Source: Lineus longissimus
Lineage: Eukaryota > Nemertea > Pilidiophora > Heteronemertea > Lineidae
Length of the DNA stretch: 64,000 nucleotides
Reading direction: 5' to 3'
NCBI RefSeq assembly: GCF_910592395.1
Contig: NC_088314.1
Span: 806,001 to 870,000 of the forward strand
Below are positions 1-64,000 of the stretch, in pieces. How positions within the stretch are numbered: position 1 is the first letter of the stretch; each line of letters opens with the position of its first letter. The notes under the pieces were generated by a model, which worked only from the letters and a program-made list of their open reading frames with translations, was not told the DNA's origin and searched no databases. Made by a program: the position numbers and the translations under genes.

Positions 1-626
1 AAAAATCCGAGTCAAAACTTGTCACGCTCGCGTTTTTCAGTATGCGCATGCGTATTTCAAGAATTGCGGTTGTTTCGCCCCTTGGCGTTTTCGCCCCCAG
101 TCCTGTTGCTCCCGCTGCAATTTAATTCCTTAAGTGATTTATTTTCTTAAAATAGACCACAACAAACACTTTTCTTGTATAATTAGATACTGAGATAGTG
201 AGTTATTAATGTTTTGTTGTGTAAAAACGTTAGTTTTGCCAGGTTTTCATGGTAACAGGCCGAAAAACAACATGGCGGCCAGAAATCAAAACAAGCACCT
301 GCTGGCCTAGTTTCTTTATAAAATTCTACTTTCTCAACAACTGATTTTAATTTTACACCAGTAAACTATCTGGTCGGTAGATACATAATTCATTTTATGG
401 AGCAACTGCAGAATAGCTGGGACACTCTGTGCTAAATGATAGGAATGTGTACATAATGTACAGAGGGACAGTGTACATAATGTATCTACATACAGAGTCA
501 GAGCTACTACTGTCCCGGCTATTCTGCAGTTAGGCCATTTTCCTCACACGTCACTGGCACTGTCTGTGGTATTGACCTTTGATTGTCTTTTCTAGGATTC
601 CTCAGTGGTGTTTTCCTGTGTGCACC
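1..626 (+). promoter_or_regulatory. CCDC146 5' flank, promoter and 5' UTR region
   Basis: This stretch lies upstream of the CCDC146 start codon. It holds an NRF1-like palindrome (TGCGCATGCG, 43-52) and a YY1-like CATGGCGGCC (271-280), both usual in CpG-type housekeeping and cilia promoters. A polypyrimidine tract and AG just before 595 look like a splice acceptor, so at least one non-coding 5' exon probably lies upstream. The palindromic element at 404-531 sits inside this region. The transcription start is not defined by the sequence; the motif calls are by eye. Confidence 0.45.
404..531. repeat. Short inverted-repeat (MITE-like) element
   Basis: The left arm (404-424, starting AACTGCAGAATAGC) is the reverse complement of the right arm (511-531) with about one mismatch in 21. 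Between the arms a 14-base direct repeat (GTGTACATAATGTA) occurs twice. This is the form of a small non-autonomous hairpin element. No clear target-site duplication is visible. It lies in the 5' flank of CCDC146. Confidence 0.5.
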
Positions 627-3600
627 ATGAGTGACACAGAAAGTGAGCAAGAGTCCGATGGGAGGACGCCATCTCCGTCTGCAGACTATCAACCTGCAAT
701 CGCTGCCAAACCTCCAAAGGTTCTCCTGCAGGAAGAGAGTCAGTTTGAAGTCTCGGCCAGTCCAGCATTCCAGTGTCTTGATGATGTAAGTAAACACAAC
801 ACGATATCTCCATCTGAGTTCAGCTTATATGACTTCAATATGAGGCACATCAGCTGAGCCATTTAAAACATTAGCCCAAGTTCAGTACAGAAGTGAGAAA
901 GTAGTCAAGAGAAGACATTTCAAAATATCTACATAAATATACTTTATTTACAGTAATTTACATTATGTTGACAGTACATGTAATAAATACAACTTTTCAG
1001 TCATCTAATGTTACGTCTTCTCCATATCATGGATAGATGTCATGAATATCAGATGACAATTCTGTCTTAATAAGTGTTAGTGTTATGCTGGTTATATTGT
1101 TCCATAGATTCATCACAGATGGCACAGACGCATAGTCCATCCTTGTAATGAATACAAGTCAATGCAAGCAGAACACTAAGGCTCTACATTTTGCGCATCA
1201 ATAACTTTTTGTTGATTTTTGAGAAAATTGGCTGGCCTCACTTTGATCTCTGTTTTCTTCAATGATGATTCATGACGCCACGGCTGCCACATGATACCGT
1301 CTTTACGGTGGCTCTTATAGACACCGCCCTCGTAATAAAGTCCATTCAAGTTAGCCACCATGCAGTTATGAAACCACCAACCACTGCTGTAGATCTCTGG
1401 ACAACTTCGTCCATATCTGTCGTTGTCATTGTCTATAGTTGAGAACTGCTGGTTATTGTGTCGTAGGAAGCGGTTACCATAATGGAAGGCATTGCCAGCA
1501 TCGCCAGAGTACTGCCCAACCTGAATCCGGTACTTGTCGTCCTCACCAAATAAGATAAACTGAAAACATAGAAGGCGATATGTTTTGAGTACTAAAATCA
1601 AGTTGATTTTATATTGCTTCACATTCTATTCCTGGCCAAAAATTTGTTAAATATAGGTAAATTTTTCAAAACTGTGAAATCGAATAGGGCCGAAAGATCA
1701 AGTCTTACCTTGGTGTATGAGGCATGTGCAGTTTCCCCGGCAAAGTCCCACAAGTCAAAGCGAACGGCATTGTTTCCTCTCAGGTTCAGGATGTACATCT
1801 TCTCAAGGCCCAGCCAGTATTCACCGGTCAGATCACCAAAACCATCCTGGAAAATATGGATGTTGAGGCTGAAGAGTGGCCAAGGCTTTCCTTAGTTAGT
1901 ATTTCAGCGTGTGTCAGATCGTCCAGATGAGTTTCTAAACTACTGAATACTGTCTTTACGTCAGACTGTTGAGGTGATAGTGCAGGATGAAGTCTGTCCA
2001 ATCCCTGGTCTGATCTTTGTGTAGCCAATCAGGCTTTCTGATTATTCTGCTGAATCATTGATGTCGATGATTAGCTCAAGGAATAAAAAAACAAAGCAAG
2101 TTAATTTACCTTATAGTCTGCCCATTTCCTGTCAAAGTTCTGCATGCCATCCTCCCTGCGCTGTAGGACCGTCCAGCCACCGCCATCAGTCTCCATATCA
2201 CAGTACACATCAAACGTTGTGCCATTCACTCCAGGGTCAGGCTTGATCGCGTAGACACCGCTAATGTTCATACCAGCGTTGTACAGGACAGAGCAATCAG
2301 TGCCTACAGCTGGAAAGAAACATGGAAACTTGTTCACTTTGATTTTTTGGGGATGAATCTAAAGACAATAGTACAGCGTTACCACAGATAGCCTACCTTT
2401 ATTTTTGAATGGGGTGTGACTTCAGACTCCCCTTTTCTTAAGTGATCTAAAAACCTTTGCTGAATGTCATACTCTTGACTTGATAAAGGCAAGGCATTCA
2501 TTTCATGTAGATATCTATAAATGTGGTCTTACCCAGATTTTCAGCAGGTTCAGGTTGCTGTACTTTGATAACGTACTGAAAGTTCTGAAGGTCATGCTCG
2601 CTCACACCGTCCTTGTACATTGCAAAATACTCCTCCATAGATTTCAATTCTCCCTCAACTTGCACCATCTCAGCTTTTGCTTTTGATAATTTGGTGTCCA
2701 AGCTACAAAAAGAAATGAAAAAGTTGTTAACTCACCCACGATATGCCTGAGAGGAGCTTCTTCTGATATTGTGAGGACGATGTCTTTCTGTGGTATTTTG
2801 CCCATCACTATTGCCTCAATTCTCTGCATGCGCATCTTGGCGAGTGTTATTTTCTTCATGTAGGTGTTTAGTTCATTCTTTGCTCTATAGGTGGAAAGAA
2901 GACAGGTAACTTTGCTATTATCGCCATCATATGATGCAGAGTTGTATCACTTGGAGATCTGAATGGAACATTACACTTCTCAGCTATAAGTGTCATTGAT
3001 TAAACAAACTGGATGTGACTTGTCCTATCCATGGAATGTAATGTGGCATGCCACTCAGTGACAATGTCAAGTTGAGTGGACATTGTCCATATTTGACAAG
3101 ATGTTCCTAACAGCTTTGAGTTGGATGTGAAGCACCTTCTGAGCAACTGAGCAGGGGCTTTGTGAAAAAGGTCCCTGATTTTCTTGTTACAACTTTGAGA
3201 GAAGGGGGAGGGGCAATTTGGAACTAACCTATGAGACCTAATGTCACTCACCTCTGCGTAGCTGCTGCCACCTTTGCCTCAATCTGGCTGACATCGTTCT
3301 TCAGCGTGGAGTAACCATCGTTCAGCATCCTCGTGTGCGAGTCGACGTCTTTCACCTTGGTGTCGATATCTTTTACGTTTGTTTGCATATTGTTGATGTC
3401 ATTGGTCAGCATCATGGTTTCTTCGTGATTGGCCTGGAAAGATCAACATGTGAAGGAAAAGTTATAGAGATTATTTCTGAAAGAAATGTGTCAGAGTTTG
3501 ATGATGAGGTGAGCAAGATGGCAGACAGTTCGTTAAATTTTGGAGGAAAGGTATTGGGGGACCTGCAGCTGTGGAAGAACTTGGGAGCAAATGTCACAAA

Positions 3601-6600
3601 TGAAAGAATCAACAGAACTTCATCTCATGACCGAAACAAACTAGAAGCCTTTCTTTCAACAATCAACATTCCAACGCTGCCTCATCAGCTGCCATGATCC
3701 TAATTACGACACGCTTCCAAATTATCAAAACAAGCATATCATTTTTTCTCTTAACTATAGTTTTGGAAAGTTTATATTACCGATATTGGGCTAATTTGAT
3801 TTGTAATAGAAATGAAATTGTGTCACCTTGAAAATTTATCGACTTCTTGACACTTTTCAACTTAAGACACAAAAAGTTGTGAGAGAAATAGCATTGATAA
3901 AATCAGGAGCAATTATTTGAGAATGTTGGGTTATAAGGGCATAAGACACTGAAGAGAGCAGGTTAGGTTGATCCTCCATGGTAAGAGGTAAATGATGAAG
4001 TGTTTTGCCCAAGGTCACAAACATGAATAGAGACAAATGTTTAACTTACCATTGTGAGATTATATAACGTATTATGGAGAACCTGAAGCTGTTCTTGAAT
4101 GACTTTAACCTTTGGAGAGTCAGCATCGATTGATCCCATCATCGAGTCCACGTCCAGCGGCAGTGGCATGCCTAGTGTGGCTGGTACCGTCAAGGTGAAG
4201 ATATACGAACACGTTCCATCTCCGTGACAAACGGACCGATATTGATGTACGGCTGCCTGACGTTTTTCATCCTCGATGATATCAGTATCGCCTTTCTGTG
4301 GCTCTTTCGTGACCTCTGATGGCGCGGTTGTGGATCCATGAATGATGATCAAACAACTGAACAAAGTTAGAAAGAATCCCGATTTCATTTTGAGCAATGA
4401 AAATCTAATCAACAAAAGAAATTATAGCAATGTCCAATGCAAAAAGAGTGACAATTCCCTCTTTTTGACTTCTTGTGGAAAAAGCTTTCCTGCCCCTTTT
4501 TAGAAGTTGTGGTCCTTTCCAGTGGGTCTCCCTCAGAATGGTCTGACTTCCTGACTGCTTGGGTTTTGTTTGTTTCAATGCTGTCTTAGCCTTGACGTCA
4601 CCTTTTTATACTCCCAGTTGCTCCAAGAGTGACCCAGTTGGAGGAAAGAAGAGAATTCTTTCCTATTTTGTGTAGGCAAGAAGTGACCCAGTTCATCTTT
4701 CCTCAAGTTCCAGTTAGCCCACCTGAGTTCTTTTACCTGGACGATATGAGAAGCAATTCAGATATTTGAAAAGAAAAATATCAATGTTTCCAGTTTCTGA
4801 ATGATGGGTTCCAGTATCCTTGTACAAATAAAGCTTGTGGTTGACGGGACATTAGTCTATCAAATTGATGAACACAACCTTGTCCTGATGAGGCCAGTAA
4901 GGGGTTGACCTTATGTGGTCAAACATAGGAAAGGTTTCAGGGGTAGAATTCTCCCAAGTTCAAGCAGTTAGTGTGACTAACTTTTCGGTGATGAGTTCTG
5001 CGAAAGGTGATTTCTTTTCCACCTCTTGTGCACCTGTGGTAATGTGATTATCATCATCATCATCATCATCAACAACGCCTACTCATATCAAAATGAGTTT
5101 TTATCATTGTTTTGTTCATTAATGTGTGTTTTTTATCAATCAGAAAATAGGAATACAATCTACTGCGATGCGATTTTGAAATTGGAATATGGGCGCCAGT
5201 GCTCAAGTTACTTTTAGATGATGGTCCAACTGACATGAGCTGACAACCATCTTCACAAATATCTGCTGTTTTAAGAAGATAAAAGCCAGTTTACTGCAGC
5301 TAAAGTACCGGTGATAGGTACGAAGGTGGTTGAAAGGTTACTGACTTGGAGATCTAAACTAGTTTTTCCTTCCTCCCACTACTTGCACTTTGATCAGTTG
5401 CCAAGTGATTCATTGTTCTTCATGGCCAACTGGAACTTTTTCTAGGTTTTCTAAAAATTTTAAGTAGATTCTTCAGAGTGATCAGATTTCTTTCATTGCA
5501 TTCTTTTGCAGAGAGAACTGTCATAATGTTTAACTTTTTCATCAGGTTTTCTGTATGTTTGAAGTTAGCATTGTTGTGATGAGTTGGCCATCTAAATATA
5601 TCTGATGTGTGGCATCTTCTGATCTTGTAGTTTCTAGATTCATCTTTCGGCCTCATTCTCAACAATATCAAGCTTCCCTTGACTGACACTGACAGATTCT
5701 TCTGTTTGTTGATGAAATTCTTGAGTTCAGAGCCAAATTGTAGTGTCCGCACCAGAGGTTAACAAGTACTGCAGTTGCATTTATGAAGTTCTTGTGCTCA
5801 GACAGCTGTCTCCCGGCTTGAAATCTTTGAGATGTTTTGGTAGGAAAAAAGGGACGGAGAGACAGGAAAGTTTATTGAATGAATTTATGAAATTGTCTTG
5901 CGTCATAAGACAGTGTCATGGCCAATTACTCCACACAACATTGAGAAGAATTCTAACTATTTGCTTCACTGTGCGGAGATTGTTGACAGAGATTTTTCCC
6001 AGACTAATTGCTGCAGGTTTTGGCTTTGGATCAAGAAATATAATGACGAAGCGTGTAGCCTGCGTCAGGCTCCAGAAAAAACATCTCCCACTCATATCTG
6101 ACGTTCTTTGTTCAAATACTTTCAATTGAAGACTTATATTTCATGACGCCCGGCCAGGTGAAATGATCCCACATACATGATATCAACTGGAATTCATCAT
6201 AATGTTTCTAATCTGATCAAATGATCTTTCTCTGTAGTTGTTTCAAGAGGGGAAGATCACTGGAACTCGAGTGGCGATGCTCAAGGCAAAGTACACAGAA
6301 CTTCATGAGACGTTAAAGAGGTGAGTACCCCCCCCCCCCTTAATTATATCAGACCAAAGTCTGTCAAAAAGAGAAAAAAAAAGGCATATTTCGTGGGTAT
6401 TTGATCCTGTTGGAATTTCCTGAAGATTTTTTTGCAAGTGTTAAAACCAGTTAAGGTCAGAACTCTCTCAGGTTCTTGACCTTGATCTTAGACTCACTTT
6501 AGTCAGAGCCACCTCCACACTACACTGAACTGTCTTAATTGATCTAATTTAAAATTATGCCTTTCAATTTTCAAATGCCAGTGAAAAAGCACAATTGTTA

Positions 6601-9600
6601 AAATCAGTAGCCGCCAGCCAGTTATTAGGTGTCAAGTGGTTCAAGGTAGTGAATGCTTCTGTTCTGTTTACTGTGCTAGTTAGTGGCAATTAGTGGTTGA
6701 TGACGTTACTTGCTGACTCAGCAGCAAACTCTATACTGAGCATTTTTTCTCTTCTGGCACTAAATTCTGTCTTTGTTGACTCTAGTAGAGTTGTGTTGGA
6801 AAAAATCTCGACATTTTAATGCTTTTTGCGTGGGAGTACTGATTGTTATGAGACAAGACTTGAGATAGAACATCCGGCTTAAAATACCTAGCTGATGCCT
6901 GATACTGAGATTGGCTGCAAGAGTTTTTGCTCTGGTTCGGGTCTCGGATTATGAATTTGCAAGCATGAATGAATGAGAGGGCAGTTTGAGTAAGAATCTT
7001 GTTGCTGTTTTGCGGGTGTTCTATACCACAGCTTCCACGTCATCCTGAGACATCTGGGTTTTCACTTGTCACGTCCCTCCTATTTTCCAGCACAAGAGAC
7101 AATGAGACCCAGCTCCTCCAACAAGCAAAACAGTTCTCCTCCGAGATGGATGCCCAAAGAGGCGAGCTGGAAAAAGCTGATAACTTTCCTGACTCCTCCA
7201 ATACTGAGGTCTCCAAACTTCGTGAACAACTCCTGAAACACAACAATGAGCTTGCCCAGTCTGAGGAGAGGCAGTACCAGTTAGAGTACACCATTGAATG
7301 GTATGTAGTCCTGTGGGTTGTTCTTTCAAGGAGTAGCTGGAGAGTTCCAAGATCTAAACACCAGGATTTCCAATAAAAAATGTTGTTAGTTGTTTCTTTT
7401 TGCAAGTCTAACAGTTTGATTAAGCCAGCATTTGCCACTGAGTCCACAACACTTTCTATTTTCAGCCTAAAAGAAGAGAAGAAACTTATCGACCGAGAAT
7501 ATTCACGCATGCCGAAAGCTGGGGTAAGTCTAAATAATGATCATGACTAGTAGCTGTGGCCCACTTGGAGGCAGACTCGAGCACAGTGGGTCCGCGTGGG
7601 TTTCATGGCACAAAGGATATGTAGGAAAGATACAGCATGGGCCAGCTTTTCCTCTGAAGGAGTACCTCTAGTCTTTGTTTAGGTTACCTAACCTCCTGCT
7701 AACCACAGTTCAGCTAACTCAGACCTCTTTCCTGCTACATGTAGGTCTATCAAAGCTGGAACGTTACTTGATCTGGGCTCTGAAAGTTAAGGCCCCAAAA
7801 GTGCATGTTTCTCTGCAGATTCCCTATAAACTATTCAAATGAATCACCAAACAATACAAAGGTATTGTATTCCTACTCCAGGTGTATTTGTGTGGGTGTC
7901 TGTTTTGACTGAAAACAGTAAGCCTATTCTTGAGAGCATTTAAAGAATTCTAATTTAGGTCTCAGTTAGTTCAAGACAATTAGTGCTGGTGCAGTCAAAT
8001 GAATCTCCTTTTGTTCACAAAGTCTGAACCTACTTGTAATAAGGAAGAAAAAACGTTTTGTCTAGCTTGCAGTTACAAGTTCTTTTACTGACATTACAAT
8101 GGTTAGGACGAAATCAACGTCACCTGATCTGAGTGAAATTATCAATTGTTGAACCTGCCAAGTATTTTTATGTTGAAGATTGTACAAAAAACCACTGAGC
8201 TGGCTGGTAACTGTCCTTGGAGATTCTCCAAACATTTTATCACTGTTGAAGTTGGAGGCATTGCTGACAAACCAGAAGCTTTCATCTACAAAAAAATGTA
8301 TTTATTTTTTCAGGAGGTAGAGAAAAAAATTCAAGAGCTTCAGGTTGCCACTAACGATTTGAAAAAGGAGATCGCCCAGAGACAGCAGGAGGCGAAAAAT
8401 CTGCGAGAGGATGTTGAGATTCGAAATCGGCAGGTTGCCAACGACAACAAGGAATATGAGAAAGAAGTGGAGGAAATGGAAAAGTTGAAGGTGAGATTGT
8501 TTATTGGATCGGAAAAATCCTGACTTCTCTCCCTGTGCAAAGTAACTGAGCACTGAGGTGTTATCAGCAAAACTCATTTTCAGTTGGTCGGAACAAAATC
8601 CTTTGAAAAGAGGCAGTGTGTATTAAAGTTATCGCAGTGATCAATACATGTCTTGAGATTAGAATTTTGGACCTAATTACCTCTAAATGTGACTTGCATT
8701 GTTTGCTCTTTCATTCTAGGGAGAATTAGTTGGTGTGAATTCCCTTCCAAACCAAATAGCGAAAGAAGCTGATAAACTACAGAGACAGAAAAAGTAAGTG
8801 ATTATGATGATAAAGCTAGATCTGCGAGAGACTGTGGCACAATTTGTGAGTGGTGACTGGAATTACATGGATTGGTTGGGCTATCATTGATGTGAATAGG
8901 ATGCTTATCGTGCGAGTGATCTGGCACACAGGTGTGCACCCTCTTGTTAACATGATATACTCCTATCCTGAACTCCTGTCTTGGTACTTCTTTCTAATGA
9001 AATGAATTATGAGTTGTTCTGTTTTTTCAGTGAAATTGATCGGCAGAGAAAGGTACTCGATATGCAGTTCAAAGACCTGACAGAACAGCTCAAGAATTTA
9101 GAGAGCCGGCGCCAGCTCTTGGACGGTGAGAAATGTGACACCGAGCGTGATCTTGATCGCACGAGAGCGACTGTTGAACACAAAGAACGAGAATTTGATG
9201 ACCTCATGAAACTTTTCGAATTCGCCAAGGAGAGGGAGTCTGTTTTGATGGGCGACAGGGCCACACTTGATGTGAGTCTTCGCCACATCTTCATCGAGAA
9301 GAAAAATCTTCACGAGCTTCACTCGAGGAAAGTGAGGGAGAAAGACCGAGATGTGAGGAATCTGAAGAAGGCTGAGCTCCAACTGAGGGTGGCCACAGAA
9401 GCACTGGCACACACCAAGTCTGTACATGAAAAAGTCAAGGGTCAGGTGAGCAGACGTCATTTTCTTGTCAATATTTTGTGGGAGATACTTACCATTTTGA
9501 GGATATTCCTCCACGAAGCTCTTGAAAGATTTGAGCAATAATGAGTCATAAGCCTCTAAGAAAGACAAGAGAAACTTCGATTCTGTATGTTGCAGAGAGT

Positions 9601-12600
9601 TCGATGCTGCACAGGACATAGACCTGTTTGTTTGAACCAAGAAAACAAGAGGTTTACAAATGTGTGTTTTTATCGTAGGTCGACTCCCAGCCCAAGGATG
9701 ATGGGACGTTGTTCGAGAAAAGAAAGGACCTCCAGAAAGAGGTGGATCAAACAAAGAGAGCATTGGCTCAACAGGTAAAACACTTCTTTCTTCATATCAT
9801 TTGCAATCAGCAGGTCAGTTTTCCCAAAAGCCGTCTGCTAGCTCTCAACAGCTCCACTGCATTATTATGATCTCTTCTTCTTGTAGAACTCACTAACTGC
9901 AGTTGAGCAAGTAAAAGTTGAACAGAGTATAGCTGAAGAAGAGCGCCTCCTATACGAGCAGAGCGATCTTAGAATTGAGGTGGTCGAGTTGACGCGTCTG
10001 GCAGCCATCAAGGCAGATGAACGAGAACAGAAGGCACGAGATTTCATGAGGGCAGAGATGAGGTTCCATCGCGCGGTCGAGGATTTGAAAACAAAGAAGT
10101 TACAGATACAAGATCACCAGAAGAAATATCAAGAGATGTTGATGAAGTAAGTTTTAAGATTGTCTCTGTCAGGGATACCGTTGGGACTGATCAGTGCGGC
10201 CTCAACAGAGGAATGGTTTCATCATCCTTCTAACTTAAGGAAACTTCAGTGCTGCCGTCTTCTGGCTATGAAGTGAATGACAGAATATGTGTCTTTGGTA
10301 AGATAGTCATGTTGCCTGTTCTGTCTGTTCCAGGTTGAAGGAGTTTGCCAAGTTGTATGATGTCATCAAGAACGAGCGTAACAAGTGCGTCAACCTGATT
10401 CAGACGAGTACCCAGAAGGCCGCAGAGATGAGGGAGAAAATCAAGATCCTACAGAACGAGATTGAGATCCTTAGGACTGCTGTCACACAGAAAGAGAGGT
10501 AACATTTGCTTGTCTCAGAACTGTAGTTGCGGCCAGCAGAAAAGTCAATGTGTCTGATTGTCCCGCTGTAAAAAGACATGTTGTTTTCTATCAGCAACCT
10601 TGCAATCTTTGTTTTCTCCAGGCAACTCCAGAAACAGAGATTAAAACACGTCAACAGTATCGTCTTGAGAGACAGCTTACGAAATGAGGTGGCCAAACAA
10701 CAAAGAATTGAGGAAGAAATGAAAGAGAAACGAGAACAGCTTCGAATGGACATCGCCAAGTTGAACTTGATGATCAACCAGGCTGAGGAACACATGGTGC
10801 AGCTGAGGAAGAGATATGAGACAGCCGTGCAGCACCGGAACGACCGCGGGATTCAGCTGATTGAGAGGAACGAGGAAGTGTGTATCTTCTATGAGAAAGT
10901 GAATATCCAGGGTAAGTGTCACATCGTCATCTCCATCCTGAAACCCGGGGCCAGACCATCGTGTCTTTTGACCCTGTCAAGTGTCGCACTCTAAAGGAAG
11001 AACACAGTCTGTTGGTGACACAGTCAATTTCCTGCACTTGATGTCGAAGACCAAGAGAGAGATCTGTCATATCTGCATCAGGTCAGGTGGGTGACCATAA
11101 TCTGAACACTTGCTTCCGAAACTCCTCCTCAGGACTGTTGATGTCATTATTGAGTCAATAAAGAAACGAAATCAGCCCAATAGATTCACTCTTCCGTCTT
11201 ATTCCAGACCAAATGATCAGAAATGGTGATGTTGAGATGCAGGCGCGTGAGGAGGAAATCCGCTTCCTGAGGATGCAAGTAGCAGAAGAAGACAGGAGCA
11301 AACACCTCTTGTGGAAACAACTGCCACAGAAACGTAACTTAGAGTCTGAGCTGGTGACGTTACAGATCCAGTTGTCGCAGTGTCAGGATCTCATGCTTGA
11401 ACTTGAGAAGCAGTTGGAGAATCCTAATGATACGGAGCGTGTCCGCAACTTGAAGGGGAAAGACCCAGAGCCAGCGGAGATGCAGAAAAAGATCGAAGAG
11501 GTGGGTAGAATGAATTTGTGATGATCTTGATGATCTTATCCGTCTAAACCGTTGAAGTTAAGAGTTGTGACTTTCCAAGTCTCATTGGCCTCAAAAGCTT
11601 TCCATGGGAACCTGAATGTGACGTTGTCCCCATCTTACAAGATATCTCTTCTCTTGTAGCTTGAGGTGCGACTTGCGGAGAAGGAGGAACAGTTATTGGA
11701 GAAAGACCTGATCTTTGAGCAGGTGACCAGGCTGGCAGACAGAGTGAAGAAGAAATCGGACTCTGGGAAGGATGATACACTCAGTCTGGCCAAGAAGGTA
11801 AGTCAGACTTTGGGTTATGGATAACTTAAGAGAAGGCATAATCTGAGTTTAATGTATGGTTCACACTGGTGGGTGCAATGAAAGTGAAAGAGTGCAAGAG
11901 GTTTGAATGTCGTTAGGTCCTTTATTCTGATCCATGAATAATCTCTCTCACGCAGGTGAATGAATTACAAGCGCGGATCAAGGATGTGACCAGGAAGATG
12001 ATGTCGTACGTCTCGGAGCTTTCCATGAAACAAGCGGAGGCGTTGAGACAACAACAAGAGGTGAAGGAGAAGGAAGCAGACATTGAGCAGGCGTACATCA
12101 GGATGGAGAAAGGAGAGCCACCTAGTGAGGAGATTGAGTTGGATTGGTTCAAGATGCTGCAGCGTGAGGAGAGACGAGCCAGAGAGATGGAACAGATGAG
12201 AATGGTAGGTTGAAGTTCTCGATTCCAGGATGTGACAAAATGCTGGAGTGTGAAAGTACGGAAAGGAAGTTCTGTCCCCAGGGACACTAGAGTCTTGAGT
12301 CTCATTAGAAAGACTGTGAAGAGCCAGGAATTTAACTTCTTTGAGCTGAAGTCTGAACATTTTGATGAAGCTTTGTGTTGTGATCAGATAAAGTACATGA
12401 AGATGACAATTCCTTTTTTTCTTCTCTTTCCAGACCGAAGAGGAGGAAGAGCAATACCTTATTGCCGGTGGTATAACGACAACGGCTGAACCACGACCGA
12501 ACGCTTACATACCAGATGATGAGACTGAGCTGCCAATCCCACGGCCGTATGGTTCACATGCGCCATTCAAACCAACAGAAGCTGGATCCACCATGCGACA

Positions 12601-12637
12601 TGTCAGGAAACCGATACCGAAACCTATTGAAATATAG
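627..12637 (+). CDS. CCDC146: Coiled-coil domain-containing protein 146
   Basis: Fifteen coding exons: 627-785, 6238-6320, 7091-7300, 7466-7523, 8314-8490, 8720-8793, 9031-9445, 9679-9774, 9887-10146, 10334-10498, 10622-10911, 11208-11500, 11660-11797, 11956-12204, 12434-12637. Phases join throughout to give 956 aa, against about 955 in human. The protein is almost entirely coiled coil. Landmarks matching the vertebrate protein include [76 protein letters not shown], and the C-terminus ending with [22 protein letters not shown]. In vertebrates CCDC146 is a centriole, axoneme and sperm-flagellum microtubule-associated protein. I chose ATG 627 rather than 579 because a splice acceptor at 594 makes the upstream frame intronic. 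Intron 1 (5.4 kb) contains an antisense fibrinogen-domain gene. A run of 12 C lies 7 nt inside intron 2. Confidence 0.95.
943..948 (-). terminator. Poly(A) signal of fibrinogen-related gene
   Basis: AATAAA on the minus strand, about 230 nt downstream of the stop codon at 1176. It would end this transcript about 140 nt before reaching CCDC146 exon 1, keeping the nested gene wholly within the host intron. Confidence 0.5.
1176..4388 (-). CDS. Fibrinogen-related protein (signal peptide, coiled coil, FReD)
   Basis: The gene lies entirely inside CCDC146 intron 1, on the opposite strand. Exons, in transcript order: 4388-4050, 3433-3252, 2702-2533, 2309-2110, 1846-1709, 1559-1176; joined in phase they give 470 aa. 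It begins with a signal peptide ([18 protein letters not shown]), then a linker, then a coiled coil (residues ~115-230), then a C-terminal fibrinogen domain (~235-470). Domain hallmarks are [43 protein letters not shown], the calcium-site-like [28 protein letters not shown] and [20 protein letters not shown]. This is the ficolin/angiopoietin/tenascin-type fold; invertebrate members are often secreted lectins binding acetylated sugars on microbes, but the ligand here is unknown. An in-frame upstream ATG at 4415 would add nine residues. A further possible exon at 2884-2736 is listed separately. Confidence 0.9.
2736..2884 (-). other. Possible extra (poison or cassette) exon of the fibrinogen-related gene
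   Basis: Between coding exons 2 and 3 is an open, strongly amphipathic segment ([20 protein letters not shown]) with an acceptor at its 5' edge and a GTGAGT donor at 2735. Its entry phase matches the preceding exon, but its exit phase (1) does not match the next exon, which needs phase 2. The gene reads through correctly when this segment is skipped, so inclusion would shift the frame. It could be a regulated unproductive exon, or a conventional exon whose true donor I failed to see. Confidence 0.35.
4603..4610 (-). promoter_or_regulatory. TATA box of the nested fibrinogen-related gene
   Basis: On the minus strand the sequence reads GGGAGTATAAAAAGG, a near-ideal TATA box about 215 nt upstream of the start codon at 4388. 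It predicts a transcription start near 4575 and a 5' UTR of roughly 190 nt. A TATA promoter fits an inducible or tissue-restricted gene, in contrast to the CpG-type flank of its host CCDC146. Confidence 0.55.
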
Positions 12638-14650
12638 ACATTGAGGTTTGAGGGGGATTGTGGGAAGTTCTCCTCGAGGCCGTTTTAGTTGTTGATAGAC
12701 ATGGCTATACTCCATGCCTTTATGATACTATGCCTCATTGCATGGTTCAAGTCTGGAGAATTCAAGGCATGTTCCAGGTATCAAGTTCACGAGTTGATAA
12801 TTTTGTATGATATGTTCCGTCCATTCTGTTTTTCAGATGTGATATTCCTTGAATCATTCCACAGTCAGTGGTGACCAACTAATATGGTCATTTTCCGTCC
12901 ATGTTTACTACATGTAGTAGATTGACTCAGTTCATTAAATTCAAACCAGCGGACCCCATTTTTATGTTGATTTTAAAGTGAGGGTGGCTGTTTCGAGTTT
13001 CAATGTTGATTAATGTCTCTGTGATATAAGTAAGTAATTTTTTTTTTTGATATGCCAATTACATGATTTACAAATTGAAGTATAGAGGGTGGATCAATGT
13101 GAATTATACAGCCCATTTTTTGGCCTTCAAATATGTGGGGCAAGGACCCACTACCAGAGTTGGCAATATTCACATCACCACAGACATGAAAACTCGGCTC
13201 CATGCTTGATCCACCCTGAAGTGTTAATAAACCAAATCCTGTACAGCCTCCGAAATAGACAGATTTTTATTCAATTTCTTAAATAATAAACTGTATATAA
13301 ATGAGGAATCGTGTCTCGTTTTGTTTGTAGAGTCCAGAGAGTACAGCAAAGTCACAACCAGAATGCCAGGATAAGAGTCGGGAAACCATCTCTCTTTGCA
13401 GAGTTTTTGTAGTCCCAATTTCAAGAGAGGTCCTGTCCCATCATGTTGTGTGTACCAAGCTCCTCTCAAGCGATGGAAGGTCACCCAAGACAAAATACAG
13501 GAAAAAAGTTAAAGTATTGATTCATCTCGACAGGTTTATTAAGAAGTACAGGACTATCAACTGACAGAATATTCACAGTTACATAAGCTATGTGTTCATG
13601 ATCAACCTAATCTTATTGCACATGCCTGCTCTATCAAATCACACCGAGGGACAACTGACCACAAACCTGTGCCTTCCTTCGTTGGTCACATCGCATTAAA
13701 CAAATCAGTTTGGAATCACTTCAGTCCCTGCATTGAAGCCATATATTTACAACACGGATAGATTAAATTTAACTCGAAATCTATTTCTTTTTTCATTACG
13801 ATGGAACATCAAGTATCCTGATGTTCAAATGAAGTACTCTCGTCTGTAATCTTCCCCAATCTACGCCTTTTGTCAACCCCATTTTTACAACTTTTATACA
13901 AATAAATTAAAAAACATACAAAACACAGCACTTACGAACAATGGAATTGAATGACATAATCTGGTCAAATCACTTTGATGACTTACATGCTAGTACAGAG
14001 TTTACAAGAAAGAAACATGAAAGGTGAATGTCTTACAAGGGCTCTCCTTGTACAGCCAATCTACTAATTATCCTCACAACCAAAAATAGGTTTACTGAAA
14101 GGGATCTATGCTACACACTAAGTAAATGCCTAACATTGTCACAATTAACTTGGTTTTGTTCATTGTCGTTGATGAAATACAATCAATATCTTTTGATTTG
14201 GCACTCTACAAGGCAGTAGTGGGATTGCATAATCCTCAGCTTATTGCTAGCACCAGATATACTGCCCAGAGGTCCTGCATCACCTGCAAGATGTTATATG
14301 AACCTTGAAGCATACTACTCAGAATCAAGTGGCATCATCTGTTAGCTGCCAGACACGAGCTGAAGCCCCAACCCTCAAAAGTTCAGGGTGGGATCTCGGA
14401 GGTCAAATTGTGGCTGTTAACCAATCTTTGGGCTCCACTGGAAACCAACATGGAATCAATATCAATACGGAATGAAATGATCCAGCACTTGGCAAAGGCA
14501 GATGCACAGTAAGTCAATTGTCACTCAGCAGAGATCAGAACCAATGTCAGTGTCAGCACCTCAGTCTTCCCGGTAGTCACAAAGATACACTCCATCTCAG
14601 CAACTCCTTCCTCAGTGCTAGCAATAAGTTGTCAGACCCACATCTCCTCA
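12638..14650. other. Convergent 3' UTRs of CCDC146 (+) and BORCS6 (-)
   Basis: No coding segment is recognised. Plus-strand AATAAA hexamers at 13226-13231 and 13285-13290 can end CCDC146. A minus-strand AATAAA at 13535-13540 can end BORCS6, giving it a 3' UTR of about 1.1 kb. The two predicted ends are only about 230 nt apart, so short tail-to-tail overlap of the transcripts is possible. Confidence 0.55.
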
Positions 14651-16487
14651 TCACGTTTTCTTTGCCTGCTCCTCCTTCTCTTTAGCTTCCTTTGCGAGCT
14701 GGCCTTCAAATAAATCTAACAGTCGTTTGATCTCTTTACTAGAGGTGAGTTAAGGAAACTATCTTCATTCTGACATGTGTCCATCACACATGACCTTGAG
14801 TAGTTTACCACTCAAGATCACCTTGATCATTCTTATGTCCTAAACTGTTACCCTGTAGACAAATTTCTACTGGACTATCCCCAAAATAGAAACATTATGC
14901 TGATGTATACAAGGTAACAGTAAGCAAAGTAAAGCTCTCTTCAAGATGACACTAAACAAACAAAGCATTGTCTTCAAAAGGATACATTTGATCAGCGAGC
15001 TGGTGGATTGGTTTCATGCCATGGCTCACCTCTTCACACTTGGCCATCAAGGCATACATGGACTGAAATGATGAAGAAAAAGACAGTAGTCAGGTAGCTG
15101 TGCTTTTCAAAGTTATGTGTCAGGTGCAACAAGCTTAACAAGACAATCTCATTCAATGATGACATCTTGGCCGATGAGAGGGCATTGTTTTTGTAATACA
15201 AGATCATCACTACAGAGTAACATGGCTTGTACCTTAATTCCAGCATCCACACTATCACAGGTACTATCAATCCCTTCCTTGTAAACAGAACAACAACCCC
15301 GGGTTATATTTGACATCTGAAACAAAAAGAAGAAAATGGAATTAATTCAACTTGATATATTATGATTTTGGCATCAATTCAACTTGATATATTATGATTT
15401 TGGCATCCGTAACTCTGTTATTTAAGTTCCCTGACAAGAATGTAAGGATGAAAGAGCCAAGTCAACTTACTTTGTGCAAATTATTCTTTAAATTTCCCAT
15501 CATCAGGTCCAGGTTGTCCGCTACACGTTTGGCATGAGTCTCTATATCCTTCACAGCATGAGGGTCGATTGGTGGAATGTCATCTGGAGATGGGTGAAGT
15601 GGCAAACTCGAGGAGCGAGACATACCAGAAACTGAGGTGCTACAATAGGAAGACGTCACACTAGATACACTTGATACACTTCTGGAACTCGGAGTCCTGC
15701 TTCCGCGTGACATCGGGCTACTCATTTTGACGAGTTCATTTAGATCCTCAGCTACAAATGCCATCATCCCACCCTCCTTTAGAATGAGACCCTGTTCATG
15801 AAGGGGATTTTCTGTGACTGCCTGTATTACATTGTCCAAATTCTCTAATGAAATTTCAGAGTCGCCACTAACATTCGAAAAACTGTCTGAAAATTCAGAA
15901 AGCTTTTGTCTTTCATAAAATTGCAATGGTCTTGGCAATACAAGACTTTCTGGTCTATTTGCATTGTAGCCCTCAGCACCACCGCGTAGACTAGATTCAC
16001 TTTGACTGGGAGAACTGCTGCTGCCAGTACTGGCATTACGAAATTTACGGTAGAGATCCTCGTCTAATGGTTGGTAGTCTTCTTCTTTTGTCCCCTGTCC
16101 CCGATCCTTGGGCGCAACAGAACTGTCAACAAACACTTCCCCACCAATGATATGTCTACCATCATCATCTAATGAGTATTCTTGTTGCAGCCGTTTTTTC
16201 TCGCTGCCAGATTTCCCCGGCCCAGAGCCCTTCCCATCTTCACTTTCCCTTTTTCCCATACCAAGAGGGACTGATCCATTTTGCAAAGGTGTTGTATCAC
16301 CAGTGGCTTCTTCTGAAGTCCCTGGTTGAATGTCAGGAGAAGATAAACCCTCAGGTGCAAGTCTTTCATGAAGGGTTGCATCAGATGCAGAACTGGGGAT
16401 GCTGGCATCAGTTTCAGGAAATGAATTTTCCCCAGAATCTGGTCCGTTTTCAGCTTCGTTTACCTGCAATACGTGATCGAATTCCAT
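14651..16487 (-). CDS. BORCS6: BLOC-1-related complex subunit 6 (lyspersin)
   Basis: Four exons in transcript order: 16487-15471, 15316-15233, 15062-14986, 14738-14651; phases join to give 421 aa (human about 357). Residues 1-~310 are low complexity and probably disordered, with a Ser-rich stretch (SRGSRTPSSRSVSSVSSVTS). The conserved part is C-terminal: IDPHAVKDIETHAKRVADNL, DLMMGNLKNNLHK, CCSVYKEGIDSTCDSVD, SMYALMAKCEEV and IKEIKRLLDLFEGQL, which follow the vertebrate protein closely. BORC sits on the cytosolic face of lysosomes and recruits ARL8 to couple them to kinesins, so this subunit should act in lysosome positioning. The gene is divergent from NOL9 and convergent with CCDC146. Intron 1 carries a 32-bp tandem duplication (15344-15407). 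Confidence 0.9.
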
Positions 16488-17419
16488 CGCAATGGTCTCT
16501 ATAGGTACCTACTAATTTCTTCTATTACTTGCACAGTGTTTTGTTTGCACTGATTAACACGGAAATGGGATATTTTGGAGAAAACACAAAAAATTTCGGA
16601 CAAATTTTATTTTCGTCTGCCATTTTGGATACAGCGCAAGCGCAGTTGCAGCGTCCGGTTGACATCCTCGCCGTGCCAGTTGGCAATCTGACTGGCAATC
16701 ATCCCCGATTCCACCTTTGCACGCAAATTGGCCAGTTGACCGCGTATTAATACATATTTTCATAAAATCGGCTCAAACTCAAATTCCACTGATAGAGATA
16801 TCAAACTTTATACTGATATCATTTATTTATTATATTTTAGAACTTTAGAACCAAAAGTTTTGGTTTACATACAGCTTTATATTGCATTACTATTTCTTAA
16901 TATCGGAGTGAGGATGTATACATTTTGGGTGCTCTTCGGTCCCATGAGCCATGTGCTTTTTGTTGATAAATAAAAGTAATATAAAGTGAAAAAAGTACGT
17001 TAGATATACTGCATCTGGGGATCTGCTGATTTCCTGTACATTAATTAGTAACTAAGACACCATTTAAGGTGTCCAATGTACAATGACTTTGCTGTTTAGC
17101 GTGAGAAAGGAGAGACAAGGTCAAATCTGAAATTGGCCACGATGGCAAAAGATGATAATGATGTTAAAAAATCTGGTGTGACAGGAAATGTGATCCCCTG
17201 GAGAAATAGTCTCTGAGATAATGTAACGAAGGGGGATTGTGTAGGGCATGAATGGAATATCTAATCTCGATGCAGAAAATGTTACTAGTCGGCGCCTTTT
17301 TGTCATGAATGCCCTGCGGCTGTCACAGCCCTGGAATGGAAGCCAGGGCTGGGCTGTCCTGTGTGTGCTGACATTGTATATCATACATTTCACTTTTATT
17401 TACTTTTCAGGTCTTCAAG
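16488..17419. promoter_or_regulatory. Head-to-head BORCS6/NOL9 promoter interval
   Basis: A 932-nt interval separates the two divergent start codons. Around 16618-16680 it contains GCCATTTTGGA, an inverted YY1-like site, and CpG-containing sequence. A splice acceptor just before 17411 implies a non-coding first exon for NOL9, so the true promoter-to-promoter distance is shorter. A shared bidirectional promoter near 16.55-16.7 kb is an inference. The rest (16.75-17.1 kb) is AT-rich and I see no feature in it. Confidence 0.4.
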
Positions 17420-20400
17420 ATGGGAAAGCGAAGAACCAATAAGAAACCTAAAGTTACAGAAGTTGTCGTAGAAAATGTCACACCTAAAAGGATTACAGCG
17501 TACAGCGCCTTCCAAGAGAAGAATAGAATACCTAGATCAGCAAAACTGCCAATATCTGCTGGCAAGAAAAAGAATAAGGCAAAACTATCTGCCAAAAAAG
17601 TGAAGGAGGCTGTAAAGATGGAATCCGATTTGAAGGCAAAAGTGTCTATTCCGTCCAAGAGTCAGAGTCCTAATCTGTATGCCCGGAGTTTTTTCAAGAT
17701 ATTGGGTGGGAAGCCTGCCAGTAAACAAGTAGAGTCTATATCTATTGTTAGTGAGAAACTACCAGGTGCTACCAAGAAAGACGAGGTTGATAAACAAGTT
17801 GTCGGTTCTGATGGAAAAAAGGGCAAAAGGCAGAGTAGGGGAAGGAAAAATGTCCCTGTGAAAGAAAGCCCGCGTAGATTTGATCCCAGTGTGTTTGAAG
17901 CTGGGAAAACTGAGCTGGATAGGGCTGTGCCACAAACTGCTGTGACAGAGGTTGGCATTTCAAAGGTGGGCTGTGATGGTGGTGATGTCAGGAAAGTACG
18001 GAGGACCTCAAGTCGAATTTCACCAAAACTGAAAAAAGAGGATGAACCCAAGGACTCTGAACTATCAGAGGCAAAGAATGCTACTGATAGAAAAAGGAAA
18101 GCATCTGAGACTGAGAGTAGGAAAACTTCACCAAGAAGTGTAAGGACAAGAAAAAAGACCAGGAAGGGTGATGGTTTGAAAATCGTTGGACATGGGAAGG
18201 TTGATTTGGAGATTGTGCCATTTGTCCGTGCTGGTAATGATAGGATAGTTGACGAAACTGTGGAGGACTCCGTGTTGGACAACACTGTAGAAGACGATGT
18301 CACTACGGAAATGAGTGATGATACCTCTGCTGTGATAAAATCTAATCAGTAAGTAAATTTTTTCCCTCGATTTGTTTATTTTCTCTGGATTTGTGTCTTT
18401 GCAACTGCTAACAGAATGGAATGTTACGCTGAGTGTTATTGAAATCATGCATGTATAATCTGCCTATCAGTTGCAAAGTGCTATGTCATTGTCTGTCACG
18501 CTGCTAAACCATCTACTGTGTAGTTTGTTCTAAAAAGTCTGCAAGCTATGAATGTTTGTTTTCTCTTCTAGGTTGATCCCAGTGCCTGATGAAGACCAGG
18601 TATATGTCGTACTCGATCACCCACAGGAGCTGTGCCTCAGAGGAAAATATTCAGTAAAGACTTTGCTAGGCAGCGTTACCCTCCTTGGCTATGACATCAA
18701 ACAAGGCTCGTCTACTGTAGAAGTGTTCTCACCAGAGAACTCAAGCCACCTTGTTATCAAGACGATGGCTGTCACATCAGAGCAAACAACAATTGTGTTG
18801 GAATCGGAAATAAAATCTAAGAAGACATTGGAAAAAGTTCGAGAGGTGCTTAAGGGAAACAGTACTGTGATTAGATTGGAGAAGCTAGAGTGTTCAGTGT
18901 GCGACAAAGTTTGTGTGGTTAACCCCTTCCAATCTTTGTTTCCAAAGAGACATACAACAGCAAAATCATCTGACGTTGATGTACAGCTTTCAAAGATTGG
19001 TCTGACTGTTGCTGATGACAATACTAGGAGGTGTGTTATTGGTGAGGAGTATGACCAGGTGGCCAAGGCTTTCTCTGCTGCAATTCAGACTGAGGCTGTG
19101 GCACCGCCCGTAGCTGTCCTCTGTGGTGGGAAAAACGTTGGCAAGTCCACCTTGGGGAGATTCCTCATCAACACTGCACTAAACAGGTGAGTTGGCTTGC
19201 ATTCACATCGCAAAATTTGCAACGTTGAGACGGAGATGTTAGTGTTCCAGTCAGAACTTTCATGCCATCCAGGGTATCATAAATTCCGAGTGTTAAGCCT
19301 CACCTTGCCCCAAAATTCTCATTAAACTGCATTTGGTCAACTCACTGTTTTGCGTAGTGGTGGAACTACAGATTTTCTATTGCTATTCATACTGGCATCA
19401 TTTCATCGATATTTGTTTATATTGTTCCATTTTCAGTTGTGATGCCGTTGGATATCTTGAGTGTGATGTGGGGCAGACAGAGTTCACCCCTCCTGGATGT
19501 GTGGCTTTCAATATCATCTCTAAACCATTACTGGGTGAGTCATGTCTTGGCCAATATAGTTAGAATAGAAATCTTGATTGTATGTATTGTGTCATGTTCA
19601 AGTTTCCCAGACTCAAGTCTATTTGATATAAATGAGACATATGATAAATTGTGCTCTTTTCGACTGTTGAGAATACTGAAGGTACTTTGTGGTGTGTTAT
19701 AGTACCTGTAACCAGTCATGATAGAAAGTTAAATATTGATGATGAAAATCTTACGGTTAACACTTGAATTTCAGGCCCACCATTCACCCATCAAAGAAAT
19801 GCGGAGTGGTGAGTTTTATTTTGGTATTCTTTTCAAGATCAACGGTCGAGCGCTATCCTGGTCTTCCATGATAAGGAGATTTGATATGAGTCGGTTGTAG
19901 ATAACACTCTTCTCGTACTGCTATAGGAGGGCCACTGACACAACTGTCATCATATCAACTCAAGGTGTTTTGATCTTTTGTTGCAGCACACAGCCTGGCA
20001 ATAAAATGATTAGGGTTGAATACAGAAAGAGATCCTTGTAGAACTTACATTTACGTCTCCGATCCTTCCTTTGCAGCATGTATTACATGGGTGCCTCCTC
20101 CCCTGGTGACAATCCATCATTCTACATCGATTGTGTGAAGAAGGTGTTTAGTGTGTATCAATCCATGGTACCCAAGATCCCTCTCATCATCAACACAATG
20201 GGCTGGACTCAAGGTATGAACATCTCGTTTCATTACAAGATTGTTGATAAGTAATCAGCCTGCAAGTGAATGGTTGAGGCAATCGAATTCAAGAAGAGTC
20301 AAGTTCTTCAAAGTTAATCCAGAAAAGAGCAGGGCTTCTCTGATACTTTTGTTCATTGTTTGGCCTATTTCAGGTATGGGCATCCCGTTGCTGATGGACA

Positions 20401-21914
20401 CCTTGAGAATAGTCGGCCCAACTTTCATAGTGCAGCTCCAAAGTTCAAGCTACTACAGGAACTATGCACCACTTACGACGGAGTATGTCTTGAAGACTCC
20501 AGGATGGAAACACACAGACACCAAGAACAGCGGTCATGTTCACCATGAGCACTTTATGATACAGTCACCTACCAACTTAGCCACGGAGTAAGTACTCAGA
20601 TACATCTTCAGCAGGGTAAAACTTGGCCTCTCCTTGAGCTGAAGTCTGAAACCTGTTGTCTTTGTCCTTGGATGTTCCAAGACAATTGGACTCCCTGATG
20701 ATGACAGGGGGAACTCGGTGCTTAGATCTTTCTGGCATGTGTTTTATGGACTGTTCAAAAGAGTTATTTTTCACCTTTTCAGTGGCCATGAGAAGTATAA
20801 GGCAGCCGATCACCGAGACCTCGCCATCCTGGCCTATTTCAGTCATGTGCTGCCCCCTAGTGTCAGCCTGATGAACATCCACAGCATCCAGCCTTACGTG
20901 TTGAAGTGGAGTTCTGTTGCAGTCCATGTGGCTAACGCAGTCGTCCCACAAGCTCAGATCATGTATGCCCTCAATGCAACCATTGTGGCTTTGTGCCATG
21001 CTGATACTTCATTGGTAGGTCCGGCTGAGTTATTGCGACATTTTAACATTGGCTGGTTAAGTTTGCTTCAAGTAAAACCTTGTTGGCTTTCTTTGGCTTT
21101 TGTAAGTTTGTGCTGGAAAATGGCTTTGTTTATTGTAATGTCAGATTGGCACAAAGGATAAGACAGTGTGTCCTCTGAGATCATGAGTTTGATTCTGGAA
21201 TCAAAAACAAAGATTGCTTCTCAGCAAGTATAAAGTATAACCCAGCCACTGAGAATGCCAGACCCAATTCCCAAATAGGAGAGGCAGAATTATTCAGTTG
21301 AACCCTCTCCTTTCAGATGATACAAGGAAAAGATGAGAGACTTCCCAAGTCCTTCTCTAAAATGCCCACCTGTGATTGTATAGGATTTGGTGTAATAAGG
21401 GCTATTGATCCCGTAAAGAAAGTCTTCTACATCCTGACACCCGTCGCCAAGAATGAGCTCCACCTGGTAAACACGATCATCAAGGGCGCTATAACGATCC
21501 CGAGCGAGTTGCTGGTCATACCAGTAAGTTCCTACCTGACACATCACTCATGACCTAGAGGAAGTCACTTTACTTTGATTGTCACATCCTTTGAATAAGA
21601 TTGAAACCAGGATTCCTTGTGCCAGGTGCCTATTCCTGGGCAAGTTATGATCCCAAGTGATAAACTTGTGATGGAGACCTCCTTTCAGTAAGTTATTGGT
21701 GCTCAACCATCGTGGAAAGGAACAAATGTTTGGTGAAGGTAATGCACTGAGATTGAAATTGCCTGTTTGTAATGATGATCTGTCTTTTCTTTTGCAGAAA
21801 TCCAGTGTAACTCGGCCGTATGTCGATAATCCACAAAACATACTAGGAGTTAAGCCTGTCGCTAGAAATTACTTGACGAGAAGAAAATCACCCCACAGAG
21901 TGAAAAAAGCTTAA
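17420..21914 (+). CDS. NOL9: Polynucleotide 5'-hydroxyl-kinase NOL9
   Basis: Nine coding exons: 17420-18348, 18572-19186, 19437-19534, 19775-19808, 20077-20213, 20374-20587, 20783-21014, 21317-21523, 21798-21914; phases join to give 860 aa (human about 702). Residues 1-310 are a lysine/serine-rich, probably disordered nucleolar extension. The kinase core carries a Walker A loop, GGKNVGKST (~495-503), then YLECDVGQTEFTPPG, YYMGASSPGDNP and PLIINTMGWTQGMG, as in the Grc3/NOL9 Clp1-type kinases. In animals NOL9 works with LAS1L to phosphorylate and process ITS2 during 28S rRNA maturation. A GTGAGT donor lies 5 nt after the stop codon and an acceptor at 24144, so a 3' UTR intron is possible. The extra length is mainly N-terminal. 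Confidence 0.94.
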
Positions 21915-24900
21915 AGTGGTGAGTCAGTTATGTCTACAGTTGAACCGAGAGTCATAAAAGTCCTTCATTCCACCCTCGCTCTGTCTCTGCTAAGTCAATG
22001 CATGAACTCTCCCCAATGCTGTTAGATCAGTTGAAGTGTCAGGGTCATGGGACCCAAGCTGCCTCATTCAAATTCATGGTCTTATCTGATTGGTTTTATC
22101 TTGGTGTTCAATGTAAAAGGTGATTGTTATTTAACCACAGGGTATTACTGTGATCACTCTGATCCTGTTTATATTGTTGTGACACAAGCTCCCTCATTCA
22201 CCTTTATTGTCTCAATGGTTACTCTTGGTGTTGAAAGTCATTGTTATATCATAAGGCATTACTGCTCTGATTCTGATCAGGACAACAACATGTATGTTAT
22301 CTTTGTGTAAAACTAAAGAATAAGGCCTTAGTAGCTCAGCAATTGCAGATATAAGATTGATGTCTGTTTTCAGATTTATGTATGCTAGGTGATGAAAGGC
22401 CAATGCACATTGCTTCTGATAAGATAAATGGTCCAGTATGCAGCCCATTTCTTACAAGTTCTTGTACATGTACTTCAAATGATCACTGGTCATGCAACGA
22501 ATGATCATTTCAAAGCCGACAGGCCTCAACTGAATGAATATACATGAGTCGTGTTGACATGGCTGAATACATCTCTTGGGGTACCGCCTAAATGTTCCAA
22601 AACACACCAGAAACACACCATAATGAGCAACCCAGGAGTCTGGCAAACACATTAACGATGCATATAAGCTTTAATTAGAATGAGATCTAGGTTGTGAGCT
22701 GATCAAGCCTGCCAAGGTCACATTCATGACCTTTGATTAAATTCCAACGCCTATTGTCTCAGGATGCTGTAGGTCTGCAAGGGAGGGATATCTGATAAAT
22801 ACTATTACAAGCATCACACCTACTGCATCACCACTGTGTGAATGAAATAGGAAAAGATCATAATCTTTATCAGCCAGTTGATAGATCGTATCGTGGTAAA
22901 TGTCAGCATCAAGTACTACTGGGTCGACACTAATTATAACTTGGTTTTGGTCTCCGCCCATGTCTGACTCCAATCGTTATTAGGTTGGTGTACAGGTGGT
23001 CCGAATCTGATCAATCTGATCAACTGGTACCAAGTTCGAGTTACTTGAGCCTGTTACTTTCCAACAATGGTTTCTTGGACAGAGCGCATGCACCAACAAG
23101 AAATCCTGTTTTTGCCAGAGTGTGCTGCAAATGTTGTTACATGGTCTAAAATGGAAACTATGACAGTTCTTTTGTCCACAACCACCTCAACTACTCAATC
23201 AAATTACTCATTCTTCTTACAACAATCTGAACTCCTTGTTTTGTTATTATGACTAAGTGGTACTTTCACAATAACACAAGAGCACTTACACCTTTTGTAT
23301 AAAGACAGAAAACCCTCATGTGTGAAGGTGTTAAAGCATTTGTCTTTGGAATTACACAATTCTCAAACTTGCAATACCGGTTGTTGTATGACACATCGTT
23401 CAAAAAGATAATTGTTTTTGTGAAGAGATCATGAACTTGAACTTGCATTGCAGATATTTCCTTCAAATGATGTTTGATACACCATTGCTCCACAAATCAG
23501 AAAGATATTCTCAAATTGGGTACCTCCCAAATTAGTCATCTTGGTACATAAAACTTGTATCGTCCTCTTGGGAGTTTTAGTGTCCAAGGTATAGCAAAGA
23601 ACATATGGCTTTCAACAAGACAGGACTGGTCTTGCCAAATGTAAAATCTGACAGGCCGCCACCTTAAGCCAAGTTGTGTTCTTAATTAGGACTAATGATG
23701 AAACTTGATCCCTGCTAGTGCTTGAGCCCAGACTGCCCAGACTGTTGTTCATGTGCATGCAGGCCCAGGTAATAATAGGATTATGGTCATAGCTCAGCCT
23801 CTATGAGGAAACGGGCAAACATTCCTGGACATTCCTTGGCCAGTCTACATTTGTCATCTCTGAGGCAACCCCCTTAACCCGAGAGAGAGAGATGGTTGCA
23901 GTACTTGCCCTGGCCGAGCCTATTGATGCTGATGAGGTGTTTTCCTAACATGCTTTTCACCACTCTAATAACCTTCATTATTATCATTATTGTATCTTAC
24001 ATATATTTTGTATCTCAGTTGGTGCAATAAGGGTCAATTCTCTCACAGTTTAACTTGACTTTAACCCTTTTCAGGACTAAACACAACCCATAATACAGAC
24101 ATCATTGGTCATAACCAGACTTCTCCTTATTTGTGTCCTTGCAGAAACGCTGTGGATGTGTGGTTCACCTGAGGATTGGGTTGACATCAAAGTGATACAG
24201 ACTATTGCGAGTACCAGCGTGTTCAGTTAGAGACTTAATTTAAGACAGAAGTTGAGTTTCAATGATTTAGTGGACTTCAGCTGTTTCATAACAGGCTCAT
24301 CTACACAACTGGCTTCTCGCTACAAGAGCCAGAGTTTCTCTGATGTTAACCATTCTTGCTTGCATGGCTTGCTTCTGTTAACACCAATACTTCAGCTCCA
24401 TGCTAATGAGCGATTTTCATCACTGCGGCAACACTCCAATGACAATCATCATGTTGTCATGGGTCTGTTGCAGATTGCAGTTACCAAAACTGCTCGTTGG
24501 CTCAGCGCATCATGCTGAAGGCACTTTAGGTACCTCCGGACTGGCTGGGTACTGAAGTTGTTTCTGACAGTAAGGGTAATAATGAGGGGAGAATCTGTGG
24601 TGGTGAGAGACACTGCCACCAAACAAACCCCATGAAACAGGATTCCAAAGTTCTGCCCTGTTTCTTGGAATCAGTGACGTTTCACGGAAGTGCATTTGCT
24701 TGGTGTTCCAACTTGTGCATTCTTGTGCATCAATATATGATCGATTTCAGTAGCTTAGGGTGAAATGACAAAAGGTCATGGTTGATGTTTACACATTCAC
24801 ATAATTGAATGTGACAGCAGGAGACTTGCTTATAAAAATAGTTCATGTTGCTAATTCAGTGTGGTTTTTGGGTTTTTGATTCTATGTTGGGAAATTTGAT

Positions 24901-25997
24901 AGATGTATCAATTGAATTATGTTATGAGGCATCTGAGGAAATTCCTTTGTAAAGGCTCTTACTCATCCCAACGAATTGGTGTTATCGTGGGGGATAAGGA
25001 GAATTGAAGTAAAAAATTGTGATTACGCAGTGCTGTTTGTCTTTCTGAGTAATCCTTGTCTATGACCATCTACCATCAAGTTTGGGTGTAACTTCAGAAT
25101 GAGGAAGTTTTGACTGGTTGAACAGGTGTGCATTGTTGGAAATAATAAAGTTTTAATAAAAGTATATATGGAAAAAAGATTGTTCCTTCTTTTTGTGAGA
25201 GTAAGTTTTCGAGTCAAGAATAGGTTCCCAAACTTCTGCTTCTGATTGAAAACTTACAGTTCCCTGACATTTGAAATCATCAAAAGATTCTGTAAGAAAG
25301 GCCTTACTTTGTTCAAAGTTTAATACTAATGCTACATGTATATTACCTTGAGCACCCATTAATGAGAGGATTTTGGCATCAAATACCGGTCATAAAAACC
25401 AAGGGGTTAAACGATAATTTGCCAGTGGATTTGATATGAAGATTGATGTCCAATCTCCAAACATTTCAAACATGCCAAGCATGGAGAATGACACATATCC
25501 TTCTCAATCTCTAGACTCATTAGTGCTCTGAACCTAAACTTTAAACCTGCCTCTGCTTGGAGCTTGACTATGAGATAGAAACACTGCAAGGATCAGGCTT
25601 GTACAGAAGGTCTCTGCTTGGAGTGCATTCCCCACATGACGTATCTATGACCCTTGGCCGGTTAGGCGCGGCGCACATGCATATCTTTCCACCCAAAGAC
25701 ACCGACTGCTGTAGGACTCGCAGAACTTTCATCACTCTTGGACTAAGACGCATATCAAAACTGAATGGAAACTAATAAGCTACAATTGGATACTATTAAG
25801 TTTAAGGTTATCAAATATCAGAGGGATAGTTTGTTGAATTCTTTTGTTGTTTTATGAGTAGTTCATGTGCGTGGTTGCTTTAAGATAAGAGGGTCAGACT
25901 TTCCATCTCTTTCGATGTTTTAGTGATATAGCTGTGGAACAACGTTCTCTTTTCTATGGACTTATCGTAAGACTGTGATAGACACCTTGGACCAATC
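21915..25997. other. NOL9 3' region and intergenic sequence
   Basis: No protein-coding exon is recognised over about 4 kb. A donor just after the NOL9 stop (near 21919) and an acceptor ending at 24144 could join a terminal non-coding exon, 24145 to about 25175, with AATAAA hexamers at 25144-25149 and 25155-25160. A diverged tandem duplication of about 125 nt occupies 22053-22290. The rest is AT-rich sequence without visible structure. Confidence 0.4.
22053..22290. repeat. Diverged two-copy tandem duplication
   Basis: Copy 1 (about 22053-22170) and copy 2 (about 22184-22290) share the ordered blocks CCTCATTCA, CTTGGTGTT, GTGATTGTTAT/GTCATTGTTAT, GGTATTACTGTGATC/GGCATTACTGCTCTG and CTGATC. The similarity is partial and interrupted, so this is an old duplication. 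It lies within the NOL9 3' flank. Confidence 0.4.
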
Positions 25998-28900
25998 ATG
26001 AAAACCTTTATTGTGATACTATGTTCAGGATTACTAATCCTTAACTCATTACAAGGTAAGTCAAGCTATAGTCCATTTTGTCTAACTTTGACTTCACTGG
26101 GAGGTTTTTCACATCCAGCTGGCCTTTACTGCATAGTTAGTTGATAGGCTATTTCAAATGAAGAATTTGGTACGTTTCTAATGCCGTCTGGGAGGTCCTA
26201 CCCCTTGACTGACCAGCATCAGTGGTCCTAGTCATTGCCTAACCTTGTCTAGAGCTTATATCAAAGATTTATTCTCCACATTTTGATATACCACTGATGA
26301 GATTTTCCCACCCATGGTTGTCCCCCCCCCCCCTCCTCTATGATAAGGTTTCCCATTGTTCATTTTGATATTGTCTATCCTTGCCTGGTGGGAGAAAAAC
26401 GATCATTAAAGCTCTTATCCAGGCTGGTCTACTCCTAAAGTATTTCAGTTGGCCCTTGACTGCAGGGATGGGATGTGGAGAACCCAGTTTAGACAGGGCT
26501 TAAATGAGGGACCAAGTAAGCTGTTCTCAGTACTTCTTTAACTTCATCAGACGTCCCAGCAGCCTTGCCAATATTGTCCCTTTAAGATCACCCTTACTCC
26601 TGGAAAGTGCTTCAACAGGTGAACTGTGTTCAAACTTGCATGAGACCAGTGATCACTCGATAGGAATTGGTATTTGATAAGACTCTATAATAACATACCA
26701 TTGGCATTGTCTCTGACTCAAGTAACCTCTCACAGCATACATGCCTTGGATCAAATTATAGTCTATCGAGAGGACATCCTTAACCCCTTGGGCTGCTGTT
26801 ATGTGTGATTATTAAGCCCTCTTGCCCATTGCTATCACAATTGGATTGGTTGCCAACCATCAAAAATGTCATCTGAGGAAAGTTAATGTGTTTAGCCAGA
26901 TCACCAAAATGTAAATCGCTGTGATCACAGAAAACGGGGGAGTTAAAAAACCTGATGTCTGCTGCCCTTAATGAGCCAGAGTCCGCATTGAAGTTGATGA
27001 TTTCCAGGCTTGCTTTTATAAACTTCATGATAAAACAATAGTAACCAAGTCCCAGTTTATATAACCTTGATTTGTAATCTAATTAAGGGAGGGTGCTTGT
27101 TATTCTTTGCACTAGAAATTATATGGCACGTCTCATGATATGAGGGTTGCTGATATATAAAGTGGTACGCCAGCTAATTTGAACTTGAGAAAGCGGGCAA
27201 AAAGTTTAGCAAGCAAGTTGTTCTCAATCAAGTATGGATTGATGGCAAACAGTTCAGGCAATTGAAAGTAACGCCGTGTTCAAACTAGTAAGTAGCAATG
27301 TGTTCAAGGAAGCTGGCATAACCATTGCTTTCATGCAAACAGTACAGTGTAATGTTTCACTTCTGTTCTCATGTGGATCTTTTGACTTGACCTTTCGGTA
27401 GAGTTATTACACAGGAAATCTTCACAAGGTCATGAAGGTTGATCTAATTCACCAAGATACAAGAAAATCTTGAAACATTTCAAGAAAGTAGTATCAACAG
27501 TTTTTAACCCCTTTAGTGTTGACTCGCTATATTGGCAAGTTCTGGTATTATCTTCGTGAAGAAGAGGAATACTCGATTTACAAACCTGTTTCAATCTTTT
27601 CTGATTTTGGACTGCGGTGGCCTGCGAGGCACAGGTGTTGATGTTGATGTTGGAGAAAGCTTTTAGGAACAGGCCTATCAGAGAATTGAGAGTGGAACAC
27701 TTGGCCTTCTGTTATGTGTTGGGAGGTCTGTGTTTCCTTATGATTTCTCAGTCCATCCAGACTTGTTTACAAATCCAATAACCTTTTGCAAAATCATTCT
27801 GGGTGTGACTCAGATCTACTTTTCTGTCATCTTGGAGATCAAGACCCTTTCAGCTTATCTTCACTATACTGCCACTCTAAACAACAGGCAGTGGTATGGA
27901 ACCAGTGATCAAACCATGCACACAAAACTTGAAGAAAAATAGGTCTAATGTTTCTGCCGAGATCATCTCTCAATCTGACCCCTTTTATGAAAACGCTCGC
28001 TCTAATCAGGAAACAATTTGTGTGATATGTGTCTCTGATACTGTGGAATACACTGACTGATGCTGAACATGGCATTCAGATACGTTTTGTTGTGATGTCT
28101 TTTTAACACTTTGAAGGCCAGATAACTTCTGACGGCTGAAAATGCATAGTTAGGCCCACATCAATGAAGAGTGATACTTATGGTGTGACCACTCTAGTCT
28201 TGAAAGGGGATCACATCATAATCAGGACTGGATCCAGGGCGTCTGATTGTAATGTATCATAAACATGTCACTTGCAGTATTTGCGTTTATTTTCAGTAAT
28301 ATCATCAGAAGATCCGACAGAAGGTAGGCATGCCTTAAGTTACTGTGTTGTTGCATCTTCTGTTTTATTTTGATCCTCATCAGTTCTGTCATAATCCATT
28401 TATCTATCCTCTCAAGTTAAAGCAACCAGTTAATCATAGTTTTACTGACAGCATCATTTCATATTCTATAGTTGTGTCTGCTAACTCTTGTATCCTATCA
28501 ATGCGAGCCTATCTGCATCAAAGAATACCTCTTTAAGCTAGCCACGGAAGCCGTATGTCTTCCAAGACAGAATGTTGTGTTCTTGATGATCCTTTCTCTG
28601 TGATGCTCCGACTGTCAGTTCTTCCCCTTGCACTCTGTTTCAGCCACAACAGCTACCTCTGAAGAAACAACCATTCTCTCTGCGACAACATCTGCTTCTC
28701 TCAGCGCGGTTACAACAGGCGTTGCACAAGATGAAACAACAATTCCACCAGAAACCACAACATTAGCAGATAGCGATACAACTATAGCAGCTGTTGCAAC
28801 AACACCAGCTGTTACAGCTGCAGAAACAACTGTTTTAGCAGAAGGTACTACAGTAGCAGAAGTGCCAACGACTGCTGCTGCTGACATGGCAACCACTCCT

Positions 28901-30699
28901 GCTACAGTTGCTGAGACAGCAGCTGCAGTTGATGAGATTACAACTGTAGATGCTGAAACAACAGCTACAGTTGCCGAGGTAACCACTGTAGATGCTGAGA
29001 CAACAGCTACAATTACCAAGGTAACCACTGTAGTTGCTGAGACAACAGCTACAGTTGCCGAGGTAACCACTGTAGTTGCTGAGACAACAGCTACAGTTGC
29101 CGAGGTAACCACTGCAGTTGCTGAGAAAACAGCTTCAGTTGCCGAGGAAACCACTGTAGTTGCTGAGACGACAGCCACTGAAGGTGCAGTGACTACAGTT
29201 GCTGTAGTTGTTGAGACTACTGCTGCGCCTGTGATAGAGACTACTGTTGCCACTACGGTGGCTGGCACTGCAGAGACTGCTGGAGCAGCAGAAACATCGA
29301 CGTTAAGCGCTGGCAGTGATGATGCAACCACTATCGCTGCAGGTACTTCTTCATTTTGAGTTTTCACCAAATCATTTTCACCCCTTTTTCCATTCATAAA
29401 ATAATTTGCTAAATGCTAAGCTTATTTCTATGACATAGACAGTGCCTTTGATTGCTCTTCAATGCTTTTCATTCCTTTTCCACCAAATATACATTCTTTC
29501 TGCACCAAAGGCTTTGCTTTGCTTCACATTTTCAGGAACTACGCAATCAACAGTTTCTCTTCGTGCTAACACTACCACAGCTGCTTCTGTTAAAGATGCT
29601 TCGACGTTACCCACTGACTCCGCTTCAACAGTGGTGGCTTTCTCACCTTCTGACGCAGCTACCAGTGCAGATTCGACGTTACCCACTGACTCCGCCTCAA
29701 AAGTGGTGGCTTTCTCACCTTCTGACGCAGCTGCCAGTGCAGATTCGACGTTACCCACTGACTCCGCTTCAACAGTGGTGGCTTTCTCACCTTCTGACGC
29801 AGCTGCCAGTGCAGATTCGACGTTACCCACTGACTCCGCTTCAACAGTGGTGGCTTTCTCACCTTCTGACGCAGCTACCAGTGCAGATTCTACCAACGCG
29901 GCTGCCAAATCAGCTGTCACTGCCACCGCTTCAACAATGGCTGACGTAGCCACTTCTACCCCAGCTCCATTCACTGCTACAGCAACTGGGGACATTGTGA
30001 CATCTGCTTTAGAGTTCAAAACGGCCACCACTTTCACTGCTTCAACTACTAACTCCTTGCCTACAGATTCAGACTCAGATGTGACAACTTCAACGTCAGA
30101 GGATGGGGCGACTCAAGCAGAAGGTAGATAGACAAGTGTCGAATTGAGAGACAGTCTTGACGTATCGAGCTCCTTTACTCTTCAACTCTACAGTTCAATG
30201 TCTGTGCCAGTGGCATCTCATTGGCAAATTGGTCCACAAAATGACTTTGGACCAACATCACCATTGGCTTCATGACTCCTTGGTGGACTTGGGCCAAATT
30301 GTTCCAAAAGAATTAGTCACTTTACATCACCTTGAACTCGGCAATAAACAGGTAGCATTTGTGGCCTGGTCACGAGTGAAAGGGTATGACCCAATAGGGG
30401 GTCACCTGCTACTATAGTACTCATGCATTGTGTTGTATAGTAATTGTAAAACCTTTCTTATGAGTAGCACTGTAATGTGTAATTCTTGGAATTAAGTGTG
30501 CGGGATTATTGGAATTGGGTTCAGATAAGATACCTGTGAAAATTCCCACGGTCTACTTTTAATCCTCCATTCTCCCCAGCGTGATCAATTACGTCAGCAT
30601 TGATGCGGCTCCTCATTGGATGGAGACGCATCAACGTTGCCCCCTGATTGGTGCAGACAAAGCTGCGCGTGAATACAAAACAGCTGTCCGCACGCTCTC

Positions 30700-30735
<36 letters not shown>

Positions 30736-33700
30736 AGCGATAGAGAGTTATTCCAGTCTCCCGAGTATTTTATAATCACGTGCACGAATCGTCATCCCGA
30801 CGAACTATTTTATCAATTATGACTTTGGTGTGTATAATTTTGTGAATCAGTGTTAGAATAAAGGATCCGGACGTTAGAAGGCAAATTCAGGACTTATTAC
30901 GTTTGTAACCTGAGCAAATACAACAATTGCATCACATGCACTACTTGAGATGGAACTCCCCATCTGGAAAATGGTTTGTCCCGATTGAGATACTGATAAA
31001 GATAATGTAAAGATCACAGTGCAGCCCCTGGCATTTACTTACTGAACTCATTACAGCAACTACTGCAGCAGCCGCAGAGGTTCCAAGTACAGCAGCCGTA
31101 GAAGCAGCCACAACTCAAGCTGCAGAGGGTGGGGCAGCAGTGACAACAGTCACAGCAGACGGTAAGACGGAATATTATCTTTCCCTGAACTATTCCATTG
31201 GCTCTGTTTTCCTCCTGCCTTATGTTGTAAGCTGATACATGTAGTCCTGACCTAGAGGTTGGGGTACCGATCATTTCTGAAGCTGCACGTTAGATTTCAA
31301 ATGTTTGGACTAAAAATACCAAGCCCTTAAAGCATGATTCTTAGAAAAACAATGTAAAACAACTAAAAAGTAAAAGCTGAACAATATATATAACTCACAA
31401 TTTAATCAAGTTGTCCGTAACTAATATGTAGGCCAACATTTCTCCTTTCACCACAGGTAATGCACCTGCAGCTACAACCGCTCCAGCGGGGATAACCCCC
31501 GCACCAGTTGGGTTGACTACGCTGGCAGGAGTGGTTGCCACCACCACACAGGACACTGCTGGGGCAGTTACTACCACTGCAGCTTCTCAAGCAACAACAC
31601 AACCAGCAGGTAAAGTTTGATTTTGGGCACAGCAGTTCGATAAGAATCAGAATGCAGAGTTAAAGTAAAAGTAAAAGGCCTGTATTGCGGGAAATGTGTG
31701 TTGCATGCATGCGCAATGTAGAGTAGTAAATCCCAGTGAAGCTGTGTAACTTTGATCTCAAACTTGACGATAGCAGTGGAACTTTCGTATGTACATGTAC
31801 ATGATATTCTTTTTTCTGTTGTATTCATAGATCCTTGTACTCCGGGAGGCTACAAGCTTATCTCAGAAGCCAATCGCCACTTCTCGAGCGAGACAGCCCC
31901 CTCCTGTGACCGCTCCTTGCAAGAAGGATGGTACAGGTTCATGTTAGACGGCAAAAATGCACAAATTACTGACCAATGTATAAAGGTGAGTATTTTTGAA
32001 GTTAATAAAACCAAGTCATGATTCAGACCAGCCAACGAGGAGCACCTACAGCCTAGTGGTAAAAAAACGAAAAGTGGAAAAGTGCTCTGTTTCCCTGACT
32101 AAAAATACCAGACTTCCTTGAGGTATTTCTACCTTTCGGTGTCACAAATAACTGTTATGCTGGAATTAAAGTACCGGTATAGGTCTTAGACAATATTATT
32201 TGACAGAGGAAAACCTAGCGCTGTATGACATCAGTTTGTTCTTTTCAGGAAGGTGCATGTGGCTCTCAATATCCAATGAGGATTGACCTTGGTGGCAAGA
32301 CAATGCCCAAGGAGGGATCTGAGCTGAAGGTAGAAGCTTGCACGGTTGGAAAGGGGCCATTTGGATCCATCGAGTGTTGCCTCGCTCGTGTCAATGTCAT
32401 TATCAAGGGATGCACTGGATTCCATGTCTACAAACTGCAGCCGACACCTCACTGTCAGGCAATCTATTGTGTACAATGCAAGTTTCAACTCTATATTTCA
32501 TTTTGTTGTGTTTATCATCTAGAATGGCCAGACCACATCTAGATGTTGATGACTTGTAGCAGACATTTCCATCTTCATGAATAATGAGGTTCCTTGATGG
32601 GTTCTTTGCAGTATTGTAGCCCATATACAAGTGTCTCTACCTTCATTTGAGAAGAAGGCACTGCAAGCCCTGTATGCATGGGTCTGGGCATGATGTAGAT
32701 ATGGTACTGTATGTCTGTGTAACCAAAGCCAGCAGAAAATGGCTCTAGATCACTCTATTCAAGTTATGGCAACTGTTTCTGTCTTTGTTTAAGATGTTGA
32801 TGAGGCAATTCCAAGATCGCACCAGGCCATCCCACCACCTCCAGTGAGTAATCTGCAAGTAAAGTTCTACTTGATTTGTGGCAAACTCTTGCATGAAGCC
32901 ACTTTGACTATAGTAATGTGTGGTGGTTAATCCAGTTTTGTGACCTGTTCTGTATTCTGTTATCCTACAATTATAGTTGAAGGGCTATAGAAAGGATGAC
33001 ACTAATGATTGGTAACTGGCTCCATTGGTGTGTTTAATTCCATTGAAGAGTCTCAGTCTTTATCTTAACATTCTCGCTTCAGGTTAACAGAGAGCTCAAG
33101 GAACTCAGTTCAGAGGAGCGGTCAAATGCTGTCACGTTTGAGGCAGATATGGGAGGGAAACCATTTGTGAGTATATGGGTTGTTTGGAACCAAGTCTTCT
33201 GACCTGGCAAACATGCCATCATTAAGCTTTACCCTGTTGAAATGGGTGTCCTGTTACACGGCATTGTATGGTTATAATTTATACTGTATGTTCACTGAAA
33301 AGTTATTTTGAATTCCCATCAAGTATCAAAGCTTTCATTTCAGGACCAGGACAAATTTTCTACAGATTTTAAAGAAATCTTGATAGCTGTTCTCAACAAC
33401 CCAGATCCTCCAGCCACAACTGTAGCTGCAGGGACAAACGTGCCAGCAACAACCATCGCTGGAGCACCGGTGACAACTGCTGTGGCAACACCCGCAGCTG
33501 AACCTGCAGCTGCAACAACAATAGCTGCAGCTGCTGTAACAACAGCTGCAGCTGCTGTAACAACTGTTGTGGCTGCTGTAGCAGAAACTACTGTGGCTGC
33601 TGCTGCTGTGACTACAACAGCTGCAGCATCTGCTGGACGAAGAAGAAGAAGAAAGAGATCGGTGAAGTATGGCACTGACAATGTGGTCTTTGTCGCCCCA

Positions 33701-35341
33701 ACACCCCATGTGCTACCAGATGGTAAAGTGGAAGTTGTATTCTTTGTGAAGAGTTCAGTTGATGGTAAGATATGGGTTTGAAATTTGATGTAGCCCTGGC
33801 CTGGTCATTTCAAAAAGTCCCTTTGCACCCATTCAATTCTAGACGGTTATAATTTGCTTTAGGGAAAATGATTGCCAGTGGTGTTTGTGAAGTAATAGGT
33901 TCTGTCAATGTCAGAGGACAACAACAGAATGTATTTGTCACCATTTCAAAGTTAATCACTGTGTTGATGTTAATCAGTGACTGTCAGCCCAATTATGTTG
34001 TGTTTAACAGTGATTGAAGCAACTGCCCTGTATGTCATAACATGCACAGTGGCCTATTCATTGAATGCAATAGATCTGGCTAATCAGGATTAATCTGTTT
34101 TTTGTAATAATAGTTCAGTCAAGTTTGACTTCAAAGCAGTTTGAGTGGATACTTGACATGATTCCAGTGGCAGTAGTGGATATGTTCTTTTACCATGATT
34201 CAGTTGTCTTATGACATATATGTAGGGAATAATTATCATGTTTTAACACTGCATAAACCCATTCCTGTGTTTCAAGATGGCTTGAAATGTTTTCAGGAAA
34301 ACCAGTGGTTGTCTCTAAGGAGGACCTTATGAAACTCCAAGAACAAATCAAGAGGGAAGTGGCTTCAAAGGTATGTTGTCTGCTTGGTTTAGTGTAATAA
34401 GTTTTCATGATTGTAAAAGGTGTTGAATTGTCATTGTTTATTAAAGTTGGTTATTCAACCAACTTGTCTTGTTAGTGAAAGTAATCACTGTTTTCGAGAT
34501 TGAACGGGGCATGATGAACCAGCTGTAACAGGCTGCTATGACTGATCATATGCAATCATTTCAGATGGGTGTCAATATTGTCAAAGTTACTCCTGGGGTT
34601 CCGCCTTACATCCTCGACGCAGAGGCGAGTGAAAGCCGTGGTGGAGAATCCAATATCTTCATGGATCATCTCGGATTGTTCGTGACCATGATCGTCGTTG
34701 CTTGTATCTGTATAATCGTCATAATCGTTGGGTTGATACTGCTGAAGAAATGCCGCAATGATGAATATTATGTGAGGTCAAGTGTCCATGATAAGGTGAG
34801 TGCAGCATCTCCTAATTTGGGGCGATTGTCTGCATGAGCCCAACACGACGTTCTTGACTTGTTAAAGGTCACACTCGAGGTTGGTGTCAAGAATCTACCC
34901 AAGGTGTTCAAACAGCACAGAACAGGCCGACTGTCATATCCCGAGTTACTATCCCTACTTTTGCATGTGTCACCAAATAAGATTTTCCTTTGGTATCAAT
35001 TTGCCATGTGATGTCATCTACCAGACTTATTCCTGTTGAAATGGCTCAAGTCATCTTCTTTTCTTCTTCAGCATTCAGAGGTTAACTCTTCCAATTTCTA
35101 CCTCTTTCAGGACACGCTGAAGATGGAGGAGGGAAAGAAGGGGAAGAAGCAGGCGATGGAGAGCCCGCTTACCGATGAGGAGATCATGAAGGACGAGAAG
35201 CCAATGTTAGAGACCACGCCCTCTATCAACGGACATGGCAAAAATATGAATAAACCTGACGATGATGGCTGGGTGGTGCCGTATGAAGAGCTGACCAAAG
35301 ACCAGAGAGAGCAGCTCGAGGTAGAGGATACCAAGTTATAG
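25998..35341 (+). CDS. Transmembrane mucin-like protein with D8C and SEA-like modules
   Basis: Fourteen exons: 25998-26055, 28297-28323, 28644-29342, 29536-30123, 31057-31161, 31457-31609, 31831-31985, 32249-32470, 32805-32843, 33083-33166, 33344-33764, 34297-34370, 34565-34795, 35111-35341; about 1028 aa. Order: signal peptide (MKTFIVILCSGLLILNS); Thr/Ala/Val-rich mucin region (~25-543) encoded by exons that all start and end in phase 1; a ten-cysteine D8C module (~544-617, DPCTPGGY, EGWYRFMLDG, EGACGSQYP, ECCLARVNV, HCQAIYC) as in uromodulin/GP2/OIT3; a SEA-like region split by an Ala/Thr insert ending in RRRRRKRS; one membrane helix (~910-933); and an acidic/Lys-rich cytoplasmic tail with DDDGWVVPYEEL. 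Likely a heavily O-glycosylated epithelial or haemocyte surface protein. No named orthologue is recognised. The exon 8/9 junction is the least certain: an alternative acceptor at 32793 needs another phase. Confidence 0.8.
28929..29170 (+). repeat. Coding 42-bp (14-residue) tandem repeat in mucin exon 3
   Basis: The motif TVAEVTTVVAETTA recurs about five to six times with drift (VDAETTATVAEVTTVDAETT, then TITKVTTV, then TVAEVTTV). It is a threonine-dense repeat suited to O-glycosylation. Copies differ by few bases, which indicates recent expansion or homogenisation. Confidence 0.75.
29601..29889 (+). repeat. Coding 72-bp x4 tandem repeat in mucin exon 4
   Basis: Four near-identical 72-bp units begin at 29601, 29673, 29745 and 29817. 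Each encodes 24 residues (STLPTDSASTVVAF followed by SPSDAATSAD), with changes confined to about three positions (T/K and T/A). Such near-identity suggests recent array expansion and probable length variation between individuals. Confidence 0.9.
30560..30790 (+). promoter_or_regulatory. Promoter-like cluster inside mucin intron 4
   Basis: Within 230 nt there is a CRE-type TTACGTCA (30589-30596), two NF-Y-type ATTGG boxes (30615-30619, 30647-30651), locally raised CpG, an (AG)14 run (30703-30730) and a TATA-like TTTTATAATCACGTG stretch (about 30766-30780). The cluster stands out from the surrounding AT-rich intron. It could drive a shorter transcript beginning before exon 5, or it may be chance. 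No transcript evidence is available. Confidence 0.3.
30703..30730. repeat. (AG)14 microsatellite
   Basis: Fourteen perfect AG units followed by an interrupted AAGAGAG tail, in the fourth intron of the mucin gene beside the promoter-like cluster. Likely polymorphic. Confidence 0.95.
33638..33661 (+). other. Furin-type cleavage site coding segment (RRRRRKRS)
   Basis: Five consecutive arginines, then K-R-S, match the R-X-K/R-R consensus of proprotein convertases. They follow the Ala/Thr-rich insert in exon 11 (residues ~808-815) and precede two predicted beta strands and a helix. Cleavage would leave a membrane stub and release, or hold non-covalently, the mucin-D8C ectodomain. Confidence 0.6.
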
Positions 35342-36914
35342 GACTTTGGAACATTTTAAGCACAAAGATTTGGGAATATTTTGTGTGGGATATATTAAGA
35401 TATACAGAAATGGGACTTTTCAAGGCCCATGCAAACATTGTAACAATATCAACTGCTGATGATGTCGAAAATGCACAACCTCATCGCCAGTACAGAGTGT
35501 ACAGTGTCCAGTACACTGGAGGCCTCATTTCAAGTCATGGTTGAGCTCTCCGATAATTGAGAAATGTGAAAATTAGGAAATGTAAGGAACATGTGTGACG
35601 AATACAATGTAGTATGTAGTATTGTACTGTAGTGAAGCATGTGTTGTAACACCTACCAATTCACTGTGGTTAATTGAAGATTAGGGCTGGTGTTGGGGGG
35701 TTGACATTGAATACATCCTTTCAAATGAACTGTATTCAGTTTTCTGATGACAGCTGATATTTTCCAATGACTTAAGGACTATGGTTACCTTTATGAGGAA
35801 AAAGTGTAAACATTTGTTTGTTTGTGTTATCTGTTGGATGGGAAGCATTTGGTCACTAATCCAAGGTATAGCAAACAGTGGGGTGAACATTTTGGATTTG
35901 ATTAGAATTGTCTGCCCCAGATAAAAACAAAGATGGACAACTGGTACCCCATTGACCTCAGTGTCATGAACAGACCTTTGGAATTGACCTTATACTGGTG
36001 ACATTAGAATTTCTATACTTCTTTGTATATTGGCTTCATGTATCTCTTGCCCAAACGAATCTATGTACATAATATACATGCAATGTTGTGTAGTGTAAAG
36101 GATTATAAGATGAATCTCACTTGGGTTTTTCAATGTTATAAACATAAACACCCTTTCTGTATTGGGTAGACATCGGTATAATCAACACTGAACACCAATT
36201 GGTGACACCACTGAAATCATATAACACTGATATTTCAGGTTATGCATAGCAGTCAAATAACCCTTGCACCCATGCTTATTGTATCATAAAGCTTGCCTTA
36301 TCTTTTTGGGATTTTGGACAACTGTTGAATAAATTACATGTATGTGGTTTGATCTTAGCTAAACTTAATGTTTTCTCAACACCCTATTGTAACTTTTGTG
36401 AGGATCATTTGTTCTGGCGTTTCACTGAACATTTCCGTTTACAAACACTCAAACATACCTTGGATATCATCACAACCACATTGTTTTATTGGTTGCTTGA
36501 TATGAGGTATTAACACCGCAAAATTAGTCTTATTTTGGCGTTGATCTTTACGAAGTGAGTCTGAACATTCGGACCCTATCAGCAATCTTGCCAAACCCAT
36601 ATAATGTCTGGTTTATTGTTCCTTATTCCTAGCTGTCATCGTACTTGTATATAACATTCACCTCATACCTGAATAGCCATTGTGTTACAATTCAAATCTT
36701 ATATGACATGGAGTAAATAAACTTTGGTCATTTTACAAAAGAGTATTTGCTTCTGTTTGTTTGAGAAAAGTTTGTTGATTCAGTAATTGACAAAGAGTCC
36801 AACCCTGCATGGAGATGTACAGTTCCAACTTGGTCACTGACTTGGCTGGAAAATCCATTGGATGGGTCCTGGAAGCCTCCACCTCTTTCTGCCCTGAAAA
36901 TATCAGTCTAGCTC

Positions 36915-37046
36915 TGACTGACCTAGAGACCTCTGTCTGACTGCCCTAGAGACCTCTATCTGACTGACCTAGAGACCTCTATCTGACTGCCCTAGAGACC
37001 TCTATCTGACTGACCTAGAGACCTCTGTCTGACTGCCCTGGAGACA
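36915..37046. repeat. 23-bp tandem repeat
   Basis: Five to six copies of CTGACTGNCCTAGAGACCTCTNT in a row, alternating between TGACC and TGCCC variants at the seventh and eighth positions, which gives a 46-bp alternating pattern. Located downstream of the mucin gene poly(A) signal. Confidence 0.8.
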
Positions 37047-37473
37047 TCCATCAAGTGGTTTTTAGCAGAAGTCTCTTTACCTTCATCTCTACCCGAGTCC
37101 GAGACAGAAACATATCTTAGAATTGCCTGCCCTGAAGACAAACTGGCAATCTGCAATCTCGTCGGTGGCAGTATCTGGTTGTGCCAGCATTTCCTGTCTG
37201 TCAGGTCTGGTTGTGACAGCATATGCTGTATCATCAGGTCTGGTTGTGGCAGCATGTTATGGTATGGTTGTTGCAGTATCTGCTGTCTCTTCAGGTCTGG
37301 TGTTCTATGCAATCCCTTTATGATAATGATCAGGTATTCACCATGTGAAAATGAGACACATTTTCCTGAGGGTGAAGACAAGGTCCACCCTGTAGAAACA
37401 TGGTGCACTACGTTGGGGGAGGACACATCTAGATCAGACAGAGTAAGCATAGTGAAGGGGCATGGCACATGGT

Positions 37474-37696
37474 CTTTTCAGTTCCTACCGTACCCTGAAG
37501 ATGGCGATGGCGATGGCGAAGTTCTTTCATGAAGTCATTTAAAGTTCTGAACTACGCCATCGCCATCTTCAGGGCACGGTAGGAACTGAAAAGACAAGAA
37601 AGCTCTTTATAGTTTTTACCTTACCCTGAAGATGGCGATGGCGTAGTTCTTTCATGGAGTCATTTAAAGTTCTGAACTACGCCATCGCCATCTCAG
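37474..37696. repeat. Two adjacent copies of a hairpin-forming inverted repeat
   Basis: In the first copy the arm at 37474-37518 (CTTTTCAGTTCCTACCG, then CCCTGAAGATGGCGATGGCG) is the reverse complement of 37551-37593. A second, shorter copy occupies about 37617-37696 with the same arms and the same core (TTCATGGAGTCATTTAAAG). The cores are themselves nearly palindromic. This is typical of small DNA-transposon termini or foldback elements. It abuts the transposase remnant at 37693, whose reading frame ends there. Confidence 0.65.
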
Positions 37697-38109
37697 CCGA
37701 AAACCTTGAAAGTGCCGTCCGTATACCACGTCTTAGCTTGTCTGTATCTTGTCTGTGGCAAAAACGAGGTGGCGTTTACTCCCGACATGTACATCTCTTC
37801 TTTGGAAGTCATCTGGGTGTGCGAGTTGTCAATCTCGAAATCCAGGTCACGTGGCTCGGCTGGTCTCATCTTCTGTCGGTGATAGTTTGCGGCTCTGGCG
37901 AGGTCAACTGGCTTCGGCAGGGCTTCCAGCGGCTGGGAGGTGTCCTGGATCCCTTCATCGAGCATAACTTTATTCACGATCTCGGCGGCTGAGGTGAAAA
38001 TCTCGGGATCTGCCCATCTCGATTTGGAGCTTATGGCGATTACCCCAGGCAAAGCCCAAGCCCCCAATGCCAAGCCACCTTCAATTGAAAGCGAGGGCGT
38101 TTTTGACAC
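37693..38109 (-). pseudogene. MULE-type transposase remnant
   Basis: The minus strand has an open segment with blocks RAANYHRQKMRPAEPRDLDF, EEMYMSGVNA, and a final QAKTWYTDGTFKVFG. The W-Y-x-D-G-T-F-K motif preceded by an R-x-x-P-x-E-P-x-D-L-x-F block is typical of MULE/FLYWCH-associated transposase-like proteins abundant in marine invertebrates. The frame stops directly after the DGTFK motif at the hairpin repeats, so most of the catalytic domain is missing. It is a fragment, not a working gene. Confidence 0.55.
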
Positions 38110-38391
38110 GAGGACGTTTTGGTACCTTGAAAGCGAGGACGTTTTGGCATGGGGGCGTTTTCACTGGATACCATACCTGAGTGATTAAAAACAAATCTCA
38201 TTTCAATGCGGCCTAATTTGTATGGATGGAGGCAATACCGCTGGAAATTCAGGATGCTTTACTGGAGAAGACTGCAACAAGATCCCACCCTTGTCTTGCT
38301 TGTCACGCCCACTTTGTACCATGTGCTTTTGTTTATATTTACATCCGCAAAAGGTCATGTTTTTATCACGTGACCTGTTCGTCAGTCCATC

Positions 38392-40549
38392 ATGGCGGCC
38401 TCCTGCACTGACAACCAAAAGAGTCCGCTAGAAATCAAAGATTCGTCGAGTCCAAAGCTTCCGAGGGCGGCGATCAATGATATAGAGAACCATGAAGAAA
38501 CAGGCGTTCCTTTAAACACAGCTTGGACCTTCTGGCTGGACAAGTATGCCCGGATTTCGTCATTCTTTGTGGCTATTTTCACAGTCTGTCAAAAATCAAT
38601 CCCAGAAGCCACTGCTGCAGTGCATCAGCTGTTAACCTGTACTGTTCACTGTTGTTTGTTGTTTGATCCAGGATGTAACCTCATAGTGTATTATGCTCAT
38701 TTTGCGGATTGGTTTAGGCAATCGGTCTTCATGGCCTTGACTGTCAGTGTCATTGTGACAAAATGAAAGTGACAAAGTAAAAATGACAACAAGTTAAGTT
38801 GTCATCATCATTCATCCATGTGTACACTCACAGTACATGATGTTTATACTATAGTATAGCCTATAGGTAGGCCTGGGTCTGCCAGTTTTATCTTCAGATT
38901 CATGATCAACCTTTCTGCAAGTGTCAATCACAATCAAATTATTCCAACAATGACATACCATAATGATTGTGCCATTCATTCTGGGCATTGTCAATATATA
39001 TGTGAGATAGGCCGGTTAGTGTTGATGGTCTTGTTTCTTCCTTCCAGGTCGGTCCGCTATTCCACTGCTGCAGAGTATGAAGCAAATTTGAAGAAACTGT
39101 ACACTGTCAACACTGTCCAGGTGAGTCAAAGTCGGTGCTTGTCACCAGGCATTTTAGATTTCAGCAGTGGTTGTGAAGTTCTTGACACTGATGTGATAAC
39201 CATACATGCATTGCTATAGATGGATATCTTTGTTTACAAAATGACATTGCTGGATGCAAGGCAGGCTACAGAGGCATTCATTCATTCATACTTGTTTATT
39301 TGATTTGCAAGGTATGTTCTTATCCTTTTCAGAGTTTCTGGAGTGTATACAACAACATCCCATGCGTTAGTCAGCTCAGTAGTCGATACAGTTACCACCT
39401 GATGAGAAACGAACGCCGGCCCATCTGGTAAGTGGACAGGAAATCCTGTGAATTATAGTTTTGTTCAAACACTTCATCATGACCACTTCTGTTCTGGAAT
39501 GAGCATTGAAACAGAATAGCGCAACCATTCACATCATCATTTAGTACAGTTGGTGATAACTATTTTGCTCATTTTCAGGGAGGATGAATGTAACAGACGA
39601 GGCGGCAATTGGAGATTAAAGTGTATGAAATATGACTCTGTAAGTGTGGAGGGATGATGACGGTATAAGAACAGTTTATGGTAGCATATCAATGCGTACC
39701 ACACTTGTCTCTCCTTCAGTGGAAGTCAGGGTTTGCTCTAGATGTAAACTTGAGATAAAATAGACATGAATGATGAGTTTGATTGGTATTTTTGGACCTT
39801 TGCACAAATGAAAGTTCTGGATGTTTGGAATTAATCAGTTAAGCTCATTGATTACTCTTACTTTTCAGCCTATAGTTTGGAAGGAGTTACTATTGGCAGC
39901 CATTGGTGAACAATTCTGTGATTACATGTGCGAGGGTAAGACATCCTAAACACAAGCTTTTGTCCCTTCAGTTGTCTAGTCCTATTGAGAAAAGGAAGAA
40001 CGCTTTTGTAAGATCCAATTTACTGAGTAGGCTTAAATGCAGAAAGTGTCTCTGGGTGGAGTATGCCAGTTCACTGTCACAAATGTCAGGGTGTCAATCC
40101 AGAAACAGTGCTCCTCAAAAAGGGAAGTGGCTGAGAACATACAGGGGTTTCATGCTAGATTGCCAGAATGTGGAGCATCTGACGGGTTTTGATATGGTGA
40201 AGCTTTCAGATGATTGTATACTCTTGTGTGTTTCAGGTGACGATGTGACAGGTCTGAGTGTCAGTATCAGGGATCGAGATGACATAATCCAAATATGGAA
40301 CTGTGATGCAAAACTGGCGGAGCAGTCCAAAATAGTCGAGAAGGTTAAGAAGCTGGTCCCTAACGTCGTATTCTCGGCCATATTTTATAAAGGTGAGGCT
40401 AAATTGTGTGATATGTTGCTGTTGCTCAAGTTTAACCCACTTCTTCTGTTTGATACAGGTTTAGTGCAATGAGAGTAGTTCTATGATTTATTTTGATTAT
40501 CTCTCTTTCAGAATTCCAGACACATCAAGCATTTGAAGGTAAAAAGTGA
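38392..40549 (+). CDS. EIF4E3: Eukaryotic translation initiation factor 4E type 3
   Basis: Seven exons: 38392-38543, 39048-39120, 39333-39427, 39579-39639, 39869-39935, 40237-40392, 40512-40549; phases join to give 213 aa (human about 224). Landmarks are [22 protein letters not shown]-like [51 protein letters not shown] and [14 protein letters not shown], ending with HQAFEGKK. In the cap-binding pocket the position of eIF4E Trp56 is tyrosine here (AAEYEANL), while the Trp102 equivalent is kept (RPIWEDE). A Cys or Tyr at the first position is the mark of class III eIF4E proteins. These bind m7G caps atypically and can restrain eIF4E1-driven translation. The start codon lies within a YY1-like CATGGCGGCC. 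The long 3' UTR probably ends near the AATAAA at 41465-41470. Confidence 0.94.
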
Positions 40550-43500
40550 GTGAGAGGACGTGATCACAGGAATACAAGCTGGGTTCAATCAGTCAAGAAT
40601 ATCGTTGTCCAGAAGACAAGTCTTGTATTCAGTGGTGAAGTTGTTATTAGATTTTGACTTGTTGTCACGACTGGATTTAGAGAGGCAAATTCCTTGATGT
40701 GTGTGGCAGTCATATCATTGAGTTGTTACTTGTTAGGGTGTTTGCCGTTGTGTTGACAAGTTTGAAACCCTGCACAGACAGCCAAAAGATTTCATGAAGT
40801 GTTTTGTGGCTGTCTGATGTTTTGTATGGAGATGTAATCAGTGGTTGTTTGTAACTGCGGCTATAAGCAGGTACTTCACATTGACGAAAAACCTCAGGAT
40901 GGTTGGATGGGTATGTTTGTGTTAGCTCTTTGGGGACCTCAGGATTAAAAGACTTACTCCACATGATCAGGCTCAGTCAATGGTTTCATATCAATGGGAC
41001 CAACCGGCGTTGATATGTTGAGTTAGAATTGTTGGATGGTTCTACTCTCAGTCTTACAGAAATCTACGTTGTAGATGGGAATGTTTTTTCACATGAATGG
41101 ATGTGACAGAGTGTGACAGGTCAAATCATCTAGAGCATTGTCTTACTCAGATGACTCCTGATGGAGGTCAATTTTCTGATTGTTGCTTCAGTGCCTTCTG
41201 GTTGCCTTTTCAAAAGATAGATGTGTGTACCTGTTTGCATTTGCCATGAATTCTGACACCTTTGCCTGGCCTGATCAAGAAGCTCCTTAAAGAGTTAACA
41301 CTGCTGAGCACAACCAGAGTCTGAGTTCAATACTGGTGCATGTACATATGGATAGGATATTTAAATGATGGTCAAGGTCAAGTCTCGTTTGCACAGCTGT
41401 ATAGCACTGTCATTGGTGAGACCTTGACTTCAGCTGGTCTGGCCAGATGTTGAAATCCATGTTAAATAAAGTGTGGAATTGACAATGATAATAGCACTTT
41501 CATGTATACACATATGTGGGTGGAGAAAAATGAGAGACTTCTCAAATATGATCAACACCAAATCATTTCCTCATCTTCAAGATTCATGTAAGTTGTACTT
41601 ATAAACATAAGAGACATTCCCTTTTCCTCTGCCCAGTTAAGTAGGAACTTCTCCAATTTCATGTGAGAACTTTTCTCAAATTAGGTCGTAATTTGTGATA
41701 ACAAGGTTTTCAATGTCTTGCCTGACCAAATAAAATACTGCCTCCTTCCTTGAAGAAGATTTTATAGTCCTGTTATCATTGTACTTCTTTTGCCAAAGCA
41801 CTACATCACCCATGGTCAGTTTCAGTTTTGGTATCTACGTGAGAAAACTCGAGTGTACATACCTTATGAAGTTTCTTCTGTCTGGAACTGACAGTGGCTA
41901 AGGTGAGTTTTGAGTTTGGCAAAAGGAGTAGTTATCATCATCGTCAAATATATCTCATTGTCATCCTTGTCATTAGTCGATCCATTTGGGTCAAATGGTA
42001 TCAGGTTGGAATAAACGCATATGTTTTTCGATGTCTGAATGGTCTTGAGTTTGGCCAAAATCGGTTCTGAGATGAGTGGCGTTTCTTTTGACAAATCGCT
42101 ACTTTACTAGAATTACAAAAACAGACAAAGTCTTTAAAAGCTGCTACCCACCTATTATCACACTGAGGTAGTTAATTAACATATTGGAGGCCTTTAATCT
42201 GACACTAGTTCGTGGCATGACACATCTTAGTATGTGCCTTTCACCTCCTCATGAGAAAGTGAACTTTTAACAAATCAATAATTTGAGAATAATTCACTGT
42301 GAAGTTGTTTATTTTTGGCACAGGTGTAACTCCAAATTTGTGTTGAGATTTATCTAATATCATAACTATGATTTTGCTTTGAATTTCTGTAATCTCGAGT
42401 TGTTGGAGTTTTGTTAATGAATGGGCTGATTTGAAGATGATCAGAAGTGTTATCATAAAACCCCTGTTGTATGATATCAACCCAAGGTTGTTTATAAGGA
42501 GGGGTCTATCTGAGTTATTGACGGTCGTCAAAAATGTGTCGTGACTGATGACTGAAGTACAGAGATGGCTCCACCTTTATGTTATATGTTTGTCACGATG
42601 CTGTATCTACAGAACAGACTGATATCTGTTAGATTCCCGATTGTTTGATTCTGGGCTAGTCTGCCGCTTCCAGGAACGCTCCATTCAAAAGGATATTATA
42701 CTAATAGTCTTTTCATCCTGAATGAGCCTGACATTTTCCTAATATTTTGAGTCTTTGATGCAAAACAATTACATATTATGTGCTTATAATTTCTGGTCAA
42801 GTTAAAAGTTTTGTGCTATGAACTTACATAAAACTATTTTAGCTTCCTGCAAATGATGGAAATGGATTTTGCTCGTTTTTGAATTAATCTCTTCACTCGT
42901 ATCTGTTTGGAAGTACACTGTAGTCTTATTGTGGTTTAGTTGAATTGTTTTGTTGACTTCACCACAAAGGCCAACATTTCATTATTTTGATTTCTTTACT
43001 TCCTAAAAGATTCCTGAAACATGTGGCCTTATAGGAATAACAAAGGAGGGTGGGGTAGAACACTTGAAGAAGAATACATTATGTAGGATAAGTTAAGTCG
43101 AGATAATCCATTGACACTTTCAGGGAGATTTGATGCTAAGGCCAACATGTATCACATTCATAATCGTGTTGTGCTGTCATGTCCATTGTGGGCAAGTGAA
43201 AGTGTGAGTGTATTTATAACTTCAAAGTTGAAGTGCACTAACATCATCTCATGTATACTATTTACATCATAGAAAAATCATGTTACCACTATCAGTATAT
43301 TGGACGCTAAGTATGAGTGGCAGTTACATCATGAACACTGTAATCTCTTTGTCAAGTCTTGCCGGGAAAGATCAAAGTTTGATTTCTTAATAAAGGCTGA
43401 TGGCAACATAGCACCTGTAGGTTTCAAAAAGAGTGACCAAGTATATGTGAACAAACTAACAGCAGCATAATAATCCACCTTCAGTAAAGTCATTTGGAGT

Positions 43501-45559
43501 GACTATGAGTACTGCAGTTGCAATTGCTTTCGATTGTAATTAGTAGCATTGGCCTTGAAGTTACTGGCCATGGTCTGCGTTATCACTGTCAAACAACTTG
43601 AAAATCAAATGGCCCATTCCATCCTGTAAACCTTAACAACCAGTGCTATTCGTGTCTATCAAATGATGGCTGTTCTTCCTCCCCAGACGGTATAGATAAA
43701 CTACCATACCAAGGCCTAGTTGAACAAGAAAGCTTAAAGCTTGATGATATATGTTTGTAGTTTTCACTGCATGCTTGTACTGTTGTTCAACAACTGTCTG
43801 CAGTGGAATTCCATGCACCTCATCCTCATGGCACTTGATAATAGGTGTATCAGATCCTGGTCGTATCTAATCAATAACTACAGCAGCTGGTCTGAAAACA
43901 GTCGTGTCATTTAAACATTTCTCTGTATATGGTAATATGTTTTGTCACAGTTGAATCGCACTATAGGTACTCTTTAAAACATCTGTTGTTGCGAACTTAA
44001 TGATGGCAATAGAGACAGAGAGGGGTTAACAGTATGAATGCACTTTCGAGTCAGTTTTGATTTCAAATCATATGATTTCACTTTCACTTGAGCACATTTT
44101 ATTGATGTGTGTTGTTTGTGTGCAGTGGTTTGACACACTTCCACTAGGGGGCCCTAGGTGGCATTATTGAAGAAATTATGAAAATACTGATTATAGGCAC
44201 GAGTTTTAATCTTCCATTCAACGCCTTTGCCTCCCAGGTATGTGTGGGATCACCCAGATGAACTACCTGGATCCCCTTATGTGCTTAATGGATGGCCCCT
44301 GTTCATGTGCTTAGTCGTCTGGTGTAAACTTTGATAGCAATGCCCAGCACCAGTGCATTGCTATGCTGGTGCTGCCATTTAGAATGTTTGCAGGGCTCCT
44401 GATCAAGTTCACAGAACTTTGTGTCACCCTTGCCAAGTCCATCACAAAAAGATGTCAGCAACCTGAATTATATATTGTATTATTGCAACATGGATGCTAG
44501 ATGTGAACGTCACACCCTGTGAATGCTCTCTGTTTGGGTGGGACTTCATGTTTGTTGAAACATCAGTTTTCAATAGGAATTACTGTAAAGATGGCTAGGT
44601 GCTGTTGCAGCTTTCTCTATGGCAGCACAAGGTGTGCAATGATTATATTCGATGCGAGTCTGAATGGCTCCTTACTGTATGACAGTAATCCATACTCCTT
44701 AAAACTCCCAATATGTTCAATATTGGTGTTGCTATGGAGACAATAAAGCACTCACTTGAGGTGAGACTATACATGTACATTGTATTTGAATGTCCTCAAA
44801 TTATGTATAAACTTAATGTATATTCATCAGATTATTCCGACCGATTCAGGGTGGAATTGTGATCTGTTTCAACAGAGCAATAATAATCTTATTCTTCAAG
44901 ACTTTTAAAGTAACCACCAGGGCTTGAAATGCTATAACTGCTTTGTCCCATTTCTCGAGTTTGTCACATGAATTGTACAGGAGCTTTTAAAATGTAGTAC
45001 ATACATGCCATAATGGAAGGCCGATGTCCCTTTCACTGTCCATTTGGTGTGTCTACTGAATAGAAAGAGTGACACTGACATAGCTTCCAGTCTTCTGTAC
45101 CATGATCTGAGGAATGGGGCATAGTTCCACAGTTTCCTCACTTGTATAGAAAATCTACCAAACTGCTACGATGTATGACTAGCTTATTTCCCTTTACCAG
45201 CTGTACATCGCTATTTTGTGGATACAATTTCATGCCATGTACAAAAGAATCCAAAGAGAAAGTAGAGGTTGGAGAGATGTCCCAATTTAGGGCGGAGGTT
45301 TGACCTTTCGCGATGTGGAATCTATACATGTACTAAATGTAGCTCTTTTACACCAAATTCTATCAGAATACATGTATAAATATGTTCCTCCCCTTCTTTC
45401 AAAAGATGGCGTGACCAACTATTCTCACCGATACCAAAATGAGATCAAAACTTGGTTAAGAATGACGTGAGGTTGAATAAAGATGCTTATTTATGTCAAA
45501 TAACTGTTTTTGTTTCTTGGTTATCTCTCAAAATCAGACAGTGGACCACTAGGTCTCAG
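40550..45559. other. eIF4E3 3' UTR and gene-poor intergenic DNA
   Basis: The eIF4E3 3' UTR likely extends to about 41.49 kb (AATAAA at 41465-41470). From there to 45.56 kb I see no conserved coding segment, RNA gene or strong repeat. Open frames here are short, lack splice support and resemble no family I know. Confidence 0.5.
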
Positions 45560-45950
45560 TGTTCAGTTGGTTCCTCGGTTCCTTCTGGATCCTTCATGAG
45601 TAAACCTGTGTTCGTCTCCTCAGGTCGTTTCAAGTGAGCCCTAAAGTTGCTCTTCCCTAAAAACTCCTTCCCACATAAGTTACACTGAAATAGGGGAACC
45701 ACGCCCAACACTGTTCGCATTCATAAGGTGTTTGACGTTCATACTCGAATGTGTTTCCTCAATAAACTCTTTGAAGAGAACCAATGTCCACATTGTGAAC
45801 ACACGAATGGTCTTTCTCCTGTGTGAATACGTATATGTTTGTGTTTGGTGACGTCATCTTTCCGGGCGAATTGTCGCAGTGTTGAGACACAGTAAATGGT
45901 TTTTTCACCAGAGTGTGTCTTGACGTGATTCTGTAATCATGGATTTGAAC
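45560..45950 (-). pseudogene. Decayed C2H2 zinc-finger gene fragment
   Basis: On the minus strand successive frames give [45 protein letters not shown] then a stop, and further on LFQCNLCGKEFLGKSNFRAH. The H-x-H-T-G-E-R-P-F linker and C-x2-C / H-x3-H spacing are those of Kruppel-type fingers. One finger has lost its second cysteine (YCVSTLRQF), stops interrupt the array, and the last finger is in another frame. This is a broken copy of a zinc-finger gene. Confidence 0.7.
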
Positions 45951-45959
45951 GCAAAATGA

Positions 45960-46520
45960 CCCCCTTCCCCTAGAAAACTGGTACGCGCAGGCGGCCCCCT
46001 AAGCTATCTGACTGGGGCGGCCGGGTACTGCACTTTCCCCACGTTGTTTAGTTTTGAGAGCACCCCTTGCAAGGCGCAATCTCCCGGGCGCCGGGCCAAA
46101 TGTCCAATTTACATGCACCCGCTGAAATTGTCACAAAGTCCCTCTGCTACAGTGATCGTCCACACACTGATCCAGTGCATATAGTGCGCTGCTTGTAACA
46201 TTGATTGAAAAGTATTTTTGTTATGTTTCGATAAAAAAACATTTGAAAGATGTCGTGATAGCTCTTTTATAATACTGTAAAGGGTATTTGTGTCAAACAG
46301 ATGCGTAATAAAGATATAGATTTTAACAATGAATGGCGTAGTCACGGGCGCCCAGTGTTACAGTAGGTCGAGTGAGTAAGGCTTGGCAACGATGATCACC
46401 TTTGACGACGCTTGGAGATTATGCAAGGCGGGGACGAATTCGATGATTTGATTGGATAACGCTGGGCGCACCTCCTATGGCACGCCACAAACGCACTTGT
46501 AGTTATTTCGATTGGGTCAA
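45960..46520. other. GC- and CpG-richer patch in intergenic DNA
   Basis: Sequence between 45960 and 46100 and around 46330-46490 is visibly richer in GC and CpG (GGCGGCCGGG, GGGCGCCGGGCC, GGGCGCCC) than the AT-rich surroundings. It may be a dispersed-repeat fragment or the start of the AASS promoter region; a splice acceptor before 47651 suggests a non-coding AASS exon somewhere upstream. I cannot decide between these. Confidence 0.3.
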
Positions 46521-46701
46521 GTATAGGCTGTATTAGCAAAGTACTTAAACCAGCTTCATCATTGAGTAATTTTATTAAAGATATAAAGACTGATGTGGCA
46601 AAGAAAAATACAGAAAACGTTAGTTAAGAGCAAAATGGGGTCAAACCATTTGTTGTTATTTTACAACAGGCGCTCCATATACAGTATACATGGCCCGACA
46701 T

Positions 46702-47208
46702 ATTGCCATGCATAATGCATGGCATGGCAGATGGTGCATTGTTCTCATACTCAACTGTGTGTGTGAAGTCTGAGTCGCACTTCCATTTTTTGCCGATTAT
46801 TGTTTTTTTATTTAATTTATATTGAAATAGACCATACAACAATTAAATCATTAGTTATTTGGCTATATCTGAGGACAATTAATTGCCTGTTAATTTCGGA
46901 TAAGGCAATTGGAAGGTAGTTTTTGGTGTGTCACATTTCACTTTTCAGATTGAATGATTGAGATTGCCATGCGATGCATAATGCATGGCATGCTAGGTGA
47001 CTCTTATTCAACTGGTTGTGTGAAGTCTAAGTCGCACTCCATTTTTTGCCGATTATTGTTTTTTTTATATAACTTGTATTGAAATAGACCACATAACAAT
47101 TAAATCATTAAATCATAGTTATTTGGCTATATCTGAGGACAATTAATTGCCTGTTAATTTCGGATAAGGCAATTGGAAGGTAGTTTTTGGTGTGTCGCCT
47201 TTCACTTT
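46702..47208. repeat. 261-bp tandem duplication
   Basis: Copy 1 (46702-46945) and copy 2 (46963-47208) are about 90% identical and share the palindromic GCATAATGCATGGCATG start, the CATTTTTTGCCGATTATTGTTT block, ATTTGGCTATATCTGAGG and GGAAGGTAGTTTTTGGTGTG. A small internal repeat (AAATCATT) is expanded in copy 2. No coding potential is seen. Confidence 0.85.
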
Positions 47209-47651
47209 CAATCAGCGAGCTATGGCTATAGCCTAGCCTCCGGTCCCCGTCGACAACCAGATAAGAAAAAAACTGTTAGTGTTAGTTCAGAAAGGCTAAC
47301 ATGGGCACTGCCAGCAGGCACTGTTGATGGGGTAGATCAATGACAATAGTATCAGTGGAGAAAACATCATTATCACCGACAACATTCGTACACGTCGTGT
47401 ATAGGACTTGGCGTACACTCTTATTACGGTCATCCTAAACGGCGTCCTCCACCATCCACTAGCGTCCACCAGTTTTAAAGTCATCAAAATAAAATTTATT
47501 AGCCATAAACGAAATAAATACACCATAAAACACTTCTTCAACACTTCTTTGCCAACTCTGTAAATGTCGAATTATCCTTATCATGTTATAGGGGCCTAAT
47601 GAGCATTCTGTATACTTTCAGCTGGATTTTTTTATCTAGAATTTCACCAGT

Positions 47652-50600
47652 ATGTGGAGACTACAGCCCCATCGCCTTGGCCAGCTGGCCTGCCGCGATG
47701 CGCGGTCAGCACTGTTTCAGTCTTACCGATGTGCGAGTAGTGGACAGAAGGTGATGGCGATACGACGCGAGGACCACAATGTCTGGGAAGGACGGGCCCC
47801 ATTGGCCCCATCTCATGTCAAACAGTTAGTAAAGGCAGGAGTTAAGGTTTTGGTTCAGCCAAACAATCGCAGGGCATACACAATGCATGTAAGTTCTAGC
47901 CCTAGTCAAGCCCTAATCTAGCTGTATTTATGTAATGGATAGGTATGTACAGTACAACCTCTCTAATGCGGACACCCATGGGACTGGGCGTTGGTGTCCG
48001 TAATGTAGAGGAGTCCTTTATAGGGAGGTTATGCCATCATTGTCCAAAAGGTGTAGTCATGTTTATGAACACGGGAGTCGTGATGCCTGCATATACAACT
48101 CAATGTTACAATATACAGTAGCTTGACAATGTGATGCACAGTGAAGATAATTAAACAATACATTCTGTTTTAATTAGGAGAGCAGCGGACATTAAATTCA
48201 TTCCACTCCAATTAACTGAACTAGTGTCTAATTATGTTAATCATTTACGCAAACTTCACAGCTGTTAGGTCTAATCGACTACCTAAGTGAACACGGGAAG
48301 CCATTGTTTTTGTTTACTGTCCGTAATTGTGAGGTGATTGGACCAAAAAGTCACCATGGCCGTGACCGCAATTCAGAGTAGAGAGGTGTCCGCCCTACCA
48401 ATTGTTTGGTTAAAGCAAATGACTTAGAAAAAAATCGGGACTGAACAAACATGTCCGTAATGCGGAGGTGTCCGCCTGGCAGAGGTGTCCGCCTGGCAGA
48501 GGTGTCCGCAAGGGGAGGTTCTACTGTATTATCATGTTCACTATTGTATTGTAACTTTTAGGTTGCTCAATAATGTCCAGGTACAACAATGTCAAGCTTA
48601 TTAAAAATGGCAGGCAACAATGTTTGTATGGACCATTGCCAAATTTGCTGATTGATCATGAATGGTACATTTGCATATGAAATTGGAGGGGGTGATCTCA
48701 TAAGATTTTTGAGATGATTTTACTGTGACAGTGATAAATAATGTAGCATATTTTATGATGTCCTTACTGCTTGATTTATAAATTGCACTTCTGGAATAGG
48801 TGCTTGAAATTAGACATGTACTTGGCCTCGGGTGCTTAAGATATAGAGTGGCTGATTTAACACAAGGAAGATAAGATACAATTGTTAGCCTGTAAAGGGA
48901 CTGAGGGTGTCTCAATGGTCAGGGGGTCTAGGACATATATATCTTATTAGGATGGTAATCTTTGCTATGGCTGAGTTGTAGTCACCCCATTTCATGTTGT
49001 CGCATTGGTTTTCAGGAGTATCAGCAGGCTGGTGCAATCATCCAGGAAGACATCACAGAGGCGTCGTTGATCCTAGGTGTGAAGCAGATCCCGATCGATG
49101 CCCTCCTTCCTAATCATACGTATTGCTTCTTCTCCCACACCATCAAGGCCCAGGAGGAGAACATGCCCATGTTGGATGCCATCTTAGAAAAGGTCAGCTG
49201 ACAATCAATCCATCAATCAATCAATCTGTCCGTCAGTCAATTAGTTAATCATGGAGGGTCTGAAAGAAGTGCTTGAACTCAACTTTAAAGAATTTCTAGT
49301 TTCTAAAGGTGCTGAGGACAAACCTGACATTGGTTTCAGATTGAGAAGTAGAATTTGATGACCGCTATACAGAATATTCAGCAGTAAGGTCGTAGAATTC
49401 TAATGTGTCTGCTCTTGTTTTGCAGAATATTCGCCTCCTGGACTACGAACGATTTGTTGATGAGAATGGAAAGCGTCTGGTGGCGTTTGGTAAACATGCT
49501 GGTGTGGCGGGCATGATCAACATCTTGCATGGGATGGGCGTGCGCTTGCTCGCCCTTGGACACTACACTCCATTCTTGGTGAGTATGTGAGGTTGCCATA
49601 GTTACACGAATGATGACCTTGATCAATGAAATCTCAGGTATATTCTGTTCAAATAGCAGACATTTCATGATGGCTCAATGGGCATATGAACTACACATTG
49701 TAATCAGTGATGGGTCACAGTGTGCACAAGAGTATTTTGGAACTACTGTGTGATTAAAAACATGCTATTGTTAGTCAGTTTGATATCAATTCCTTTTCAG
49801 CATGTCGGACTTGCCCACAACTATCGTGGTACAGGCATGGCAAAACAAGCAGTACGTGATATCGGCTATGAGATAGCGCTGGGTAGCATTCCTCGCAGCA
49901 TGGGCCCTGTCATATTTATATTTACTGGATCTGGCAACGTTTCAAAGGTAAGCATTCAAGTTCTTTTTTGGAAACACTTTTGTAATGCACGTTGTAAAAT
50001 CAAAAAACCTTTCTATTTTGTTTATTTGTTTGGTCGTCTTCATGTATGTTTCTACTGTATCAAACTTCTTCACTTTTGTTGTCATTTAGACATCATTTTA
50101 TTCCTTCTTAAAACGATCATTCAGGAGATACTGATACATGTTTGGTAAAAATGACAGAACTTAGATGTTTTTTCACACTTGGTGATATGTTTCCAGGGTG
50201 CCCGAGAGATATTCCGTGAACTTCCTCACGAATGGGTAGAAGTAGAGCACCTACCCAAGGTGGCAAGACAGGGCAGTGAGTACCTTCTACATAAAAGGTT
50301 CTAAGATTTATAATGTCTTGGTTTTAAGACTGTTCATTTCAAAGGGCACACCAATTGTTTTGTTAAAAGGGCCTCCATGACTTTCTAGCCCTGCAACATC
50401 ACATGTGTGTAGGTCTCAACAGAGGCTACCAACTATATCATTCCACCATTGCAGGTATGAATAAGTTGTATGGTTGTGTTGTCAGCCGAGGTGACCACTA
50501 CGAAAGGATTGAAGGTGGCGGATTCGATGTTGAAGAATTCACTCAACACCCAGAAAGATATATCTCAACTTTCAGTTTGAAGGTCTGTACAGTTGTGCTT

Positions 50601-53600
50601 GTTGTTTGAGGTTTGTTTGACCTCTGATGGAATCACTGTGCCAAGACAGGCAACAACTGTATCAGGGATACATGCCTAGTGTCCAATTGCTACCATTGGG
50701 TGTATTCAAGTAGTGACAGTTATTAAGTCATGCAGTACCCCTATACCAAAGATATGGTGATATTTCTAAGATAAAATGATGTTTCTTGTCGGAATTTTCT
50801 GCCATACATGTATAACTTCTTTGATCTTTCTTTCTTCTGATGACAGTGAGTGTGTTCTCTCCTAGGTGGCGCCATATGCAACTTGCATCGTGAACGGTAT
50901 CTACTACGCCCCTGGATCCCCACGTCTCATCTCAATCCCTGACGCCAAGACGTTGCTACGGCGACAAGAGATGCCCTGGCTCCAGCAGTCGCCCGGCTCA
51001 CCGACCCTTCCCCATCGACTCATAGCGATCTGTGACATCTCGGCTGATCCTGGCGGTTCAATCGAGATTATGGACCAATGTACGACCATTGATCGACCAT
51101 TCTGTATCTATGATGCAGACCAGCACAAGAACTCTGAAAGTTTTGACGGTGATGGTGTTGTGATCTGCTCAGTAGAACAACTCCCGGCACAGATACCCAT
51201 CGAAGCGACTGATTACTTTGGTGACAGGTTGATTTCCTGGGTCCCAGATATGCTCAAATCGTTTGCTACAGAACCATTTGAGAAGTACGAGGCATGCCCA
51301 TCTGTTAAAAATGTAAGTATACTGCAACATTTAAACCAAGATTCACATCAAATCTAGAGGTCTTGCTGGATATTGTCCCCTTATGATACTCGCCACCCAT
51401 CCCACAAGTGCTTTTATTTTCAAATCAATACTAGTCTGATATTCTTTGTGATAAGCTCCAGTCTTGCCACACCCAAGCTGGGCTGCTTCTTGCCCTGTGT
51501 GAGTGATGTCAATCGTCTGTTTGATGTCTTATGAGAAATGAGAATATGAATGCATTTCCATCGGGTCATATCTTCATATTTTCTCTTCAGGCTGTGATCA
51601 CATCAAATGGCAAGATAACGCCAAACTATGCGTACATAGAGACCATGAGGACGAAGAGAAGGTAGGAGATGTTACATGAACACTTGTTAAAGTGGGTTTG
51701 GAAGAAAAGATAGCTCTCGAAGGAATCCTCACCTCAGGATTCCAGAAGCTTGTTTTCCTGTGCAAACTCGCTGTCCGGGCTGCTGTTGACCTAGGCAGGA
51801 TATTTCAGTTGCCGTGGTATATACACCAAGTACAAAAGGAAACACTTGGCCGCTAGCTGAGAGTGTGAACCACTCTAGGTCCTTGTCGTTAGCTTTGAGA
51901 CATGAAGTAATGCATATTCGCTTGATAGGCCAATTGCTGTTATTGTTTTGTGGTTTTACTGCCTGTTATTTTCATTTTTAATCCAGATTGAGAATAGGGT
52001 AAGCCATTGTTTCTATCATGAAGCAATGTTCCTAACTCGGTAGTGGTGGTGGTGTGTGCTCAACTCATTATAACTTCAATCAAATTCCATTGAATACACA
52101 CTCGTATCACTTTGTTAGTAATTGCCATTGCCAGGCAAGCATTTCTCATTTAATCATTCCTCCGACGATTGTTTCAGGTCATTATGGTTACATTGCATCA
52201 TTCCTTCAAATTCCATTGGCTTCACTACCTGTCATGTTAACCCTTTTAGCCATTTAGCAATATTTGTCCTTCACTTGTAACAACTCATTGCATAGCAGTA
52301 AATGAAATGGCCAGGGGCCATTGTGCTCACCGGTTGCGAGATCTGCAATGTAATCAAAGTAAGGTAATCAACCCAACAGTACATTGTAATAGGGACAGAT
52401 GAAACTGTACTTGTACTGTTCATGCATCTCTTTGTGTACTGGTTAAGGTTATGATAATAATCTACAGTAATGAGAGTCATGTTGATATTCAGACCTTTTG
52501 CTCTGAAATCTGATATGACTGTTTTATTTGACGACTGAAGGGTTTCACCTACCAGTCCACCTGTATCCCGATTAATCGTCAGTTGTACATTTTGTTGCAG
52601 GGTTAGTGTAGAAAATCAGAAATCTGCTAAAAAGGTGCTCATTTTGGGGGCTGGCTATGTTACAGCTCCAGTCATTGATTATCTCTCACGAAAGAAAAAT
52701 ACCCAATTGACCGTAGGTGCGTACTCTTATCAGTTTGATGTTTTCTCTTTCCTAGATGTAATCACAAGTTAGGTCATTATATTTGCTCATGCCACTTTGA
52801 ATGAACAGACTCACAGTGAACAGATTTGGGGTTATAATCATAAATCTTTTAGTTGTCAAGTTCCAACCTGAGCATATTTGGTCTTGTGAGTCCATTAGGC
52901 CCAAGTGGTGCATATTAGTCAGTTACAAGCCACTTAAGTATCTACTGTTAAATCATCATGAGCACTTTGAGAAAGTTCATTCGAGGCGGTTTGGCTTTTT
53001 AACCATAACTTCCTTCGGTTGCATGATGTAACACTTCCTTCACATATTGTGATGTTTACATTTTTTCCAGGTCTAGAGAGTTGGCCTTTATAGCAGCCAA
53101 GACTAAACTCAAGAAGGTTTTAGTCCTGGGTTCTGGTTATGTCTCGGCCCCTGTGTTAGAGTATCTAACCCGCCAGAAATCTGTATCTGTAACCATAGGT
53201 GGGTATAAGCCAGACATTGTCATGATCAGCATGGGTGCTTAGAAGTTCAGGATGTGGACGAAAGTGGGCCTGAAAACATGGCTCATATGAAAAAAGACCA
53301 GTATACTTTTTCTGGTCTTTATTTATGACTCAGTGCAAGAAACAAATGAAGCCTGGCCGAGTTGGGTTAAAGTATCCAATGAGAATGAGTGAACGAAGTT
53401 GGGCCAATGCTCTCTTCAGGCGTGACTTAGTAGTGCGTTTGCTCAAGTCATGGTGAACTAAGTGCCGTTATGTCTGTATAGTACCCCCAGGTATATGGCA
53501 CGGCTTAACCCGCCGGCCATGAGGGAATTCCTTTATGGCCCAGTGGTTGGCGCGTTGGCCCCAGAGTGGAAGTTAAGCAACGTTGAGCGCGGTCAACCTT

Positions 53601-56600
53601 CGGATCGGTGACCGGCGCGTACAATACTATGTCTGAGTCTCTCATATGACATCCTGGTTACCTGCTCCAGAACCAAACTGTTAGGGTGGGATATTGCCCT
53701 CCGTCTGGCTGCAGGCTTGGCAGATGTAAAGGCTATAGTGTGCGTTATTGTTTTATTTGTGTCTTCATTTCTTTATTAAAGTCTTCACGTGGCATGTGCG
53801 GTGGTCGCATTTCTCCTTCTGTAGCACATGTCCTATCCAATCTTGTAGCTGCTGTCGCTCCACTAACCCCACAAGTCATATCTGATTTCAGAATGAGTTT
53901 GCCCTTTCTTCCTCTTCCAAACTCGTGATAAAGTTTCCTCTCTGAGAGGAACTATTGATAATTAACTCCAATGTAGTTATAATGACAAAAGATAGGCAAC
54001 ACTAGAAAAGCGTGGCTTAGATGGCTGTAATTGTACTGTCTGCTTCATTGGCCTACCAAGCACTAGAAGTAGCTCTCTGCTTCTTGGGGAGAGGTGCCCT
54101 GAAAAGTTGTTGCTATCTTAGGAAGAGGGATGCACACCTCATGAAGACCCCCCAAATCTGCCACTGTCATGAGAGGGCAAGACTTCAAGAATGGGTCGTC
54201 TGCTACCAACATTTGTTTTCACAATTCAGACTGTCATGCTGTAAAATGTTGGTAGGTAATCATTCAAACTGTCTTCATCAGGGTCTCTCCATTCCTTTAC
54301 ATTGTGAACTATACTTCATGTAACTTGTAAGTGGCTTGCCATTCATCTGTTTCACCAAACTATTTCTATGAAATTAAGTTTGTTCTGTTCACAGCGTCGA
54401 ACAGCCGATCAGAAGCTGCCCAGCTGGCGTCAAAGTATCCAAACACAGAGCCTCATTATGTGGACATGATTGAGGGTGCGGAGAATCTGGATGGCTTGGT
54501 GAAGGAGCATGATCTCATCATAAGGTACATGACTGCCCTAACATTTTACCTCCTGTTTACTCTTAACTTGCTCAAGAATGTTAGCGAGATATTGACACAG
54601 ATTTGTGACAGTTTTGACATGTCTCTTTCAGTATGTTTCCTCAGACGTTCCATATCCAGGTTGCCAAGACGTGCATCAAGTATCAGAAGAATATGCTGAC
54701 CAGTAGTTACATCTCACAAGAGATGAGGGAACTCCACAATCAGTAAGTACTTTATGACCCGACCGCGTGGTTGCCTCCGGGTAAAATTAGAAACGATAAG
54801 TAAAAGAACTTTTAGAAACTGGTTTGTTTTTACCTCATTCTGAGTCGGCAATTTCAGCTGGTTTGCATGAAATCACATCCTCTTCTTAGCTTTTGACAAC
54901 AGCTTCAAATTCTTTTGTGGAGGATTTCATGAATGGGGCTGAAGCCTTGCCAGCCACCATCCCTTGGGGTTGGGTCTTGATGTCCGGAATCTCATTTCTG
55001 TGGCAAAGTGGTTATTCTCTGGCGAGGTCGCTATCTGCTGGATGTCAAACAGAGCACAGTCAGTCAGAGAGTCATCTGAGTCTGGCATGAATGTGCAGCT
55101 GCTGTGATCTGTTCTTTAACAAGAAATCTTCCATATTTCAGGGCCAAGCAAGCGGGGGTGACCCTCCTGAACGAGATGGGTCTGGATCCAGGTATCGATC
55201 ATTGCCTTGCTATGGAAGTATTCGACGAGGTCAAGGAGTCGGGTGGAAAGGTTACATCATTCATCTCTTACTGCGGAGGTCTCCCATCTCCTGAACTCAC
55301 GTGTAATCCACTTCGATACAAGTTCAGTTGGAGTCCGATGGGAGTGCTGAGTAATGCCATCAGACCGTCCCGGTATCTCAGAGACAATGAGGTAGGCACA
55401 AGCTACTAATCCCCATACATGAGGAAGCAGAGCACAGGAATGACAACTCATATCTGTTAAAACTAATGAGCATTTAGCTGTTATCAGTCAAGTTTTCTTA
55501 GGGCCGACAGGTCACATTATTGGATGTGGTTTGGAGTTGCTCCGTGATTTGCTGAATATTTACAGGATAAGCTGACATGTACTCTTCATCCCTTTTCAGC
55601 CAGTTGAGATCCCTGCTGGTGGCGCCCTCATGGATGCAGTGGAGGAGCTGGATTTCCTGCCAGGATTCAACCTAGAGGGCATACCAAATAGAGATTCCAT
55701 CATCTATAAAGACATATTCAAAATTCCCGATGCCCATACTATACTCCGAGGCTCAATCAGATACAAGGTAACGTTTCTTCTTCCTTCAAAGGCAGTAATA
55801 TTTATCTCTGCTGTTTCCAACAAGGCATGATTTCAGGTCAAGTAACTTCGAGTGAGGGGATATCATTGCCAATTACAACTCTGATAGTTGTATTTAATAT
55901 GGTATATTGTCATGTTTTCAGGGATTCTGCAATGCGATGAAGGGTATCGTATCGGTTGGTTTGATCTCGCCGGACCCTGTGTCTGCCCTTCACCCTGGAG
56001 GACCAGACATCACATGGGTAAGTCACCAGTCAACGGCACATTCTTGTACCAATGTCTTTGTGTTGCAGTTTGCTGGCTTGCTTTCCTCATCGTTCAAGTT
56101 GCAGCTGTCATCTGAATATTTGGAACTTGAGAATTGGCTGAAAGGAAGACTTGCATAAACACTTTAGACACATGGAATCTGCAATTACAGGATCGATTTC
56201 AACCTTTATATGATTGTCAATTTCTGAAGCAAGTTCTCTCGTCTGGTTTTACATTGAACCCTCCTGATTGATTTGTCTTGTTTCACTTTCAGAAAGAGTT
56301 TATGTGTGGCCAAGTGAATGCTCCCACGGATATCTTCCATGACACTCTCAAGGATCTTGTCTTTGAGAAGTGTGGCAGAGACAAAGCCAAGTACAGGGCG
56401 ATTGCAGAGTACGTTGAACACTTGCCTTCTTGCCTTCGTCAACTCATATTTTCAAGATTGCTAGTTTTTGACAGCAATGATGGAGTGTTTTGTGCTTGGC
56501 TTACCATCTTGCAATGGCATACTGGTTATCCAGGGCTTGAACTCTCACTTCACGGGTTGGGAGTTGGAACACCTGTCTGATCACCTTTGCCTTCACAGGT

Positions 56601-57539
56601 GTAACACATTTTGACTGCTTCTCTGTTTCAGTCTTGGTCTCCTTGACGATGAGCTCGTTGAGAAGAAGTATACGCCAGTGGATACACTCGCCAAATATCT
56701 CGACAGCAGGCTGATGTATGGTGAGTGGCAACTTTACAAAATAATCTTAAAGTGGCAAAATAGAAATAAGATATTTCATTAGGACTACAGAGCCTGGGTA
56801 CTGATATTTTGTGTTTGAAGAGCAAGAGTGTCACCTTATTTTACACATGACTTTGGATGTGAGTTAGTGGCATGAACTGGGAGGAGGACAGTTGGTTTTA
56901 GGGGCCTGTGACATGCCTCTCAGCAGGTGCCTGAGGCAGGAAGCTTCTGCTTTCATCCAATGATGCCAAGCATCGCTGTTGCTCAAGATGTTGTTTCAAA
57001 CATGGTTGTCCACTAAGATATAAACCAGATGACAAGCTTGACCGAATGATTGTTACTTCCATTCTAGGACCTGGAGAAAGAGATCTAGTGATTCTACGCA
57101 ACCTGACCGAGGTCAAATGGCCGAATGCCGCCACCGAATTACGTGATGTCAGATTGGTGGTGTATGGCGACAGTGCCCCCAATGGACACAGCGCCATGGC
57201 CAAGTGTGTCGGGTATACTGTTGGTGTGGCGGCTAACATGCTTTTGGAAGGTAGGTGTATGTCATGTCTCCCAGGAATGATCTTTGCTAACTTACCAATA
57301 TCCCTTCTCTCAAGATGTGACATTGTTCAAGCTTTCAGGCACGGCCCGTGTAAGCATACCAAACACACCTAATTGTCCTCAAAATCCAACAAAAGTGATC
57401 ACTTTGTATGTGTGTTTCAGGTGAGATCCAAGAAAAGGGTGTATTGATGCCCAAAGATGTGACGATCTATCGACCTGTCCTGCAGCGTCTGCGGAAGGAA
57501 GGCATCATCGCAACGGAGGATATCATTAGAGGGAAATAG
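47652..57539 (+). CDS. AASS: Alpha-aminoadipic semialdehyde synthase (LKR/SDH)
   Basis: Eighteen exon positions, one with two alternatives: 47652-47888, 49016-49192, 49426-49578, 49801-49947, 50197-50275, 50455-50582, 50866-51312, 51591-51661, [52601-52716 or 53071-53198], 54395-54524, 54632-54742, 55142-55391, 55600-55767, 55922-56017, 56293-56408, 56632-56720, 57068-57250, 57421-57539. Length is 938 or 942 aa (human 926). A basic mitochondrial presequence is followed by the lysine-ketoglutarate reductase half ([80 protein letters not shown]). The saccharopine dehydrogenase half follows (GxGY.x[46 protein letters not shown]). It catalyses the first two steps of mitochondrial lysine catabolism. 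Introns hold a pogo-like MITE and a 5S-like SINE. AATAAA at 59435-59440 may end a 1.9-kb 3' UTR. Confidence 0.96.
47950..48526. mobile_element. Pogo/Tigger-like non-autonomous DNA transposon (MITE)
   Basis: The left end CAGTACAACCTCTCTAATGC followed by GGACACC, and the right end read on the minus strand, CAGTAGAACCTCCCCTTGC followed by GGACACC, are matching terminal inverted repeats. Both ends are flanked by TA (47948-47949 and 48527-48528), the target duplication of Tc1/mariner-pogo elements. The 577-bp element has no transposase frame and contains two or three copies of GAGGTGTCCGCCTGGCA near its right end. It lies in AASS intron 1. Confidence 0.8.
52601..52716 (+). other. AASS: AASS alternative exon 9a (Rossmann glycine motif)
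   Basis: A 116-nt exon with acceptor TTTTGTTGCAG and donor GTGCGT. It enters in phase 2 and leaves in phase 1, and encodes [20 protein letters not shown], the first beta strand, glycine loop and helix of the saccharopine dehydrogenase nucleotide fold. It is open and shows no decay. Its N-terminal part (VSVENQKSA) is four residues shorter than that of exon 9b. Confidence 0.85.
53071..53198 (+). other. AASS: AASS alternative exon 9b (Rossmann glycine motif)
   Basis: A 128-nt exon with acceptor TTTTTTCCAG and donor GTGGGT. It has the same phases as 9a (in 2, out 1) and encodes [20 protein letters not shown]. It resembles the vertebrate AASS segment ([17 protein letters not shown]) more closely than 9a does, so it may be the ancestral copy. 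The intron between the two copies is 354 nt. Confidence 0.85.
53524..53650 (+). mobile_element. 5S rRNA-like SINE head
   Basis: Positions 53558-53620 read GGAAGTTAAGCAACGTTGAG, then CGCGGTCAACC, then TTCGGATCGGTGACCG. This follows the internal control region of 5S rRNA (box A AAGCTAAGC, then GGATGGGTGACC) while being too diverged and incomplete for a working gene. An upstream TGGCCCAGTGGTTGGCGCG also resembles a tRNA A box. 5S-derived SINEs are known from several animal groups. It sits in the AASS intron just after exon 9b; its 3' tail is not defined. Confidence 0.55.
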
Positions 57540-59460
57540 ACAACCAAACGACGAGCCCTTAAGGACCCTCAGACTCTTCATGCATCATCAAAGGAAACTT
57601 GGCTGTGAAAGGAGAACATGTTTCATTCACTTCGTAGATCGATCCTTGTTGTGTGCTTCTTGATGCCCAGATATCTTTAGGTCATTCATCCGAGCTGTTG
57701 GTTTACTCTTTTCCATTTGAGTGCAAGTAGTTACATGACAACAGATAAGGAAACAGATGAAATGTATTGGCAGCGACAATATCAAAGCAATAGTTATTGA
57801 TTGGTTTGGTTTCATTCTGTATGTTTTGCCAATGTCATCGCACTACTTGTCCAATGTATTGAGTGAGAAGCATTACAGAAAGGCTGTGAGATGTGTTTAC
57901 CTTATGCATGGTCCATGAATACCACAAGTTCTTTCATATTTGACTGACTAATCATGTACACTAGAGTGCAGTTGAAATGGAAGTGTTGATGTCTTCTTTA
58001 CCACGGGACATTCCTCAACAGCTGGAAACTTATACTGAAATATTACCACTGACAACAGCTGAGAGCGCCCAGTTTATCTTACCAACAGCTGATAATAGTC
58101 TGGTGACTGTGTTGTATGCCAATTCAAAATGTGATTTGATGTATGGTTTAAATATGCACAAAAATAACAAAATCAAAAAAATATACAGTATACAGTATAG
58201 TTTGATTCTTGTTGCTAATGTAGTGATGCTTATAATTATGCTCATAGGAATTGAGGGGTTTTTTTTCATTGAAGAAAGATCTGCTATGTTTTATTCTTGT
58301 TATTGACAAACATTTCCTTGCATGTACGATCAAGGCTGATGTATCCAAATTCATGTGAACTTAACTATTGCAATCCTAAACCAGAAGGGAATACAATGTG
58401 CACAGACAGGGTGGACCTTTCTTGTAATGCATTGTTCTTGGGGTCGTTAGATAAGCCTTGGACCAACAAGTGGATTTGAAATGTTATGCATATGATATGT
58501 GAAGTTGTTTGGTGTTCTCAGTCGTGCTTGCAGTGAGTTGTCTAGGTCTTGTTCGTGTGGCAGCTAGTAGTCGCTAGTAGCGGCCAAGTAGTACAATCTG
58601 TTCAAAAAATGAAAATTTCTCCAGTTATGTTTTGCTGCAGTTATTTTTAGCTGCTTTTTATCAACAATGTTAAAAAAGATTTTGCTAGATTTTGCTAGAT
58701 TCTCATTTGCCATATACGCTCACATACCTTCACAATTTTCTATATAACAGGGTAACAAAAACAATGCATATTCATTTGGGAATGAAAATCTCATATTTAT
58801 CATTCATGGGCTCCACACTACAGTGTAGACCATATTGATATCACTCAGGTACTAGGTTCTCGTTTCTTATTCTTCTTCCATGAACATCTATGGAGGTAGT
58901 CCAGCGAAACTGCTGAATATTCCGAAAATCAATCAAATTTGCTGGTAAGCAAATTTCTCAGTCTAGTTTACAGTTTTGCCATTTCCATCCTGGTCTACCT
59001 GGGAAACTATGTTATTTTGTCCTTGATTTGGATGGAATTAATACAGAGACGTTAATCTGGTGATAAGCCTTCATATCCGACAGATCTTAGTTTTGTTGAA
59101 TTCCAGAATTAGAGTGGTGTTTTATATTTGATTTCTATAGGTGAAACACTTCGGTTATTTTTTGCTCATTGTACTTAGGTGGTGGTTGCCATGAAAATGA
59201 CACTTTCCCCTTATCTACTTAAATGTTTGCCGAGTTCCTGTGTCTGGAGTAGTGCAAGGGTAGGAGTAAAAAATTGTATCTATTGTAGTCTCTGTACACA
59301 GGAGGTACTCGGTACAACAAGGATATCAGCTGCAGAAACTAGCACTTCTCATTCAATGGAAAAATGTGATATTGTTCAAAACTGCAATTTATAGTCTTGT
59401 CCATTTCATTGTCTTTGGTAGATTAGATTGTGTGAATAAATATCAATGTATGCGTAATCA
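57540..59460 (+). other. AASS 3' UTR
   Basis: AT-rich sequence with no coding exon follows the AASS stop. The first good AATAAA on this strand in a fitting context is at 59435-59440. I see no conserved element within it. Confidence 0.4.
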
Positions 59461-59582
59461 AGTGCTCATTTGTTTATTTTCTTTATGATTGATGTCTCTG
59501 AGGGAGATCAGTGGCAGGTTCATAATCAGGAGATTATGAGTAAGACTCTTGGAAGGATCACTGTCTTTGTGTCCTTCAGCAC

Positions 59583-60010
59583 AACCCTAGACTGGGGACC
59601 AAGGTGTGAAAGACATGGGGGCAATTCCTGCTGCATCAGAAGCCACTAATAGTGTTGTGAAAGACTGGGGTGAATACCTCCTTCGCAAGCCCGAGGGTGT
59701 GAGAGACCGGGACTAGACCTCCTGCTTCACCAGGTGCAGATTGTGAGAGACAGGCGACCATGGTGTGAGTGACCTGGGACTATGCCTCCTGCTACACCAG
59801 TCACAAACTGAAAGACATCGGAGCCAAAGATTACGTAAGACCGCGGACTACGAGTAACTAATCCCTTTACAGCACCAGTCCTCGGGCTGTGAAAGACAAA
59901 GGACTCAATGCCTGCAAACCAGGCACTGTGACGCAGGGGGTATATAATCCCTGGCCTTTCACAACCAATGACTGGTGTAGCAGGAGGAAGAGTCCTCTCC
60001 CACAGCCAGT
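59583..60010. repeat. Irregular minisatellite with an inverted copy
   Basis: The block GTGAGAGAC(C/A)GGGACTA followed by CCTCCTGCT(T/A)CACCAG recurs several times in drifted form (GTGTGAAAGAC, GTTGTGAAAGAC, GTGTGAGAGAC, GTGTGAGTGACC). An inverted copy (TTTCACAACCAATGACTGGT, then GTAGCAGGAGG, 59955-59990) could pair with the copy at 59779-59815. Confidence 0.55.
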
Positions 60011-60109
60011 CTGTGGTTGGTAGCTATCAGTAGACTGAATCTGATTGGCCATAGCGATCAGTAATATGGGTTGTGATCACGTGATATGACGTCACCGCGG
60101 TATCCTCCT

Positions 60110-60623
60110 TGGGTACGGTGAGACTCGGTATGTATCCTGCGCCGTCTTGAGAGCCTCCATCGCAAGGTCTCGTGTATTGTTGTATCGCCTCTCAGCTCCA
60201 GTTGCACTGAAAAGAATCATAGTTGCAGCTATTATTTTGCTCTCAAGCAGATGTTGTTGTGGCAGAGATCACTCACAACCAGCCCGGCCTTCATTGGAGT
60301 ACTCAATGTAACTGAAAGCGAAATCCCCCAAAAGATCTTGTGACTGTCCTTGCTTGGATATCTTGTGCATGGGGATGCCAGTTGTGGAATCTTCCACCCA
60401 GCAAACTGTGCATGCAAGTTGTCGCAAAATGATAATCGTGGATCTAAAATGAGAACCCAGAAGATGAAAAATCTATGTGACTCACTTTTGCTTGAGCTGT
60501 TCAACCTGATTGGAGACTTCTCGTGGTTTCTGCACGGACTGCTTCGCCAGCTCGAGGGCCTCTTTTGATGTCTTGAGAGCTTCGTCTGCAACCACCACGA
60601 TGGCCTTTGAGGACTTCCCTTGC
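60110..60623 (-). CDS. Two linked coiled-coil exons, possibly laminin-like (partial)
   Basis: Minus-strand exon 60623-60490 (acceptor TTCTTTTAG, donor GTGAGT) encodes GKSSKAIVVVADEALKTSKE, then ALELAKQSVQKPREVSNQVE. It joins in phase to a second exon starting at 60208 (acceptor TTCTTTTCAG) encoding NATGAERRYNNTRDLAMEAL followed by KTAQDTYRV, with a possible donor near 60110. Both are amphipathic, heptad-like and Ala/Leu/Lys/Glu-rich, in the style of laminin coiled-coil domains. No neighbouring exons are recognised within the window: downstream is the AASS 3' UTR, upstream is the minisatellite. It could be a remnant, or part of a gene continuing beyond the right end with widely spaced exons. 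The family is uncertain. Confidence 0.35.
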
Positions 60624-60941
60624 CTAAAAGAATAACACACAGCTAAGTTTTGGTCCGACTATCGCATGTTCTGTGCAGCAACAGCTTCTGACCTTCACGC
60701 TTCAAACTACCATTGGTCACAGAAGCTGTCAATAGTCAAGTTCGATGCGGCAAATAGGAGAGGGTCACTGAGTCAACATATTGTCGTCTTTTGTAAGTGT
60801 TCTAGTCATCATAAAACTGGTCCTGGATCTAAGTGCGCCAGATGGCTAGAACTCCTCCCTCATGGCTGCTAGTTCAGGGCATTTTGGACACTCTGTCGTA
60901 TGTCACATCCTTCGAAGTACAAGGGACACATGATCTGCCAG

Positions 60942-61626
60942 TTGTGACTTCCTCATCTCTCTCATCATGTTGTCAACACGGTGGAGCAGCCAGGACTGAT
61001 TCGGCCTGGCTGTGACTTCCTCATCTCTCTCACCATGTTGACAACTTGGCAGAGCAGCCAAGACTAATTTGGCCTGGCTGTGACTGTCTCATCTCTCTCA
61101 CCATATTAACAACTAGGCAGTGCGGCGAAGACTGATGCCGCCTGGCTGTGACTGTCTCATCTCTCTCACCATATAGACAACTTGGCAGAGCAGCCAAGAC
61201 TGATTTGGCCTGGCTGTGACTGTCTCTCATCTCTCTCACCATGTAGACAACTTGGCAGAGCAGCCGAGACTGATTTGGCCTGGCTGTGATTGTCTCATCT
61301 CTCTCGCCATATTAACAACTAGGCAGTGCGGCGAAGATTGATGCGGCCTGGCTGTGACTGTCTCATCTCTCTCACCATATAGACAACTTGGCAGAGCAGC
61401 CAAGACTGATTTGGCCTGGCTGTGACTGCTGTCTCTCATCTCTTTCACCATGTAGACAACTTGGCAGAGCAGCCGAGACTGATTTGGCCTGGCGGTGATT
61501 GTCTCATCTCTCTCGCCATATTAACAACTTGGCAGTGCGGCGAAGATTGATGCGGCCTGGCTGTGACTGTCTCATCACTCTCATCATGTTGTCAACACGG
61601 TGGAGCAGCCAGGACTGATTCGGCCT
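60942..61626. repeat. 68-bp minisatellite with higher-order structure
   Basis: Ten units start at about 60942, 61010, 61078, 61146, 61214, 61284, 61352, 61420, 61493 and 61561, each opening CTGTGACTGTCTCATCTCTC and closing near GATTTGGCCTGG. The units fall into types: A (CAACACGGTGGAGCAGCC), B and D/E (CAACTTGGCAGAGCAGCC) and C (CAACTAGGCAGTGCGGCG). Their order is A-B-[C-D-E]-[C-D-E]-C-A, so a three-unit block of about 206-209 bp is itself duplicated and the array is bounded by near-identical A units. Confidence 0.9.
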
Positions 61627-61747
61627 GTGCACCCTCGCAAGACGAGTTGCCCATACCAGGTAATGCCAAATCAGTTACCCCCAAGACTAACACTGGAACA
61701 ATGGGGTTGTCCGCTTCACTGCCCAGACTGCTGTAGGGACGCTCCCA

Positions 61748-62248
61748 TTAGTTTGAAAGTCCTGTGAATGTATTAGTGTCTTTTTCTCTCAAGGAGCCGC
61801 ATTGGACACTGAGGTGTCACATCCTTCGAACTAAAGGGACACAGCTCATGTGCCCTCATCAAATAGCACTTCAGGTGAGTTATAGCTCAGTTAGTTGTCT
61901 CGTATCAGGTACCACCCAAGAAGTACTCGAGTAGTGTTTGAGGAGATGATATGAATAAACACCACCAAATGCTTTGTCTTCAAGTGACGATTGCGGTTTA
62001 CCAGTTACTCTAAGCACGGGTTACTCTGGGCAGAGATGGGGTGTCAGTGTCTCTCTCAAGAGCGTACTGTCTGCAGGATGCTTCATCCAATACTAAAGAG
62101 ACAGGGCTTTTAGCACCTCTGTAGGGATAATCACACATCGTAAGGATAGGATACAACACAAGTTTGAATGTCCTGGAATAATTCGCGTCTCTTTACGAGA
62201 CTAAATCGGACGCTCTGTAATGTCACATCCTTCGAACTCGAGGGACAC
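61748..62248. repeat. Duplicated block with TGTCACATCCTTCGAA core
   Basis: Segments 61748-61852 and 62162-62248 are diverged copies sharing GTTTGAAxGTCCTG, GTGTCT/GCGTCTCTTT, TxGGACxCT and TGTCACATCCTTCGAACT, then AGGGACAC. A third copy of the core lies at 60901-60930, on the other side of the minisatellite. This looks like an older repeat family into which the minisatellite expanded. Confidence 0.6.
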
Positions 62249-62580
62249 ATAGATACACACATTGAGCGCCAGTTATTTTCCGTGAGTCGGAGAAATAGGA
62301 CTTTGTCTGTAAAAAATGTTTATCTAGGCAGATTTCTCAAGCCCTCACGAGCGAAGATGTATAAAAGATGGTCTGTGGTGTCATGAAATCCTGCTTAAGT
62401 TCAGTTACGCAATATTCGTAAATCGGCTCAATCATTGATACCATGATGACTATACAGATATAGGAAACCAGACAGAGCTCTTTAGAACTGTCGTCATACA
62501 TAGACGTTGGTCTCCGCAAGGCTTGGAAAAACTGTCTCTTCTTCTCGATCGTCAACTGCTTACATACAAGTTGGCTATCT

Positions 62581-63178
62581 CATTCGGGGTTGAAACAGGA
62601 TGCAAATTAAGTTACGGTACAGACTCTGGGCTATTTCGTCCCTGACCGCAGGCGTGAGGTATTTTTGGTGAAGAAGGTGCATTTGGTAAGTGCATAAATC
62701 TCACTTTTCAAGAGTGTCCCCCACGCTGAGAGACCGAAGGACAAGAGACAAAGGCTGATGATATGTCATTCTGGATTGAAACGGGATGCAAATTAAGTTA
62801 CGGTACAGACTCTGGGCAATTTCGTCCCTGTCCGCAGGCGTGAGGTATTTTGGTGAGGAAGGTGCATTTGGTGTCGTTTGGTAAGTGCATAAATCTAACA
62901 TTTCGAGAGTGTCCCCCATGCTGAGAGACCGAAGGACAAGAGACAAAGCCTGATGATATGGCAACTTTTATTGGGCAAGTATAAAATATATACAACAAAA
63001 CTTAGAATCAGTGGCCGGCATGCGGAATCAGAAAAGGCTGACCGTAAATTGTTGCACGTGAAGATAGTGTAGTGTGTTAATCGAACTTGTTGGGAGTGAT
63101 CCGCACACTTATTGACCGAAGGACAAGAGACGAAGGTTATGATATGACAACATTTATTTGGCAGGTACATACATATGA
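62581..63178. repeat. About 190-bp tandem duplication plus a partial third copy
   Basis: Copy 1 (62581-62766) and copy 2 (62767-62960) share TGCAAATTAAGTTACGGTAC, CAGACTCTGGGC, GCAGGCGTGAGGTATTTT, GGTGCATTTGG, GAGAGACCGAAGGACAAGAG and TGATGATATG. The last block plus the following ACTTTTATTGGGCAAGTAT recurs as a third partial copy at about 63114-63178. No gene is seen in this interval. Confidence 0.8.
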
Positions 63179-63319
63179 ATAATGCAAAACTTGGAATACA
63201 ATAACACAACGTTGATACTGCTTGAGCCGCTTGAGCAAGCGCGTCAAGGGATCAGATGTTGGGTCAGTGCGCATGCGGGGCATGGGATGGAGGTTGGTGC
63301 ACTGAGTGTCGATAAGGAT

Positions 63320-63340
63320 GGGGGGGGGGGGGAGGGGGGG
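63320..63340. repeat. Poly-G tract (G13-A-G7)
   Basis: A run of thirteen G, one A, then seven G. It is probably length-variable and prone to sequencing error. It lies in repeat-rich intergenic DNA. Confidence 0.95.
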
Positions 63341-64000
63341 CAAAGGCAAATGACAATAGCATAATAACAATTGAACAATGTACAAGTCGTAAGTAACCGT
63401 GACCGCTTTCAAGGTGGCAAGAACTGATTGCTGACCAAAACAATGACATATTCTGTTAACACCAATGGAGCATTCTCTTGTACTGTATTTTAGCCCAAAA
63501 CCGCCCAATCAAAATGGTGCAGAGACTCGATTGACGTTTATTGTCTTCAAGAGGAAATAGATCTCAAAACTGATATGGGCCTATAGTATAGATAATATCC
63601 TACCTAAAATATAGGCCTTCTGTTAAATTAGGCCTGCCTTAAGAAAAAAGAAAGAAAACCTACAACCAATTCCTCTTGAAAACAAATATGTCAATAAGGC
63701 TCATCCATGCATCATTTGAGTAAAACAATATAGAAACACATTTTTGCTGTGATCAAGATATAGCTCCATTGGTGTAATGTTGCACTTCTTGTGCTGTGAA
63801 ATAGCTCAGATACGGTAAATGGATTGCCACATTGAAAACGGAACAAGAAATAGCAATATTCTGGATCAGCGAGTACATACATAAAGTGCTATTGATTTCA
63901 GGAATAAGCACATATTTTGCAAGGTTCACTTTTAACAAAGAGTAACAATGTTCGATGTTTAATTTTCAGGGTCGAAAACAGGTGAGTGTCTACCCATTCT
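63341..64000. other. Right-end intergenic sequence
   Basis: AT-rich DNA without recognisable coding exons. A plus-strand acceptor and donor pair bracketing only 12 nt near 63970-63981 was noted but is not supported as an exon. Confidence 0.3.

Follow-up and report, generated by a model that had tools for sequence, protein, structure and literature searches.

AASS Gene of Lineus longissimus

The window, i.e., the whole 64-kb stretch of DNA analysed here, contains a complete AASS (LKR/SDH) gene of the ribbon worm Lineus longissimus, which was spliced in silico and whose main features are listed in Table 1. AASS catalyzes the two initial reactions of lysine degradation, one of which is rate-limiting, and is a drug target (PMC13174811). 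The domains AlaDh_PNT_N, AlaDh_PNT_C, Sacchrp_dh_NADP, and Sacchrp_dh_C were identified by Pfam in isoform A (the product with exon 9A), placing the LKR (LOR) and SDH domains in one chain, which is the mark of AASS. The SDH half matched the human structure 5l78 (E 4e-134). Human residues were mapped to Lineus with the numbering checked at eight residues, and six of the eight cofactor and saccharopine contacts of human AASS are identical (Tyr490, Asp604, Pro605, Ser653, Arg703, and Arg726); most contact residues are thus kept, as in an AASS they should be. When the whole genome (391,118,348 bases in 30 contigs) was searched with isoform A, all 19 matches at E up to 0.001 fell inside the window, with exons 9A and 9B found once each, indicating that AASS is a single-copy gene at that sensitivity.

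Table 1. Features of the AASS locus (positions within the 64-kb window).
Feature	Position	Strand	Remarks
AASS coding region, complete	47652..57539	+	18 exon positions, position 9 filled twice
AASS exon 1 with start codon	47652-47888	+	
AASS exon 8, common to both isoforms	51591..51661	+	ends after 2 bases of codon 480
Candidate 12-nt microexon (ATTGAGAATAGG), intron 8	51987..51998	+	would insert four in-frame residues ahead of 9A or 9B
Exon 9A (alternative)	52601..52716	+	116 nt; completes R480, then 38 residues
Glycine motif GAGYVTAP, dinucleotide-binding, in 9A	52647..52670	+	
Exon 9B (alternative)	53071..53198	+	128 nt; completes R480, then 42 residues; version in NCBI isoform X3
Glycine motif GSGYVSAP, dinucleotide-binding, in 9B	53129..53152	+	
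AASS exon 10, common to both isoforms	54395..54524	+	begins at end of strand beta-2; encodes Asn525 (isoform B)
AASS exon 18 with stop codon	57421-57539	+	

Structure of the 9A/9B Exon Pair

The initial annotation described two tandem homologous exons in AASS, and reading the sequence directly and splicing it by script returned the same two exons, with the same junctions to exons 8 and 10. Each exon opens on the third base of one codon and closes on the first base of another, so that their entry and exit phases agree. Consequently, as had been claimed, one exon at a time keeps the frame: 9A alone yields a protein of 938 aa (isoform A) and 9B alone one of 942 aa (isoform B), both open throughout, while in silico inclusion of both exons leads to a stop at codon 526 and omission of both to a stop at codon 506. 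The splice sites are intact, with 9.8 bits (acceptor) and 7.9 bits (donor) for 9A, and 8.4 and 8.3 bits, respectively, for 9B. These scores, computed with a matrix derived from the remaining exons of the gene, lie within the ordinary range of AASS, where 16 other acceptors score from -3.1 to 14.7 bits and 16 other donors from 3.1 to 10.7 bits, each left out in turn.

A tblastn search of the window with either exon finds the other (E 5e-10 and 4e-10), and no further match under E 1, i.e., no third copy of exon 9, was found in the 64 kb, indicating that the likeness of 9A and 9B is not due to chance. In the core, 17 of 29 residues are identical, and the glycine motif is kept in both exons. The N-terminal leads, in agreement with the initial annotation, differ in sequence (0/9 aligned residues identical) and in length, the 9A lead being four residues shorter. 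The regions flanking the two exons share short, chance-like matches only; together with the divergence of the exons themselves, this suggests that the duplication is not recent.

Sequence Constraint and Age of the Duplication

The two exons were compared with 196 relatives, namely the distinct AASS proteins among the matches listed (the best 120 of 1561 and the best 120 of 858), leaving out NCBI isoform X3, which is identical to isoform B. Nine of the 30 core columns are conserved at >=98% in these listed relatives, and both 9A and 9B keep all of them (9/9 each), in support of the proposal that both copies are constrained. Residues found in <1% of the listed relatives are rare in either exon (one in 9A, two in 9B). 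The mean identity to the listed relatives over the 30 core columns was 18.3 for 9A and 19.4 for 9B; 9B is the closer exon for 150/196, 9A for 32/196, and 14 are ties. The 13-residue lead of 9A is unusual, because none of the 196 listed relatives has a lead of this length, three having 11 or 12 residues and 193 at least 14.

Between 9A and 9B, 13/29 first, 3/29 second, and 19/29 third codon positions differ, and the difference between second and third positions is significant (Fisher P 2.8e-5). A neutral 9A accounting for half of the distance at third positions should show 14 differences at second positions, and three or fewer has P 1.6e-5; with a quarter of the distance P is 0.011. With a tenth, P is 0.41 and neutrality at second positions is not rejected, so the codon test alone is compatible with a very young neutral 9A. 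The core contains no stop, but neutral simulations were also stop-free in 28, 37, and 57% of cases (half, quarter, and tenth of the distance, respectively), and a stop-free core is therefore weak evidence of constraint. The core gave dN 0.42 and dS 0.93 by one method, with dS not estimable by another, and the terminal branches in a 30-sequence core tree are 0.19 for 9A and 0.16 for 9B. From these comparisons, 9A does not look like a decaying exon.

The age of the duplication was addressed with trees of 30 columns and 28 relatives chosen from the 196. In the AU test, a 9A+9B clade gave P 0.33, a grouping of 9B with Tubulanus 0.60, and one of 9A with Capitella 0.51; a 9A+9B+Tubulanus clade gave P 0.083 and was excluded by bp-RELL and c-ELW. 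Position 515 is Lys in 9A and Gln in 9B, and Asp in 165/196 listed relatives, including Tubulanus; the loss of Asp515 in both exons pulls the opposite way to the tree tests. Trees of so few columns cannot settle the age of the duplication.

Structural Location of the Swapped Segment

Isoform B, and only this isoform, was modelled by AlphaFold2 from 32 sequences (mean pLDDT 73.8, pTM 0.53). The model contains a helix at residues 467-490, strand beta-1 at 494-499, a helix at 505-512, and strand beta-2 at 518-524. Exon 8 ends inside the first predicted helix; exon 9B completes codon 480, encodes residues 481-522, and begins residue 523. The swapped piece is thus predicted to span the second half of this helix, a short hinge, beta-1, the glycine loop, helix A, and most of beta-2. 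The model is weakest where 9A and 9B differ most, with a mean pLDDT of 56 at residues 481-490.

In human AASS, a long helix flanked on either side by flexible linkers connects the LOR core with the SDH dimers, and the SDH dimer is turned by ~40 degrees between two structures, as described in the preprint (PMC13174811). Judging from its place in the model, the helix predicted at 467-490 may correspond to this bridging helix. 9A and 9B differ most at the end of the helix and in the hinge joining the two halves of the enzyme. On the scale used, the mean helix-forming cost of the exon-encoded lead is 0.436 for 9A and 0.282 for 9B; among the 196 listed relatives, 4% have leads cheaper than the whole lead of 9B and 77% cheaper than that of 9A. 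Because the largest differences lie at the helix end and hinge, altered domain coupling or a changed NAD affinity is the effect that we favour.

Cofactor Binding

According to the preprint (PMC13174811), the NADH contacts in human AASS are Tyr490, Asp512, Ile533, Ser653, Asp604, and Pro605, and Asp512 contacts the adenosine diphosphate of NADH. Only Tyr490 maps to exon 9, where both isoforms have Tyr; the other five map to exons common to both isoforms. The contacts changed in Lineus, Asp512 to Asn and Ile533 to Met, are likewise in shared exons. The residue corresponding to human Asp512 is Asn525 (isoform B), encoded by exon 10 at the end of beta-2, and this site is variable in the family, with Asp in 2/196 listed relatives. 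Cofactor handling may vary across animals. From 9B to 9A the glycine loop changes from GSGYVS to GAGYVT, and both variants occur in AASS of other animals (Ala in 22/119 and Thr in 2/119 among the matches listed).

It had been suggested that the isoforms could differ in NAD/NADP preference, in affinity, or in coupling to the LKR half. The first of these suggestions is weakened, as five of the six NADH contacts are shared and Tyr490 is the same in both isoforms; a NAD/NADP switch by exon choice appears unlikely on the sequence comparison. A difference in affinity or in coupling to the LKR half would fit the sequences better than such a switch. The residues known to hold the cofactor are either retained or encoded by shared exons, so the exchange most likely adjusts the motion of the SDH half and the hold on NAD rather than the choice of cofactor.

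Isoforms in Databases

Isoform B is identical (942/942) to the NCBI protein 'alpha-aminoadipic semialdehyde synthase, mitochondrial-like isoform X3 [Lineus longissimus]', which carries 9B and sits in a 90% cluster of four member sequences. The name 'X3' suggests that NCBI probably annotates three or more isoforms. When the 90%-clustered proteins were searched with the 9A segment, seven candidates came up and none was a match; because isoforms that are >90% identical are collapsed in that set, this is the expected outcome both with and without an annotated 9A. Tubulanus is the only other nemertean recognised by name among the matches listed, and its protein has one exon version. Among these database entries, none containing 9A was seen, and its use in transcripts is our inference. 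Both exons look functional, suggesting that the worm is probably able to make two forms of the enzyme.

Candidate Microexon and Possible Maintenance of Exclusivity

Of all acceptor and donor pairs in the scanned introns, that of a candidate 12-nt microexon in intron 8 (Table 1) scores highest (17.8 bits, the next pair reaching 11.6), and it remained the sole pair at 17.8 bits when the 9A-9B intron was added to the scan. Shuffled versions of intron 8 equalled this score in 24/1000 cases, or 10/1000 if the length had to be divisible by three; over all introns, the shuffles equalled it in 15% and 4.3%, respectively (n=300). As a control, 11 pairs as good were found on the plus strand of the first 47 kb of the window and one on the whole minus strand, some of which may come from real genes. 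The microexon would add four residues, the same as the length gap of isoform A. The idea that it is needed to restore the length was rejected, as listed relatives have leads anywhere from 11 to 21 residues long. Two choices at two places would give four proteins, and that this equals the member count of the NCBI cluster for this reason is a guess.

Two candidate mechanisms that might keep 9A and 9B exclusive were considered. Steric exclusion was rejected, because the 9A-9B intron of 354 nt is too long and the donors are ordinary GT sites. Competing RNA structures were dropped as unproven. An intronic inverted repeat (52502-52520 with 53874-53892, 18/19 complementary) encloses both exons and is the strongest across the region; a repeat as strong occurred in 1/200 dinucleotide shuffles, but one as strong or stronger also in 4/22 other segments of equal size in the 64 kb, a fifth segment that holds this very repeat being left out of the count. 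The best duplex energies were -29.7 for the 9A acceptor region and -38.5 for that of 9B, and 12/58 segments tested reached -38.5 or lower, so that these energies are unremarkable. A search of the region against Rfam gave one match, far under the cut-off of its family. In human, 377 (60%) of the mutually exclusive exon clusters have exons not divisible by three, as reported in a survey (PMC5740500). The 9A/9B pair resembles these clusters in that frame incompatibility guards against double inclusion, and by analogy with them this may be a sufficient guard in AASS.

Interpretation of the Exon Pair

Taken together, 9A and 9B are in our view probably a genuine pair of mutually exclusive exons, with both products probably active and the swap most likely tuning the motion of the SDH half and its hold on NAD. 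In the mechanism that we propose, the pair would have been born by tandem exon duplication in the single-copy AASS gene, and the spliceosome would pick either 9A or 9B. Transcripts with both exons or neither would be frameshifted, meet an early stop, and presumably be destroyed. Both regular products would probably be active bifunctional enzymes, in which the exchange most likely adjusts the movement of the SDH half relative to the LOR core and the tightness of NAD binding. Two natural isoforms whose sole differences lie in the hinge and the NAD-binding fold would allow a direct study of how the halves of this bifunctional enzyme cooperate.

The opposite view, in which 9A is a leftover of the duplication that is rarely or never used and is heading to decay, so that only 9B matters, is unlikely, though several observations agree with it: the database protein found carries 9B, most of the listed relatives are closer to 9B, no relative with a 9A-like exon was found in the search of 90%-clustered proteins, and a young neutral 9A is compatible with the codon test. 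Against decay stand the ordinary splice sites and correct phases of 9A, its full set of near-invariant residues with a single rare residue, and the paucity of second-position differences relative to third-position ones. An artefact of assembly or haplotypes is almost certainly not the explanation. Unmerged haplotypes can yield tandem copies, and a tandem pair such as this one could in principle arise in that way; however, the two exons differ at 12/29 core residues, their flanks show no more than short chance-like similarity, and the rest of the AASS gene is single copy.

Two further explanations accept both exons and assign them another role. A NAD/NADP switch of the SDH half by the pair is very improbable: the swapped piece does hold beta-1, the glycine loop, helix A, and most of beta-2, and the loop itself changes between the exons, yet the site of human Asp512 lies in shared exon 10, Tyr490 is kept in both isoforms, and the Ala and Thr loop variants are found in the AASS of other animals listed. 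The pair might instead mainly set the amount of AASS, with messages containing both exons or neither being unproductive and lowering its level. This is quite improbable, even though both kinds of message do meet early stops and, in one comparison of genes whose exclusive exons had been validated, frame incompatibility held for 20 (71%), and 18 had reads that linked the two exons (PMC5740500); a plain poison exon needs no working coding sequence, whereas 9A keeps one. The exchange of two active isoforms that differ in SDH motion and NAD hold is the reading that we retain.

Comparison with Known Systems

Mutually exclusive exons arising by tandem duplication are a known kind of alternative splicing, while for AASS no description of such a pair was found in the literature, in line with the initial annotation; the search covered titles and the starts of abstracts, with few subscription journals. 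No literature was found on mutually exclusive exons in nemerteans within the same scope. The word 'AASS' is absent from the main text of surveys of human duplicated or exclusive exons, PMC5740500 among them, and according to a 2026 preprint (PMC13174811), post-transcriptional control of AASS has not been reported.

In plants and mouse, LKR-only or SDH-only products arise from LKR/SDH genes via internal starts, intron read-through, and early ends, as described in PMC3017810. Lineus AASS is similar in that one gene gives more than one product, and differs in that the products in plants and mouse are partial; the term 'mutually exclusive' is absent from the main text of that source. Pyruvate kinase provides a vertebrate case, in which the mutually exclusive homologous exons of PKM1 and PKM2 tune enzyme kinetics, although in another enzyme and in another part of the enzyme.

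A close parallel is coq-2, whose exons 6a and 6e occur in helminths, annelids, and molluscs and are used one at a time, the swap changing the substrate, as supported by RNA-seq and exon deletions in C. elegans (PMC7434440). Between the a and e exons, two substitutions, one from Phe to Leu and one from Ala to Ser, are invariant in rhodoquinone makers, according to the same paper. Like 9A and 9B, 6a and 6e are tandem homologous exons of a metabolic enzyme in worms that encode the same segment twice. The function of the coq-2 swap has been proven, however, whereas for AASS we infer it, in another enzyme and with exons that differ by 12 nt. AASS would then be the second metabolic enzyme, after COQ-2, apparently retuned by exon swap in worms.

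Five matches were obtained in a UbiA search of the Lineus genome, of which two lie on contig C9; judging from these matches and from the family, the gene there is presumably COQ2. Self-comparison of 28 kb around the two matches revealed, among many repeat-like pairs, two tandem exon-like frames: an upstream one at ~10350009-10350139 (~131 nt; LNWG...IYSHQ, 6e-like) and a downstream one at ~10353119-10353252 (~134 nt; FNWG...IYAHQ, 6a-like). They are 57% identical over 53 columns, much as 9A and 9B are, and the pair doubles as a positive control. Judged by its residue changes, this COQ2-like pair appears to fit the 6e/6a signatures, which would predict rhodoquinone in ribbon worms. No literature on rhodoquinone in Nemertea was found in our search, and the string 'Nemert' is absent from the main text of PMC7434440.

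By analogy with coq-2, the choice of AASS exon beside a 6a/6e-like pair might act as a redox or oxygen switch in ribbon worms, a speculation to which we give little credence. If it were true, one isoform would serve aerobic lysine breakdown and the other low-oxygen mitochondria with a high NADH/NAD ratio, the difference being set by the hinge and the NAD-binding fold.

Other Features of the Window

Upstream of AASS, exons of a NOL9-like polynucleotide 5'-kinase are present at 18552-21158, with a Cupin_NOL9 match (E 1.9e-17) and a NOL9_C match below the cut-off (E 4.4e-5). Two tandem arrays with 42-nt and 72-nt units lie at 28906-29890 within long open frames on both strands. Downstream of AASS, a further tandem array at 60943-61627 consists of ~ten copies of 68-nt units, with a higher order of 206 nt.
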